Shown piece by piece: positions 1 to 64,000 of a stretch of 64,000 bases of DNA (positions are counted from its first letter, which is position 1; each line of letters begins with the position of its first letter). The notes under the pieces are model-generated. The model was not told the origin of the DNA and made no database searches. It saw nothing but the letters and a program-made list of their open reading frames with translations. Source of the stretch: Candidatus Pacearchaeota archaeon (GTDB taxonomy: Archaea; Nanobdellota; Nanobdellia; UBA10117; JABICX01); the NCBI GenBank assembly GCA_017608025.1, contig JAFCGM010000004.1:1-64000 (forward strand), written 5' to 3'. The position numbers were made by a program, and so were the translations under genes.

Positions 1-3000
1 TGTTACTGAATCTGAAGCAACATTACCTAAACTGTCATTTGCATAAACAATTACAGTGTTTGCTCCTTCTGACCAAGTCTGTCCTGTAATATTATTTCCG
101 CAAGTGATTGAGTTATTTGTGACTCCAGAATCATTAGTCCACCAGCATGAATCTTCATTTGAAACTGTATAATTTATATTAATACCTGTAGATGAATGCA
201 ACGAACTTTCTAATGGATATACAATACTTACTGACGCAACACTCATAGCATTTCTTATTGTAATTTCATTGCTTAAAACTGAATCTCCTTCAGATTCATA
301 AGTCAATGGGGTAACCTCGCACTGCCAAGTTTCATTTTCAGCAGTCTCATTTGAAACAATAATAGTTATAGCATTACTTTTATTAACAAGAACAAAATTC
401 TGCTTTATTTGCTCATCTGAAAGTGAGAAATTATACACTTTTATTTCATCAAGAGTTCCATTAAACCCTTCTCCAATAATAAGCTCCTGAACATTTGCCC
501 CAATCTCTGTAGACATACTTGTACTATTCACGCGTTCACCATCAATAAATAAATTAAGATTTACACCATCATAAGTCATAGCAATTGCATGCCATTCTGT
601 TGGCGTTGCGAGACTTGCTTGAATAAATTCTGTATTATTTATATACGCATAGACTATTTTACCATCATAGCTCATTTTAAGAGCATATGAATTGTTTCCT
701 TTCTTCATAATTGTTTTGTAAAGGCTATCTGAACTTTGCTGCTGCAAGCCAGATGCAGTAAAAATTGGTTCTGGCGAAGTATAGTCCCTAACAACAATCC
801 AGTCACTCAAAACAGGATTTCCTGTATTTTTTGATTGAAGAGAAATATACCTGTCTGTATCTTCATCATATATTTCTGTTGAAATATAAGAATCATTTAT
901 GTAAAATATAGTGCTATTTGAAGATCTTATAATTTCATACACATCCCAATGACCAAAATCACTGGATGATAATATTTCAGAAGTGGAGTTTGTTCCATTT
1001 CCTGCCTGAGCAAAATAATTTCCTTCATTTGATTCATAATAATTTCCTGTAGTTGCAGCAGTTATCCCTGAAGATGTTCCATATCCAAGTTTTGCTTCAT
1101 GATTATTTAATAACGTATTTGATATGAAACTCCTTGTTCTTAAAGATGTATTTGTTCCAAATCCCTCTCGCGTTGTAATTGAATATGATGTTGTATCTAA
1201 AGTTCCAGACACATTCATAACTCCGCCAACAGCTTTATAGACTCCATCTGTTTGAGTTATATCCCACTTTTTATTAAGAGCCAATAAAAATTCAGTATAA
1301 TTTACATCTGAATAACCTATATGCCAGACGTCTGCAGCAGAAAATCCAGTATACCATACTTTTAATCTGTTTGTAACTGTATCATAAAGCACAGTTCCTC
1401 TATAAAGATTTTCATCCCATGCACCTTCTACATAAGTCATTGCTTTAGTGTCATATCCTTGCCAGTTATACATATCATCGCTTCTAAAGAAAGTCATATT
1501 TCCCGGTTCAATTGGAAACCAATTTATAAGCCAATATTCATCAAGTTCGGGAATATAATTTAAATTAATATGCCAAAAGCTATCTCCTGTTGTAATTGTA
1601 TAATTAAGAGACCAATCCCAGCCATTTGTTGAATTAAAAACATGCAGTTCGGTTTTATTTGCTCGAATCATTAAAAACCAGTGTCCGTCTTTTTTAATTA
1701 CAGCTGGTGAAACATAAAAATACGAAGATGTAGTTAAGTCATCATCAATAACAAGTGTAGGTCCCGTCCAATGAATTCCATCTGAAGAATTAAGCATTTT
1801 AACCATGTTATGGTTATACCATGATTCTTCAGTATAAGCGCTGCATGGACTTGCTCGCCGACTATCCATATAATACACATAAAGCATATCTGTATCATTA
1901 TCATAAAGTATATCTGCATCTGAGTTGTGGTCGCAAACAGGCATTGGAACAAGGGGGTTTGCTAACCCTGCAGGCACTTCCCAAGAATATCCTGTATTAC
2001 TTACAAGAATAGATGGGTTTTCATAATTATCATTACGATCAGGATACGGAGTCATAACCATCCAATATTTCCAGCCGTTCCATGGTGTTGAAAAATAAAT
2101 TACATCAGGATGAATTGCTTGTCCAGAACCCTCGTATGTTGGTGTTGTTTGATAAGTTGCATTATTTTGCATCGGCGCAGCGTCAATATTAATTTCATCA
2201 AAATCTTCAAAAAAAGGGAATACAGCAGAAGCATTGCTTGCCCAACTTGCATTGGCATTATCATAATAAATATAAATATCTTTAGTAGTGTCAAGAGAAT
2301 CATTAACTTCAACCCAAACAATTGCTTTTTTTGTTCCGCCCGAATCTTCAACACTTTCAATCCAATAATCTAATTCAGTTATTTCATCGTCATCTGTAAA
2401 TCGAATATCTGTAAAATTGTCCATACAATTTCCATTTAAATCAAAATCTTCTCCAACTGCAGAAGAATTCTTTCCAATAATTAATTTTACGTCATACTCA
2501 TTTCCAGCACCAGATGAACCATTAATTGTTATAAGTTTACGATAAGCATAACCTGAAAGCCATGTAGGTGGATCTTTTACCCACGCTTCTAAACTAATTT
2601 CATTTACAATATTAAGACTTGAAGTGTGTGGAATTGCTATATAATCATCTTCTCCATCAAATATATAAGCGCCACTCATTTTTCCAGAATTAGTCCATAC
2701 TGGCGCATACTCGCTTGTTCCTCCACCACGAGTTCCATTGTTTCCATAAGTTGAATAATCTTTTACTGCTCCGAAGGATATTGAAGAATTAGTGTCAAAC
2801 GGCATGTTTAATACTGCGATTGAAGTTCCATGTTTTCTCCAGTCTGTAATGTTTGTAATTGAAAGAGAATTAGGATCATATGCATCAAAGTAAACTGTAA
2901 GGTTTTCTGTTGTGAAATTTGTTCCGAAAGTTGAGTTTAAAACAACATTTGAAACAGTTGGCGGAGTGTTTTCACAGTTATTTGATACACAATGATATCC

Positions 3001-6000
3001 AAATCCGCATTCACTATCTGAATTGCAATCAATCCAGGTCCCAAAACTACAATAATCATTGTCTCCATCTCCATCAATATCTGAACTGGCATTTGCATTA
3101 TCATAGCAAACAGAATTGTTTACGCAGTCTGTAGTTGCTATGCAGCAAGCATCATCACTTGAATCTGTTGCATAGCCATTATCCATTGATGATCCGGCAA
3201 TTCTTGTTCGCTTTTCTTCATTAACATCATCACCACAGCATTCTGTTGCTGCTGTTTCTCCGCCAAGATTATATTTTCCAGGTTCACCCAACGTGCATGC
3301 ACAAGTATTATTGTTTGTATCTGCATTAGTTAAATATGAACAACTAAGATTAATCCAATTCGCTCCGTCGCAGGCATTCGCATCTTTTTCATCCGCACTT
3401 GCATCTGCTCCGCAACCAGATTCGCAAAGACCTTCAGAATCTGAATTATTTTCATAACAAATTCTGCAAGCAGTATCTGAACCATCGCATCGCTTAGTGC
3501 CTGGAACAAATCCTCCGTCTGAAATGTTGTCACAATAATATGAATTATAACCTGCTGCGCATACTTCTGCCTGCGTTCCGAAAATAGATGAAGATGTAAT
3601 CGAAGAGGTTGAATCTGAGGCGTAATCAGTGTAGCAAGTATCATGATTTGGAGCATTTCCACATACTCCTGATGCTACATAACCTCCGCCTAAATCTGTG
3701 TCACATTCCTGACCATAAGTTGTATTAGAACAATCCATCCAGTAATCTGAATTGTAAAATGATGCTTCTGTTTCGTCGCAATCCCATGCTCCGTTTACTC
3801 TTGTGCAAATACCGTCATTTGTGTAGGGATTTACTGAATCATCTGAGCAAGTGTAACCATCATATAATTCAGAACATGTAACTTGGCAGTATCCTGCAAT
3901 GCATATTTCTTCACCAGAGCATTCATCTATGTCTGTGCAGGCAATTGCATTTTCAACTTTAAACGAAGAATTATATGTTTCAATTGAATCATACTGATTA
4001 CTGCATGAAATGTTCCATTCATATGTTCCTGTTTCTGAAAAATTTACAGAAAAATTATAGAATTTTGTTGCGGAATCATAATGCATTTTATACCACCCGC
4101 CAAGAAATTCGTGGTTCGGCAAAGATGTTTCATTAAACCAAATGTTGCACGGACTTTGAAAAACAGAATAAATTTGCATTGAATGGTTTTTTGCATTTGC
4201 AGATGACGGGTCAAATCTTCCTGCTGAAACAAATTCAGGAAAATGGTTTCCATCAAGGTCAAATCCCTTGTTTGTTGCAGCAAGGTCATATTCTGAATCA
4301 TTATACACTGAACGGTCAATTACGGAAATTGAAGTTTGAGAAACATTTAAAGTTAAAATCATTAAACCTGCATTTCCATCTGTAGGCCATCCTGCAATAA
4401 TATCCAAGCTGTTATCATAATTTACATCAACTAAAATCGGTTTAGAATCTGAGGACATTCCTCCTGCTCTTCCTTCAACAGGATCAACATATGATTGTTC
4501 TAAGTAAAGGACTTTATTAGTGTAATTGTAAATATGAATAGCTGCATAATAAGGGCCACTGCCACCATTATAATCTATTCCTGCAACAATTAATTCAGTG
4601 ACACTATCATCATCTATATCACCATAACTCGCGCTTACATATCTGAAATGGTTTCCGCCATTTCTTAGCACAATTGTTTCATTTTCCAAACCTAATGTTT
4701 TATTAAAAACTCTAATTATTCCCTCAAGAGTTGTTCCGTCAGAAGCAAAACCAACCACAAAAAGTTCATTTTCACCATTGCTATCTAAATCAGGTGTAAT
4801 TAATGCATCCTGAGACATTTCATCCTGGTTTGCTGTGTACTCATATCTTTCTGATGTTTGAAGAGAAACAATTGCTGTTTCAGTATAATTAAGGATTTCT
4901 ACTCTTGAACCATAATTAGCGTTAGAATCATATTCTCGATAAACTACAGCAATGTAATCTTCATTATTATCATACAAATCTCCAATATCCATTGCTGTAA
5001 CATAACTAATATTATTATCTGCTGATCCTGTTAATGAAGCAATTTTGTAGCTTGCTTCTCTTACAATTCCAACACCTGAAGTGTAATTAAAAATCTCTAC
5101 AGTGCTATACATTGGCGTAGATAAACTGGTTTTTGCATACCCTGCAGTGATAATCTCGTCTAGCGGGTCTGAATCCAAATTTGCGCTTCTTAATCTATAA
5201 ACAAATGTTGCGCTAGATAAATCTGGATATTCATATGATAAATTTGCTACTTTTGTTAACGGTGGATAATCCCAAATTGTAATTGCACCCTTCTCGGCTG
5301 ATGAGTAAAATCCTGTACCGCCTGTGATAATTTCCATGTCGCCGTCGTTGTCAACATCTCCAATAGAAACTTCTTCTACTCTTATTGTTGTTCCAGCAGT
5401 AGATGATTCCTGCCAGTTCACTTCTTCAATTAATGTTGTGTTTGAGGTAAAAGGTTCTACTTGCCCAGTACTGTTTGTGTAATTTGCCCAAATATATGTT
5501 GTTTCATTTGGCTCAACAGTTAAATCTTCTAAAAATCCTGCAGGTGGCGGGGGCTTGTTTTCAGCGTCGTTTTCCTGATCAAATGCATCAAGAAATGTTG
5601 TTACAGATTGTGCTCCAAATGTTAATTCAGGTAGCGTTGCATTTGTTTCATTACCAGTTGTTTGCGTTATTGTTTGGTTTTCTTGATCAACCTCTTGTGG
5701 TTGTGTTTCAGGGATTGTTGGTTCTGTCGGCAGATGTATTTCTTCAGGTGTTTCGCTTACGAAGAATCCAGTTATTGGCGATACTTCTGTTTCTTTGCTT
5801 TTGAAAACAAGATACTTATCAGAATCATCTATTAATGACATTAAAAGATTTCCTGTCCTGTAGTAAATTTCGCTTATTTTTGTAGAAGAAACTTGCTGTG
5901 TTAGTGAAATAATTGACTTCCAATCAATAATTTTAGATTCAGTAACATTTAGATTTTCAACAATTAATTCTTCAGTTACTGGCTCATTCATTACAAAGTA

Positions 6001-6102
6001 ACCTGTAATAAATTCTGCTCCGCCAAAACCAAATAACAATACACAAGATATTAAAACAGAGGATACAATTAACGCCTCTCTCTTATCTACGCGCGGATCC
6101 AT
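1..6102 (-). CDS. Giant secreted/surface protein, partial (C-terminus beyond window start): N-terminal TM, FG-GAP/VCBS-like repeats, Cys-rich region, LamG-like, DUF2341-like and propeller/LamG-like segments
   Basis: Reverse-strand reading from ATG at 6100-6102 (MDPRVDKREALIVSSVLISCVLLFGFGGAEFITGYF...) with the same codon phase confirmed near 1804 and at bases 1-30. Motifs include VEEVSIGDVDNDGDMEIITGG, YRKLITINGSSGAGNEYDVKLIIG, and WHAIAMTYDGVNLNLFIDGERV. Confidence 0.85.
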   Translation of the reverse strand, partial: MDPRVDKREALIVSSVLISCVLLFGFGGAEFITGYFVMNEPVTEELIVENLNVTESKIIDWKSIISLTQQVSSTKISEIYYRTGNLLMSLIDDSDKYLVFKSKETEVSPITGFFVSETPEEIHLPTEPTIPETQPQEVDQENQTITQTTGNETNATLPELTFGAQSVTTFLDAFDQENDAENKPPPPAGFLEDLTVEPNETTYIWANYTNSTGQVEPFTSNTTLIEEVNWQESSTAGTTIRVEEVSIGDVDNDGDMEIITGGTGFYSSAEKGAITIWDYPPLTKVANLSYEYPDLSSATFVYRLRSANLDSDPLDEIITAGYAKTSLSTPMYSTVEIFNYTSGVGIVREASYKIASLTGSADNNISYVTAMDIGDLYDNNEDYIAVVYREYDSNANYGSRVEILNYTETAIVSLQTSERYEYTANQDEMSQDALITPDLDSNGENELFVVGFASDGTTLEGIIRVFNKTLGLENETIVLRNGGNHFRYVSASYGDIDDDSVTELIVAGIDYNGGSGPYYAAIHIYNYTNKVLYLEQSYVDPVEGRAGGMSSDSKPILVDVNYDNSLDIIAGWPTDGNAGLMILTLNVSQTSISVIDRSVYNDSEYDLAATNKGFDLDGNHFPEFVSAGRFDPSSANAKNHSMQIYSVFQSPCNIWFNETSLPNHEFLGGWYKMHYDSATKFYNFSVNFSETGTYEWNISCSNQYDSIETYNSSFKVENAIACTDIDECSGEEICIAGYCQVTCSELYDGYTCSDDSVNPYTNDGICTRVNGAWDCDETEASFYNSDYWMDCSNTTYGQECDTDLGGGYVASGVCGNAPNHDTCYTDYASDSTSSITSSSIFGTQAEVCAAGYNSYYCDNISDGGFVPGTKRCDGSDTACRICYENNSDSEGLCESGCGADASADEKDANACDGANWINLSCSYLTNADTNNNTCACTLGEPGKYNLGGETAATECCGDDVNEEKRTRIAGSSMDNGYATDSSDDACCIATTDCVNNSVCYDNANASSDIDGDGDNDYCSFGTWIDCNSDSECGFGYHCVSNNCENTPPTVSNVVLNSTFGTNFTTENLTVYFDAYDPNSLSITNITDWRKHGTSIAVLNMPFDTNSSISFGAVKDYSTYGNNGTRGGGTSEYAPVWTNSGKMSGAYIFDGEDDYIAIPHTSSLNIVNEISLEAWVKDPPTWLSGYAYRKLITINGSSGAGNEYDVKLIIGKNSSAVGEDFDLNGNCMDNFTDIRFTDDDEITELDYWIESVEDSGGTKKAIVWVEVNDSLDTTKDIYIYYDNANASWASNASAVFPFFEDFDEINIDAAPMQNNATYQTTPTYEGSGQAIHPDVIYFSTPWNGWKYWMVMTPYPDRNDNYENPSILVSNTGYSWEVPAGLANPLVPMPVCDHNSDADILYDNDTDMLYVYYMDSRRASPCSAYTEESWYNHNMVKMLNSSDGIHWTGPTLVIDDDLTTSSYFYVSPAVIKKDGHWFLMIRANKTELHVFNSTNGWDWSLNYTITTGDSFWHINLNYIPELDEYWLINWFPIEPGNMTFFRSDDMYNWQGYDTKAMTYVEGAWDENLYRGTVLYDTVTNRLKVWYTGFSAADVWHIGYSDVNYTEFLLALNKKWDITQTDGVYKAVGGVMNVSGTLDTTSYSITTREGFGTNTSLRTRSFISNTLLNNHEAKLGYGTSSGITAATTGNYYESNEGNYFAQAGNGTNSTSEILSSSDFGHWDVYEIIRSSNSTIFYINDSYISTEIYDEDTDRYISLQSKNTGNPVLSDWIVVRDYTSPEPIFTASGLQQQSSDSLYKTIMKKGNNSYALKMSYDGKIVYAYINNTEFIQASLATPTEWHAIAMTYDGVNLNLFIDGERVNSTSMSTEIGANVQELIIGEGFNGTLDEIKVYNFSLSDEQIKQNFVLVNKSNAITIIVSNETAENETWQCEVTPLTYESEGDSVLSNEITIRNAMSVASVSIVYPLESSLHSSTGININYTVSNEDSCWWTNDSGVTNNSITCGNNITGQTWSEGANTVIVYANDSLGNVASDSVT

Positions 6103-6274
6103 AGATTAATCCTCTCTTTTTTATTTTTTCAATCTTTTTTTCAATAACTAATTTCAGAAAATATTTTTCTACAGTATTCCATAAAATTTTAAATTTTTTT
6201 GAGATTTCACTAATTATGCATACTTTCTTTTTTAGAAAATATTTTTTCATACTAGCCGAAATTCTTTTTTTCAT
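6083..6274 (-). CDS. Small putative winged-helix-like protein overlapping the start of the giant surface gene
   Basis: 63-aa ORF with HTH-like pattern (ISEISKKFKILWNTVEKYFLKLVIEKKIEKI); 20-bp overlap with the downstream gene start. Confidence 0.4.
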   Translation of the reverse strand: MKKRISASMKKYFLKKKVCIISEISKKFKILWNTVEKYFLKLVIEKKIEKIKKRGLIYGSARR

Positions 6275-6481
6275 AGTATATAAATATTTATTTATATATA
6301 TATTAACTCGTAAATTATTTGTCTATTTGTAGTGTTTTTTTATATTTAAATATTTGGATTAACTTGTGTTGTAAAAGAAATCTACAGAATTTGCTAGAAC
6401 GCTATAATTTGAAATAGCGATGTATACTTAAGTTAACAATGATTAATGAATGTATGTAGTTATACATGTACAGACAGAATC

Positions 6482-7034
6482 TTTTCAGTTATTTCTTCTT
6501 TTTGCGTATCTGATAATTTTCCTGCTTAAGTGCTGAAATAGTATTTCTTCTTCATAATTTTTGTGGTCAATTAGTGCAGCTGCAAATTCATTAAAATGTT
6601 CTTTTCAGGTTTCTGCAGTTTTTAGCACAGGTTAATAATGCTATAAAATGTTATGCTCTTCAATAATCTTTGGATCTAATCCCTTAACTTCCGCTCTTTT
6701 TGAGTTAACTTCAATTAGGATTGCTTTTTCTTCAATAAATATAATGTGCTTTTGTAAAGTTCAGATAAATAAGTTAACAATTTCATTTTCTGCTGAATCT
6801 ATGCATCTTTAGAAGTTGTTCAATTTATGGTTGTTCAACTGCTTCAACATAAATTTTTTTTATTTTGTTTTTGTCAGATGCTCTAAACACTTCAAAAAGA
6901 TGTCTCTGCAAAACCCATTTAAGATTATTAAGCATGTCCTCATTTTTCACATTTTCAATAAAATTCTGAAGAGCTTTCTTAATTTTATCATGATCCTTTA
7001 TCATCAAATCCAAAATAAAAATGTCATATTTCAT
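6482..7034 (-). pseudogene. Hemerythrin (HHE)-like protein, degraded by stops/frameshifts
   Basis: Fragments in different frames: MKYDIFILDLMIKDHDKIKKALQNFIENV, EEKAILIEVNSKRAEVKGLDPKIIEEHNIL, EHFNEFAAALIDHKNYEEEILFQHLS, separated by stops. Confidence 0.65.
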
Positions 7035-7099
7035 AGATACCACCAAAATAAACCAAACTTTCAAAACTATTAAACATTCCTATACTTCAGCACCAAACT

Positions 7100-8125
7100 C
7101 TAAAAAGCTTTAATAATTGAATAAGAAGCCTTAATCAGCCTATTCATAATTGCAAGCCCAATTCCTTCTTCATCAACACCTTCAACCAGAATCACATCAA
7201 CTCCTTCCTTGTCAAAATCTCGAAAAGTAAGAAAAAGGTTTTTTGACAATTCTTCTTTTGTCTTAAATCTTCTTGACAAGTCTTTTTTTAATTCAAAACT
7301 CATTGAAATAACTCCAATTTTCTTTCCATTGTTCTCTGAAATAATTTCATTAATCTTTCTTTCTACACTTAATTTTTCTCCAACAACCAAAATAACTTGC
7401 GCATCTGGAGAATAATGCTTATACTTCATTCCTGGACTTGAAACATTGCCTTTAATTTTTTCCTTTGAAAACATTGATTTGTGGATAGAAATTTGCCCAA
7501 TTTCCTTTTCAATTTCCTCTTTGCTTATCTTCCCAGGCCTCAACAAAACAGGAATTTCCTTTGTCATGTCCAGAACAGTTGACTCAATTCCAATTTCCGA
7601 ATTTCCTCCATCAACAATAATATCAACCTTGCTATTCAAATCATCAATAACATCTTTTGCTCTTGTTGAACTTGGCTTTCCAGATACATTTGCAGATGGC
7701 GCAGCAACAACTGTTTTTGACTCTTTTATAATCTTATGCGCAATTTTATTTGAAGGCATCCTCACAGCAACGCTTTTAAGTCCTGCTGTAACTTCATCAG
7801 GAATTATTTTCTTTTTCTCAAAAATCAAAGTCAACGGCCCGGGCCAGAATTTTCTAATCAGCTTTTCAGCTTTTTCTGGAATTTTCTTAACAATTTTTTC
7901 TGCATCAGAAGCATAAGCAACATGAACAATAAATGGATTGTCAAAAGGCCTTGATTTTGCTTTGAAGATTTTCTTAACTGCATCAGAACTCAAGGCATTA
8001 GCTCCAACTCCATACACTGTTTCTGTTGGAAAAACAACAACCTTGCCTTCTCTTAAAGCCTTAGCAACTTTTTTAATTTTATTTTTATCAATTTTTGAAG
8101 CATTTATTTTAATTATCTCTGTCAT
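7100..8125 (-). CDS. sua5: Threonylcarbamoyl-AMP synthase, Sua5/YrdC type with C-terminal Sua5 domain
   Basis: EGKVVVFPTETVYGVGANALSSDAVKKIFKAKSRPFDNP, SVAVRMPSN, SANVSGKPSSTRA, SPGMKYKHYSP; internal Met start chosen. Confidence 0.93.
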   Translation of the reverse strand: MTEIIKINASKIDKNKIKKVAKALREGKVVVFPTETVYGVGANALSSDAVKKIFKAKSRPFDNPFIVHVAYASDAEKIVKKIPEKAEKLIRKFWPGPLTLIFEKKKIIPDEVTAGLKSVAVRMPSNKIAHKIIKESKTVVAAPSANVSGKPSSTRAKDVIDDLNSKVDIIVDGGNSEIGIESTVLDMTKEIPVLLRPGKISKEEIEKEIGQISIHKSMFSKEKIKGNVSSPGMKYKHYSPDAQVILVVGEKLSVERKINEIISENNGKKIGVISMSFELKKDLSRRFKTKEELSKNLFLTFRDFDKEGVDVILVEGVDEEGIGLAIMNRLIKASYSIIKAF

Positions 8126-8175
8126 AATTTTAAATAAAAAATAAACCTTATAAGCATTTACTTTAAAGCAAAACC

Positions 8176-9324
8176 ATGTTAAAACCCGACTATACAAAAA
8201 GCACTGTAAATTTAATGAGTTCAATTGGTAAGAAACTTGGTTGGAGATCACCATATTCTTCTCTTAAAGAACTTGATGCAGAATTAAAGGATGCTGAAGA
8301 AATTATTTTAATTGTTGTAGATGGTCTCAGTTATAAGTTTTTGAAAGAATGTGGTCAAAAAAGTTTTCTTAGAAAACATGTAAAAAATAAAATTAGTGCA
8401 GCTTTTCCAACAACAACTGCAGCAGCAAATACGGTTTTTCATACAGGTTTACCTCCGCAGCAAACAGCAATAACTGGATGGTATATGTATTTTAAAGAAG
8501 GAGATATTATTGGCGCACCACTTCCTTTTGTTTCAAGAGTTGGAGAAAGTCCTCTTTCAGAAATTGGATTATCTGGAAAAGATCTATTTAATTTTAAATC
8601 TTTTTTTGAGAGAATTAAAGTTAAGAGCTATGCAATACTTTATGAAAAAATTATTGGGAGTGAATTTAATAAAACAGCTAACAAAAAAGCAAATGAGATT
8701 TCATATAAAACAGTTAAACAGTTTTCAAAAAAAATTGTTAATATTTCAAAGCTTAAAGGTAAAAAGTATATTTTTGCTTATTTTCCTAAAGTAGATACTT
8801 CTATGCATAAAATAGGTGTTACAAGTAGAAAAACAAAAAAAGTGTTTAGAAAGATTGATAGAGCAATTAAAAGAATTTCAAAAAAACTGAAAGGTAAAAA
8901 TGTAAAGATAATTGTTACTGCAGATCATGGATTAGTTGATATTAATTCAGAGAATTTTATTAATATTACTAATTATCCAAAATTAGTTAATTTACTTAAA
9001 ATGCCTCTTTCTGGAGACCCGCGAGTATCTTATTTTTTCATTAAAAAAGGGAAGAAAAAAGAATTTGAGAAACAGGCTAAGAAAGTTTTTGGTAAAAAGT
9101 GTGACATATTAACTCGTTCAGAAGCAATTAAGAAAAATTATTTTGGTCTTTTCAAAGAAAATCCAAAATTAAAAGATCGTGTTGGAGACTACATTATAAT
9201 TCCAAAGAAAAAATATGCTGTTTTTGATTTTATTAAGAATAACACGTTTATTGGATATCATGGAGGACTTAGTTCAGAAGAACTTTATGTTCCGCTGATT
9301 GTAATTGATTGTAAAACTATTTAA
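8176..9324 (+). CDS. Type I phosphodiesterase/nucleotide pyrophosphatase family (alkaline phosphatase superfamily)
   Basis: VVDGLSYKFL, AFPTTTAAANTVFHTGLPPQQTAITGWYMYF, VTADHGLVDI, YHGGLSSEELYVPLIV. Confidence 0.88.
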   Translation: MLKPDYTKSTVNLMSSIGKKLGWRSPYSSLKELDAELKDAEEIILIVVDGLSYKFLKECGQKSFLRKHVKNKISAAFPTTTAAANTVFHTGLPPQQTAITGWYMYFKEGDIIGAPLPFVSRVGESPLSEIGLSGKDLFNFKSFFERIKVKSYAILYEKIIGSEFNKTANKKANEISYKTVKQFSKKIVNISKLKGKKYIFAYFPKVDTSMHKIGVTSRKTKKVFRKIDRAIKRISKKLKGKNVKIIVTADHGLVDINSENFINITNYPKLVNLLKMPLSGDPRVSYFFIKKGKKKEFEKQAKKVFGKKCDILTRSEAIKKNYFGLFKENPKLKDRVGDYIIIPKKKYAVFDFIKNNTFIGYHGGLSSEELYVPLIVIDCKTI

Positions 9325-9350
9325 GAACCTCGCCTGTTTTCAGATACCAC

Positions 9351-9380
9351 AGCCCTTTTGGAAAAAGCGCTGGCGGAAAA
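9351..9380 (+). repeat. Element A, internally deleted copy lacking the inner hairpin
   Basis: agcccttttggaaaaagcgct-ggcggaaaa. Confidence 0.85.
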
Positions 9381-9407
9381 CCTCTCGGAAATGTTTTTAC
9401 TCTGAAC

Positions 9408-9466
9408 AGCCCTTTTGGAAAAAGCGCTATTTCATAGGCACGAACTACGTTCGTTTCTGGCGAAAA
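9408..9466 (+). repeat. Dispersed element A, with inner hairpin ACGAAC-TAC-GTTCGT
   Basis: agcccttttggaaaaagcgctatttcataggcacgaactacgttcgtttctggcgaaaa. Confidence 0.9.
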
Positions 9467-9478
9467 AACTAAAAAAAC

Positions 9479-10099
9479 CTATTTCAGAACTTCACTTGTT
9501 TTTAAATACCACATGTAAAGGTCAAGCTCTGCTGCACTCATATTCAGTGTTGCTGCAATTTCCTTGAAAATTTTTTCAATTTCTAAATATCTCTTTTTGC
9601 TAAGCCCTTGCAGTACTGAAGAAATATAGCTATGCTCTCTCATCAGCTGTAAAATATGCCTGTCCAAAATAGCCAAATCAGAATATCCCACATTCCTAAG
9701 AAAATGGCTTGCTTCTTTATATCCAAGTCCTTTGATATTCTCAACTAGCCATTCTCTAGCCTCAGCTGAATTTTTTCCTTTTAATTTTTCCTTAACATTA
9801 ATGTGCTCTCTTGCCTTGCAAATTCTCTCTGCTCTTTGAGACCAAAATCTGTGGCCTTTTTCTTTCAAAAACTGAGCTAATTTTTGATTAGATAAGTTCA
9901 AAAAGCCAGAAGTTCCTAATTCATTTTGGATTTTAATTGCAGGTTTTGCTTTCCAGTTTGCAGTAAGCAGGCAGAAGCACATTTCTGAAAACCAAGTGTC
10001 TGCTTTTCCCAGCTCCTCAAACTCTCTCAGCCTAAATTCCACTTTCTCCCTAATAATTTCAGAATTTCTCAACATTTCAATTTCTTCAAATAAGCTCAT
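9479..10099 (-). CDS. ogg: N-glycosylase/DNA lyase (archaeal Ogg type)
   Basis: CFCLLTANWKAKPAIKIQNELG, ENIKGLGYKEASHFLRNVGYSDLAILDRHIL. Confidence 0.88.
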   Translation of the reverse strand: MSLFEEIEMLRNSEIIREKVEFRLREFEELGKADTWFSEMCFCLLTANWKAKPAIKIQNELGTSGFLNLSNQKLAQFLKEKGHRFWSQRAERICKAREHINVKEKLKGKNSAEAREWLVENIKGLGYKEASHFLRNVGYSDLAILDRHILQLMREHSYISSVLQGLSKKRYLEIEKIFKEIAATLNMSAAELDLYMWYLKTSEVLK

Positions 10100-10728
10100 C
10101 TTTTCTTTCTCACATTAATTTTAGGACACTCATCTTTAAACGCACACTCAGAGCATTTAGGTGAAATCAGAGTGCAAACATTCTGCCCAAAAGCAACAAC
10201 AAGAAAATTAAATTCTCTCTTATATTTGTCTGAAACAAATTCATTTAATATTTTTTCAGTTTCCTCAGGCACTTTTGTTTTTGCAAAACCCGCTCTATTC
10301 ATAACTTTGTGAACATGCGTGTCAACTCCAATAACTAATTTGCCAAAAGCTACTGCTGCGACAACATTTGCAGTTTTTCTCCCAACTCCTGAAAGCCCAA
10401 TCAAATCTTCAATTTTATCTAGTACCTTACCTCCAAAATCATCCAAAGCATTTGGCAATTTCTTCAAATATCTTGCCTTGTTCTTATAAAAATTAATAGG
10501 CTTATTATATCTCTTAATTCTTGCTCAGAAATTACTGGCATTTTCAACCTGTTCAAACAACTTTCTAGCAATCTTAAAAGTTGTCTTGTCATTTGTCCTT
10601 GCAGATAAGATTGTAGCCACTAAAACCTTAAAAGGATTTTTTGTTGTAATTTCAACCTTGTCAGACATTGGCAGGTCAAAGACTCTGGTTTCCTTCCTCA
10701 GAGTCAAAATCATACCCTCAATTTTCAT
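10096..10728 (-). pseudogene. nth: Endonuclease III (Nth), disrupted by two compensating frameshifts and an in-frame TGA
   Basis: VATILSARTNDKTTFKIARKLFEQVEN then (other frame) MPVISEQELRDIIS then (original frame) PINFYKNKARYLKKLP...GLSGVGRKTANVV...VDTHVHKVMNR...C-X6-C-X2-C-X5-C cluster. Confidence 0.8.
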
Positions 10729-11005
10729 AACAAATGCTCCAAAGCACACACATTAACAAACAAAAATTATTAAGGGTTTTGAAGAACATAAAAATAAAAC
10801 CAAAAAAATTCAAAAGTCTTATTTTGAGTATTACTACTAAAAAATAATGAATATATGTTTTTCAAAAACATACACTATAGACCTCTATTATATAGAAAAA
10901 AATATAAACATTTTTATATCTTAATATAAACGATATTATTAAATAGCAGTGAATGTGTAGAATATACTTTTTAGTAACAACATATTCATTTATCTAATTT
11001 AAAAA

Positions 11006-11704
11006 ATGAAAAAATTCAAAGTTGCAGGAATTCTTGGCGGCTTAGGTCCAGAAGCTACTAAGAATTTGTATGAAAGGATTTTAGAAAAAACAAAAGCTAG
11101 AGTGGACCAAGATAACATCCCGATGCTTATATTCAATAACCCGCAAATTCCTGACCGATCAAATTTTCTCTTAAATAACAAAGAAAACCCTGAGCAAGAA
11201 TTAATAAAAACTGCTCAAACTCTTGAAAAAGCTGGCGCAGACTTTATTGTAATGCCCTGCAATACAGCTCACTATTTCATGAACACTGTTGCAAAATCAA
11301 TTTCAATCCCGTTTATAAACATTATAGACCTTACTTCTGAGTTCATTTCCCAAAAATTTCCAAACAAAAAAAAAGCAGGGTTGCTAATTACAACTGGCTC
11401 CAAAAGAACAAACATGTATACTGAAAGCTTGCAAAAATTCGGAATTTCTGCAATTTATCCAGAAGAAAATTTGCAAAAGAAAGTAATGGATGCAATTTAC
11501 AAAGTAAAGGCAAACAAGAAAAAAGAAGCAAGAAAAATCCTTAAACATGCAGCAAAAGAACTCAAAAAAAAGGGAGCAGAAGTAATCATAATGGGATGCA
11601 CAGAAATTCCTCTTGTTCTTGAGCAAAAAGACATTAACATTCCATTAATAAATCCTATTGAAATTCTCGCTGATAAAACAATTCTTGAATCTAGAGGTTA
11701 CTAA
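11006..11704 (+). CDS. Aspartate/glutamate racemase family protein
   Basis: GILGGLGPEATKNLYERI, FIVMPCNTAHYF, GAEVIIMGCTEIPLV. Confidence 0.9.
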   Translation: MKKFKVAGILGGLGPEATKNLYERILEKTKARVDQDNIPMLIFNNPQIPDRSNFLLNNKENPEQELIKTAQTLEKAGADFIVMPCNTAHYFMNTVAKSISIPFINIIDLTSEFISQKFPNKKKAGLLITTGSKRTNMYTESLQKFGISAIYPEENLQKKVMDAIYKVKANKKKEARKILKHAAKELKKKGAEVIIMGCTEIPLVLEQKDINIPLINPIEILADKTILESRGY

Positions 11705-11710
11705 GCAAAA

Positions 11711-12565
11711 ATGAGAACAATAATTCTACATCATGATTTAGAGTGGTCAGAAAAAGAGTTTGCTAATTACCTCAAGAAGAAAAACATTAAAGTTTTTTTC
11801 AAAGACATTAGAGAAACTGATCTTGAAGAGATAATCAATTTAGAGCCAGATTTAATTTTAAACAGAGTTTACGCAAGTGTTGCAAACAGAGATTATTCTG
11901 CAATTCCAAAAACTCTTGAATTGCTGAAAAAATTAGATGGAAAATTTAAAGTAGTTAATAACTATGATGCAAGCAGAATTGATTACAGCAAATATTATGC
12001 CTATCAGAAAATGTCTGAAGCAAAAATTTATACGCCAAAAACATGGTTGCTCAATAACTTTAAAGAAAATACCTTTCCTGTTGTTGTAAAAAGAGATACT
12101 GGCGGAAGAGCAAAAGACCTAAAAATTGCATTTAACAAAAAAGACCTTAATGACGCAGTTAAAAAAATTAGAAAAGATGTGCAATACAAAGGAGATATTA
12201 TTGTTCAGGAATTTGTCAAATCAATCAAAGATTATGATTTTAGAATTGGTTTATTTGGAAATGATTTTTTGTATGGGCACAAAAGAACTTTAATTGAAAA
12301 TGGAACTAACTATAAATGGATGGCAAGCATTTCAAAAGGTTCCAAAGTCCTTAATTTGGAAAGCAGAGATTCAGAATTAATTGATTTTGCAAAAAAAGTT
12401 AATGAAATAGTTGGAATAAAGTTTAATGTGCTTGATATAATTGAAACTGAAAAAGGCTATTGCGTTATTGAAAACAATCCTACTCCTAATTATGGCGTTC
12501 ATTGGAACAACCAAAAAATAAATCCAATAAACATGTACATCAATGGACTATTAAAAGAATGTTAG
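11711..12565 (+). CDS. RimK-like ATP-grasp ligase
   Basis: FPVVVKRDTGGRAKDLKIA, IVQEFVKSIKDYDFRIGLFGNDFLYGHKR, KFNVLDIIETEKGYCVIENNPTPNYGVHW. Confidence 0.85.
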   Translation: MRTIILHHDLEWSEKEFANYLKKKNIKVFFKDIRETDLEEIINLEPDLILNRVYASVANRDYSAIPKTLELLKKLDGKFKVVNNYDASRIDYSKYYAYQKMSEAKIYTPKTWLLNNFKENTFPVVVKRDTGGRAKDLKIAFNKKDLNDAVKKIRKDVQYKGDIIVQEFVKSIKDYDFRIGLFGNDFLYGHKRTLIENGTNYKWMASISKGSKVLNLESRDSELIDFAKKVNEIVGIKFNVLDIIETEKGYCVIENNPTPNYGVHWNNQKINPINMYINGLLKEC

Positions 12566-13812
12566 AATCAATTATAAACTCTCAAAAAACAGAAGAATTA
12601 TTATTAAAAGTAAATTTAAAACCTCAAGAAATTGATAAAGTTCTTTCTGAAAACAATCTTCTGTATAACAATAAAACCTATCCTTTAATATTAAATCCAA
12701 TTATTCTATCAAATCAAGAAAAATTAAACAAACTTGCAAGCTCATGGTACAAATTAATAAACAATATAACAAATGAAATTAAAGAAAACAAAAAACTTCA
12801 AGAAGAAATTAAAAAATTAAATCCTAATTATAAGGTTCTAGTTAATAATTTAATCAATAACAATGAATCTCCTGCTTGTTTTTCAAGAATTGATGGAATA
12901 TTAACTGAAAATGGAATTAAGTTAACAGAATTTAATATGAACTCTCCTGGAGGACTTTTAACTCTTGAAAAAATGCATTCACTAATTACTTCTCTGTATG
13001 AAGAAAAAGAAATTATAAACAAAAATAAATTTTATTTTCAAAAAGGTTCTGAAGCTCTTAAAAATTTTTTCATAAACTCTTATTCTAAAAAAGCAGACAA
13101 CGGACTGTTTGCAATTATTGGAAAAAAAGATGATGAAGAAAAAGCAGAACATCTTTTCTGGAAAAAAACACTTGAAGACAATGGAATTCCTACAATATTA
13201 ATTGATTATCAGGACAAAAACCTCTCATTTAATGGAAATCTAAAATACAACAATGAAAAAATAGATATTATTTACAGAAGATTGTTTCCAATAAAAAACA
13301 AAGACTTAATTAAAGCAGAACAAAACAATTCCTGTTATTTTATTAACCCACTTTACTCTTCAGTCTTTGGAAACAAATCAATGCTCTCTCTTATTCATAA
13401 ACTTAAAAATTTAGATGGTTTTGAAAATTCAAAAGATTTTATTAAAAACAGCATAATAAAAACACAAGAATTGTCTATTGCAGAAAATATCAACAAAGAA
13501 AAAAGTGTAATAAAAATATCAGAATCTAGCGGCGGAAAAGGAGTTTTTATTGGAAAAGCAACTTCAGAAGAAAAATGGAATTCCTTACTTAAAAATCCTA
13601 ATGGAAAAATAATCCAAGAATACATTCCTCAACCAAAAAGAAATTTCATTGGAAATAAATATCCAACTCTGACCCTAAGAAAATTTGATTTCAACCTTTA
13701 TGTTCTTAAAGACAAGGCAATAATGCCTTACATCAGAGTTAATGCTCCAAATGAATATCGCTCAAACAATGCCTGCGGCTCATCAGAAAGTATTTGCTTA
13801 TTTGAAAAATGA
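12559..13812 (+). CDS. ATP-grasp-like enzyme, glutathionylspermidine synthase/circularly-permuted-like
   Basis: FSRIDGILTENGIKLTEFNMNSPGGLL, SVIKISESSGGKGVFIGKAT, IIQEYIPQP; start overlaps preceding stop. Confidence 0.6.
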   Translation: MLESIINSQKTEELLLKVNLKPQEIDKVLSENNLLYNNKTYPLILNPIILSNQEKLNKLASSWYKLINNITNEIKENKKLQEEIKKLNPNYKVLVNNLINNNESPACFSRIDGILTENGIKLTEFNMNSPGGLLTLEKMHSLITSLYEEKEIINKNKFYFQKGSEALKNFFINSYSKKADNGLFAIIGKKDDEEKAEHLFWKKTLEDNGIPTILIDYQDKNLSFNGNLKYNNEKIDIIYRRLFPIKNKDLIKAEQNNSCYFINPLYSSVFGNKSMLSLIHKLKNLDGFENSKDFIKNSIIKTQELSIAENINKEKSVIKISESSGGKGVFIGKATSEEKWNSLLKNPNGKIIQEYIPQPKRNFIGNKYPTLTLRKFDFNLYVLKDKAIMPYIRVNAPNEYRSNNACGSSESICLFEK

Positions 13813-14747
13813 AAAAAGTATTGCTAACATTAAGTAACAGAGGACTAAATAATCTAAGCACTTTTCCAACATTTAATTCAATAACAAACTTTCTAAATAA
13901 AAAATATAACCTCACAATAACAAACCCATCAAGCTATAATTTTAAAAACAATCTCTTAAAAAAAACCTTTAAATACAAAAACTCCAAAATAATAAAAGAC
14001 AAAGAAAATATAATTCCTTCAGCAGATTTTTGGTTAGTTTACAGCGATGGATATCCTGAAGATGAAAAAGCTATTGGTTTTAAATGCAAAACTGATTTTG
14101 TTAATGCACAAATAAAATTTTTGCAGAATTTTGAAAACAGCATTAAAATCCTAAACAAACCTACAAACGAACAAAAAACTCAGAAAAAATATTTCACTGA
14201 ACTAAGTCCAAGCAAATACGCAATAATCCCTACTTATCTTGCCAATAGCAAAAGCCAGCTGGAATCTTTGCTTGAAGAAAAAAAAGAATTGGTTGCAAAA
14301 CCAAACATCGGTGGCGGAAGATTTGGAATTGAAAAAATAAACTCAACATCTAATTTGGAAAAGTTCTTTGAAATTCCTGAACCGTATGTATTTCAGGAAA
14401 TGTATCCTGGAAATGAAACACGAATCTGGTTTTTAGATGAAAAAGCAATTGGCGCAAGAACAGCCATTGGAAGACGAACCCCCTGGTCAAATGAAAAAGA
14501 AAATTACCAAGTATTAAAAAACCGTGAAATCCCTCAATTGGAAAAAAAAATAAAAGACGCAAAAAAAATTCTCAAAGGATTTAATATTGAAGAAGGAATT
14601 TATTCTGTAGATTTTATGGCAGACAAAGTTAATGAAATAAACGGAGCAGGATTAGGTTTCACATTCAATAATAAGCAAGACAAGCAAGTAGTAGATTATC
14701 GGCCGAAACTCATAAATTACCTTTCAAATAAAATCAAAAACCTTTAA
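13809..14747 (+). CDS. Glutathione-synthetase-like ATP-grasp protein
   Basis: LVAKPNIGGGRFGIEKI, YVFQEMYPGNETRIWFLDEKAIGARTAIGRR, GIYSVDFMADKVNEINGAGLGF; overlaps preceding gene by 4 nt. Confidence 0.75.
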   Translation: MKKVLLTLSNRGLNNLSTFPTFNSITNFLNKKYNLTITNPSSYNFKNNLLKKTFKYKNSKIIKDKENIIPSADFWLVYSDGYPEDEKAIGFKCKTDFVNAQIKFLQNFENSIKILNKPTNEQKTQKKYFTELSPSKYAIIPTYLANSKSQLESLLEEKKELVAKPNIGGGRFGIEKINSTSNLEKFFEIPEPYVFQEMYPGNETRIWFLDEKAIGARTAIGRRTPWSNEKENYQVLKNREIPQLEKKIKDAKKILKGFNIEEGIYSVDFMADKVNEINGAGLGFTFNNKQDKQVVDYRPKLINYLSNKIKNL

Positions 14748-14751
14748 TGAA

Positions 14752-14794
14752 CATATTTCATGTTAAAAAGCTAAAAAAACAAATATGAAATATG
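14752..14794. other. Inverted repeat CATATTTCAT ... ATGAAATATG directly after the racemase/ATP-grasp operon
   Basis: Perfect 10-bp arms at 14752-14761 and 14785-14794. Confidence 0.5.
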
Positions 14795-14869
14795 AACAGG
14801 ATTTTCAAAGATGTTGTATTTTGGTTCACGATTTTTTCCAAGAATTACTAAAAGATTTATGCAGAAATT

Positions 14870-15517
14870 CTAAAACAAATAATCTCTTTTTTTGTTTTCT
14901 TCCCTCACGTTGAAAACAAAAGTCGCAATGCCATAAAAAATTCTCAGAACAAATTCAAGCAAAATTGCAAAAATTAAGTAATATGCAATTGTCTCCCACA
15001 GCGGCGGAATATTTAAAACAAGATTAAAGGAATTCAAAAAAGAAACTCCAGAAACATCAACTAAAAAAACAGAAAGCAAGCCAAAAGGAATTAATTTGGC
15101 AATGTCTTTTGACAATTCCTCGCTATAATAAGCAGTAATCCTAACAGCAATAACAAGAGTCATTGAAATCAAAAGTATGTGTGAAGCAGACTGGTTTTTG
15201 GTAAGAAATGTCAAAAGCAAAGAAAGAACTCCAAACCAGAAAACAGAAAAAATCGGAAAAATCAAAACATACTCAATAAAATAAAGCACAACTCTCAGTG
15301 ATTTGTAAAAAACAGGATTTGAAAATCGATTATATTGATTCAAGTTTAGGTCAAATATGTTTTTCCGAGCAACAAACCTGTAAAATTTGAAAACAAAAAT
15401 AGAATAAACAACCATAACTATTGAAAACAAAACTAATGGAAGCAAAACTTCTGTTGCTTTCTCAATTGATAAAAACGAAAACAGAGCCAAGGCCATTAAT
15501 TTAAATAAAGAGTCCAT
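14870..15517 (-). CDS. Multi-pass membrane protein, unknown function
   Basis: Several hydrophobic segments; ORF trimmed to internal Met. Confidence 0.6.
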   Translation of the reverse strand: MDSLFKLMALALFSFLSIEKATEVLLPLVLFSIVMVVYSIFVFKFYRFVARKNIFDLNLNQYNRFSNPVFYKSLRVVLYFIEYVLIFPIFSVFWFGVLSLLLTFLTKNQSASHILLISMTLVIAVRITAYYSEELSKDIAKLIPFGLLSVFLVDVSGVSFLNSFNLVLNIPPLWETIAYYLIFAILLEFVLRIFYGIATFVFNVREENKKRDYLF

Positions 15518-15575
15518 AAATAAAAGCTTATTGAAAAAAGCAATATTTAATAAAACCAAAAAACAACAATTATTT

Positions 15576-16019
15576 ATGCACCTCACAAAAGATCAGAAAT
15601 TTCTCAAAAAAACAGTCTCTGTTGGAAAGAAAATTCAAGAAATATCTTCATATCTTAGCATGGCTGATCAGGCAAAAACCCCACCAGAGAAAGCAATACT
15701 CTCCCGCAAAGCAGAAGCAAAAGCCATAGAAGTGAAAAAGAAATTTAAAAGCATTGGAAATTTCATCCTTGACATAAAAAAAGAAACAGAATCAATTAAA
15801 CAATACTTAGAAAAAAAAGAAAGGCAGGAAAAATTAGAGGAACTGAAAGAAAAAAAGGAAGAACGGCGCAAAAAAAGGGAAAGAAGAAAAGAAGAGCGAA
15901 GAGCGAAAAGAGAAAAAAGAAAAAGGGAAAAGCAGCTTAGAAAACAAATGCTTCGGCAGCAAAAAAAGCAACAGCAGATATTCCAATCAGAGCATCAAGA
16001 AACTGAGTTGAGCCGATGA
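15576..16019 (+). CDS. Highly charged coiled-coil protein (K/E/R-rich)
   Basis: [45 protein letters not shown]. Confidence 0.65.
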
Positions 16020-16210
16020 AACTTATGAAAAACCGAACATCCATAATAATTGCCCACCGCCTTTCAACAATAATGAAAGCAGACAAAATAATTGTAATTG
16101 AAAAAGGAAAAATTACTCAAACAGGAACCCACAAAGACCTTCTTAAGCAACCAGGAAGATATAAAAAGCTCTGGGACCTTCAAAAAGGCGGATACTTGGA
16201 GATGAAATAA
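16016..16210 (+). pseudogene. Orphan C-terminal fragment of an ABC-transporter ATPase (H-loop region only)
   Basis: [50 protein letters not shown]; no Walker A, Walker B or signature motif. Confidence 0.7.
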
Positions 16211-16211
16211 T

Positions 16212-16766
16212 TTAAAGCAGTTTATTTAAAAATACATCCAAATTTTCTCGCTGTTTATCCAAATTTTTAGTATAGCGTCTAAGCTTAACTCCTGCTTCTT
16301 CCAGCATTTCAATTGCGAATTTGTGAGGATAAGAACCCATATATACAATTTCATTAATTCCCGTATTTATTATTTCTTTAGCGCAGTAAGTGCAAGGTGA
16401 TGTTGTAGAATACAGTGTTGCTTTATCTATTGACACGCCATGCTTTGCTGCCTGAAGTGCTGCATTTACTTCTGCATGTGCAGCATAACAATCTTCAAGT
16501 TTTTCTCCAGATTTGTATCCATTTTTAATTCTTCTGCAAAATCCTCTTTCAACACAATTTTTAACACCTTTTGATGCACCATTATATCCTGTTGAAAGAA
16601 TTTGCTTGTCTCTAACAATAATCGCACCTGCATGTCTTGAAAGACAAGTGCTTCTTGTAGAGACAAGGTCTGCAATAAGCATAAAGAAATCATCCCATGA
16701 CTGATTGTTTCTAGTATTAATTAAAATTTCGTCATCTATTTTTCTGACAGGACCAGAATATGGCAT
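16212..16766 (-). CDS. Deoxycytidylate (dCMP) deaminase family protein
   Basis: HAEVNAALQAAKHG and TTSPCTYCAKEIINTGI zinc motifs. Confidence 0.9.
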   Translation of the reverse strand: MPYSGPVRKIDDEILINTRNNQSWDDFFMLIADLVSTRSTCLSRHAGAIIVRDKQILSTGYNGASKGVKNCVERGFCRRIKNGYKSGEKLEDCYAAHAEVNAALQAAKHGVSIDKATLYSTTSPCTYCAKEIINTGINEIVYMGSYPHKFAIEMLEEAGVKLRRYTKNLDKQRENLDVFLNKLL

Positions 16767-16807
16767 AAAGCAAAATTGATTTTGTTATTTTTAAATATTT
16801 GTTGCTT

Positions 16808-17248
16808 TTATTTTTCATTTTTGCGGTAATCTTTAATTGCAGCCTTCAATGCCTGGTCCCCCAAAACAGAACAATGAATTTTGTTTGGCGGCAAACCTCC
16901 AAGCCTGTCTAAAATGTCTTTTGCAGTAATCTTCTCTGCTTCTTCTAACTTCATTCCGCCTTTTTCAGTAATCATAACAGAAAGCATTGATGTTGATGCA
17001 ATTGCTGAAGTGCAGCCAAATGTACGCCATCTGCATCTTTTTATTTTTCCATTCTCAACAGAAATCCACATTCGCATAACATCTCCACAAGCAGGGCTTC
17101 CAACCTCGCCAACTCCATTCGGTCTTATTAACTCAATATCCTTATCAGAAAGTGCCATATTCTTAGGATGAAAAAAATGTTCTTTAACAATTTTAGAATA
17201 AAACCATTCCTTGCCATGTTTTTTTATGTCAGCCATTATTCTCCACAC
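16808..17248 (-). CDS. iscU: Fe-S cluster scaffold protein NifU/IscU
   Basis: GSPACGDVMRMWISVENGKIKRCRWRTFGCTSAIASTSM and KIHCSVLGDQALKAAI. Confidence 0.93.
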   Translation of the reverse strand: MWRIMADIKKHGKEWFYSKIVKEHFFHPKNMALSDKDIELIRPNGVGEVGSPACGDVMRMWISVENGKIKRCRWRTFGCTSAIASTSMLSVMITEKGGMKLEEAEKITAKDILDRLGGLPPNKIHCSVLGDQALKAAIKDYRKNEK

Positions 17249-18441
17249 TCTCTTGCTTTCTTATTTTTCATAATTAGCTCCTCAATTGAAAAATCCAAAG
17301 GAGACATTTTTCGTAGTTTTTTAACAAAATTCTCAATAAATCCCAAAGCAATATCAATTTGCTTTTTTGTAATGTCTTTTCCCAATGAAAATCTCATTGA
17401 AGAATGTGCAATCTCAGGAGAATTTCCAATAGCAGTTACAACATGAGAGGGTGCCAAATCTTTTGATGAACATGCAGAGCCGGTTGAAGCAAAGATTCCT
17501 TCTTCATTAAGCAACAAAAGCAAGGATTCTCCCTCAATGTTTGCAAATGAAACATTCACATTATTTGGAAGGCGATTTTCCCTAGGTCCATTAAGTTTTG
17601 TGTCTGGAATTTTCAGCAATTCATTAATAAAATAATCTCGCAGTTCAGTCAACTTGCGAATTTCTTTTTCCTTTTCCTCATAAACCAATTCAAGAGCTTT
17701 TGCAAAACCAACAATGTTTGCAACATTCTCTGTTCCAGACCTTATCCCATTTTCCTGGCCTCCGCCATAAAGAATAGGCTCAATTTCAACCCCCTTTTTC
17801 TTGTAAAGAATTCCAACACCCTTTGGTCCGTAAATCTTTGAGCCATTTAAAGTCATCATGTCAACACCCAAATCCAAAACATCAATATTGCAGTAATTTG
17901 CTGCCTGACACGCATCAGTGTGAAAAGCAACTCCTTTTTCCTTGCAAATCTTGGCAAGCTCTTTTATATTCTGAATTGTTCCAATCTCATTGTTTGCATA
18001 AATAATTGAAACAAAAATTGTGTCATTTCTTATGGCTTTCTTTAAATCTTCAGCAAAAACAAATCCTTCAGAATCCACATCCAAAAAAGTTACATCAAAT
18101 CCTTCTTTGCTTAATCTCTCAAAGCAATGTGAAACAGCATGGTGTTCTATTTTCGTAGTTATAATATGCTTTCCCTTATCTCTGTTTTTCCGGGCATATC
18201 CGAAAATAGCTAAATTGTCAGATTCTGTTCCAGAACCAGTAAAAATAATCTCTTCTTTACTGCAGTTCAGAATATTTGAAACTTTTTGCCTTGCTTCCTC
18301 AATTGCTTGTCTTGCTTCAATACCTTTGTTATGCATTGAATTTGGATTTCCGTATTTGCCTTTGAAATAAGGAAGCATTTCCTTCAAAACTCTTTTGTCT
18401 GTTTTTGTTGTTGCTGCATTGTCAAAATATATCTCTTTCAT
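17236..18441 (-). CDS. iscS: Cysteine desulfurase NifS/IscS
   Basis: YFDNAATTKTD, HTDACQAANY, NGSKIYGPKGVGILY, STGSACSSKDLAPSHV. Confidence 0.95.
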   Translation of the reverse strand: MKEIYFDNAATTKTDKRVLKEMLPYFKGKYGNPNSMHNKGIEARQAIEEARQKVSNILNCSKEEIIFTGSGTESDNLAIFGYARKNRDKGKHIITTKIEHHAVSHCFERLSKEGFDVTFLDVDSEGFVFAEDLKKAIRNDTIFVSIIYANNEIGTIQNIKELAKICKEKGVAFHTDACQAANYCNIDVLDLGVDMMTLNGSKIYGPKGVGILYKKKGVEIEPILYGGGQENGIRSGTENVANIVGFAKALELVYEEKEKEIRKLTELRDYFINELLKIPDTKLNGPRENRLPNNVNVSFANIEGESLLLLLNEEGIFASTGSACSSKDLAPSHVVTAIGNSPEIAHSSMRFSLGKDITKKQIDIALGFIENFVKKLRKMSPLDFSIEELIMKNKKARECGE

Positions 18442-18740
18442 TCTAACCTCCAGCAATCTTTTCCGCAATAACCTGAAACATGCTTTTCAACAAGGCGTAT
18501 CAGCGGTTCTATTGTCTTTTTGTTTAGAGAATAAATCCTCTTTTTGCCGTCTCTTCTTGCATAAACAAAATGGCAACGCTCTAATTTTTTGAGATTGTGG
18601 CTTATTTTTGATTGTTCTTCTCCAACTTCTTTGCAAATCTCTGAAACACACTTTTCTGAATCCAAAAGCGCATCAATTATCTTTAACCGAGTATTATTGG
18701 CAATTACTTCAAAAAACAGATTATAGGATTTGCATTTCAT
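18438..18740 (-). CDS. ArsR-family winged-helix regulator with C-terminal CGKDC motif
   Basis: NNTRLKIIDALLDSEKCVSEICKEVGEEQSKISHNLKKLERCHFVYARRDGKKRIYSL; stop overlaps iscS start (ATGA). Confidence 0.85.
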   Translation of the reverse strand: MKCKSYNLFFEVIANNTRLKIIDALLDSEKCVSEICKEVGEEQSKISHNLKKLERCHFVYARRDGKKRIYSLNKKTIEPLIRLVEKHVSGYCGKDCWRLE

Positions 18741-18780
18741 ATGAAATTATATTCATATATAGTTTATAAGAATTTCGCTT

Positions 18781-20703
18781 TTACATAACTTCATTCAGTT
18801 TCTTTTTCAAATCCCGAATAAGCCATTCTGCTTCTGAAAGCGCTCTTGCAATCTTTTCATCTTCTTCTGTAACTTGCTGTGTCCTTCTTTTTTCAGCGCT
18901 CTTCAAAACCAATTCATTAATTTTTCTCTCCAATCCAGCTACTTCCCTTGCAACATCGCTAATTGATGTCAAGCCTTCTGCCTGTTCTAAGTGCATTGAC
19001 CTTTCGCTTGTAATTACCTCTGGTTCTTGTTCAGAATCCTGCTCATAATCATCTGTTGAAAATGAAACATCTTCCTTTTCATCCCCAGTATCATAATCAG
19101 AACCTGAAGAATAAGTCATCTCATCCTCTTTATCTGCCTCGTATTCTTTTTTAACATAGCTTCCTTCAGTTTCCTGCTGAGAATATAAGCTCTGCTGTGG
19201 CTGAAGTGAATAATTTTGAAGTGAACCTTCTTCTGATTGCCCAGAATCTGAATCAAACGAAAAACCCTCTTCATCCACAGAGCTGTACCCTTGCTCTGAC
19301 TCCTGCTCTGAAACTTCTTGTCCCTGATAACTTGACTGAAATTGCTCTTGCTGTGAAAAGCCCTCTGAAGAAAATCCAGAATACGCCTCTTCTGATGGAA
19401 TAACATACGATCCCATTATTTTTATTTTTTGTCCTTCCTGCAACGAACTTGTGTCTGCATTCAACAAGCAAGGAACTTCCAAATCCTGGCATGAAACTGC
19501 CAAATAAGAGGAAATTGAACTCGATTTTGAAATAATTCCTGAAGAAAGAATTAAGTAAGGGTCAAAGGACTTCTTTGCTCTGTTCACTTGAAAAATTGCA
19601 TTCTGGTCAAAAACAAAATTCCGATAATAAACTCCTTCTGCGTCCATGTTTGTTATGCCAATTCCCTTTGCAATGTAATCTGAAACCTCTCCGCTAAATG
19701 CAACTGGTTTTCGAAAAATATTTGTTATTGGCTCTGTCTTCACAATTATCAGCTTCTTGTCAAAAACAACCCAATTAATGTGCTGAGGATAATCAAGCTC
19801 AGAAGCTATTTTAGAGGCAACCATTGACAATGCCCTAACTTCTTTCTCACTCAACGGCGATGCATTCTGGTATTTTTCAGGAATCTTTTGAACAAACTTG
19901 TCAGAACCAAGAGATTTTTTTGTAAGAAATTCTTCCTGCTTATTTATCATTGAAGATATCAACTCACCGCTCTCCTTGTCAGCAACATATACTGACACAT
20001 TTTCCAGAAAATCATTGTTCATGCCCCAGTGTGCCTGAATATAATGCTGGGAATTGTTTGAATTAATTGGATTTGAAGTGAAAATATCTCCGGATTTTGA
20101 CGGAAGCAGAGTTTTCTGGAAAATAATCCCAGGATTTAAGTCAGATACAAGAATGTCGTTTTTCTTCATAATGTAAATCGACTTGACTGAAAACAAGTCC
20201 TTCCATATCTCTTTAATTCCCTGCAAAATTTCTGAAACTCCTTTTAAATTAATCTTTGCTTCATAAGAGCAAAAATGCTTGTCCATTGAAACCCGCAAGG
20301 TAACTGTTGGAAGGTCTCTGCCAGATTTTATTAATTCCCTTGCCCTATCTGAAAGTTCTGAATACTTTGAATCTGCCCTTTCAAGTTCTCTGTAATTTTC
20401 AAGGAGCCGGTTTTTAAAGTCATCGTCAAAATCATAAGCATCAATCATCGCCTGGATTTGCTTTGAGGCGCTTGAAATCGAGTCAACATCCTCCAAACTG
20501 CACGAATTCATAATTCCCTGAATCTCAGAAAGAACAGGACCGACAGCATCAAAAAACTTCTTAGAGCTCAAAACAAAAAAATTCTGAACAGGAACATCTT
20601 TTCCCTTCAGCAAGCTCAAGTCCTGCGCAAGCTTGCCCACATTGCTTGAATCTGCAGAAGAAACATCACTGCACCAAATAAAATAAGGATCCTTCATTAA
20701 CAA
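18781..20703 (-). CDS. PEP synthase-like protein (N-terminal ATP-grasp-like and degenerate swivelling domain), with S/Q/E-rich C-terminal tail
   Basis: QKTLLPSKSGDIFTSNPINSN, AHWGMNNDFLENVSVYV, PQHINWVVFDKKLIIVKTEPITN; 640 aa. Confidence 0.65.
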   Translation of the reverse strand: MLMKDPYFIWCSDVSSADSSNVGKLAQDLSLLKGKDVPVQNFFVLSSKKFFDAVGPVLSEIQGIMNSCSLEDVDSISSASKQIQAMIDAYDFDDDFKNRLLENYRELERADSKYSELSDRARELIKSGRDLPTVTLRVSMDKHFCSYEAKINLKGVSEILQGIKEIWKDLFSVKSIYIMKKNDILVSDLNPGIIFQKTLLPSKSGDIFTSNPINSNNSQHYIQAHWGMNNDFLENVSVYVADKESGELISSMINKQEEFLTKKSLGSDKFVQKIPEKYQNASPLSEKEVRALSMVASKIASELDYPQHINWVVFDKKLIIVKTEPITNIFRKPVAFSGEVSDYIAKGIGITNMDAEGVYYRNFVFDQNAIFQVNRAKKSFDPYLILSSGIISKSSSISSYLAVSCQDLEVPCLLNADTSSLQEGQKIKIMGSYVIPSEEAYSGFSSEGFSQQEQFQSSYQGQEVSEQESEQGYSSVDEEGFSFDSDSGQSEEGSLQNYSLQPQQSLYSQQETEGSYVKKEYEADKEDEMTYSSGSDYDTGDEKEDVSFSTDDYEQDSEQEPEVITSERSMHLEQAEGLTSISDVAREVAGLERKINELVLKSAEKRRTQQVTEEDEKIARALSEAEWLIRDLKKKLNEVM

Positions 20704-20714
20704 AACCAGAAAAA

Positions 20715-20843
20715 GATAATTAAAAAAGATTTGTATTGTTTAATAACAAATACAATAAGGCATCAGACCAATCATTGCCTTATGAAAGTGCCAGCTGATT
20801 TTGCAGCTGGATAATTAAAAAAGATTTGTATTGTTTAATAACA
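20715..20843. repeat. 34-bp direct repeat flanking a two-hairpin element
   Basis: gataattaaaaaagatttgtattgtttaataaca at 20715-20748 and 20810-20843. Confidence 0.95.
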
Positions 20844-20944
20844 GAATATATTCCAGTGCAAACAATACAACTAAAACATCTATTCTTGTTTAAGCAACTT
20901 TTCATAACCAACATTTGTCGCTTAAAAGGGCTATGCTAAAAAGA

Positions 20945-21469
20945 CTAATTAATCTTTTTGGAAACAATCTTGCATCCAATTGGAACTTTGTAAGATGAAT
21001 TTTTAAGTGCCTTTTTTGCAAAACTAAGCCCTTGCTCATTAACAAAAATACTGATAAGAACTTTTCCCTTGTAAACATGTGCTGACCTGCTGACAGGCCG
21101 TCCAAAAGAAAGCTTCATCCCTGTTGAAATTCTGTCTGCTCCTGCTCCCGTAGCAAGAGGATTCTCTCTAATAATATTATGCGGAACTGCCCGAATTTTC
21201 AAATGAAAACCCTGCTTTCCAAGACCTTCAGACAAAACTTTGCTTGAAGCAATTCTCATCGCTTCAACAGCATTATGCCTGAGATTAACCGCCTTTCCAG
21301 CAATCAAGTCAACCTGATACTCGAATTTTCCAGAGAGATTTCCCTGATCATACATCGTAACTCTACTGACTGGTGCTCCTTTTATAAAGGACTTCTGCCT
21401 GAACTTGGACATTCTAGTAAAGGGGCGCTTAATCTTCCGATATGCTGAAGCAGACCTTAGCTTTGCCAT
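20945..21469 (-). CDS. rpl10e: Ribosomal protein L10e
   Basis: MAKLRSASAYRKIKRPFTRMS...LRHNAVEAMRIASSKVL...HNIIRENPLATGAGADRISTGMKLSFGRPVSRSA. Confidence 0.96.
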   Translation of the reverse strand: MAKLRSASAYRKIKRPFTRMSKFRQKSFIKGAPVSRVTMYDQGNLSGKFEYQVDLIAGKAVNLRHNAVEAMRIASSKVLSEGLGKQGFHLKIRAVPHNIIRENPLATGAGADRISTGMKLSFGRPVSRSAHVYKGKVLISIFVNEQGLSFAKKALKNSSYKVPIGCKIVSKKIN

Positions 21470-21515
21470 AATACGTATTTCTCCAAAAAAGAGTATATAA
21501 GCTTTTTGTTTGAAA

Positions 21516-21812
21516 TTAAACTCTAAGTTTATCAATTTCCTTCATTATTCTTTTCATCTTGTTATGAAAATTAATTAAGAAAAACACTGAAAATAATAAA
21601 ACTGTTGAAAAAAGGGAAGAAACAAAAACAAAAGGCAAATTCATACTGATTTTTATTTGCTCAGTCAAAACTACAAGGACAATTCCTATAAAAACCGTAA
21701 CAAGGATAATTATTGTTGTATTGAAATACTGGCAGTAACGATTATAATTCAAATCACATTTGTTCTTCTTTTTCACATCTGACATATTACTCAAACTCAA
21801 TGTTTTGTCCAA
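21516..21812 (-). CDS. Small two-TM membrane protein
   Basis: 98-aa ORF with two hydrophobic segments. Confidence 0.5.
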   Translation of the reverse strand: MDKTLSLSNMSDVKKKNKCDLNYNRYCQYFNTTIIILVTVFIGIVLVVLTEQIKISMNLPFVFVSSLFSTVLLFSVFFLINFHNKMKRIMKEIDKLRV

Positions 21813-21880
21813 TTAGCCAAAGACCTACAAAGAAAGATAAAGCTTAGTTTATAAAATTATTTGCCAAAAACCTTAAATTA

Positions 21881-22081
21881 ATGTTTCTCCTCTATAATAA
21901 TATGCCTGGAGATGAAATATTCAAACTTGTCTTTTCTTTGCTAATCGCAGCAATAGTAATCTGGCAGCTCTCGTCAGTGCCTGGCTTTTTGCCAAAAGCA
22001 GAAATCGGCATAATTGCAGGACTTTCAGTAATGGTCTTCACATCTGGATTCTTCTCAGTTTTTAACAAGCTTCACAAATAA
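21881..22081 (+). CDS. Small membrane protein (start may be the Met at 21902)
   Basis: Two hydrophobic segments; abuts the convergent pilus gene. Confidence 0.5.
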   Translation: MFLLYNNMPGDEIFKLVFSLLIAAIVIWQLSSVPGFLPKAEIGIIAGLSVMVFTSGFFSVFNKLHK

Positions 22082-23260
22082 TTATTTGTAGCAAACCTTA
22101 ATTTTTGCCCAGCTTTTTTGAACAGGACCGAAATTGTGCTGAATGTCAACCAATTGCAAATTCAAATCCTCAATATCCTTAGTGTATGAAACCCCTACCA
22201 TGCTAAGAACAATACTATTGGAAACAGCTAGTCCGTCTTTCTTAAGTGTAAAAATACCTTCTCCAGAATAAGGAGTAACTTCGTCAAGCGAAATATTGTA
22301 TTTAGGAAGAACATTCATTCCAGGATGACCCTCAAAAATCTCTTTTTCATCGCCTTCTTTCAGTGTAAAGGTTCTACATCCATCATCTATGAAAACAAAA
22401 TTAGGGAAATTTATCTTAGAACCAAAAAACCCAAACTCCTCTGTTTTATGCTTAAAATTAAGAACAGCCATGTCTGAAGGATATTCCTCAGAAAAGTGAG
22501 GATAAAAATCATACTTTGAAACAGAAGTTCCTGGTATTTTCTTTGAAAGCAAACAAGAATTAAAGTCAGACTTTAGCATGCACTCTGAAATGTCCTCAGC
22601 TGAGTCAAAGTAAACTGAAACACTTTCTGGCAGTTCTGAATAAACTGAAGAATCTCGATCATATAACGTTTTGTACTCTATTGGAGAATAAGAATTTATC
22701 TCTTTTCTGTATGCTAAGGAAATAAACTCTTTACCCTCATAAGTAATATCTGTAGATGAGGACTTAAACAGAACCAGATGTTTTCCATCTTTAATGGAAA
22801 ATTCCTTTACAGGATAATCTTCCGGAACCTTAACAAAATTTTCATAACTTGGATAATCATCAAGATATTTAATAAATGTGTTATAAAAGGCTTCATTACC
22901 AAAAAAGGAATATGCTTCTTTCTTGTCAAAATTACTTAAGCAGTTGTTTTCATAATCTCTTGAAACAACAACAAACTCTTTCTTACTGCCTTCATTCCCT
23001 AACAATATAGTGTTGCACCCAAGCCCTTCTGTAAACAGCTTTCCGTCTCTCAATGCCTCTTCAGCAGAAAGACTGACAGCATTTTCAATATAATTGTAAG
23101 CAAGCGCAGTTTCATAATAAGACCTAAACATTTCCTTTTCCTGCTCGCCCATTGAACTCTTCTCTGAGAATTTGTAGTTCTCGTAAAGGATAACAGAAAC
23201 AAGCATAATTCCCATCAAAAGGACAGCTATTATTGCTGGACCGCTTGCTTTTTTATTCAT
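22082..23260 (-). CDS. Pilin-like secreted protein with N-terminal TM
   Basis: MNKKASGPAIIAVLLMGIMLVSVILYENYKF; overlaps the upstream gene. Confidence 0.7.
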   Translation of the reverse strand: MNKKASGPAIIAVLLMGIMLVSVILYENYKFSEKSSMGEQEKEMFRSYYETALAYNYIENAVSLSAEEALRDGKLFTEGLGCNTILLGNEGSKKEFVVVSRDYENNCLSNFDKKEAYSFFGNEAFYNTFIKYLDDYPSYENFVKVPEDYPVKEFSIKDGKHLVLFKSSSTDITYEGKEFISLAYRKEINSYSPIEYKTLYDRDSSVYSELPESVSVYFDSAEDISECMLKSDFNSCLLSKKIPGTSVSKYDFYPHFSEEYPSDMAVLNFKHKTEEFGFFGSKINFPNFVFIDDGCRTFTLKEGDEKEIFEGHPGMNVLPKYNISLDEVTPYSGEGIFTLKKDGLAVSNSIVLSMVGVSYTKDIEDLNLQLVDIQHNFGPVQKSWAKIKVCYK

Positions 23261-23777
23261 AGAGAATCACCTCTGCAAACAAGTCCCCTTTCGAAGCATT
23301 TATAGGAAGATATGAAACACAACTGGCTTGGAACTTGCTTCTCGACATATAAGGCTCATAAACCATAAAAGTGTCTGAATCATGTTTTATCTCAAGAGCC
23401 CATGGCTTTCCTGTTGAAAATAAGCCATATTCAGAATCTGAAAACATATCATTAAAACCTAAAATATGAAGATGCTGCTTTGCTTCATCGCATGCCTCTG
23501 ACTTGGAATTTCCGCTAATAACGCATTTCTGTAAAAGGAAAGAATTGCTTTCTCCATTATTTTCCATTTCCATTAATGAAAGCAAATCAGACCTGCACTG
23601 AAGCTCCAATTGCGCTGTGTAAACATCTGCATGCACAGTAACTCCTCTAAAATTAAGCATCATTGCAAATATAAAAAACACAAAAAAGATAATAACAGAT
23701 ATCGCCAGCTCAGTCATAAGTTCCCCTGCTGCTTTTCTGCTTTGAATTTTTAATTCCTTAATCCCAAAGTAAGCCAT
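23253..23777 (-). CDS. Pilin-like secreted protein
   Basis: SRKAAGELMTELAISVIIFFVFFIFAMMLNF N-terminal anchor. Confidence 0.65.
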   Translation of the reverse strand: MAYFGIKELKIQSRKAAGELMTELAISVIIFFVFFIFAMMLNFRGVTVHADVYTAQLELQCRSDLLSLMEMENNGESNSFLLQKCVISGNSKSEACDEAKQHLHILGFNDMFSDSEYGLFSTGKPWALEIKHDSDTFMVYEPYMSRSKFQASCVSYLPINASKGDLFAEVILYE

Positions 23778-25132
23778 GCTGCTTCAACTTCCTCATAATC
23801 CTTAAGATTTCTTTCAATATGCTTGTAAAGATTTGTCGCGCACTCTTTGAAAAATTTCTCCTTTTCAGAACTGCTCATTCCATAAGCATTTTCAAATTTG
23901 CAGCCATTATTCTTAGCCCAGTCCATGAAATTTTCCTCATTTGCAATTTTGTGAATTTTCGCTAGATTGTAAAGGTATTTAATATAGTTTGTTAGATTTT
24001 TTTCTCCTATTTTCTCAACAGAAATCTCCATAGGAAAATTTGTGTTAACTTCCTCAGGAATTTCTGAAACCAAAGAATCCCAAGTGTATTTTCCCTTGCC
24101 AAAAGGTCCCACCACAGCAGTGGCAGTGATTCCCTCACCCTTAGAAATACTATACCGTGTATAATTTATCTTAATAAAATAATATTCATCTTTCAGAATG
24201 CGCAAATGGTCTGGAACATAAAAATAATCTGAAAAAGAATCTTTAATTGAATCTGAACCTGAAACTAACGAGCGAATATCTCCATATTTCTCTTTATTAT
24301 GAAAAACAAAAATCTCCTTGAATGTTCTAGCTGAGCTTGGAGCATCATTTTTAATTCTATTTGATATATATCTGCTGGAATCCTCATAATTGTTGTAGTT
24401 TCCTTCGCCAAAAGGCCCCCACAACTGGCCTTTAAAATTTTTATCCTCATAAAAGAACCAGTAATCATTTTCTCCGAAAACCTTGAAACTGGTCAGATCT
24501 CCGTTAATGTTTCCGCTTCTGTCATCATATACCAAATCTTTGAAATCACTGGTTGAAGAGTCAAGCACCACAAAATTTCCGCTGTAATCTTTATCCTTAT
24601 ACAGGATAACACCATGATTTTTCAGTCTCTCATTATCAAGCTTTTCCTTAACTTTCAGCCACGCCTCATATTCAAGCAAAGGCATCCTTCTAACATAAAC
24701 CAAATAGTTGTACTCAGTACCAACATTTTGCTGGTAATTGTAAGAATACAAAACAGAACTCTGTCTGTAAACCTTATCAGATAAGATAGGATTAATTTTG
24801 CTAATCCTCAAATAGTACTTGTCCTCTTCAGTTGCAGAAAGAAAATATTCAACCCATTCATCATTGAATTTGAATTCATCCAGAAGATTCTGCCTTATGT
24901 TTAAGATCTTATTTCCATTCAAATCATTTGTTTCAGTATAAGCAAGGCCTTCCGGAGAATTCATAATTTTCCCTGAAAGCACTTCTGTCCTAAGCTGGTA
25001 GTCATAAAGCTCGAATTCTGTATTTGCCTTAACTGAAATATTATACATAACAATAATCATAAAAAGCAAAAGCACTGCTACAAAAATCATATACACCAAG
25101 CTGTTTCCAACTTCTACAACTGCTTTTTTCAT
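23750..25132 (-). CDS. Pilin-like anchored protein with a beta/gamma-crystallin-like domain
   Basis: MKKAVVEVGNSLVYMIFVAVLLLFMIIVMYNIS anchor; ILYKDKDYSGNFVVLDSSTSDFKDLVYDDRSGNINGDLTSFKVFGENDYWFFYEDKNFKGQLWGPFGEGNY. Confidence 0.7.
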   Translation of the reverse strand: MKKAVVEVGNSLVYMIFVAVLLLFMIIVMYNISVKANTEFELYDYQLRTEVLSGKIMNSPEGLAYTETNDLNGNKILNIRQNLLDEFKFNDEWVEYFLSATEEDKYYLRISKINPILSDKVYRQSSVLYSYNYQQNVGTEYNYLVYVRRMPLLEYEAWLKVKEKLDNERLKNHGVILYKDKDYSGNFVVLDSSTSDFKDLVYDDRSGNINGDLTSFKVFGENDYWFFYEDKNFKGQLWGPFGEGNYNNYEDSSRYISNRIKNDAPSSARTFKEIFVFHNKEKYGDIRSLVSGSDSIKDSFSDYFYVPDHLRILKDEYYFIKINYTRYSISKGEGITATAVVGPFGKGKYTWDSLVSEIPEEVNTNFPMEISVEKIGEKNLTNYIKYLYNLAKIHKIANEENFMDWAKNNGCKFENAYGMSSSEKEKFFKECATNLYKHIERNLKDYEEVEAAWLTLGLRN

Positions 25133-25500
25133 ACAACCCTTTGAATTCTCACTTGAAGAAAGCCGTTATTCCTTACAAACATAGTTTCAATGTCAATGGA
25201 TGAGCTAATTTTATTGTAAACCAGCGGGTCTACAATGCATTTGCTTGTTGCCAGACACTCTGCAAAGCACTTTTTCGGAATACTCGGCACAGGAAAATGA
25301 TAAGCAGAATTGAAATTATAAGGAGACGCATATATACTGTCCAACATAATCTCAACCGCAGGGCAAATATTATCCTCAGTAATTTGATTACTTATGACTG
25401 TCTTTATTACGAAAAAGCACAGAATAATAATCATAATACTTATAACAATCATTCCAATCATCATCTGAACACTAACAGCACTATTCTTCATTTTCAGCAC
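25129..25500 (-). CDS. Small pilin-like protein with Cys residues
   Basis: KNSAVSVQMMIGMIVISIMIIILCFFVIK anchor; 4-nt overlap with next gene. Confidence 0.65.
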   Translation of the reverse strand: MLKMKNSAVSVQMMIGMIVISIMIIILCFFVIKTVISNQITEDNICPAVEIMLDSIYASPYNFNSAYHFPVPSIPKKCFAECLATSKCIVDPLVYNKISSSIDIETMFVRNNGFLQVRIQRVV

Positions 25501-26228
25501 ACAAAAGCCTTTGGAAATTTATCAAACATTTCTCCGAAATCTGAACTACAGACAGAACTGGATTTTGTCCGTTCATACTGCCTTTTGAAAGTACAGGAGC
25601 ACGTAGCATCTGGATCCTTTTCCATAATGTAAAGTATCGGAACATCAACACGCCAAGACCTGCTTTCTTCATTATACTTCCAGTAATACGAAAAAACACT
25701 ACAGTAGTCCTTCTCAGTTGGACTTATAATTATGCCTTTTATCTCGTTGTTTGAAGCGCAAGTTGCTTCTTCAAGACGAGTCAAATAATCAGGACTTGTT
25801 CCATACTTGTCGTCAAAATGTATAGGAGATCTTTTAATCTCTGTATAAACAAGGTCATTTAAAATAAATTCCTTGTTTTTGAAATTACCATAACCCTCTG
25901 GCAAGGAATCATAATCAATGTCTGTCGCAATCCTTACTTTGTAAAGGACAAACAAAACCATTTTACTGGTTTGATACCTGTCAGCATAAATAACAAATGA
26001 GTTCGGAAGATTAACTGTGTGTGTTTTGACATATGCATCAAAAACAACATACTTATTTTGCCTGTCTTTCAGTTCAAGGCTCTTTACAAAGTCATTAAAC
26101 TCTTCTATTGCTTTTTCTTCTGGAGATTGGTAATTTGCTGTAAAAGCTGAAATTATATTCACAAAAAAAACAACGAAAATAATCATAATTACTAGCATTA
26201 TAATTGCTCTTGAAGATATCTTAGCCAT
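25494..26228 (-). CDS. Pilin-like/secreted anchored protein
   Basis: MAKISSRAIIMLVIMIIFVVFFVNIISAF anchor, operon context. Confidence 0.6.
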   Translation of the reverse strand: MAKISSRAIIMLVIMIIFVVFFVNIISAFTANYQSPEEKAIEEFNDFVKSLELKDRQNKYVVFDAYVKTHTVNLPNSFVIYADRYQTSKMVLFVLYKVRIATDIDYDSLPEGYGNFKNKEFILNDLVYTEIKRSPIHFDDKYGTSPDYLTRLEEATCASNNEIKGIIISPTEKDYCSVFSYYWKYNEESRSWRVDVPILYIMEKDPDATCSCTFKRQYERTKSSSVCSSDFGEMFDKFPKAFVC

Positions 26229-26234
26229 TGAAAA

Positions 26235-26417
26235 TCAACCTATATATGAAAGCTTTGGAACTTCATGCGTAGCGCTCTCGGCAGTCAAGCCAAGAAAATT
26301 TGAAAGAGTAGACCAGTTGGTAATGAATAAAATAGACACAATAACAATAACAACCAGCACAAGAATAATTGTAGCAATAATCCAAAACTGCTTGTCTGCC
26401 TTCTTATTGAAAATCAT
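26235..26417 (-). CDS. Tiny pilin-like protein (KKAD motif)
   Basis: MIFNKKADKQFWIIATIILVLVVIVIVSILFITNW. Confidence 0.65.
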   Translation of the reverse strand: MIFNKKADKQFWIIATIILVLVVIVIVSILFITNWSTLSNFLGLTAESATHEVPKLSYIG

Positions 26418-26451
26418 ACTAATAAGTGTCGCTGTTTTTATTTAAGAGTTT

Positions 26452-27429
26452 TTATGACTCTATTATAGGAAACGAATATATCAAAATGTGATTATAATTA
26501 TAGCTATCGCACCTTATTTCAGCAGGCATTTCTTTTTCCTGCTCATTCTTGCCTTTTCCTTTAATCCATCTCGAGACTCTTTCCACAGTCCCTGCTCCAG
26601 GAATTCCTATGCCTTCTGCAAGCGAAATAACTCCTTCAATGAACTTGCTGTCCAAGAACTCATTAACAATCTTTTCAAGAGAAAGCGCAGTCCTCTTGTT
26701 AGGATTGCAGTAGATGATAAAGTACATTTGGGAGTCATCCATTAATTCATATTCCTCAGCTCCTTTCATATTATGAGCAACAGCAATCTCATCTTTTCCT
26801 CCGCAGTCGAAATAAGTTCCGTCCTCTGCCTGGTTGTTTTCAATAAAGTCGCAAAAAGCATCATCCTTGTACAGGCTGCTTTGCATTTGCAGAATAAGGT
26901 CATTTTCCCTCAATCCGCCGTAATCTTTATTTTCTTTGTCTTTTGTGAAAACGCCGCCCAAAAAGCAGACATTTGAAGGGACATATTTATGCTTTCCCTC
27001 TCCGTACATATACCAGCAGTCAGCAACCTTTTCTGAAACCTGTTCTGAAAGGCACTTCTGAACTGCTCTGTTCTTCTGAGCATCATTTAAAGCAAAGTCA
27101 TACATCTCCTTATACTCTGAATTGCACTTATCCCACTCATCAGCATAAATTATCTCTGGCTCTTGCTTGCACATAGCCATTGGCTCAACACTGCTTGATT
27201 CCAAAACCTGGAACTCAACTGCGCCAAACATAGTTTCAAAATCCCCAATATCATTAATTTCTTCAACAAGTTCAAGGAAATTGTTTGATGTCTTGCAAGG
27301 TCCTGTTTTAAAGCTGTCAGGACTAAAAATAAGCATTCCAATAACAACACTCACTACAATCAAACTGATAATTCCAACAATAGCAAGAACAATAATAGTC
27401 TTCTCATCACTCTTATTCATAACAATCAA
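26452..27429 (-). CDS. Pilin-like anchored Cys-containing protein
   Basis: MNKSDEKTIIVLAIVGIISLIVVSVVIGMLIF; multiple Cys. Confidence 0.65.
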   Translation of the reverse strand: MIVMNKSDEKTIIVLAIVGIISLIVVSVVIGMLIFSPDSFKTGPCKTSNNFLELVEEINDIGDFETMFGAVEFQVLESSSVEPMAMCKQEPEIIYADEWDKCNSEYKEMYDFALNDAQKNRAVQKCLSEQVSEKVADCWYMYGEGKHKYVPSNVCFLGGVFTKDKENKDYGGLRENDLILQMQSSLYKDDAFCDFIENNQAEDGTYFDCGGKDEIAVAHNMKGAEEYELMDDSQMYFIIYCNPNKRTALSLEKIVNEFLDSKFIEGVISLAEGIGIPGAGTVERVSRWIKGKGKNEQEKEMPAEIRCDSYNYNHILIYSFPIIES

Positions 27430-27480
27430 AAGAAAATCAAACTATATAATTATAGTGCTTTTTATTCAGCCGCCTACTTC

Positions 27481-27828
27481 TTAGCTGTTATCAGTAGTTT
27501 GGCAAATTACGCCTTGGCAAGAAATTGCTTCCCCGTCATACTCACAAGCGTAAACTTCTTCGCAATTGTTAACTTTTCCATCTGAGCAACAGTAGCTAGT
27601 TTTAGCGTTATTAAGTGTTGGAAGCTGCTTTGCCACCTGGCACTTTAATGAACATTCTGCTGAACTTAGGGTTGCCTTTTCAGGAGATAATCCCCTTATA
27701 TCTTCCCCTCCTTTAGTTATCATTGGGAAAAAAATAAGAAAAATAATAACCAAAACTGCAACAACAATAATAACTGTTGCAATTGTCTGAAATTCTATAG
27801 CTTTTTTTGAATTAATCATATTAATCAC
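27481..27828 (-). CDS. Cys-rich pilin-like protein
   Basis: NSKKAIEFQTIATVIIVVAVLVIIFLIFF; AECSLKCQ...SYCCSDGKVNNCEEVYACEYDGEAISCQGVICQ. Confidence 0.65.
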   Translation of the reverse strand: MINMINSKKAIEFQTIATVIIVVAVLVIIFLIFFPMITKGGEDIRGLSPEKATLSSAECSLKCQVAKQLPTLNNAKTSYCCSDGKVNNCEEVYACEYDGEAISCQGVICQTTDNS

Positions 27829-28256
27829 TATGCCATAGCTTCTTCTTCAGATGACTCAAATATTCCGCAATCAGCAAATGTCAGGTCAATATTGTTTCCT
27901 TCTGCATCTGTACTTAAGTAACTGCACTCAACATTTATTGGATTGTCCCAGCAGTGAAGCCTCTCATTTTCACTAATGTCTCCATCTGAATTCAAATCAA
28001 TTCTGTAAACCTGCGTACAATAACTGCTTGTCTTCCAGACAGCAGTTCCGCTTACTCCAACCCTTGTCTTCAAGTCATTGCATTTTGTAGTGCAGATAGA
28101 CTGTGCAGAATCAACATCATCTGAGCTTATTCCAGTTATTGTCGCCCATGCATCACCTAAAACACCACTTACAATCGCAATTATAAGCACGAGAAGAAAT
28201 ACAGCAACAATGGCTGCAATAATGAGATTTAAACTCATATCTGCTCTGGTTTTCAT
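27828..28256 (-). CDS. Pilin-like protein with an EF-hand-type calcium loop
   Basis: MKTRADMSLNLIIAAIVAVFLLVLIIAIVSGV; DLNSDGDISENE loop; CTTKCNDL motif. Confidence 0.65.
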   Translation of the reverse strand: MKTRADMSLNLIIAAIVAVFLLVLIIAIVSGVLGDAWATITGISSDDVDSAQSICTTKCNDLKTRVGVSGTAVWKTSSYCTQVYRIDLNSDGDISENERLHCWDNPINVECSYLSTDAEGNNIDLTFADCGIFESSEEEAMA

Positions 28257-28313
28257 ATACTCAAATAAACGCCTTTTTTATTTAAGCTTATTGGTTGAAA
28301 TAGGTCAGGAGCG

Positions 28314-28478
28314 CTATGGAGTATAACTTTTTCCAACTCTAAAAATAGAATTAAATGCATTTGTAATTGACCCGTCAGAACCCAGAAGAACAATCACAGT
28401 AATAACAATCAGCACAAGAGCAATTACTCCAAGAATAAGTGCTGCAAGATACCAGTTTTGGTCTGCTTTTTTCATCAT
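28314..28478 (-). CDS. Tiny pilin-like protein, 54 aa (absent from ORF track)
   Basis: Hand translation MMKKADQNWYLAALILGVIALVLIVITVIVLLGSDGSITNAFNSIFRVGKSYTP*. Confidence 0.7.
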   Translation of the reverse strand: MMKKADQNWYLAALILGVIALVLIVITVIVLLGSDGSITNAFNSIFRVGKSYTP

Positions 28479-28618
28479 GAAAGTAAGTTTTTTATTATTT
28501 CTCCTCCTTCTATTAGATTTGACTGCGTAACTATAATAAAAGCAATAAGAACAACCAGGAAAATCACAGCTATAATTGCAAGTATAATTTGCCAGCTTGG
28601 TCCGTCTGCCTTCTTCAT
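28475..28618 (-). CDS. Tiny pilin-like protein, 47 aa (absent from ORF track)
   Basis: Hand translation MKKADGPSWQIILAIIAVIFLVVLIAFIIVTQSNLIEGGEIIKNLLS*; 4-nt stop/start overlap. Confidence 0.7.
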   Translation of the reverse strand: MKKADGPSWQIILAIIAVIFLVVLIAFIIVTQSNLIEGGEIIKNLLS

Positions 28619-28657
28619 AAAATTAAATATAAGTTTAATGCTATTAAAACTTGCGAA

Positions 28658-31299
28658 TTATTCTAAAAGATTTATTATAGAACCCTCATCCCAATCAACA
28701 ATTTCTTCTTCTTCATCCCAAACCACTTGATTTGCATTAATCATTTTGGATTTGTTTTGAGTTTCAGGCATTGAGGCGACAGGTTTTTCTTCTTCTTTTC
28801 CGTATAATTTTTCGTATTCGTTTTGTGTTTTCTGAACATTATTCATAACTTTTGTATGAAATTCTTCAACTTCACTTATTTCTTTTTGAGTAATTTCTTC
28901 TAAAGATGAATTTTTCTTCCTCTTGACAAAATAAAAAGCAGCTGCTCCAGCTCCAACTGCAGCCAGTCCTCCAAGTCCTGCTCCAACACCAAATTTCCAC
29001 CAGTCTGAATTTTTTAAAGGATTTGAGTCAGAAGATATTGGAGGCAAATTGTCAAAACTCATATTTGCATATTCTTTATTATTAATTATATCATTCCAAT
29101 TCTTTGCTCTGTGAAGAATGTTTGGATTAGCAGAATCAATGTAAATATACTCGTTTGCTTTCAACTGGACCTTTCCCTGCATTATTTCCGAACTCTGATT
29201 TAGGAAATCCATTCTCTGAAAATCAATTTCTGAAACATGTTGGTCTTTTGAAGAAATAATTGCTTTGTAATCTCCCACAGAAGATGGAATTAAAACCAAC
29301 TTAAACGGCTTAGCAAGGTCGTCAAGTGTTTTTTCATCATAATAACTTATTTCAGGAATTTCCCATTTAAACTCAGAATTGTTTATACCAGTAATTTTGC
29401 CGTCCGGAGTCATAATTTTGAGTTCTGAACCAGGAGACAGCCAGTAGTAATCAACTGAATCTGGGTAGATGTGTTTCAGTAAACGTAATTTTTCTTTCAT
29501 AGAAGATATTGAAGTATCTGCAGGCATGGGCCTTTCCCCGTTTTCTACTTCTGAAATAAATTTTTCAAAATTCTTTATAGGAAGAAACCTATTAATTAAA
29601 GAATATCCTCTTCTATGTATATCCCAATGCAATGGATTTTTTTCAGTTCCAATCCATCCAAGAAGTGTAGGGTCAATCTTAGCTACAAGACTCTCTTCTG
29701 CACTTAAATTAATCTCCTTTAAAATACAAGCATAATTATTCATAGAATTCATAAGAAGTCCATTTTGATCAAAACCATACCCGGAAAGAGTTTTGTTATT
29801 GTCATATTTTCCTTTATATACTTTTGCGCCACACATATCAAGTAATGGCTGATATTTAAAATCCTTTGAATCAAGTGTTTCTCCAATTCCGTTTCCAGCA
29901 ATCAATTGAGTAACCATTTTTGAAGGAAGGAAAACCCAATCTGCTATATCATCTGGATATGGATAAAATCCATGAGAATGAGGTTCTGCAAGAAATTTGG
30001 AAACATTTCCATCAACTTTATTAATTTGACCATGTAATGACCAAGAAGTAATCTCTGCCTCTCTACTTTCTAAATTAACTAATTTTGAAACAGTTTCAAT
30101 GTCATTTAAATGATAGACAATTGGGTTTAAGTATTTGCTAATGTTTAAGTATTTGCTAATGTCCTTTCCCCAGTCATTGTCAACCCAGTAATAATAATAA
30201 TCAATTATAGCATACTTATTTGAAAAAAATCTAAGTTCGTCATCTCCTTGTATTACCTCATAAAAACAATGTAGTGTTTTGTCAAAATTGCTGTTGTTCC
30301 AGTTTTCAGCATTGTTGAATGTATTCCAGTCACCATCTCCAAGAGGATGAACAGGAAGTCTTGATTCTGTTTTTCCAAGAACTATGCCTCTTTGTAGATT
30401 ATTGGATTTCCATCTGAGTCCAAAAAGTCTGTTTTAATATCAAAATCCCAATCAGGATCTTTTTCAAAAGACACGTTTCCCATTACTACGTGCTCTTCTG
30501 CCCATTTTATAACTTCATTTGCTAGATTAGAGGGGAAATTCTCTAACCCAGTTATATTTTCAACAGAAGTTGGTCTGTCTGAAGATCTTGTTGGCTTTTG
30601 ATAGTTTGGATTTTCATTTATTTCAGGCTCTGCATTTGCGTTTTGAGTCATTCCAATATATGCTGTGCTTAAAAACATTGCGGGAATTGCAAAAGACAAA
30701 ACTTTCTTAGTAGGGATTTTGTAAGGGACATAAACTGAAAGGGAATCTGGAAGCAGATTCCTTAGCGTGTCTGCTGCCTTATTCATCAGGTCATCTAAAG
30801 TTTGCAGAGGGCCCTTGTATTTTTCTGGTTCTTTTATGTCTGTTTCAATTGTTCCAGCTCCTGCTGAGGCATAAATGCGTGTTTCTGCCGGGAGTTCATT
30901 TGCAATATAGATTAAATCTTCTATTTGCTTGTCTGAACTGAGAGTTTCGAACTTGTCGTTATAAAAATCATTTACTTCCTGCGGAGAGAGTTCTTCTGGA
31001 TTTGGATTGTAGAATGTTATCTTGTCGGCGGCGTTTAGGAAATGGAGGGCTTCGATGATGTTTTTGCCTTTTAAATAACTAAATAATTGGGATTTTTGCT
31101 GATCTGAGAGATTGTAGTAGTTTTCCAGAAGGTCTTTTTCTGGGTTATATTGGGGGAAGATGTCTTGGATTCGTGTTCTGTCAAATTTCTTAGCAGCATA
31201 AGGTATCAACTCTCTTAACAATTCAGTGGATTCTGAAATTGCCCTGCCAGATCCTGAAATAATCTGCTCTATTGATTTCCTTGGTCTGAGATACATCAC
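28658..31299 (-). CDS. Large anchored secreted protein of the pilus locus, split by one apparent frameshift near 30387
   Basis: ORFs 30382-31299 and 28658-29917 are joined by an open frame (VLGKTESRLPVHPLGDGDWNTFNNAENW...WVFLPSKMVTQ); C-terminal TM WWKFGVGAGLGGLAAVGAGAAAFYFVKRKK. Confidence 0.6.
30125..30160. repeat. 18-bp perfect tandem duplication inside the coding sequence (ISKYLN x2)
   Basis: gtttaagtatttgctaat repeated twice. Confidence 0.9.
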
Positions 31300-31376
31300 A
31301 TTACACCTTATGATATAAAGTGTTCAGAAAATCTTAAATAAATTTTTATTTTGGAAAAAACAAATCTTTTAAAAAA

Positions 31377-32588
31377 TCACTCAACAATTGGATAAGAAAC
31401 TTCAATTTTTCCGTTATATATTTTTCTGTCTAAAAGTAAAACTCTCATTTTAAGTCGTGAGTTTATTTCTGTCCAAGATTCCCCAACTAATTTTGAAGTG
31501 TCCGTTTCTTTATCTATTACGGTTATTTTGTCTTCTTTACAAGAAATGCAAAAGTCATTTATCAAATACTGCTTTCCTTCAATGTCATAATTGCGCCCAA
31601 CTTTAAAATCAATTTCCTCAGTCCTCCATTCAGAAATTGCTGGAAGAATTATGTTGTCCCAGAAATAGATTTCTGGAATATTTCCTACTTCTTCATGATT
31701 CCTGTAATGAAAAACACTGTCAACATCTTCATAAAGTTGTCCATTTGAAGGAATATATTTAGAATCTTCTCCAGGATAACCACAAATTGCTACTCCTTCG
31801 GAGTCCACATTATAACTATTAAGCTTATCTCCATATATAATATCAAGTAAAAATCCATTTGAGTATATGTCTGTTCTAGGAGTAAATGGTGAATAACAAA
31901 CACTGCTCCCTTGAATACGTAAAGGAATGTTCTCAAATATATCTGCATATGAAATATCTTTATTATAAACTATTCTTGAAAATATATCTTTTAAACCAGG
32001 CGTTCCAGATGTTTGTCCAAGAATTCCAATAATAATCCATTCACCTTTTTCTCCAAATAGCATTGAGTTAAAGCACACCATATCTCTCACATCCGCTCCC
32101 TGAGCATGCATTTTCCAGCAGCGGTTGGCTAAAGCTCCCATTTGCTCAGCAGCGCAGAAGCTTTGGAATGTTGCATCTAAATCAGTCCAAACATAATAAT
32201 AATCTTCTTCTGAAGCAAGGATAATCCTTCCTTCATTTATTAATTTAAGAAAATCCAATTCCAGCTTCTTCCCGTCTTTCCATTCATCATACTCATCTGT
32301 CTCCTTAAACTCGTCATAAACAGACTTAACATAAGGGCACTTTGAGAAGTCGCTAGGGTAAATATCTTCGTTTCTGTCGAAGCAGAAAAGCTTGACATCA
32401 CTGAGGTATTTTGTTGTAATAAGCGAGGATTCAACTGCGCAGAGGTTGTCAACCACGGTTCCTGAAACCGAACCCAAGAAGAAAGTAGCAATGAATGCAA
32501 TCAAAACTATCCCGCCAATAAACACACTTAAAAGAATAACTATAGTTGTTGCCTCTGAATCCGACTTCTTCATAAAATTAAATGGCAC
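31377..32588 (-). CDS. Pilin-like anchored Cys-containing protein (similar in layout to 26452-27429)
   Basis: MKKSDSEATTIVILLSVFIGGIVLIAFIATFFLG; FCAAEQMGALANRCWKMHAQGADVRDMVCFNSMLFG resembles VADCWYMYGEGKHKYVPSNVCFLGGVF of the other. Confidence 0.65.
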   Translation of the reverse strand: MPFNFMKKSDSEATTIVILLSVFIGGIVLIAFIATFFLGSVSGTVVDNLCAVESSLITTKYLSDVKLFCFDRNEDIYPSDFSKCPYVKSVYDEFKETDEYDEWKDGKKLELDFLKLINEGRIILASEEDYYYVWTDLDATFQSFCAAEQMGALANRCWKMHAQGADVRDMVCFNSMLFGEKGEWIIIGILGQTSGTPGLKDIFSRIVYNKDISYADIFENIPLRIQGSSVCYSPFTPRTDIYSNGFLLDIIYGDKLNSYNVDSEGVAICGYPGEDSKYIPSNGQLYEDVDSVFHYRNHEEVGNIPEIYFWDNIILPAISEWRTEEIDFKVGRNYDIEGKQYLINDFCISCKEDKITVIDKETDTSKLVGESWTEINSRLKMRVLLLDRKIYNGKIEVSYPIVE

Positions 32589-32714
32589 GGCTTTCTATTA
32601 AAACTTACCATTCAATCATATGAGCTTGTTGCTGGATTTCCTTTTGGCTTCCTAACTATAAGGCTTTTAATATTTGTCCCAGTCCTCTGAATTCAACCGC
32701 AATTAAGCTAAAAA

Positions 32715-32822
32715 TTATTTTATAACATTCATCCCCACAAGAACTATTATTGCCATGCACGCCGCAATTCCAAACAGAACAAGAATCAGCTCAATGACTT
32801 CTCTTGAAATTGCTTTTTTCAT
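32715..32822 (-). CDS. Tiny pilin-like protein, 35 aa (absent from ORF track)
   Basis: MKKAISREVIELILVLFGIAACMAIIVLVGMNVIK*; 4-nt overlap with the TadC-like stop. Confidence 0.6.
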   Translation of the reverse strand: MKKAISREVIELILVLFGIAACMAIIVLVGMNVIK

Positions 32823-34918
32823 GCTCCCACCAAAGTTATTTTGCTGGCAATCTGCGACAGCAAAAAACTGCCAACAATTGCTATTAAGCAATATAAAATA
32901 GTTGATAATAATAAATTTTTTGAAACAAACTGCTTGAATTCAATCTTGTCAAAGCCGTAAGTAACTCCTGAATAAAGATATGAAAGTATAAACACAATCT
33001 CAATTATGTAAATTCCCACAATCAGCTGAAAAATCGGAGAAGGCATTGCACTTGAAATATTGAAGAATGAAATTGAGGAAATGTCAACTGGAGCAGCAGA
33101 AGTAGTTGCTGATGTTGAAAGCTCTGAAATCAAATTCATCTGCTTTCCAAGCTGAACCAAAACTCTTGTTATCAAAACAGAAAGCGAAACAACAACACCT
33201 GCAATAATTGGAGCCATGAACTGGGCCTGCATCTTAATTGAAGAAAGAGTGTCAGCAAGCAAATCCTTAAGCCTTTCATAAACCCGCTTAACATCCTTCA
33301 AATAATGCGAAACAGTAAGCAGGCTCCTTGAAGCAATCTTCGGACTCTTTTTCACTGACTCAACAAACATTGACATAACGCTTCTTATTGTTGCTGAAGG
33401 ATAGGAAATCAAAGCCCCGTTTTCCTTGTCAAAAAGCGATTCCCTCAAAGACATTCCTTTTTGCGAAAGATTTGAATAAACCAAACTGAAAAACTCTCCC
33501 GCCTCTGTGCCTGGATTTTCTTCAGCAATCTTAACCATTGCAACCTCAGCTGGAATATTCTGATCCATCTTAACTCCAAGCTGGTAAATTATTGAAGAAA
33601 AAGAATCCTCAATAGAGTTCAGCTTTTTCTTCAGAACATATGGTTTGTGATTTGAAAGCCAGTAATAAGCACTCAGAGATAAGCCAATTCCCGCAACAAA
33701 AAGAACTGAAAAATAAAATGAAGCATTATTTGAAAGAAAGAATTCTCTCAGTTCTTCCCCAACAAAAACTGCTCCTAAAACAGAAATGAAAAACGGAATT
33801 GAAAAAACTGCGAAAATCAAGATTCCCAAAAAAGCATAGAAAAACTTTGACTTTCGTTTCTCAAACTTAACTAATCCCGGATCTGTTGAGGAAATTCCAG
33901 AAGGTCTTGAAAGAAGAACATTTTTTGACATAAACCAAATAACAATCGCAAGAACAACATTGTAGAAAAGAAAAATGTAAATTGACTTTATTGAATCTCC
34001 CATAAATGCCCCAACCATTGGAATCAAGGTAAGAAGCAAAACAGGCAAAACAATTCCCAGCAAATAAATGCCTTTTATTGGCGATTGAAGATTATGCGCA
34101 TAATGAAGCATGTTGTCATTAACACTCTGCAAAATTGTCTCTTTTGCCTTTTTCATAAGGTCTTCTGCTCTCTCCTTGTTTGACTCTCTTAAAGAAGACG
34201 TAATCAAGTGCATTGAATTAATAAAAGAATCTGCTTTTCCTTTCCATATTTTTAAGTAATCTTCCAAAGACTCCTCAACAGAAGAAAAAGTTCCTGCCTG
34301 AAAATTCCACAAAATCTTAATAAAATCCAGAGAAAGCGGAGGAGCAAGGTTTTTTGAAATAAAGTACATTGCCCGCTCTAAATTCGAATCCTGTTTCATG
34401 TAAATAACTGTGTACAAAACAGCTAAAACAAACTGGTCTGACGCTTTTGCCTTCCATATTTGGTAAAGCCGCTTGGGATGGGACTTCAAGTAAAAGAAAA
34501 CACCTAAAGAAGCTCCTATCAGAATTGCAGTAATTACAAAACTTCCAAACAAAAAGAAAGACCCTATACTTAAAAAAAGCGACAAAAGAAGAGCAACAAC
34601 TGAAGCACTCAAAGTGTCCCTTGGTTTCAAATCCAAATGAATAATTCTCAAATATTGGTCAATTTCCTTCTCAGACTTCTCGCTCCCTTTTATTGGAAGA
34701 ATCTTTCCGCAAATCCTGGCAAATTTTTCATAAATCGTAGTTCCCTTGCTTAACTGTTCTTTTTTGAAAATGCTATACTCGTTTGAATAGTCAACTTTTC
34801 CTGGCTTCTTTAAGTTGAGGTCTTCCTTTATTTTATTTGAAAAATCAACCTGCTTCTTTGCAAAATCCTTTTTCTTGTTCAGAATTTCCTTCTTAAGAGA
34901 ATCCTCATCAATGCTCAT
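32819..34918 (-). CDS. Archaeal type IV pilus/archaellum membrane platform protein (TadC/FlaJ, T2SF domains)
   Basis: Two T2SF-like halves; downstream of the cognate ATPase; start MSIDEDSLKKEIL chosen. Confidence 0.82.
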   Translation of the reverse strand: MSIDEDSLKKEILNKKKDFAKKQVDFSNKIKEDLNLKKPGKVDYSNEYSIFKKEQLSKGTTIYEKFARICGKILPIKGSEKSEKEIDQYLRIIHLDLKPRDTLSASVVALLLSLFLSIGSFFLFGSFVITAILIGASLGVFFYLKSHPKRLYQIWKAKASDQFVLAVLYTVIYMKQDSNLERAMYFISKNLAPPLSLDFIKILWNFQAGTFSSVEESLEDYLKIWKGKADSFINSMHLITSSLRESNKERAEDLMKKAKETILQSVNDNMLHYAHNLQSPIKGIYLLGIVLPVLLLTLIPMVGAFMGDSIKSIYIFLFYNVVLAIVIWFMSKNVLLSRPSGISSTDPGLVKFEKRKSKFFYAFLGILIFAVFSIPFFISVLGAVFVGEELREFFLSNNASFYFSVLFVAGIGLSLSAYYWLSNHKPYVLKKKLNSIEDSFSSIIYQLGVKMDQNIPAEVAMVKIAEENPGTEAGEFFSLVYSNLSQKGMSLRESLFDKENGALISYPSATIRSVMSMFVESVKKSPKIASRSLLTVSHYLKDVKRVYERLKDLLADTLSSIKMQAQFMAPIIAGVVVSLSVLITRVLVQLGKQMNLISELSTSATTSAAPVDISSISFFNISSAMPSPIFQLIVGIYIIEIVFILSYLYSGVTYGFDKIEFKQFVSKNLLLSTILYCLIAIVGSFLLSQIASKITLVGA

Positions 34919-35085
34919 GAAAATAAGTATATGCAATAGAATATATATTTTGTTATCTAATAAATTTAGTATCAAAAAGCTTTATTCTTTTTCCGCCGCC
35001 GCTTTTTCTAAAAGGGGCGAGAGAATCCTCATCAATGCTCATGAAAATAAGTATATGCAATAGAATATATATTTTGTTATCTAAT
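34896..35085. repeat. 66-bp identical direct repeat (tadC-like 5' end plus upstream region) flanking a 58-bp insert with element G
   Basis: 34896-34961 and 35020-35085; element G at 34988-35019 recurs inverted at 62666-62697. Confidence 0.96.
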
Positions 35086-35138
35086 GAAACTTTTTTCGAA
35101 AAAGCAAAATTTTCTTTGGGCAACTTGCACTTTCTTTT

Positions 35139-37412
35139 CTAAAAAGAAAGGGCAGAATTAAGCCAGGATTTCCATTCAGAATAAATCTGCTCAGAATTCT
35201 TAACTTCATCAGAAATCTTGTGAAAAGCGTCATTTGCCTTAAGAACAAAATCTGCCTCAAGAAGCTCCGGCCTTTTCAGTTCTTCTGAAACTGCGATTAA
35301 TTCCTCTTTAATTTTTTTCCTTAAAAGAATGTTGTTCCAAACAGCATTCCAATCTCCAAACCAATCCCTTACATTTCCTGCAATCGACTTTATAACTTCA
35401 GAATCTCCCTGCAAGAGATAATCTGTTGGCTCAAGTTCGTCTGTCTTTGGATTGTATTCAAAAAGAGGAACAAATCCGTTTTCAAGCAAAGGGTCTTCTT
35501 CCCATTCTTTCCTTACCTCAACAATCTGCGTAACCCTTCTTTTGCTCTTAAGCCCAGAAGCATCTTTTATTGTATTTGCAATCACAATTATATCTGTTGC
35601 CTTGAAACTTGTTTTCGGAACATTCAGGTCATTAACAACCCTATCAAAAACCCCGTAAGCAGAATCACCGTGAATTGTTCCTGCAACAACATTTGCTAGA
35701 GCTCCGACTCTCATTGCCTCATATAATGCCCTAGCCTCCTCACTTCTTATTTCTCCAACAATCAAGCAGGAATCCCCCATTCTTAAAGACGAACGAATTC
35801 CCTCTGAAGCAGAAAGACCTGCTTTTTCAATGCTCAAAGCACTCCGAACCTTAAGAGATTGGATGTCATAATTAAGGTTCTTAAGCTCCATAACTGGCAA
35901 CTCTAAAGTGTCCTCAATAGTTATAATCCTGTGCTTTCTCATTATTTCTATGAGAAAGCTTCCAAGCAATGATGTCTTTCCAGCACTCCTTGTTCCTGCA
36001 ATAAGAAACGTTCTTGAACCGTCAAGCATAAACGAAAGAACTGCTGCTGCAAGAGGTGAAATCATCTTATTCTTCACAAACAAAGGCAAAGTCCACGGGC
36101 TGCTTCGATGCCTTCGAAAAGAATATGCAATACCGCTTGGACTTAGAGGCTCCTGAATTGCAGCCACCCTTATTCTTGCTTTTGGAAGAATCAACTCAGT
36201 ATCCAAAATAGGATTTGCCTGGTCAAAAGGCCTTCCTGACAAAAGTCGAAGCTTTGTTGCCCAGTTTTCAACATCACGCGGAGTTGCAACAACATTTGTA
36301 ATGCACTCGCCATAATCTGAATGAATAACACTAATTGCATTTGAAGATGCTGGAGCATTAATAACAACATCTTGAATTTTCGGGTCAGACAAAATCAACT
36401 CCACAACCCCGAAACCAATTGTGTACCTAACAAGAATGTCTGCCAATTTAGAAAGAAGCTCAGCATTTACATCCTGGCCTTTGTTCCTAAACAAATCACC
36501 CAGCAAGTCCCTTTCCACATTGAAAAAAACTCTTCTTGCCCGAAGAGGGTCCAAAAACTCTGACCTTGTGGGTTTGTGCCTCGCAACAATCTCTCTTGCC
36601 TCACTCAAAAGCATATAGTCATCTTCATTAAGGGTAAACTCTGGCGGAGTGAGATGGTAAATATGCCTTGTATCTCTTTTGCTTTTTAAAATAATAACCT
36701 TATTATCATCAAAAGAATATGAATCAATTTCCTCTGCATCTGGCGGATAAGAAGTCATGACTTTAGTGTAAAGAAAAGATGGCTTTATCTGCGACGAAAA
36801 AACCTTCAAATAAATGCTTCTGTCATCTGGAGAATAATCCTTTATATTTTCCTTAACTTGCTGAATCAAAGCTGTGCTCTCAAGCTTTTTAAAAATCATT
36901 TCAAGGGTTTTGATAAAAATCTCATTGGTATCTCCGCAATGATTGCATTTCCCAATGCCAGATCTTAGCTTTATCTTTTCCTTTTTGATTGCATCAATCA
37001 AATGAACATAAGCCCCAATTGGATCTTCTCGCAGCTCCAAAAAGACAATTATTCTCAAAAGATTATATCTATCTGGAAAGCAAACAGGGCAGTAAACCTC
37101 TCCCAGATATTCATTAGAAAGAACATTTTTCTCTTCAGAAAGCTCCTTAATTAACTCAGCAATTTCATAAAGCGCATCTACTGCAGCCTTGTCATAAACA
37201 AAAATCTCTCTTTGCTTGAACTCAATTCTGTCAACAGACCCAGTCTTCATTAAAATGTTTATTGTGGATGACATGCAGAAAGGGCTGTTTTCCAAACTCG
37301 GAACCTCAGCCTTGTCCTCATAATCAATCTTCAAAACCCTCTGCTCGCCCTCTGTAACAACAACATAATCTTTCTGTCCATTGCTTTTCTTGTTTTTCTT
37401 GTCTTCAGCCAT
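35139..37412 (-). CDS. Type II/IV secretion ATPase (VirB11/FlaI/TadA family) with N-terminal two-CXXC motif region
   Basis: FLIAGTRSAGKTSLLGSFLIEIMRKHRIITIEDTLELPV, LIVGEIRSEEARALYEAMRVGALANVVAGTIHGDSAYGV; YCPVC...KCNHC. Confidence 0.92.
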   Translation of the reverse strand: MAEDKKNKKSNGQKDYVVVTEGEQRVLKIDYEDKAEVPSLENSPFCMSSTINILMKTGSVDRIEFKQREIFVYDKAAVDALYEIAELIKELSEEKNVLSNEYLGEVYCPVCFPDRYNLLRIIVFLELREDPIGAYVHLIDAIKKEKIKLRSGIGKCNHCGDTNEIFIKTLEMIFKKLESTALIQQVKENIKDYSPDDRSIYLKVFSSQIKPSFLYTKVMTSYPPDAEEIDSYSFDDNKVIILKSKRDTRHIYHLTPPEFTLNEDDYMLLSEAREIVARHKPTRSEFLDPLRARRVFFNVERDLLGDLFRNKGQDVNAELLSKLADILVRYTIGFGVVELILSDPKIQDVVINAPASSNAISVIHSDYGECITNVVATPRDVENWATKLRLLSGRPFDQANPILDTELILPKARIRVAAIQEPLSPSGIAYSFRRHRSSPWTLPLFVKNKMISPLAAAVLSFMLDGSRTFLIAGTRSAGKTSLLGSFLIEIMRKHRIITIEDTLELPVMELKNLNYDIQSLKVRSALSIEKAGLSASEGIRSSLRMGDSCLIVGEIRSEEARALYEAMRVGALANVVAGTIHGDSAYGVFDRVVNDLNVPKTSFKATDIIVIANTIKDASGLKSKRRVTQIVEVRKEWEEDPLLENGFVPLFEYNPKTDELEPTDYLLQGDSEVIKSIAGNVRDWFGDWNAVWNNILLRKKIKEELIAVSEELKRPELLEADFVLKANDAFHKISDEVKNSEQIYSEWKSWLNSALSF

Positions 37413-37500
37413 TTCAAGAACCTAAAAAGTTTACTATCCTTACCGAGTTACATAAATTTATTTAATGCCTTCGCCTAATTAAAATACATAAACAGAATAT

Positions 37501-37526
37501 TTATAGTTTATGAATATAAACTATAA
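37501..37526. promoter_or_regulatory. Perfect 11-bp inverted repeat in the divergent intergenic region
   Basis: TTATAGTTTAT-gaat-ATAAACTATAA. Confidence 0.45.
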
Positions 37527-37545
37527 CTAAATAGAACCTTAAGTG

Positions 37546-37605
37546 TTTTCCGCCAGAAACGAACGTAGTTCGTGCCTATGAAATAGCGCTTTTTCCAAAA
37601 GGGCT
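37546..37605 (-). repeat. 60-bp dispersed element A, reverse-oriented copy
   Basis: Reverse complement nearly identical to 9408-9466 (one-base indel). Confidence 0.9.
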
Positions 37606-37625
37606 AAGTCAAATAATAAACTAAA

Positions 37626-37979
37626 ATGGATGTTCCAAAACCTACTAAATCCAACGCTTCTGTAATGCGAAGAATAAATCTAATTGAAGACAGAATTGAC
37701 AGCCTCAGAGATCACATTAACTTAATTGAAAACAACTCTCTAGAAAAAAGTAAGGAATTGAACAAGGAAATTCGGGAACTAAATGAAAAAATCCGTGAAC
37801 TCAAAAGCAGTCTTTTAACAATTGAAGAAAGCATGTCGCAAATGATTGAAAAATTTGAACAGTTTGCAACAAAAGAGCAATTCAAAATTCTCGAAAGGTA
37901 TTTATATTTTCTAAACCCATTAGATTATGTAACAAAAAAAGAGGTTAAAAACCTCATAAATGAAATCCTGGAGGAATAA
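37626..37979 (+). CDS. Coiled-coil protein
   Basis: Heptad-like sequence, strongly charged. Confidence 0.65.
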   Translation: MDVPKPTKSNASVMRRINLIEDRIDSLRDHINLIENNSLEKSKELNKEIRELNEKIRELKSSLLTIEESMSQMIEKFEQFATKEQFKILERYLYFLNPLDYVTKKEVKNLINEILEE

Positions 37980-37980
37980 T

Positions 37981-38649
37981 ATGTTTAACAAAAACAAAAA
38001 AGATGATTTAGATTTGCCGCCTTTGCCCCCCTCTCTTTCTGAAGACTATTCAGCAGCAACTCCTGACTTGTCAAATCAAGTAAGCAACATAGAAAAATCT
38101 CAATTAAATACAGGAAATCCAATACCACAGCAATCCCAAAATCAGCAGCCGCTAGCAGAAATGCCAAAAGCACCAATACCATCATCACCTACTGCAGTAG
38201 CACCTATCCCTTCAATTGCTCCAGCACCTCCTCAAAATTCTCAGAATGAAATAGAAATGTTTACTGAAGACCTTGAAAAAATAGCAGACGCAATTATTGA
38301 AGAAAAAATGGACAAAATAAAGGAAAAAATTGATGAAGTAAACAGCATGAAAGACAAACTAAGTTCGCAAATAAATTCTCTTTCAGCAAATGTTAATGCA
38401 ATGAATGAACGCCTGAATAACATGGAAAATGCTGTTTTGTCAAAAGTCAAAGACTACAACCAGAACATCAAAAATGTAAAAATAGAACTTGAAGCAGTTG
38501 GAAAAGTTTTTGAAAAACTCATTCCTGAATTCACAACAAATGTAAAAGACCTTCGGGAAATTGTCCAAACAAAAAAATCTGCTTCGGTTTTACCATCATC
38601 AAAAACAAAGAAGAAGCGAGGACGAGGAAGACCACCAAAAAACAAGTAA
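37981..38649 (+). CDS. Coiled-coil protein with N-terminal KKDDLDLPPLPPSL motif (paralog-like to 59105-59662)
   Basis: MFNKNKKDDLDLPPLPPSLSED; C-terminal KKKRGRGRPPKNK; SD-like tggagga. Confidence 0.65.
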   Translation: MFNKNKKDDLDLPPLPPSLSEDYSAATPDLSNQVSNIEKSQLNTGNPIPQQSQNQQPLAEMPKAPIPSSPTAVAPIPSIAPAPPQNSQNEIEMFTEDLEKIADAIIEEKMDKIKEKIDEVNSMKDKLSSQINSLSANVNAMNERLNNMENAVLSKVKDYNQNIKNVKIELEAVGKVFEKLIPEFTTNVKDLREIVQTKKSASVLPSSKTKKKRGRGRPPKNK

Positions 38650-38724
38650 TTTTTTCAATTTTTTTCTCTAACTTAGTTTTTCTTTGGAGTTGATAAAAAC
38701 TTTCTTTTTACAAAAAGAAAGAAC

Positions 38725-39273
38725 TTATTTAGCCACAAAATAAGCAGTCAGCCCTGCTATTAAAATAAGCAAAATCAAAGCAATTACTGCTGGATTGAGA
38801 ATTGTGTCATACAAAAAGCCTCTGTTAAGGTCTTGTTCAAACGCAACCTCTTCCTCTGCAGTCATTTCTCCTTCAGAATACTGATACTCTCTCACTGGAT
38901 TTATAGTCTCAAAAGAAGTTATAAAAATAATCAATATTCCAATTAAAAAAACAGAAAAACCAATAATACTTACTGTTTTTGTCATGCTTTCTGCCCCAGT
39001 AAACTTCAGAAGCATAAACACTAAAAAAATAATCACAAGCAGTCCGGTTGCAAAAGGAAGAATATCGCTCAGAAATTTTGTAGCTGGCAAAACGCTTGCA
39101 AAGACAAGGCCAACTAAAAAAGCAATGACAACATTAACTGCAACATTCTCTCCAAGAACCTGCGTCTTGGCAAGAACTGCATAAACAATTAAAGAAACTA
39201 AAATAAGAGGAACAACTACCCCAATAAATCCTGTGCTTTCCAGAAGTGTCAGTCCGCTTAAAAAAGATGCCAT
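38725..39273 (-). CDS. Multi-pass membrane protein
   Basis: Four or more hydrophobic segments; similar in layout to 39281-39838. Confidence 0.6.
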   Translation of the reverse strand: MASFLSGLTLLESTGFIGVVVPLILVSLIVYAVLAKTQVLGENVAVNVVIAFLVGLVFASVLPATKFLSDILPFATGLLVIIFLVFMLLKFTGAESMTKTVSIIGFSVFLIGILIIFITSFETINPVREYQYSEGEMTAEEEVAFEQDLNRGFLYDTILNPAVIALILLILIAGLTAYFVAK

Positions 39274-39280
39274 TTAATAT

Positions 39281-39838
39281 TTAATCTTTTTTTGCTTTTG
39301 CTACATACACAACAACAAGCAAAGGAATTCCAATCAAGAGAGCAAGACCAATCATTAGGTTAACAACTTCTGCTGTGAAAACATCTTTAACTGAACTAGG
39401 ATCAATATTCACATATGAAAGAATGTTCCATCCAAAAGAATAAAACAAAACTCCTACAAAAATTATAACCAATATCACTGCAATAAATTTAGCTCCTTTC
39501 TTCTGCTCTCCCAAATAGTTTTGTGTCTTGAATCCTGCAAAGCCCAACAAAAGCAAAACCATTAAAGCAATTACAAGAAGCAAGGCTGTATTTGGAACAA
39601 AAGCATTAATCATCTGAACAATGTTTGTCGTAGCAATTACAAGAAATGAAATTGCAAAAGCAATTACAACGTTTATGGCATTTGTTCTTTTTTCATCCGG
39701 GTCTCCAAGAATTTTAGAATATCTAAGAATTCCGTAAACCAAAGCAAAGACAAGAACAAATGGAATTATCGTGTTGAAAAACCCGATTTTACTTGCAAAA
39801 TCTAAAGCATTAGTTAATGGTGCACTAGTGTCTACCAA
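39281..39838 (-). CDS. Multi-pass membrane protein
   Basis: Hydrophobic segments; NVVIAFAISFLVIATT parallels NVVIAFLVGLVFAS in the neighbour. Confidence 0.6.
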   Translation of the reverse strand: MVDTSAPLTNALDFASKIGFFNTIIPFVLVFALVYGILRYSKILGDPDEKRTNAINVVIAFAISFLVIATTNIVQMINAFVPNTALLLVIALMVLLLLGFAGFKTQNYLGEQKKGAKFIAVILVIIFVGVLFYSFGWNILSYVNIDPSSVKDVFTAEVVNLMIGLALLIGIPLLVVVYVAKAKKD

Positions 39839-39900
39839 GTTTATTACCTCGTTATATATTTTTTAAACACCTTGTTCAATATAAATGTTTTGTTGGTTGC

Positions 39901-40425
39901 TTAATCAATAACTCTGCTAAGCTTTTCAATTGAATAATAATAATTCAATACATTTTCAGACATTTCAGAAGCTTTCTGAATAATTGCCCGAAGTTCTTCT
40001 AATTTGTCCTTAACATCTTTTTTATTAACATCTTTATCCCTTAGCCAGCTCATAATGTTTCTAAGCTTTTTGTTGTACTTTATAACTACCTTTGCGCATT
40101 TTTTTCCATTTTTTAAAGCAGAAATAATTCTCTCAACATCTTCTTTTGAAACATTGGTTTCCTTAAAATTTGTTTCATTAAGAAGTTTAGAATATTTTAT
40201 TAAAGAAGCATTAAAACTGCGAATCATAAATTCCATATCATCTTCAATCTTGCCTAAGTTGCCTTTTTTCATAAACCGGGAAATTGTAGATGAAACTGAA
40301 GCAACATTGCTAAAATCCTCACTTTCAAAATCCCTAACATTAGAGCTCAACTCCCTAAATTCAGAAATAACATTTGATATTTTTCTTTTCTTCTTTTGCT
40401 TTCTGAAAACATCAATTAACCCCAT
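39901..40425 (-). CDS. Predicted alpha-helical protein
   Basis: 174-aa charged helical ORF in operon. Confidence 0.55.
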   Translation of the reverse strand: MGLIDVFRKQKKKRKISNVISEFRELSSNVRDFESEDFSNVASVSSTISRFMKKGNLGKIEDDMEFMIRSFNASLIKYSKLLNETNFKETNVSKEDVERIISALKNGKKCAKVVIKYNKKLRNIMSWLRDKDVNKKDVKDKLEELRAIIQKASEMSENVLNYYYSIEKLSRVID

Positions 40426-40484
40426 TTGCTTTGCTTCCTTTTAATTCCGATTTCACAACAATAAGCATCAGGCAAATAAAAGCA

Positions 40485-42497
40485 TTACTTTCCAAACTTT
40501 TCAATCAAATCAATTTCCTCATCCATAAGCTTCATAAGTCGACCTCGATTAATCTTAAAAATAGTGCTTCCTTCACCAAGATACTTCAAGATAACATTAA
40601 AGTATCCATCATAATTTTCACAAGCAGCTCTTGCATTGTCTGCACTGTAAGTAAGAAGAGTTCTCTCAACATAATAGCAAAGCTTCAAAGGACCTAAAGA
40701 AAGTGTTGAGATTATGTCAAGATAATTTCTAATAATATTCTCTTTTTCTTTTCTGTCTGCTGAAGATAAATCTCCAATATTCTTCAAATCTGAAGAAAGT
40801 GCTTTTTTAAGCTCAGTAATTTTCTTTGATATGCTTTCGTTGCTGAACTTCTTTGAGTTCATCTCAATCTTTGCAATCTGCTTATCAGAAAAGTCGCTTA
40901 AATTTACAATCAGGTCTTTGTTATTCTTCTTAAGGTAATTTATAATTGAAACAAGTTTGGTAAAATACGGTTGGCTTCCTCTTTGTTTTTTATAAAGCTC
41001 TTTGCTTGAAAAATCAAGAAATTCCTTGGTTTTTTTATGCGCTTCTGAAAAAATTTTATAAAAATTAAAAGCTGCAATTACAGAAAAGTACGTTTTCTTA
41101 TAATATATTCCAAAAGATTTCAGAAAATTTATTGATTCTGTTTTGTATTTTGAAGCTTCTTTCTCCATTTTATTTCTTAATTTAAATAGCTCTTCATTGT
41201 AAGCAATTTCCTGTTTCTTTTCATTTCCTTTTGCTTCTAAAATTTTATTAAAAGCCTTTTCAGTTTCTGACTTAAGTTTTTTTGTAAAAGATCTAAAATA
41301 ATACTGATGTAAAAAAGATCTTTCTTTGTAAATTGATTTTGCTCTAAGTCTTTCAAAATGAGATATAGCTCTTCGAACAACTGTAAACAAATCCTTAATG
41401 TTAAGTTTGTCAAATCTGTCTTTTGCTTTTTTGAACTCTGGCTTTAAATAATAATTTTGTATTCTATTATTAAGTTCTTTTATAGTTATCTTTTCAAGTT
41501 CATCTAAAACTCTGTCAAGATATTTAATATATTTATTACAAAGTCTTTTTTTTCTTCCTACAAAAGACGGCTTTAGTTTTGGTTTTTCTAGTTCTTCTTC
41601 ATCTTCAACTTCCTCAAACTCAGGAAGATCTTCTTCAGGCTCTTGCTGTTCTGGTTGTGGCTCTTCCTGTCCTTGCCCTGGTTGCTCTCCGATATTTCCC
41701 TCTGATTCTTCTTTCTCTGCCGAAACCGCAGGTTCAGGTTTAGTTTTTTCAGGCGGTTCCTGCTGTCTATGTGTTTCAGGTTGCCCTGCTAGCTGTTCCT
41801 TTCCCGGTTTTTCCTGTTCAGACTCAGGAGGTTTACCACCTCTTTTACTAAAATCGCTTCCCAAGCTTTTGAACTTCTTTCCTTTAAAAGCACTTAAAAT
41901 AAAGCAAATAATTCCTACAATCATTAAGATTATCCCCATAAAAATCAAAACATCTGAAATTGCTCCTGAAATCAACAACTTGTAGCCAAGCAAATCAAAC
42001 AAAAAACCGATTGCAAGTGCAATAACTCCAAAATAAAGAAGTTTCCCGCAAGTTTTCAGTTCTTTATTAAGCATTACAAAAAAAGCATTCACAGTCATTA
42101 TTATTCCAAAAACTGCAAGCAAAATCAAAGAATAAGCTCCAACAAACTCCATCACATTTATTTCCTGAAAATAAACAAACCCTGATCCAGCAAGCCCTAA
42201 AATAATTGAAATCGGAACTGAAATTCTAGCAAATGCTTTGCTGTCCTTGTAAATAGTTTTTCCAACCATTGAAAACAAAAACCAAACAACGAAAAAAATC
42301 AAAGTAAATGTCAGCATAAAATTTAATCCATTTGCACCAAGAATATTGCCAACAAAAGAAAGCGCATATCCAAAAGATGCTCCGCTTTCTGGAGAAATGA
42401 AACTCTCTGAAACTTCTGAAACATTATAAGCAGAAACTGGAATAAATAGCAAAAGCATAACAAATACTGCTGAAGCTGTTCTAACCAGCTGATTCAT
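40485..42497 (-). CDS. Membrane protein with P/E/Q-rich linker and helical cytoplasmic domain
   Basis: Signal/TMs, then PESEQEKPGKEQLAGQPETHRQQEPPEK...; paralogous N-terminus to 42541-44229. Confidence 0.65.
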   Translation of the reverse strand: MNQLVRTASAVFVMLLLFIPVSAYNVSEVSESFISPESGASFGYALSFVGNILGANGLNFMLTFTLIFFVVWFLFSMVGKTIYKDSKAFARISVPISIILGLAGSGFVYFQEINVMEFVGAYSLILLAVFGIIMTVNAFFVMLNKELKTCGKLLYFGVIALAIGFLFDLLGYKLLISGAISDVLIFMGIILMIVGIICFILSAFKGKKFKSLGSDFSKRGGKPPESEQEKPGKEQLAGQPETHRQQEPPEKTKPEPAVSAEKEESEGNIGEQPGQGQEEPQPEQQEPEEDLPEFEEVEDEEELEKPKLKPSFVGRKKRLCNKYIKYLDRVLDELEKITIKELNNRIQNYYLKPEFKKAKDRFDKLNIKDLFTVVRRAISHFERLRAKSIYKERSFLHQYYFRSFTKKLKSETEKAFNKILEAKGNEKKQEIAYNEELFKLRNKMEKEASKYKTESINFLKSFGIYYKKTYFSVIAAFNFYKIFSEAHKKTKEFLDFSSKELYKKQRGSQPYFTKLVSIINYLKKNNKDLIVNLSDFSDKQIAKIEMNSKKFSNESISKKITELKKALSSDLKNIGDLSSADRKEKENIIRNYLDIISTLSLGPLKLCYYVERTLLTYSADNARAACENYDGYFNVILKYLGEGSTIFKINRGRLMKLMDEEIDLIEKFGK

Positions 42498-42540
42498 GCA
42501 TAAAAATAGAATTCATTTTATATAAAATATACTCAAGTAA

Positions 42541-44229
42541 TCATTTCGGAGGATTCAAATTGATTTGACGGCCTGTCTGCATAATTACTCCTTTCTCTAT
42601 TTTTTTCTTGATTTCCTTCCGCCTCTGCTTTCTGTTCTTTTCAATAGTTTTTTTGTAATCCTTTGACTTTGAGTTTATTTGATTTGCAATTTCTGATGCC
42701 TGTTTAATAAGCTCTCCAAAAAATTGCTCTTTTTCCTTTTCATATTCAGCAACCTTAACAAAAATGTCTCGTGAATTTCTCTTAGCTCTTATGTAAAAAT
42801 TCATTGCATAGTTATACATTTTATAAAGTTTCTGTATCCGAGCCAGCAGTTCATCTCTCTTAATTGAAGCTTTTGTTCTAAGATCTTTCTCTAATTTCTC
42901 TTTTTCTTCGTCAAATTTGTTCAAACAGCTTGTTGAGTAAGCAAAAGTTTTGTCTGAAGAATCAATAATGTTCTTAATCTCATCAAGTTTAGGAGCATAC
43001 TCTTTTGACTTATTCACAATATCAGTTAGAATATCTTTGTAGTTGTTTTCATTGTAAATCGCTACCCAGATTTTAAAAGTGCCTTTGCCTTTCTTTATTT
43101 TCTTTTTGTATTTCCCATCAACATTTTTTGCTATGCTATTGAAAATCTTGCTTCTCAAATTTTTTTCATCAAGTTCCTTGTCAAATTCTTTTAATTTTTC
43201 GAAAAGTTTCTTTCCTTTTTCAAGTTCCGCATCATCCTTACGAATCAACTTTAATGAAGAGTTATCTTTAATTTTTCCCAAATCTTTTAAAAGCTGATCA
43301 TTATCAAAAGTCCCTCTTAAAATATAACGATAAATCTCATCTAATTTAATCAAATCCTTTCTTCCTTTTTTGTACCTGCCTTTTTCAATCCAAGAAAAAG
43401 AACCCAAATCGCGTATAGTTTTCGAAACATCATCAAGAAGCTTGTTAGATTTTTTTTCAGCATCTGTTAAATCCTCATCACTTCCGTTTGCATTTTCATC
43501 AATATTGCCTTCAGTATTTATTCCTTCATATCCTGTAACTTCATCATCAAAGTTATCTTCTCTTTTATCTTTCTTTTTTCCGCCAAACCATCCTTTAATA
43601 ACAAGAATCAAAGAAATTATTGCTGTAAAGAATCCGACAAGCATTGTCAAAACCGCCAAACCATGAGCCCAGCCCGGAGCTGAAAGAGGCAAAATTCCTG
43701 AAGCAAAAATTCCGGCAACAAACAAGATAACTCCCATTGCTAATGCCTTTCTTGAACCAGTAAAGCCTTTGTTTGAAAGAGTGAAAAAAGCATTAATGGC
43801 CTGCATAATTCCAAAAATGCCAGCAATAATGAAAATATTCGGACCTAAAAAACCAAAAACATCAATTTTATTGAAGTAAACAAATCCCGCTCCAGACGCT
43901 CCCAAAATTATTGATAAGGGATTATCCAATCCCTTAAAAATCTTGGAATCCTTGTAAATTGTCTTCCCAATTGAGCCAAGTAAAAATTTTACAACAACAA
44001 AAATCAATGCAAAAGTAATTACAAAATTGACTCCGTCTTCTCCAAGAACATAGCCAATTGAAGCCATGCCCATATTAAAAGCATCTCCGCCTTTTTCAAA
44101 TGCTTCGCCAACATTTTCATATTCATCATATCCGAAAAAGTCAATTTCAGCTAAAACAGGTGAAACTATAAAAAAAAATGCAATTAATAAAAATATGCCT
44201 AGAAATGCTTTCTTAAAGCCAATGTTCAT
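42541..44229 (-). CDS. Membrane protein with helical cytoplasmic domain, tandem paralog of the previous gene
   Basis: Shared GKTIYKDSK and LSIILGxxGxGFVYFxxI motifs. Confidence 0.65.
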   Translation of the reverse strand: MNIGFKKAFLGIFLLIAFFFIVSPVLAEIDFFGYDEYENVGEAFEKGGDAFNMGMASIGYVLGEDGVNFVITFALIFVVVKFLLGSIGKTIYKDSKIFKGLDNPLSIILGASGAGFVYFNKIDVFGFLGPNIFIIAGIFGIMQAINAFFTLSNKGFTGSRKALAMGVILFVAGIFASGILPLSAPGWAHGLAVLTMLVGFFTAIISLILVIKGWFGGKKKDKREDNFDDEVTGYEGINTEGNIDENANGSDEDLTDAEKKSNKLLDDVSKTIRDLGSFSWIEKGRYKKGRKDLIKLDEIYRYILRGTFDNDQLLKDLGKIKDNSSLKLIRKDDAELEKGKKLFEKLKEFDKELDEKNLRSKIFNSIAKNVDGKYKKKIKKGKGTFKIWVAIYNENNYKDILTDIVNKSKEYAPKLDEIKNIIDSSDKTFAYSTSCLNKFDEEKEKLEKDLRTKASIKRDELLARIQKLYKMYNYAMNFYIRAKRNSRDIFVKVAEYEKEKEQFFGELIKQASEIANQINSKSKDYKKTIEKNRKQRRKEIKKKIEKGVIMQTGRQINLNPPK

Positions 44230-44265
44230 ACTCTAATTTAAAAAATCGAATTATATAAATCTTGC

Positions 44266-45009
44266 TTAATTCCCAATAAACTCTGCCTCAGCATCACTTA
44301 TTTTTCCAGGAACAATCAAGCAAAAAGGCGGATTTTTGAATTTCAACTTCAAAATAGATTTTGCCTTTCCAAAATGCATTTTTGATTTTTTTAACCCCAA
44401 ACTCTCGCAGGCAATACAAAAACTCTCTCCTGAAAAGCACTTTGATTTCTTTTTTTTCGCAATTTCCAGCAGCCTCTCAACTGCCTCTCCAGGAGTTAGA
44501 AATTTTTCCTCTTTTGGATTCAAGTCAAGCAAAAACAATGTATGTGCTTTGATTTTTAAATTGTCTTCCAGAATGTCAAAAAAACTTTCTGGCTTAAAAT
44601 TTTCCTGCCAGAATGGAATTGAACCTGTCTTGCCGAACTTGTAAAGCATTAAACCAGTTTCAGCCACAGCAGTAAAAATCGAACTTGAATGAACAATCTC
44701 AAACTTAACTTTCTTTCTCCTTGCTTCTTCAATAATTTCAAAATGAGTTGTAGCAAAAAGCGGGTCTCCGTAAATTAGCAAAGCAATATCTTTTTCCTTT
44801 GCCTTCTCGATAAAATCACGATTTCCCTCAATCTCATCTCGATAAAGAATCTCAATTTTCTTGCCAATCAGCTTTGACAAATCTATTACTGAAAAATCTG
44901 ACAAAGAAGTGTAGTTCTCAACATAAATCTTATCACATTTCTTCAAAATCTCAAGCCCCTTAACAGAAATATCTTTCCAAGCAATTCCCAAACCAATTAA
45001 GTAAAACAT
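44266..45009 (-). CDS. dph5: Diphthine synthase
   Basis: MFYLIGLGIAWKDISVKGLEILKKCDKIYVENYTS, LLIYGDPLFATTHFEII, LDLNPKEEKFLTPGEAVERLLEI. Confidence 0.93.
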   Translation of the reverse strand: MFYLIGLGIAWKDISVKGLEILKKCDKIYVENYTSLSDFSVIDLSKLIGKKIEILYRDEIEGNRDFIEKAKEKDIALLIYGDPLFATTHFEIIEEARRKKVKFEIVHSSSIFTAVAETGLMLYKFGKTGSIPFWQENFKPESFFDILEDNLKIKAHTLFLLDLNPKEEKFLTPGEAVERLLEIAKKKKSKCFSGESFCIACESLGLKKSKMHFGKAKSILKLKFKNPPFCLIVPGKISDAEAEFIGN

Positions 45010-45046
45010 AAACTTAAAAAGAAATGAAAAGCATAAAAACCTTGTT

Positions 45047-46081
45047 ATGGTCCTTTGCCTCAAGGTCAAAAAAAAGCACGGAGAAACTCTTATCAAGCAC
45101 CTAAAAGACTCCCATAAACTAAACACAGAATTTGAACTTGGAAAAACTGGAAAATACCTCCTAATTCCTATAAATTCAAAGCCAAAAAAAGAAATTCTGA
45201 AAAACTATTCTTGCGAAATTGTAGAGAGAAATCTGCAGAAGATAAAAAGAACAAGCCCAAAAACCTTGAAAGAATCTCTTGCTGGAATTCTAAAGCCAGA
45301 GCAGATTGAAAAAGTGAACTCCAGCTATGATATAATCGGCGACATAGCAGTAATTGATTTCGATGACTCTTTAAAGGGCATTGAAAAAACAATTGCTTGG
45401 ACTCTAAAAAGAACATTAAAAAACATAAATGTTGTTGCAAGACGTAGAAAGAAAACAACAGGAATATATCGCATCAAAAAAATCACACCAATTGTAGGTG
45501 AAAACCGAACTGAAACAATTGCAAAAGAGCACGGAGTTAAATTAAAAGTTGACCTAAACAAAGTATATTATTCTGTTCGTTACAGCTCTGAAAGACTTAG
45601 ACTTTTAAAACAAATAAAAGCAAAAGAAAAAATCCTTATCATGTTCGCAGGAATCGGACCATTTCCAATTGTCTTTGCAAAGAAAAAAGATGTACTTATC
45701 TGGGCAAATGAAATCAATCCTGCCGCAGTAAAGTTAATGAAAGAAAATATCAAACTAAACAAAACTGGAAAAAAAATTAAAGTAATAAAAGGTGATGCCC
45801 ACAAAGAAATTCCAAAACTAAAGCAAAAATTTGACAGAATAGTAATGCCTCTTCCTCACACAGCCCATGAGTTCCTAAAAGAAGCTTTTCAAGTTTCTAA
45901 AAAAGGAACAATAATTCATCTTTACCAGTTTGAGCACGAAGCAAATCTAAACAAAATGAAAAAACGCATTCTGAAAATCTGCAACAAATTAAAGCAAAAA
46001 GTCAAAATAAAAAAAATAGTACGAACAGGCTACTTTGGTCCTAGAATTAATCGGTATTGTCTGGATTTGAAAGTATTGTAA
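45047..46081 (+). CDS. trm5: tRNA (guanine37-N1)-methyltransferase Trm5
   Basis: VKLKVDLNKVYYSVRYSSERLRL, MFAGIGPFPIVFAKK, ANEINPAAVKLMKENIKLNK, GDAHKEIPKLKQKFDRIVMPLPHTAHEFL. Confidence 0.92.
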   Translation: MVLCLKVKKKHGETLIKHLKDSHKLNTEFELGKTGKYLLIPINSKPKKEILKNYSCEIVERNLQKIKRTSPKTLKESLAGILKPEQIEKVNSSYDIIGDIAVIDFDDSLKGIEKTIAWTLKRTLKNINVVARRRKKTTGIYRIKKITPIVGENRTETIAKEHGVKLKVDLNKVYYSVRYSSERLRLLKQIKAKEKILIMFAGIGPFPIVFAKKKDVLIWANEINPAAVKLMKENIKLNKTGKKIKVIKGDAHKEIPKLKQKFDRIVMPLPHTAHEFLKEAFQVSKKGTIIHLYQFEHEANLNKMKKRILKICNKLKQKVKIKKIVRTGYFGPRINRYCLDLKVL

Positions 46082-46292
46082 TTTCGTTTTCTTTGGGATA
46101 ATACCTAAACCTTTCTTTTTTGAAAAGAAAGGGATTGGTCCTGGAATCAATAGATATTATTTAGATATCAAAGTATTATAATTTTGTTTTCTTTGGGGTA
46201 ACACTTAAAAGCGAACTCCAATTTGGTGATTCACGCCTGAAGTTTACTTCAGACCTTTCTTTTTCAAAAAAGAGGGATTAGTCTGGAATCAA
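46035..46292 (+). repeat. Tandem array of diverged trm5 3'-end + hairpin units (period 100 bp, third unit truncated)
   Basis: Unit 1 46035-46134, unit 2 from 46135, truncated unit near 46274-46292. Confidence 0.9.
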
Positions 46293-46551
46293 AACCTTTA
46301 TAATACTCAAAATCCACCCAAAATCATAATGGCAACAGGTGATTATCCCTGGACAGCGAAAGAATAATTTTTCTAGCCATGCTTATTTAAATCTAAATTG
46401 CTGTTCTTTTTTTAATGAGGCTTTTTTATCAAACAATTTTTGTAATTCTTTTAAACTAAAAAATTCTTCTCTTTTTGAGAGCTTTTTTCTAAAAAGTTCA
46501 GGAGGTAATAGTCAAAAATAAAGTTTTTGATGAAACTTTTTGAAAAAGTTG

Positions 46552-46700
46552 GGGTCATAGCATAACCCGGCAGTGCGGCCGGCTCCAGACTGCCTTTTTA
46601 AAAAAGGCAAGGTGCTAAAAAGTGCGTTTCGCTGCGCTCAAGCGCACGAAATGAAATGGGAGCAACCGGCTGGTGGGGGTTCAAATCCCTCTGACCCCAT
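46552..46700 (+). tRNA. trnW: tRNA-Trp (anticodon CCA at 46586-46588) with ~76-nt intron (46590-46665)
   Basis: Acceptor GGGGTCA/TGACCCC; D stem GCAT/GTGC; anticodon stem GCCGG/CCGGC; CTCC/GGAG helix with two 3-nt bulges fits a relaxed BHB splice site; T-loop TTCAAAT. Confidence 0.93.
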
Positions 46701-46773
46701 AAGATGGGATTGTTTGGGGGTTGGAAGACCCTTTTTGAAAGGGGATTCCGTTCAAATCCCTCTGACCCCATAT
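46680..46773 (+). repeat. 23-bp direct duplication of the tRNA-Trp 3' end flanking a hairpin insert
   Basis: gttcaaatccctctgaccccata at 46680-46702 and 46751-46773. Confidence 0.95.
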
Positions 46774-46804
46774 TTTATTAATAAGGAGTTTTTAATTCAA
46801 AATC

Positions 46805-47884
46805 ATGGAAGCTAAAAACATCAAAGAAAATTACCAGAAACTTGCTCAAAAATTCGGTGCAAAGCCAATTTCCGCAGTCAGCAATATTCCAAAAGGAATC
46901 ACTGCCTTTGAAAACAACCTTATTGTAAGTCACCGCGATTTTGACAATTATCTTAAAAAACTAAAAGCAGGAAAAAAGTGCGCAATCTCAACAGGTGCAA
47001 ATCCTAGTGCAAATCTTCATATAGGACATTATCTTAATTTTAAGTTAGTAACTGAGTTGCAGAAAAAGTATGGAGTATTTGTATTTGTTCCGCTCTCAAA
47101 CGATGAAAGTTATTTTGCCAGAAAATCAAATTCTTTAGAACAAGGAGAAAAACAAGCAATTGAGCTAATAAAAGATTTCTTGGCATTAGGCTTTGACCCA
47201 AAAAAAACAAAGTTTATAATTGACACAGTTTACACAGATATCTACAAACTTGCAGCAAAATTTGCTCGACAAGTAACACTTAGCATGACAAAAGCAACAT
47301 ACGGATTCACTAATGAAACAAACATTGGTTTAAACTTTTATCCTGCTGTTCAAGCTGCACATGTTCTATTGCCAATGGTTCTTGGCTATGACTGTTCTTT
47401 AACTCCAATTGGAGCAGACGAAGATCTTCATCTGAGAATCGCCCGCGATATTGCACAAAAATTCAAATTAGAAAAGCCAGCAGTAATTCATACTCGCTTT
47501 CTCAAAGGACTTGACAAGGGAAAAATGTCAAAATCACGCCCAGAATATGCAATTTTCCTAAATGAAAATCCAAAAACCGCAGCAAAAAAATGTCTCCGAG
47601 CCTTTACTGGCGGACAAGGAACAATAAATAAGCAAAAGGAAAAAGGCGGAAACCCAGACATATGTATGGTAAATGAATATCTCTCTTTATTATTTGAAAC
47701 AGAAAAGCAAACAAAAGAACGGGAAAGCAAATGCAGGCAGGGAAAAATGCTTTGCTCAGAAGGTAAAAAACTCCTTGCAGAAAAAGTGGAAAAACTGCTT
47801 TCTGACTTCCAGAAAAAAAGAAAGAAAGTAAAAAAATCAGATATTGAAAAAGTAATTTTAAGGAATGGTGATGTAAAATTATAA
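46805..47884 (+). CDS. trpS: Tryptophanyl-tRNA synthetase
   Basis: NNLIVSHRDFDNYL, STGANPSANLHIGHYL, GADEDLHLRIARDIA, KGLDKGKMSKSRPEYAIFL. Confidence 0.93.
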   Translation: MEAKNIKENYQKLAQKFGAKPISAVSNIPKGITAFENNLIVSHRDFDNYLKKLKAGKKCAISTGANPSANLHIGHYLNFKLVTELQKKYGVFVFVPLSNDESYFARKSNSLEQGEKQAIELIKDFLALGFDPKKTKFIIDTVYTDIYKLAAKFARQVTLSMTKATYGFTNETNIGLNFYPAVQAAHVLLPMVLGYDCSLTPIGADEDLHLRIARDIAQKFKLEKPAVIHTRFLKGLDKGKMSKSRPEYAIFLNENPKTAAKKCLRAFTGGQGTINKQKEKGGNPDICMVNEYLSLLFETEKQTKERESKCRQGKMLCSEGKKLLAEKVEKLLSDFQKKRKKVKKSDIEKVILRNGDVKL

Positions 47885-47973
47885 CAATAACTTTTGTAAC
47901 AATAATAATTTTAATTGCTCTTTTCTGGTTTCTTGATGAAATTTTAACAATAAAAGACAGCCATAAATATGGA

Positions 47974-48222
47974 ATGATTGCAGAAAGAAACCCTGTAATG
48001 CGGTATTTTCTAAGGAAAGGACAAATTCATCTCCTTGCATTCAAAATAGCAAGCTTTTTGATTTTCTTGTTTTTGCAAACAGTAATTTTCTTAACTCATA
48101 ATAGCCTTTTTTATTTAATTTCAGCAATAATAATCGCACTATATTTTTTGATTGACTTAAACAATTACTTGCTCTTATTCAAAAAAAAAGGTAAAGAAAA
48201 AGTCTATGAAGAAAAAAACTAA
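47974..48222 (+). CDS. Small membrane protein (frame open further upstream; start uncertain)
   Basis: Hydrophobic ORF; upstream codons ...LIALFWFLDEILTIKDSHKYG in frame. Confidence 0.55.
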   Translation: MIAERNPVMRYFLRKGQIHLLAFKIASFLIFLFLQTVIFLTHNSLFYLISAIIIALYFLIDLNNYLLLFKKKGKEKVYEEKN

Positions 48223-49223
48223 GAAAAAGAATCAAGTCCGGTCTGCTTTCTTTTTTTTGCACTTTCTTTCAGTCTTTTAAGTGCGTTTTCAACTCGCTTC
48301 TCTGAAAAGTCATGCCTTTTGCATAAAATTTCCTTTATTTTACTTTCATCTGGCTCCTTCCAGGAAAGAGATATTCCTGTACTTATTGCGGGATTCTTGA
48401 ACAAATTCAAAACTCTCTCTGCTCTCGGAATTTCAGACAAGTGCTTGTACTCATTGTGCATTTTTACAAGCTCAAGAGCTTTCTTCGGCCCAATTCCCTT
48501 TATTCCAACATTAAAGTCTGTTCCAATCAAAATCGCTGCTTTTATTAGCTGGTCAATATCAATTCCATGTGAATTTAAAATATCTGAAAGAGAAATTATT
48601 TCTGGCTTGATTTCCTTGTAAATGTCTCTTCCCGGCAATTTTTTCTTTCCACTAATAGTAATGTTTCTTATTAAAAAAGGAGTTCCAAACAGCAGAGAAT
48701 CATAGTCTTGAGATGCAACAGCATAAACCATTGCTTTTTTTGCCATATAGGCTGCCTCAGCCTCACCTTCTCCAACTGCCTGAACTGTTGGCAAACCTAT
48801 TGCCTTTATAAGCTCCTTGCATTCAGAAACCATATCTTTTGTAAGATGTGAAGTTTGCTGCGCATATTTTCTTGCATTTACATCATCTCCTTCCTTAACT
48901 GCCTGAGCGTATTTTTCCATAGCCTTTTCTTTAATAATTTTCCTTGAGGCTTGAGTCTCTTTTTTCAGTTCTGGAGAGACACCGTCAAAAACAAAAACAG
49001 GCTTTATCCCTGCTTCAAGAATATTAATTGTACGATAAAACAGTCCTGAAAGATGCGAAGTTACTCTCCCCTTGCTGTCCTGTAAAAGAGAACCATCTCT
49101 CTGCCTTATTGCTGAAAGAAATTGGTATAAAATATTGTATGCGTCAAATGCAATCTTCTTTCCACTTAACTCCTCTAGTGAAATTTCTCGAGATTTAACA
49201 ATCTCTCGTATGTTAACGCCCAT
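48219..49223 (-). CDS. fen: Flap endonuclease 1 (FEN1/Rad2)
   Basis: MGVNIREIVKSREISLEELSGKKIAFDAYNILYQFLSAIRQRDGSLL...GLPTVQAVGEGEAEAAYMAKK...YAVASQDYDSLLFG; PIP-like C-term KQTGLDSFS. Confidence 0.96.
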   Translation of the reverse strand: MGVNIREIVKSREISLEELSGKKIAFDAYNILYQFLSAIRQRDGSLLQDSKGRVTSHLSGLFYRTINILEAGIKPVFVFDGVSPELKKETQASRKIIKEKAMEKYAQAVKEGDDVNARKYAQQTSHLTKDMVSECKELIKAIGLPTVQAVGEGEAEAAYMAKKAMVYAVASQDYDSLLFGTPFLIRNITISGKKKLPGRDIYKEIKPEIISLSDILNSHGIDIDQLIKAAILIGTDFNVGIKGIGPKKALELVKMHNEYKHLSEIPRAERVLNLFKNPAISTGISLSWKEPDESKIKEILCKRHDFSEKRVENALKRLKESAKKRKQTGLDSFS

Positions 49224-49431
49224 ACTTGTAAATAACACTCTTTATTAAATAAATTATGTGATTTTGAGTATACAAATATTTGTCGATTTTTCAGCTAAAA
49301 AAAGCCCAACAAAGTGACCTTAATAACCAGAACTTGGTCGCTGAAAGTGCCGGCTGATTTCGCAGCCGCGTGAGTCCCTCAGCTAGAAGGACAACCGCAA
49401 GGATTTTAAGCTTAATCTGAAAGAAAGAATT

Positions 49432-50673
49432 ATGGAATTTATCACAGCAATTTATTATCTCTTCATAATCAGCACTCTTTTCTTCTCAACATTCTTTCTG
49501 ATAATTTATTTTGAAAAATGGGATAAAAAAAAGCAAGACCCTGTTGCAAAAAATCCCAAACCATTAACAGTACTTATCCCTGCCTATAATGAAGAGGAAA
49601 GCATTTCAGAAACTTTGCAATGCCTTATAAACAGCTCTTATCCCCAAGACAAGCTTAACATCCTTATAATAAATGACGGTTCAAAAGACAGAACTCTTGA
49701 AATAATAAAAAAATGGCATAAAAAATACCCAAAAACAATTCAATATATTAATCAGAAAAACCAAGGAAAAGCTGTAGCACTGAACAATGGCTTAAAAAAA
49801 GTGAAAACAGAGTTTGTAGCAGTAATTGACGCTGATTCTTTTCCAAAAAAAGATGCTATGATGAGAATGATGGGAGTTTTTGAAACTGAACCAGACACAG
49901 CAGCAGTAACTTCAAATATCCAAATAAAGCAAAAAGACACTTTCCTTAGAAAAATCCAGGACATAGAATACACTGTAATTATCTGGATAAGAAAACTTCT
50001 TCAGCACCTTGAAGCAATCTATGTAACACCTGGCCCTTTAGCAATGTACAAAACAAGAGTGCTGAAAAAACTTGGCGGTTTTGACAGAAAAAACCTCACA
50101 GAAGACATTGAAATTGCATGGCGTCTTCTGTCAAAAAACTACAAAATAAGAATAGCAATAGATGCAATTGTTTTGACAAATACTCCAACTAAAATAAAAG
50201 AATGGTGGAACCAAAGAGTAAGATGGAGTGCAGGAGGAATCCAAACCCTTTTAAAATACAAAAATACCTTTCTAAAAAAACGTTATGGGATGGTTGGAGT
50301 TTTTGTAATTCCTTTCTTCTCCTTTACAATGTTCACTTCTGTTCTTGGTTTCACAGTTGTAATGTATCGAATTTTCAGTGAAATAATCTTTCGTCTATAT
50401 TATTCAATTATTTCTCACTTTGTTGACGCGGGGCAGATAACTAACTTTTTCACAATACCGAATTCTTTCACTTTCTTTGGAATTGTGCTTTTGTTCTTGT
50501 CAATATTCTACTTGCTGACAGCTCTGCTCAGCATGGGAAACAAACGCAGTTTCAACATAAAAAACGGCGGAATCCTTGCATTAATTGTTTTCACTATCTT
50601 TTATGTTAGCTTATTTCCTTTAGTTCTCCTAAACTCAATTTATCGAGTAATGTTTGGAATCTGGAAATGGTAA
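49432..50673 (+). CDS. Membrane glycosyltransferase family 2
   Basis: TVLIPAYNEEESISETLQCLINSSYP, AVIDADSFP, NLTEDIEIAWRL, WWNQRVRWSAGGIQTL. Confidence 0.92.
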   Translation: MEFITAIYYLFIISTLFFSTFFLIIYFEKWDKKKQDPVAKNPKPLTVLIPAYNEEESISETLQCLINSSYPQDKLNILIINDGSKDRTLEIIKKWHKKYPKTIQYINQKNQGKAVALNNGLKKVKTEFVAVIDADSFPKKDAMMRMMGVFETEPDTAAVTSNIQIKQKDTFLRKIQDIEYTVIIWIRKLLQHLEAIYVTPGPLAMYKTRVLKKLGGFDRKNLTEDIEIAWRLLSKNYKIRIAIDAIVLTNTPTKIKEWWNQRVRWSAGGIQTLLKYKNTFLKKRYGMVGVFVIPFFSFTMFTSVLGFTVVMYRIFSEIIFRLYYSIISHFVDAGQITNFFTIPNSFTFFGIVLLFLSIFYLLTALLSMGNKRSFNIKNGGILALIVFTIFYVSLFPLVLLNSIYRVMFGIWKW

Positions 50674-50898
50674 TCAACAGCTTCTTCTTTTTGCGAGCTT
50701 TTTTCTAAAAAGCTCAGTGGAGAAGCGAACTTTTGTTTCAATTCGCGACTGAATTTAATTCAGGTTTTCTTTTTAAGAAAAAGTCCTGGAAATAGCAGAA
50801 AAATTTTGTGAAAGTTCTTTTAGTGGAGGTTTTCTTTTTAAGAAAAAGTCCTGTAGCTTCAAAAACCTTATATTGTTCAAATAAAATCCTAATTTAAA

Positions 50899-51588
50899 AT
50901 GAAAAAAGCTCTCAATCCAACAAGAGTTGCATTAATGGCTGGAGCAATAACTCTCCTTGTCTTCTCAATTGGAATTTGGTTCGGACTTAATATGCAGGAC
51001 CAAAGAGTTGAAGAAATAAAAAATGATTATCTTCAAATACAAATTAATTGGAATGATGTAAAGCTTCAGTCAGAAATTCTTGAGAAAAACGGAATTTCCA
51101 ATGAAAAAATGTGTGAAACAGCTGTAAATCAAAACCTAAATTTTGGAGAGCAGGTTTATGAAAAAGGAAAGAAAATTGAAAATTACGAACAAAGAAATGA
51201 ATTTTCTGACCAATTAATAATCCAGAAAAAAGAACATAATCTCCTCAAGCTTCAGTTCTGGCTTAATTCAATGAACATCCAGAAAAAATGCGACAATGCT
51301 AAATACATAAATGTGGTTTACTTTTACAAAGACAATCCAACAAACATTGAAGAAGAAAAGCAGAACAAACTAAGTGGAATTTTATTTGACTTAAAGCAGG
51401 AAAAAGGTCACAAAATAATGTTGATTCCAATTGCAGCAGACCTCAAACTAAGCTCAGTTGAAACAATGGTTTCAAAATACGCAGTTAATAAATTCCCAGC
51501 AGTATTAATAAATGAAAACATTCTTATCGAAGATGTTAAAAGCAAAGAAGACTTGCAAAAAATAATTGAAGAAGAGCTTATTTCTTAG
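50899..51588 (+). CDS. Membrane-anchored protein with thioredoxin-like C-terminal region
   Basis: N-terminal TM; YINVVYFYKDNP...KYAVNKFPAVLINENI (lacks CXXC). Confidence 0.55.
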   Translation: MKKALNPTRVALMAGAITLLVFSIGIWFGLNMQDQRVEEIKNDYLQIQINWNDVKLQSEILEKNGISNEKMCETAVNQNLNFGEQVYEKGKKIENYEQRNEFSDQLIIQKKEHNLLKLQFWLNSMNIQKKCDNAKYINVVYFYKDNPTNIEEEKQNKLSGILFDLKQEKGHKIMLIPIAADLKLSSVETMVSKYAVNKFPAVLINENILIEDVKSKEDLQKIIEEELIS

Positions 51589-52708
51589 GTTTAAAAAACA
51601 AATTCTTAAGCAAAACTGTAGCATAGCTTCCTTTTCCAAGCTCAAAACTAACTAAAAAAGAATCTTTTTCTTTTTTCCTGATTGAAAGTTTTTTTGGAAA
51701 AGCTCTTACTTCTCGAAAATCACCTTTAGAAGCAAGCTCAGGCATTCTTGGAAGCTTAAAATCCTCTAAACTTAATCCCTCTTTCTTAAGAATTTTCAAA
51801 CTTTCATTAAAAAAGTAACTTCCATCATCCTCAGAATTAAATCCAATTAAAGGCAATTTTTCTTCACTAAACTCTCCTGCACCTGTGTTAAGTTTCATAT
51901 CAGCAACACAAATAAACTCCTTTCCAGAAACAGTATTTGAAAGTGCTTTGTTCCAAATCCAGGATTGATAAGCATGAATGAAAATCCTTCTCAAATTTTT
52001 AGGCAAAACCCGAAAAGCTCCTGCAAAGTCATTTGAATATTTTATTAAATGATTTAAAATCGATTTTTCCATGGACATAAACCGAGGAACTTTGTTAATA
52101 CATTCTTTCCAATTTCCCCAATTCTTTTTAACAAATTCTGAATAGTCATTTATCTCTTTGTTGTCAATGCCTGTTTTAATTAAAATTCCTTTAAGCGCAT
52201 TTTCAAAATCTCCTTTAAGGAAAAACCTACCTATTTCATGATTGTTTTTTGAAATTCCAAATCTCTGCTCTCCAAAGTAATTCAAAAATCCTTGTTTAAT
52301 TAGAATCTCTGCTCTTTTTTCAAGAACTTTAATATTTGTTTCATCTCCTTTTTCGCAAAAAACCTGTATTTTGAAAAAATTGCCTTCCAGATCCCCCAAA
52401 GTTATCCTTTCATCACTATAGCCTAAAAATTCAAGCTCAATATCTTTCAACTCCACTTTCTCAATATCTTCTTTTTTCGCTTTCCAAATTGAAACAATCT
52501 GCTCAGTCAGTGCGCTCTTGTCTTTGTTTCCAGCAACACCAATCCTCTTTCTACTAACTCTTAAAACCCGACTAACTGCTGAAATTGCTCTCTGCGTAGT
52601 ATAGTTTCTCTTTCTCAAAAGAACATAAGCATACTCACCCTCATCCTGAATCTTTAACTTAGAAATCTCTTTTACAAAAAAATGCTCTGGCTCTTTTTTT
52701 ATTTTCAT
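51578..52708 (-). CDS. truD: tRNA pseudouridine synthase D
   Basis: FVKEISKLKIQDEGEYAYVLLRKRNYTTQRAI, GVAGNKDKSALTEQ, FLNYFGEQRFG. Confidence 0.95.
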   Translation of the reverse strand: MKIKKEPEHFFVKEISKLKIQDEGEYAYVLLRKRNYTTQRAISAVSRVLRVSRKRIGVAGNKDKSALTEQIVSIWKAKKEDIEKVELKDIELEFLGYSDERITLGDLEGNFFKIQVFCEKGDETNIKVLEKRAEILIKQGFLNYFGEQRFGISKNNHEIGRFFLKGDFENALKGILIKTGIDNKEINDYSEFVKKNWGNWKECINKVPRFMSMEKSILNHLIKYSNDFAGAFRVLPKNLRRIFIHAYQSWIWNKALSNTVSGKEFICVADMKLNTGAGEFSEEKLPLIGFNSEDDGSYFFNESLKILKKEGLSLEDFKLPRMPELASKGDFREVRAFPKKLSIRKKEKDSFLVSFELGKGSYATVLLKNLFFKPKK

Positions 52709-53190
52709 AAAACAAATGAAACTCCTAATGTACTAGTTAAAACTATAAGTGAGGCAATCAGAACGCCTGCTGAAATAACTGCAAATGACCTTCTTTTGTT
52801 GAATTTAAGAATATGTGCAATCAGAACTCCTGTCCAGGCCCCTGTCATTGGCAGAGGAATCGCTACAAACAAAATCAAAGCCAGTTCTCCGAAAACTTCA
52901 AATTTTTTCCTGTTCTTTTCAATCTTCTTCATTGTCCTTGCTCCGAAAAGCTTCAACGCAAGGTCATTTAGCCGCGCAACTTTCAAAAAGTAAAACAAAA
53001 TCGGAATTACTAAAATATTGGCAATCAATCCCAATAAAAATACCATCATTGGATTAAGGCCTAAACTTATTCCCATAATAATAGCTCCTCTAGCTTCTGA
53101 AATCGGAGCCATGCCTAGCAGAAAAACAACCAAATACTTGAAAAAAAGAGGATATGCTTGAAAAAGAGCAGTAGCTATTGAAAAGTCCAT
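52705..53190 (-). CDS. Small multidrug export protein-like membrane protein (COG2426-like)
   Basis: FLLGMAPISEARGAIIMGISLGLNP, AIPLPMTGAWTGVLIAHIL. Confidence 0.75.
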   Translation of the reverse strand: MDFSIATALFQAYPLFFKYLVVFLLGMAPISEARGAIIMGISLGLNPMMVFLLGLIANILVIPILFYFLKVARLNDLALKLFGARTMKKIEKNRKKFEVFGELALILFVAIPLPMTGAWTGVLIAHILKFNKRRSFAVISAGVLIASLIVLTSTLGVSFVL

Positions 53191-53244
53191 GTTAATAAGA
53201 CAAAGACAAAAACATTTATAAAGATTTTTTAGATACATAGCCCT

Positions 53245-53406
53245 ATGGTAATTAAATGTAATTCATGCAAAAAAGAAATACTCAATGATTCCAGAACAGC
53301 AAAATTCCCTTGCCCTGGCTGCGGTAAGGAAACAATAGTCCGCTGCAGTGAATGCAGAAAGAAAAGCATTAAATATGAATGCAAGTGCGGATTTGTAGGA
53401 CCTTAG
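53245..53406 (+). CDS. Small zinc-ribbon protein (absent from ORF track)
   Basis: MVIKCNSCKKEILNDSRTAKFPCPGCGKETIVRCSECRKKSIKYECKCGFVGP*; four CXXC/CXC knuckles, upstream of aEF-1beta. Confidence 0.88.
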   Translation: MVIKCNSCKKEILNDSRTAKFPCPGCGKETIVRCSECRKKSIKYECKCGFVGP

Positions 53407-53414
53407 GTGATTTT

Positions 53415-53690
53415 ATGGCAAATGTTATTGTTAAAATAAAAGTTATGCCCGAAAATCCGGAAATCAACCTTGATAAACTTTCAGAAGAGATAAACAAAAA
53501 AATAATTGAATTTGAAGGGCACATCCACAAAACAGAAAAAATTCCAATTGCTTTCGGCCTCGTAGCACTTGAAATAATCTTCATGTATGATGAAAAAAAA
53601 GGCGACTCCGAACCTCTTGAAAAAGACATTGAATCAATTGACGGCGTCCAATCAGTTGAAGTAATTGATGTTCGAAGAGCATTTGGTTAG
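53415..53690 (+). CDS. ef1b: Translation elongation factor aEF-1beta
   Basis: MANVIVKIKVMPENPEINLDKLSEEI...KIPIAFGLVALEIIFMYDEKKGDSEPLEKDIESIDGVQSVEVIDVRRAFG. Confidence 0.93.
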   Translation: MANVIVKIKVMPENPEINLDKLSEEINKKIIEFEGHIHKTEKIPIAFGLVALEIIFMYDEKKGDSEPLEKDIESIDGVQSVEVIDVRRAFG

Positions 53691-53764
53691 TTCTCTTTAA
53701 TGGAGGTTTCTCTTTTAAGAGAAAAGTCCTGATGTTCGAAGAGCATTTGGTTAGTTCTATTTAA
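53666..53764 (+). repeat. 35-bp direct duplication of the aEF-1beta 3' end flanking a 29-bp hairpin insert
   Basis: 53666-53700 and 53730-53764, one mismatch; insert tggaggtttctcttttaagagaaaagtcc. Confidence 0.95.
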
Positions 53765-53829
53765 CAGATATATGTTTTTTGCGAGCTTTTTTCTAAAAAG
53801 CTCAGTGGAGGTTTCTCTTGCTTAAATCT

Positions 53830-54552
53830 TTAAACCTTATTGCCCCAATAATCTTCAAAAGGAATTATTCCGAGCATGCCATACCCAAGCCTATCTGACG
53901 CAAGCATTAAATTTGTATAATTGTTTGCCTGAACATGAATGCAATTCTTTTTATTGTAAACTCGTGGAGAAGTTATTGCTTCATCTAACTCAAAAACAAC
54001 AACTGGCTGGAGTGTTGTTGCATCCTCGCAGCCTATAACCGGAACTTCTTCTGTAATAGGGTCTGTATCCTCTGTAAATGACATTACAATTGTGCTTGAG
54101 TCCAAGTCAGAATTTACAAAAGGAAGAATTCTTCCAAACTCTACTGCAGCAGCTGAAAGCTGCCTCGAACTTCCCTCATTTGGATTAAAAGCAAGGTAAA
54201 TTTTGTTAGCTTGCTTCAAATATCTTACATTATCTGTAACTTCAAAATCTTCTGCATCTCTCGGATCAACATAAAAGGAAATAGGAATCTCCTTCCCAGA
54301 AAAAGGATAATTAAGAACATAATGACCATCAACATGCTCATAAAAATTATAGCCATTGTATTCAAACTTCTCTACAATGTAATTCTCGCCTTCAGATCTG
54401 TTTGAAACAGCAACAACAAGCCCTGAAAATATCATAATCAAAGCAATAAGACCACCAAGCATACCATAAATTTTCTTCTTTTTTTCAGGATTCTTCTTCA
54501 GCTTTTCAACAATTGTCCTCTTCTTTCTATCTCGTTCCTTTGTATTAACCAT
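53830..54552 (-). CDS. Membrane-anchored protein, unknown function
   Basis: Basic N-terminus, one TM, extracytoplasmic domain. Confidence 0.6.
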   Translation of the reverse strand: MVNTKERDRKKRTIVEKLKKNPEKKKKIYGMLGGLIALIMIFSGLVVAVSNRSEGENYIVEKFEYNGYNFYEHVDGHYVLNYPFSGKEIPISFYVDPRDAEDFEVTDNVRYLKQANKIYLAFNPNEGSSRQLSAAAVEFGRILPFVNSDLDSSTIVMSFTEDTDPITEEVPVIGCEDATTLQPVVVFELDEAITSPRVYNKKNCIHVQANNYTNLMLASDRLGYGMLGIIPFEDYWGNKV

Positions 54553-54739
54553 GTCTTTCCTTATCTAATATAAATATAAAAAAGTTATGAAAAATATTGT
54601 TTTTAGAATTGAAAACCATTAACTTATTTTACAGAAAATTAGTTCTTTTTGGGTTAAAAAACCTTTCTTACAAAAAACAGTTTTTTCTTTTAAAATAGTT
54701 TCTTTAGAATAAGGCTTAAACCTAGTTTTCTGCAAGATT

Positions 54740-54774
54740 AACAAAAAAAGAAAAAGAAAGCGCCAAAGGCGCTT
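54740..54774 (-). terminator. Hairpin plus T-tract terminator after the S-layer gene
   Basis: On minus strand AAGCGCC-TTT-GGCGCTT followed by TTCTTTTTCTTTTTTT. Confidence 0.75.
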
Positions 54775-54787
54775 ATACATTTACAGC

Positions 54788-56962
54788 TTACTCAGTTGTT
54801 TCCTCTGTCTCAGTTTCTGTTTCTTCTGTAATTGGTGTTATTGTTTCTCCTGAAACAGATACAGATGTTCCACTTAAGTCGTATTCGCCGTAGTTTTTCA
54901 AGACAGTTGCTGCTTCTCTTGTGTTGTCTGCTTCCCATCCAGCTACTACAAGTGCGACATTGCTTCCGCCAAAGGCGTCTTCAACAAGTTTCAACATTGC
55001 TTTGTTTTCTGGAATGGTTGAATCAGCACCATATGCAGGATATGTTAATCCAAGTGCTTCAGCAGTTAATTTGTTTACAGCTGGTCCACCTACCAAAATA
55101 AGTGGCTGTGATGTCTTATCAGTTACTTCTGTGTCTAATTTTACTAATGGAACTCCTGCAACAGAGTTTATAGTAAATGCATCACCAGTTGATGTAACTT
55201 CAGCAGTTGGTCCTGCAACAAGTATGTTTGCCTTGACCTGCTCTGGAGCAATCCACAATACAAACTCGTCACTGTCTCCATGGCTCTCTGGTGTCTCAAC
55301 AATGTTTCCGTAACCAGTTCTCCATGAATCCTCTTTTGAACCGATTTGGTATGGGCTTGTGGATGTCAAGTTAATTTCAATTGCCTCTTTTGTGTCTGCA
55401 GTGTCTCCGAGCTTTGCACCGTCAATGTCTGCCTTGATCTTCATGTCCTCTCCAGCGTCATCAAAGTCATGGAAAGTTATGAAGTCATCTGGTGTTGTAA
55501 GATTTCCTGTTACAATTCCAACTTTGGAACCTGCTGTTGTTATGTCATTAATAATGTATATTTCTGTTCCTTCCTCAATTGGTGTGTCATCTGATGAGTT
55601 CAAAAAGTACTGGATTCTGTTGTCAGAGTTTCTAAATGCTCCAACCCATCTGTTTTCTTCATCAATTAACCAAACTTCATTTGTATCTGTCCATGTTCCA
55701 GAAACATTTACCTTAAATCCTTCATTGTCCTTGCTTGTTACCATGTACAATGCGTAATCGTGGTCAACATCAATTGTAGCTCCAGCCTCGTTTCTTGTAA
55801 CAGTTACATCATCGAATTTTCCAGTAACTTTCATGTCTGCGTCTACGTTTAAGGATTGAAATTCAATGTATCCAAAGTTGTTTGGGAAGTCAAGTTTTTC
55901 TCCTGGAGCAATAACTGGGTCGTCAGAATCTTCTAACTCAAGGTTCATTTTTACTCCGATTTTTGTATTTGCGTCTGCACCGGAAATGTACCATAGCCAT
56001 TTAGCATCTGTTGTATCTTCAGGTTCTCCGAAAATCTCAGCAGAGTCTCCGTCGTTAACTGACTTTGTAACATCTGAACCAACACTTATCTGAACCTGTC
56101 TTGAGTCAATATCATCTGTGTACAAAATGTTTTCAACTTTAACAGTTGTATCGCCAAAGTCATATTGCTCACCTTCTCCAAGGAACTTTGTTTTTGAGCC
56201 AAGCTTTATTGCAACAGAACTCTGTCCAATTGAAGTTACTTCAATGTCATCTCCCTCAAATGTGTATGTTTCTCCAACACCAAGAACTGTTTCATCTCCC
56301 ATATTAATTGTTGCTGAAGTGTCACTTAAGGATGTAATCTCTATAGATTTTCCCAACAAATCAATTTTTAATGGAACTACAGAATTAATTTCTGTGATGT
56401 CCAAATCAGAATCTGTTGATTGCCAGTAAATCTTTGTGTTTGATTCTGTTCCTGTTGTTCCCAAGTAAATTGTTGAACCAAGTTCTGGGTCATCTTCAGA
56501 TGTCAAAATCTCAAATCCACCAACATCAATTACTTCTTCATAATCAATTGTTGAATCGTTTTGTGTCAACTGTGAGTCAGCAAGTCCTGAGATGTGTGTA
56601 TCAGTCATGTAGTCTGGGAAAGAAGTTGTGTCAAGTGTTGCATCCATTATGTCAACATCTTCTGTTCTTCCGCCTGCAACAGTTGTTGTTGTGCTTGCTA
56701 CGCTCTTTGACTCTTGTGCAAGTCTAGCTGCGATGTCTACGGCTCCTGCAAGGTCGCTTGCAAGTCCAGCCGGATTGTTTCCTCCTGTTCCTAGAACAAG
56801 AAGTGTATTCCATTCTCCGTCTTGTACAAATGGTTCTGGGTAGTCTGCTAAATCAGCAGCTGCTACAGCTCCGAAAGCTGTTGCTCCCAACATGGCTACG
56901 CCAGTTGAGATTGCTGCAACTCTTTTCATTGTGTTTTTCGCTTTTAATACGAATTTTTGCAT
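54788..56962 (-). CDS. S-layer protein
   Basis: Signal peptide GVAMLGATAFGAVAAADLADYPEPFVQDGEWNTLLVLG; C-terminal LILVGGPAVNKLTAEALG...VALVVAGWEADNTREAATVLKNY. Confidence 0.9.
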   Translation of the reverse strand: MQKFVLKAKNTMKRVAAISTGVAMLGATAFGAVAAADLADYPEPFVQDGEWNTLLVLGTGGNNPAGLASDLAGAVDIAARLAQESKSVASTTTTVAGGRTEDVDIMDATLDTTSFPDYMTDTHISGLADSQLTQNDSTIDYEEVIDVGGFEILTSEDDPELGSTIYLGTTGTESNTKIYWQSTDSDLDITEINSVVPLKIDLLGKSIEITSLSDTSATINMGDETVLGVGETYTFEGDDIEVTSIGQSSVAIKLGSKTKFLGEGEQYDFGDTTVKVENILYTDDIDSRQVQISVGSDVTKSVNDGDSAEIFGEPEDTTDAKWLWYISGADANTKIGVKMNLELEDSDDPVIAPGEKLDFPNNFGYIEFQSLNVDADMKVTGKFDDVTVTRNEAGATIDVDHDYALYMVTSKDNEGFKVNVSGTWTDTNEVWLIDEENRWVGAFRNSDNRIQYFLNSSDDTPIEEGTEIYIINDITTAGSKVGIVTGNLTTPDDFITFHDFDDAGEDMKIKADIDGAKLGDTADTKEAIEINLTSTSPYQIGSKEDSWRTGYGNIVETPESHGDSDEFVLWIAPEQVKANILVAGPTAEVTSTGDAFTINSVAGVPLVKLDTEVTDKTSQPLILVGGPAVNKLTAEALGLTYPAYGADSTIPENKAMLKLVEDAFGGSNVALVVAGWEADNTREAATVLKNYGEYDLSGTSVSVSGETITPITEETETETEETTE

Positions 56963-57154
56963 TGGTATACCTCGTTTAAACAGTATAAATACTGCTATTA
57001 GATATAGATATAGTATGAAGAAATTGGTTTAAAAACATTATGGTCATTTTTCAGCCCCATTTATCGTTTTTTACAATTTTTCACTACCAAAATGGAACAA
57101 ACAAACACTCAAATGGCAGTATATTTAAATAATAAACCCTTAATTTAAATAATA

Positions 57155-57475
57155 ATGGCTGAAAAGGAAAAACTGTCAAGAGATGAGAAAAAGGAAATTT
57201 CCAAGATGCGAATAATCACTGCAATAAGCCTTGGAAAAGATAGGAACAAGGAAATTGCAAAATTCCTGGACACTGACAAGTCCTTTGCAGCAAAGAAAGT
57301 CAAGGAACTTGAAGAAGAAGGGCTTGTGGTTAAAGAAGGAGAAGGCCGCCATACAAGGTACAGGCTTAATAAATTTAATGCTCTGACTTTCTTGAAAAGT
57401 AAAGTTATAATCACCAAAGGAGGGAAAAAAGATGAAAGAAAAGGACATGAAGAAAATGAAGAAGAATATGAATAA
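57155..57475 (+). CDS. Winged-helix transcriptional regulator
   Basis: ISLGKDRNKEIAKFLDTDKSFAAKKVKELEEEGLVVKEGEGRHTRYRLN. Confidence 0.75.
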   Translation: MAEKEKLSRDEKKEISKMRIITAISLGKDRNKEIAKFLDTDKSFAAKKVKELEEEGLVVKEGEGRHTRYRLNKFNALTFLKSKVIITKGGKKDERKGHEENEEEYE

Positions 57476-57773
57476 AATAACAAAATCTGGAAGAAAAATA
57501 CTCTATGAGATTACAATGTACAAGCTCTTGGTTATACTATTGGTCGGGCTTCTTGTTTCATTGGTAATTGGTCTCTATTTGGGAAATATAATCGGAAAAG
57601 CAAACGCAGTGGATAATATTGAAATAAATGTTCCTCGTTATTGCTCTTATGACAAGTCAATGAGCAACATTGACATCAAATGCAATGAACTCAGCAATAT
57701 GACTGCAACAGAAATGTGTGAAATACTTTCAACACCATTAAAAAATCAACTAAAAGTGCTTGTTGTAAGATAA
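57432..57773 (+). CDS. Small membrane-anchored protein, overlapping the regulator gene
   Basis: One TM then extracytoplasmic segment with three Cys. Confidence 0.55.
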   Translation: MKEKDMKKMKKNMNKITKSGRKILYEITMYKLLVILLVGLLVSLVIGLYLGNIIGKANAVDNIEINVPRYCSYDKSMSNIDIKCNELSNMTATEMCEILSTPLKNQLKVLVVR

Positions 57774-57774
57774 T

Positions 57775-58179
57775 TTATTTATCTTTGTCAGCAAGCAGCT
57801 TGTTTTTAGCTGTAAGTGCTTTTATTTGAATGTCCATGCGGTGAATCTTTGAAATCAAGTCATTGATTACAAAAGTTAGCTCCTGGCTTGATTCTTTTAT
57901 TTCCTCAGGTTCTATTATTTCCACAGAAGATGGATGATAGTCAATAACAAATCCAATAAGTTCTGACATTGAGGGAACTATGAATTCTATTTCCAAAAAT
58001 GTTGAAAAAAGCTTTTTAGAATATTTTTTCGGCTCATTTAGAACTTTATTAATTACTTCGTATTTCTTTGAAAGAGAGTCTGAAAGAAGCTCAATTGTTT
58101 TTTTCAAGTGCTCTTCTGGAGCGCCCACAACTTCAATTATTGCCTTAATTTGAATTTCAGTTTTTCCATCTTTAGCCAT
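57775..58179 (-). CDS. Conserved-looking cytoplasmic protein, unknown function
   Basis: 134-aa ORF, KTEIQIKAIIEVVGAPEEHLKKTIELL. Confidence 0.6.
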   Translation of the reverse strand: MAKDGKTEIQIKAIIEVVGAPEEHLKKTIELLSDSLSKKYEVINKVLNEPKKYSKKLFSTFLEIEFIVPSMSELIGFVIDYHPSSVEIIEPEEIKESSQELTFVINDLISKIHRMDIQIKALTAKNKLLADKDK

Positions 58180-58209
58180 AACTCTAAGTCAAGTAATGGG
58201 TTTATAAAT

Positions 58210-58995
58210 TTAATTGTTGTGCATAAGAACAAACAAAAGGAAAATATTCATAAGTGCAGAAAGTCCCAAAAATCCGATTAGAAAATAGTACTTCGTCTTG
58301 TAGGAATCTGAACAATAAACAATCTCACTTTCTGCAATTTCATCAAAAGTTCGGAATTCTTCTTTTTCCAAAAGTGCTGCTGTTTTTGAGCTTTTTATTT
58401 CTTCAGAAGCGCTTTTTTCACTAAATTCCTCAACCAATTTTTCCTCTGAAATATTTTCTTTCTCAACTGAGTCTTCAGTTGCTTCAAATTCTTCAGAAAC
58501 TTCCTCAGCAAAATATCCAGGACTCGGCTCTTCGCACTCTCCTGAAAAAGACTCTCCCTCCTCGCATGAGCCGTCATAATAAAGAAAAGCAATTTTTTCA
58601 CTGTTTTTCTCCAAAGTCACTTCCTCTCCAGAATTTGCCAACCTTCCGCAAATAGAACTTTTTTCAGTATAAAACAAGAATTCAGTTTTAACATCAAAAT
58701 TTTCAAAAACTTCAGACCCTGAACCACCATCAGTAATCAAAGCAAATTCTCCTTTTTTTAAAATGCACTCAGAACTGAAATTTTCCCCGCTTTTTGAAAC
58801 ATATCCGCAGAAAAGAGTGTCATTGCACAAAGTTAACAAAGTCACATTTACATCTTCCTCTTCATCATTGTAAATTTCAACATACTCGTTGTAATTCTCA
58901 TCTTCAATTGGATTATACATAATTTCAGTAATTTCAAGGCAAAAAGCAGGCTGTAAAAACAAAAGAGCAATGGCAATGAGGATAAGTTTTCGCAT
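58210..58995 (-). CDS. Secreted lamin-tail-domain-like protein with E/S-rich linker and C-terminal TM
   Basis: LEITEIMYNPIEDENYNEYVEIYNDEEEDVNVT...LITDGG; C-terminal hydrophobic anchor. Confidence 0.7.
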   Translation of the reverse strand: MRKLILIAIALLFLQPAFCLEITEIMYNPIEDENYNEYVEIYNDEEEDVNVTLLTLCNDTLFCGYVSKSGENFSSECILKKGEFALITDGGSGSEVFENFDVKTEFLFYTEKSSICGRLANSGEEVTLEKNSEKIAFLYYDGSCEEGESFSGECEEPSPGYFAEEVSEEFEATEDSVEKENISEEKLVEEFSEKSASEEIKSSKTAALLEKEEFRTFDEIAESEIVYCSDSYKTKYYFLIGFLGLSALMNIFLLFVLMHNN

Positions 58996-59104
58996 TAATA
59001 CACTAAACCACCTAAAAAAATAAAAACAAAGATGTTTTTACTAATATGTGAGTAAAAAACTATTAAAAAGAAAAAAAGCAATATAGTTTAACGGTGAATT
59101 ATTA

Positions 59105-59662
59105 ATGGGACTGTTCAGAAAAAAGAAAAAAGAATTAGATGATCTTCCGCTTTTAACAGATGACTTGCCTCCCTTGCCAGCACTTCCAAAGGAAAGCAAA
59201 AAAGAAGACTTTCCAGAAAATCGGCCATTTATACCTGCAACTCCAAAATCAAATTTTTTAGACAAGGGAAATTTCCCTAAACTCGAAAGCCAAAACAAAG
59301 CTCCAAAAGGACCAAAACCAATGCCACTAGAAACAAGGCATGAAGTTCCGCCTCAGCCAGAAATTCCGCCGCAAAAAAAGAATATGCTTGGAATGGAAAA
59401 AGAAACACGAAAACCAAACATATCTTTTACTGGCAAAGTTGAAGGAAAAAAGGCAAATATCTTTGTAAAACTAGACAAATACAATGAAATAATGGAAACA
59501 CTTGAAGATTTAGAAGGAAAAACACATGACCTTGAAAAAATAATTCGAAAACTTGAAGAAACAAAAGACAAGGAAAAAGACCTAATCTTTAAGTGGAATG
59601 AACTTCTTATTGAAACAAAAAAGCAGATAGAAAAAGTTAACAAAAACTTGCCTTCTGCTTAA
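59105..59662 (+). CDS. Coiled-coil protein with KKKKELDDLPLLTDDLPPLPALP N-terminus
   Basis: N-terminal motif shared with 37981-38649; C-terminal coiled coil. Confidence 0.65.
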   Translation: MGLFRKKKKELDDLPLLTDDLPPLPALPKESKKEDFPENRPFIPATPKSNFLDKGNFPKLESQNKAPKGPKPMPLETRHEVPPQPEIPPQKKNMLGMEKETRKPNISFTGKVEGKKANIFVKLDKYNEIMETLEDLEGKTHDLEKIIRKLEETKDKEKDLIFKWNELLIETKKQIEKVNKNLPSA

Positions 59663-59693
59663 TTTTATATATCTTTCTTTTTTATTTAATTCT

Positions 59694-61595
59694 ATGAAAG
59701 TGCTTGCAGGGATAGAAATAAAAAAAGTTTTGCAGGAAAATAAGGAAATAAAAGGAAGCTACTTGAACAAAGTCTATCAGCCAACTCCCTTTGAGCTAAT
59801 TCTGAAATTCCATTCCCAAAAGAAGAAAACTCATTTGAAAATAATATCTGGAAAGGCGATTTTCGCAACACAATTCAAATACAAAACTTCCAGAAAAATA
59901 CATTCTTTTTGTAAGCTTCTGAGAAAAAAAATCACTAGAGCAAAACTTACTGAAATAAAGCAAATAGGAATTGACAGAATTGTTGAATTTCACTTTGAAA
60001 AAAAAGATGAGAAAACAATACTAATTGCAGAGCTATTCAGCAAAGGAAACTTCATTTTGTGCAACAGCAAAAGAAAAATAATTGCTTGCGCTTCACCGCA
60101 AACCTGGAAAGACCGAGAAGTAAAAAAAGGTCTGGAATACAAATTACCGCCTTTAAAAGAAAATGTATTGAAAAGCAAAACAGAAATAAAAAAAGAGCTT
60201 TCAAAAAACAAAACAAGAAGAGCAATTGCAGTAATATCTGCAATGGGAATTGGAAGCAACTATGCTGAAGAAATATGCAGAAAAATCAACTGCACATCAG
60301 AAGACCTTATTTCAAAAATCGGAATTGAAAAAACTTGTTCAGGAATAATGAACTTTCTAGGGAAAGTTGAAAAAAGCACAGGATATATTGTAAGGGAAAA
60401 CAAAGAACCAATTGACGCAACATTAATCAAACTTGAAAAATATTTAAAAAGCAAAACCGAAAAAGCAGATTCATTTAATCAGGCTCTTGATATATTCTTT
60501 TCAACAAGCAAACTAATGGAAAAAAATCAGGAACTGGAAAAATCAATAAGCAAAAGAAAGGAAAAAATCAAAAACATAATAAAAAACCAGAAAAAAGCTC
60601 TGCAAAAAAATCAAAAGACGCAGGAAGAAGAAAAGAAAAAAGGGGATTTAATTTATGAAAACTATTCCAAAATAGAGCAGTTGCTTTATGAAATCTCACA
60701 AATGAGCAAAAAAGAGCTTGAAGATTTTGAAAAGCAAATAAAGCAGGGAAACACAATTCTGCCTATAGAAAAAATCGACCAGAAAGCAAAAACCATAACT
60801 TTGAAATTAAAAAACAAACTAATTCCTCTGAACTACAAAAAAAGCCTTGGTGAAAATGCAAGTAATTTTTATGAAAAATCAAAAAAAGCAAAGTCAAAAA
60901 TTCCTTCAATTCAAAAAATAATAAAGCAGTCAAAAGAAAAACTGTCAAATTTAAAGAAAAACCTCCCAGAAAAAAAACCTGAATTAAAGAAAATAAAGAA
61001 AAAGCAGTGGTATGAAAAATTTCATTGGTTCAGAACATCAAACAATCTTCTGGCAATAGGTGGAAAAGATGCAACTCAAAACGAAATGCTAATTAAAAAA
61101 CATGCTGAAAAAAACGACCTTGTTTTTCACACAGAAATGCCTGGCTCTCCTTTTTTCATACTTAAAAACGGAAAACAAGCTGCTGAAAAAGACAAAAAAG
61201 AAACTGCAATCGCTGTTGCCTCGTTTTCCCGTGCATGGAAACTTGGATTTGGAAGCACAGATGTTTACAGTATCTCTTCTGAACAAGTAAGTAAAAAAGC
61301 AAAAGCAGGCGAATTCCTTGGAAAAGGAGCATTCATAATCCGAGGCAGTAAAAACTTTTTCAGAAACACCGAACTAGAGCTTGCAGTATCAGAAGTAAAT
61401 AATAAAATTATCATTGGTCCAGTATCTGCAATAAAGAAAAAAGCAAAAAAATATATTTCATTAAAACCCGGCTATAATAAAAAAACAGAAATTGCAAAGA
61501 AAATAGCCAGCAAATTAAATATTAAAGATATTAATGAAATAGTGTCTATACTCCCAGCAGGAAACTCAAGAATTGAAAAAATCACTCTCTCTTAA
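59694..61595 (+). CDS. rqcH: Rqc2/NEMF/RqcH family ribosome quality-control protein
   Basis: LNKVYQPTPFELILKF, WKDREVKKGLEYKLPP, KKQWYEKFHWFRTSNNLLAIGGKDATQNEMLIKKH...LVFHTEMPGSPFFIL. Confidence 0.93.
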   Translation: MKVLAGIEIKKVLQENKEIKGSYLNKVYQPTPFELILKFHSQKKKTHLKIISGKAIFATQFKYKTSRKIHSFCKLLRKKITRAKLTEIKQIGIDRIVEFHFEKKDEKTILIAELFSKGNFILCNSKRKIIACASPQTWKDREVKKGLEYKLPPLKENVLKSKTEIKKELSKNKTRRAIAVISAMGIGSNYAEEICRKINCTSEDLISKIGIEKTCSGIMNFLGKVEKSTGYIVRENKEPIDATLIKLEKYLKSKTEKADSFNQALDIFFSTSKLMEKNQELEKSISKRKEKIKNIIKNQKKALQKNQKTQEEEKKKGDLIYENYSKIEQLLYEISQMSKKELEDFEKQIKQGNTILPIEKIDQKAKTITLKLKNKLIPLNYKKSLGENASNFYEKSKKAKSKIPSIQKIIKQSKEKLSNLKKNLPEKKPELKKIKKKQWYEKFHWFRTSNNLLAIGGKDATQNEMLIKKHAEKNDLVFHTEMPGSPFFILKNGKQAAEKDKKETAIAVASFSRAWKLGFGSTDVYSISSEQVSKKAKAGEFLGKGAFIIRGSKNFFRNTELELAVSEVNNKIIIGPVSAIKKKAKKYISLKPGYNKKTEIAKKIASKLNIKDINEIVSILPAGNSRIEKITLS

Positions 61596-62013
61596 ATTTT
61601 TTCTTAACTTTCCTTGAAGCAGAATTCTCTGCCTCCCTAAATGCCTCATTAACAAGATGCTCTGGCCAGCCAACAGAAAGAAGCTCTTTTCTAACAGTAA
61701 GCCGGTTTTCCCCCATTCCAAGCTTGTAGTCAATGTAATCCATAAGTTCCTCTTTTTTTGTTTTCGGACGATACAAATGCTTGAATCTCTTCACTGATTC
61801 AATTCCCACATCTATTGGCTTGAAACGAATAAAAACAAAAGCAATAACAATCAAAGCAATTACTCCAATAATAATCCATCCAATGTAATTGTAACTGCTT
61901 TGCATCCTCAATTCTGAAACAGAGCGTCCTGAAATTCCTGAAACAAAAGGAACAAAAACTATCAAAAACAAAAGTACAAAAATCAAAGCAGCAAATCTAT
62001 GGCTTTTGTCCAT
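61582..62013 (-). CDS. Membrane protein, unknown function
   Basis: Signal/TM and second TM; YIDYKLGMGENRLTVRKELLSVGWPEHLVNEAF helical C-terminus. Confidence 0.6.
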   Translation of the reverse strand: MDKSHRFAALIFVLLFLIVFVPFVSGISGRSVSELRMQSSYNYIGWIIIGVIALIVIAFVFIRFKPIDVGIESVKRFKHLYRPKTKKEELMDYIDYKLGMGENRLTVRKELLSVGWPEHLVNEAFREAENSASRKVKKKFKRE

Positions 62014-62091
62014 AAACTTAAAAAGCGATAATTCTTATTAACTTTTTCTAACTCCAAAATCTATTTAAATAATCACTCTTTTTTTGTTTTC

Positions 62092-62484
62092 ATGGCTTCA
62101 ACAGAAAAATATGTTCAATTTGAAAACCCGGCATTTTTCAAAAAAATACTAAAAAGCATCTCTTACAGAATAATAGAAAGTATAAACTATGCAAATTTTT
62201 ACAATGAATCTATGGATGAAAAAACTGAAAATATCCAAGACCTAAAAAGAATAATAAAATCTCTGAAACAGCAAAACAAAGACCTTGCAAAATATATGAA
62301 CAAGGAAAACAAGTCAGAAGAGAAAAACAAAGAAGAAAAAGCAAAGCAAAGCAAAAAGCAGGAAAAATCAAGCAAGAAAGCAAAGCAAAGCAAAAACAAG
62401 AAAAGCAATAACCAAAGCAAAGAAAAAGACGCTCTTGCTGAATTAAAGGAAAGCCTAAAAAAACTTAGAAGCGAACTAAACTAA
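62092..62484 (+). CDS. Lysine-rich helical protein
   Basis: EKNKEEKAKQSKKQEKSSKKAKQSKNKKSNNQSKEK. Confidence 0.55.
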   Translation: MASTEKYVQFENPAFFKKILKSISYRIIESINYANFYNESMDEKTENIQDLKRIIKSLKQQNKDLAKYMNKENKSEEKNKEEKAKQSKKQEKSSKKAKQSKNKKSNNQSKEKDALAELKESLKKLRSELN

Positions 62485-62589
62485 ATCTAAATACAAAATC
62501 TTTTTAATAATTATTAATTTTCTATAAATACTCTCTTAGAAGTGAAAAACAAATTTGTTTGGGATAAAAACCTTTTCCAAAGAGTTTCA

Positions 62590-62663
62590 GGGCCGATGGT
62601 CTAGTCGGTTATGACGTCTGCTTGACGTGCAGGAGGTCCCCGGTTCAAATCCGGGTCGGCCCA
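62590..62663 (+). tRNA. trnV: tRNA-Val (GAC)
   Basis: GGGCCGA/TCGGCCC acceptor; TCTGC-TTGACGT-GCAGG anticodon arm; CCCGG-TTCAAAT-CCGGG T arm. Confidence 0.95.
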
Positions 62664-62814
62664 CTCGCCCCTTTTAGAAAAAGCGGCGGCGGAAAAATTC
62701 AATGAGAAAGCAGTTCCTTTTTGAGAACTTTTTCCAACTCTTGGTTTGGAATGAAGCAAGCAGGCATCAAATCAATATGTGCCTGCTGAAAGTGCAAGCT
62801 GATTTTGCAGCTTT

Positions 62815-62898
62815 GCGAGGATGCCGGAGCGGCCAAACGGGATGGACTCAAGATCCATTGGCTTAGTGCCTACGGGGGTTCAAATCCTCCTCCTCGCA
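62815..62898 (+). tRNA. trnL: tRNA-Leu (CAA)
   Basis: GCGAGGA/TCCTCGC acceptor; ATGGA-CTCAAGA-TCCAT anticodon arm; long variable arm. Confidence 0.94.
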
Positions 62899-63032
62899 TT
62901 TTTTCTTAGAAAGAAAACATGCATTAAAAGAAACTTTTCTTTTGGAAACTTACCTTTTCTTTTTTGAAAAGAAAAGGGAGAAATCCTCCTCCTCGCATTT
63001 TTTCTTAGAAAGAAAACATGCATTAAAAGAAA
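62882..63032 (+). repeat. 52-bp direct duplication of tRNA-Leu 3' end plus trailer, flanking a 47-bp hairpin insert
   Basis: aaatcctcctcctcgcattttttcttagaaagaaaacatgcattaaaagaaa at 62882-62933 and 62981-63032. Confidence 0.95.
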
Positions 63033-63041
63033 AACAATTTA

Positions 63042-63149
63042 TTTTTTGCAAGCTTTTTCCTAAAAAGCTTTTGGGAAAAGAAAACCTGCCCTAAAAGAAA
63101 CAATGTTTTTTGCAAGCTTTTTCCTAAAAAGCTTTTGGGAAAAGAAAAC
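63042..63149 (+). repeat. Two 44-bp copies (64-bp period) of ttttttgcaagctttttcctaaaaagcttttgggaaaagaaaac
   Basis: 63042-63085 and 63106-63149. Confidence 0.95.
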
Positions 63150-63159
63150 TGAACTAAAG

Positions 63160-63657
63160 TCAGGCTTTATTCTCAAGTCCTTCAAGAGCTTCAGGAGTAA
63201 GTTCCTGATCTTGGCTTATTTTAAAATACTCGTAAAACTTTTTCGTAGGAAAAACAAGCTCAGTTTTTCCTTTTTTCTTTGACTCCACAAATCCTCTTTT
63301 CTTCAGTTTCTTAATGTGATTATAAGCCTTGTTGCTCCGAAACTTTGCAACTTCATTTTGAGTAATCTCCTTTTTCCAGGCAATATAAGCAAGAGTCTGT
63401 AAAACTGCCTTGTTCATCTCTGGAATTGCGGCTTCCTTAACTAAGTCAGAATACTCACCCCGAACCTTGAACTTCCATTTTTTGTTTTCCTCAACAAGAT
63501 TAATTCCCCTGTTAAAAAACTCCTCTTGCATTTTCTCTAATATTTTTTTAACCTGACCAATGCTGCCAACGCCAATTTTCCTTGACAAAGTCTTAACATG
63601 CATCCCTTCTGGAACGCAAAACAAAACTGCTTCAATTTTCTTCTTTAAATCTTCCAT
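63160..63657 (-). CDS. scpB: Chromosome segregation/condensation protein ScpB
   Basis: MEDLKKKIEAVLFCVPEGMHVKTLSRKIGVGSIGQVKKILEKM...TLAYIAWKKEITQNEVAKFRSNKAYNHIKKLKKRGFV; start placed at 63657 rather than 63714. Confidence 0.85.
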   Translation of the reverse strand: MEDLKKKIEAVLFCVPEGMHVKTLSRKIGVGSIGQVKKILEKMQEEFFNRGINLVEENKKWKFKVRGEYSDLVKEAAIPEMNKAVLQTLAYIAWKKEITQNEVAKFRSNKAYNHIKKLKKRGFVESKKKGKTELVFPTKKFYEYFKISQDQELTPEALEGLENKA

Positions 63658-63740
63658 CTTTGGATTTTGTTTAGGGGTTGGAAGACCCTTTTTGAAAGGG
63701 AATTCCTGCTTCAATTTTCTTCTTTAAACCTTCCATCTTT
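63627..63740. repeat. 35-bp direct repeat (scpB start region) flanking a hairpin insert of family D
   Basis: 63627-63661 and 63706-63740, one mismatch; insert includes the 39-bp block shared with 46712-46750. Confidence 0.95.
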
Positions 63741-63990
63741 TCTTGCTTCTTCTGCTTTTTTTGATTTTCTTATTTTTATCATATACAAAAGACAGCACAA
63801 ATACGCTTGTAGCTGGAACAAGGCCAATCATAAATGAAATAAACATGAAAATATCTCCTCTATACAGATTAGCAAAAGCGTAAAACGCAAGAGCAATTAC
63901 AATAATTCCGTAAAGCATTTTTGAAATCTGGTCTGACTTCTTTACTTTCAAAATCTTTTTCAGCTGAAAAAAATGCGAAAGTGAAAGCAA
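63724..63990 (-). CDS. Small membrane protein with basic C-terminal tail
   Basis: Two hydrophobic segments; KKIKKSRRSKKRWKV C-terminus. Confidence 0.55.
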   Translation of the reverse strand: MLSLSHFFQLKKILKVKKSDQISKMLYGIIVIALAFYAFANLYRGDIFMFISFMIGLVPATSVFVLSFVYDKNKKIKKSRRSKKRWKV

Positions 63991-64000
63991 AATTCCAACC

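What the first reader, a model, noticed from the sequence alone, without database searches (positions are those of the whole stretch)
20749..20810. Two-hairpin element C with compensatory stem changes in three dispersed copies: possible structured RNA
Copies at about 20756-20810, 49313-49370 and 62764-62812 share stem 1, then GAAAGTGC, then stem 2. Stem 2 is CAGCTG-ATTTTG-CAGCTG, CGGCTG-ATTTCG-CAGCCG and AAGCTG-ATTTTG-CAGCTT, so the two outer pairs covary (C-G/C-G/A-T and A-T/G-C/A-T). Stem 1 is ATAAGGCA/TGCCTTAT, AGTGACC/GGTCGCT and AGCAGGCA/TGCCTGCT, also paired throughout with different sequence. Linker and loop are conserved while stems drift, as expected of selected RNA structure.
Basis: seen in the sequence. 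Interest (0 to 1): 0.85.

Follow-up and report, generated by a model that had tools for sequence, protein, structure and literature searches.

The report
Mobile pseudoknot RNA element in archaeon
A short stretch of DNA that folds as RNA into a hairpin plus a pseudoknot has copied itself around the genomes of small archaea, duplicating the target DNA at many insertion sites and landing inside tRNA genes as introns, so it looks like an undescribed kind of tiny mobile element.

Summary
A covariance model finds about 16 copies in this 0.7 Mb genome, copies in 11 of 370 other genomes of the phylum, and one in a MAG labelled Proteobacteria. Across 48 distinct copies, 96% of pairs hold and 16 of 17 pairs show two-sided changes. 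The 'conserved' linker and loop pair with each other (AAA:UUU, with AUA:UAU, AGA:UCU, AAG:CUU and AAC:GUU replacements), making stem 2 an H-type pseudoknot; one linker pyrimidine covaries with a stem-2 pair as a base triple would. In at least ten copies the flanking DNA is duplicated (18-72 nt), usually starting right after the last base of stem 2; the window copy has a perfect 34-nt duplication. Two other families here (D, E) show the same 3'-end arrangement. Some copies sit in tRNA anticodon and T loops as introns. No reverse transcriptase, Cas1, Y1 transposase or TnpB was found in this genome (91.5% complete). Best reading: a non-autonomous mobile RNA element, SINE-like in behaviour, moved by machinery not yet identified. 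The structure and the duplications are shown; the RNA-copying step is inferred.

The parts
20715..20748 (.). target-site duplication, copy 1 (34 nt)
   Evidence: 34/34 identical to 20810-20843
20749..20809 (+). element C copy 1: 6-nt lead, stem 1 (20755-20762/20776-20783), linker with pseudoknot strand AAA 20785-20787, stem 2 (20792-20797/20804-20809), loop pseudoknot strand UUU 20799-20801
20810..20843 (.). target-site duplication, copy 2, starting at the base after stem 2
49313..49368 (+). element C copy 2: stem 1 49313-49319/49336-49342; linker AAA 49344-49346; stem 2 49351-49356/49363-49368; loop UUU 49358-49360
49369..49392 (+). family-D-like 3' end (GUGAGUCCCU...AAGGAC) fused behind copy 2; about 40 nt upstream of a glycosyltransferase gene (49432)
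62759..62813 (+). element C copy 3: stem 1 62759-62766/62780-62787; linker AAA 62789-62791; stem 2 62796-62801/62808-62813; loop UUU 62803-62805; abuts tRNA-Leu (62815), no duplication detected
46679..46772 (+). family E insertion: element about 46702-46749 between 23-nt duplications of the 3' end of an intron-containing tRNA
63627..63740 (+). family E insertion between 34/35-nt duplications

Best explanation
Element C is a very small non-coding mobile element. Its + strand folds into stem 1 followed by a 3'-terminal H-type pseudoknot: linker AAA pairs with loop UUU, stem 2 is the second helix, and a linker pyrimidine lies against a stem-2 pair. This 3' end is the signal by which enzymes acting in trans join the element to a nicked or cut target. 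The join falls exactly after the last base of stem 2, the other end is loose, and filling the staggered cut leaves the target duplicated (18-72 nt for element C). I think the + strand copy is an RNA that is reverse transcribed at the target, which would make it a SINE-like retroposon. Some insertions fall in tRNA loops, where the inserted DNA is apparently removed as an intron. Shown: fold, covariation, copies, duplications, junction precision, position inside tRNA genes. Inferred: RNA intermediate, enzyme in trans, splicing.
For: Copies: about 16 in the genome. Covariation: 48 distinct copies, 96.1% of cells paired, 16/17 pairs changed on both sides, slid controls 28-51%. The pseudoknot was not in the model used to align, yet pairs in 100% of cells with four kinds of compensatory replacement; the linker pyrimidine is U with U-A (34) and C with C-G (9) or U-G (2). 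Duplications: at least ten element-C copies in several genomes, plus L014/L089, have flanking repeats that beat shuffles, nearly all with zero offset from stem 2. Family E 6/6 and several family-D copies show the same geometry. Genome-wide, 52 clusters of near direct repeats enclosing a short insert in 601 kb (8.7 per 100 kb), 0 in five simulated genomes and 0-1.4 per 100 kb in most sampled relatives. Strand: with equal scoring of the two mismatch types, stem-1 G.T pairs exceed A.C pairs 24:4 or 26:9 (37:30 when both are rewarded), so the + strand is probably the folded one. tRNA genes interrupted at loops.
Against: No reverse transcriptase domain (PF00078) in this genome, nor in element-bearing relatives G002, G007, G011, G016, G053; only G009 has one. 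Completeness is 91.5% here and lower in some carriers, so a missing gene is possible in one genome but repeated absence is a real difficulty. G.T bias and base triples also fit single-stranded DNA, and some G.T cells are shared by descent. Many copies (including two of the three in the window) have no detectable duplication. No transcript data.
Confidence: 0.6

Rival explanations
1. A DNA transposon-like element: the + strand is excised or copied as single-stranded DNA, its folded 3' end is recognised by an unidentified DNA-strand-transfer enzyme, and a wide staggered cut gives the long duplication.
For: No reverse transcriptase in most carriers; folded single-stranded ends are used by IS200/IS605 elements (own knowledge); tRNA loops are classic tyrosine-integrase sites (own knowledge) and one XerC/D-like recombinase is present.
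Against: No Y1 transposase, Cas1 or TnpB domain found; duplications of 17-84 nt with a loose 5' end are not made by those enzymes as known; an H-type pseudoknot with triple-like covariation is typical of RNA.
Confidence: 0.25
2. A stationary regulatory or guide RNA, or r-protein leader element.
For: Strong covariation; several copies lie directly before start codons, including ribosomal protein genes.
Against: Target duplications of differing sequence and length, insertion antisense inside tRNA genes, patchy spread, different genes in different genomes. A copy could still be co-opted locally.
Confidence: 0.08
3. No mobility: replication slippage and template switching at hairpins create both compensatory stem changes (one arm copied from the other) and local tandem duplications.
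For: A perfect 73-nt tandem duplication of flank plus element exists at C28:130974-131119 approximately; arm-copying can mimic covariation in stems.
Against: Does not explain homologous element copies in unrelated sites, duplications of unrelated target sequence, the linker-loop compensations or the base-triple covariation.
Confidence: 0.05
4. Scaffold of an RNA-guided nuclease (TnpB/Cas12-like), with the adjoining target as guide.
For: A pseudoknot directly followed by target sequence resembles the Cas12a crRNA or omegaRNA layout (own knowledge).
Against: No TnpB/Cas12f domain in the genome; the element lacks any protein gene and repeats its target on both sides.
Confidence: 0.02

Closest known systems
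SINEs and other trans-mobilised retroposons of eukaryotes
   Same: Short, non-coding, structured 3' end, precise 3' junction, variable 5' end, variable-length target duplications
   Different: Archaeal, only about 55-80 nt, pseudoknot 3' end, no partner reverse transcriptase found, no poly-A or simple-repeat tail
REP/REPIN and PATE elements of the IS200/IS605 (Y1) group
   Same: Small dispersed palindromic elements without genes
   Different: Those make no target duplications and depend on Y1 transposases; here duplications are long and no Y1 domain is present
MITEs
   Same: Small non-autonomous dispersed elements with target duplications
   Different: No terminal inverted repeats joining the two ends; duplications are far longer and of variable length
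Transposed archaeal tRNA introns (Thermoproteales; Fujishima et al. 2010, as reported in PMC4033280 and PMC4090602)
   Different: There the mechanism is stated as unknown (PMC4090602); here the inserted sequence also occurs outside tRNA genes with target duplications, and lies antisense within tRNA genes
Introners (TE-derived introns of eukaryotes, PMC9860276)
   Same: Mobile elements that seed introns
   Different: Spliceosomal introns there; here tRNA-type introns are implied

Membership tests
MITE | terminal inverted repeats at the two ends | tested here: not met
   The two ends are two separate hairpin units; no inverted repeat joins them
MITE | short fixed-length target duplication | tested here: not met
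   Lengths vary, 18-72 nt for element C
REP/IS200-IS605-derived element | Y1 transposase in the genome | tested here: not met
   PF01797 absent
REP/IS200-IS605-derived element | no target duplication | tested here: not met
   Duplications present
SINE-like retroposon | target duplications of variable length with one precise end | tested here: met
SINE-like retroposon | partner reverse transcriptase | tested here: not met
   PF00078 absent here and in most carriers; genomes incomplete
SINE-like retroposon | transcribed RNA intermediate | not testable with these tools
   no expression data
Casposon or CRISPR-type integration | Cas1 integrase | tested here: not met
   PF01867 absent
TnpB/Cas12 guide RNA | associated nuclease | tested here: not met
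   PF07282 absent
Known Rfam RNA family | score above a gathering threshold | tested here: not met
   Only tRNA and 5S matches in the window and in loci carrying copies
Archaeal tRNA intron | lies within a tRNA gene that reads as tRNA when removed | tested here: met
   Some copies only: T loop L133, L137; anticodon loop C8:35210 and L082; Rfam tRNA matches span the element at L026 and L082; control 4/300
Archaeal tRNA intron | bulge-helix-bulge motif and splicing | not tested
   not modelled

The most novel reading that the evidence does not exclude
Small archaea carry a class of micro-retroposons, with several sequence families sharing only a 3'-terminal H-type pseudoknot, that copy through RNA into DNA with long target duplications and act as a continuing source of tRNA introns.
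Probability: 0.4. Interest if true: 0.95.

Novelty: categorically new. Interest (0 to 1): 0.85.

Why it matters
Archaeal mobile elements of this size with long target duplications and a conserved 3' pseudoknot were not found in the papers searched (an open-access library only) and fail tests for the known classes. They offer a concrete, testable source for transposed archaeal tRNA introns, whose mechanism is called unknown in PMC4090602. They also imply an unidentified integration enzyme acting in very small genomes.

Tried and rejected
Model R1 was built with a structure string off by one to two columns (my error, revealed); R2 is correct and all covariation claims rest on R2, A3 or A7. The scan of genome contigs gave five exact matches: L013, L015, L016 and L017 lack a stem 1 and look like chance, mostly coding, matches, while L014 has both hairpins and a ~72-nt duplication of the end of an ornithine carbamoyltransferase gene. 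Viral contigs: no element C or E; nine family-D motif matches without convincing duplications. Searches for RT, Cas1, Y1 and TnpB in the genome were negative; a tyrosine recombinase is present but looks ordinary. The first G.U count was biased by its scoring and replaced.

Full report
What is there. The three copies exist at 20755-20809, 49313-49368 and 62759-62813. The core pattern is not expected by chance. A covariance model finds 15-16 copies in this genome of 0.7 Mb. Gene content around the window copies (L16p/L10e family, XPG/FEN1), interrupted tRNA genes and the small genomes of all relatives point to a DPANN-type archaeon; that label is my inference.

Structure. The 5-copy alignment already covaries. 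With copies from relatives, alignment A7 holds 51 matches, 48 distinct. 96.1% of cells pair and 16 of 17 pairs show changes on both sides; shuffles and slid versions do far worse. Stem counts lean towards the model, since the alignment was fitted to it. The pseudoknot was not in the model: linker bases A1-A3 and loop bases 2-4 read AAA/UUU 39 times, AUA/UAU 2, AAG/CUU 2, AGA/UCU 1, AAC/GUU 1, GAA/UUU 1. So the conserved linker and loop form one helix. The second base of the GYGC linker is U with a U-A pair in stem 2 (34), C with C-G (9) or U-G (2), as expected of U.A-U and C+.G-C triples in an H-type pseudoknot; the triple is inferred from covariation. G.T exceeds A.C in stem 1 under neutral or penalising scores, so the + strand probably folds.

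Mobility. The copy at 20755 lies between perfect 34-nt repeats. C26:45622, C25:39476, L081, L088, L139, L143, L146, L148, L150 and L014/L089 also lie between repeats of the target. In nearly all, the downstream repeat begins at the base after stem 2, while the upstream repeat ends a variable distance before stem 1. Duplicated targets include ends of protein genes (C26:45622, L089), tRNA ends (L139, L150) and intergenic DNA. The 3' flank is weakly biased to TGGGAA with A before the repeat. Two copies in the window (49313, 62759) and many others show no duplication, either because they are old or because they arose otherwise.

A wider phenomenon. A scan without reference to element C found 86 near direct-repeat pairs around short inserts in 601 kb, 52 clusters at a stricter threshold, against none in simulated genomes and few in most sampled relatives; some of the 86 are ordinary tandem repeats. 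Two families are clear. D ends in stem-UGGGUCCCUU-stem-AAGGAC, with compensating stem changes such as AAGCG/CGCUU, CCAGCG/CGCUGG and CUGCUG/CAGCAG, and with loop GUCUC paired to AGAAC; E ends GGGUU-GGAA-GACCC-hairpin-UUCC. Both can be drawn as 3'-terminal H-type pseudoknots whose last base touches the duplication. For D and E this is a by-eye reading on few copies. Some element-C copies carry a D end behind them.

tRNA genes. Removing the element plus some flank restores a tRNA across the junction at C8:35210 and L082 (anticodon loop) and L133 and L137 (T loop), always antisense to the element; control 4 of 300 random points. Rfam tRNA matches span the element at L026 and L082. L073, L087 and L134 look alike by eye. 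A D-loop insertion with an intact tRNA behind it occurs at L139. Copies inside tRNA loops show no clear duplication. Transposed tRNA introns are known in Thermoproteales with mechanism unknown (PMC4033280, PMC4090602).

Spread. Using R2, 12 of 371 genomes of the phylum, this one included, have copies at E <= 0.001; the R1 search added G007, G016 and a weak hit in G029. The distribution is patchy. L014 is in a MAG labelled Proteobacteria; the label may be wrong and was not checked.

Mechanism. The precise 3' end, loose 5' end, variable long duplication and + strand fold resemble target-primed reverse transcription of a small RNA. The lack of a reverse transcriptase in most carriers is the main difficulty; DNA-level strand transfer is the main rival. 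No known enzyme class searched was found.

Noticed in passing
window 62882-63032: 52-nt perfect duplication of the 3' end of tRNA-Leu and its trailer around a 47-nt insert ending CCTTTTCTTTTTTGAAAAGAAAAGGGAG; the same insert family recurs at C8:30397 and C8:94678 with other duplications.
   Followed up: partly
window 34896-35085: 66-nt perfect duplication around a 58-nt insert ending GCCGCTTTTTCTAAAAGGGGCG, a hairpin family repeated across the genome with differing outer stems.
   Followed up: no
window 46551-46699: tRNA gene with an intron of about 75 nt, followed by a family E insertion duplicating its 3' end.
   Followed up: partly
C8:23210-31353 (L062): Ribosomal-protein cluster in which several genes are preceded by related units AAGGAACTTTCGCGCTATC...TGGGTCCCTTC..GAAGGAC(A)ATG; element C replaces the middle before the L2-like gene.
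   Followed up: partly
C28:131k (L005:1454-1599): Perfect tandem duplication of 20-nt flank plus element C (73-nt unit) followed by a diverged third flank copy.
   Followed up: partly
L131, L132, L147, L086: Copies placed directly before the second and third bases of start codons (genes reading as L10e, S2, S4 by eye), so the gene would now start GTG or TTG with the element's last base.
   Followed up: partly
C26:58836, C8:85473, C26:129304: Composite copies with a shared 35-nt two-hairpin insert (GGAACTTAGTTCC, GGGCTTTAGCCC) inside stem 2.
   Followed up: no
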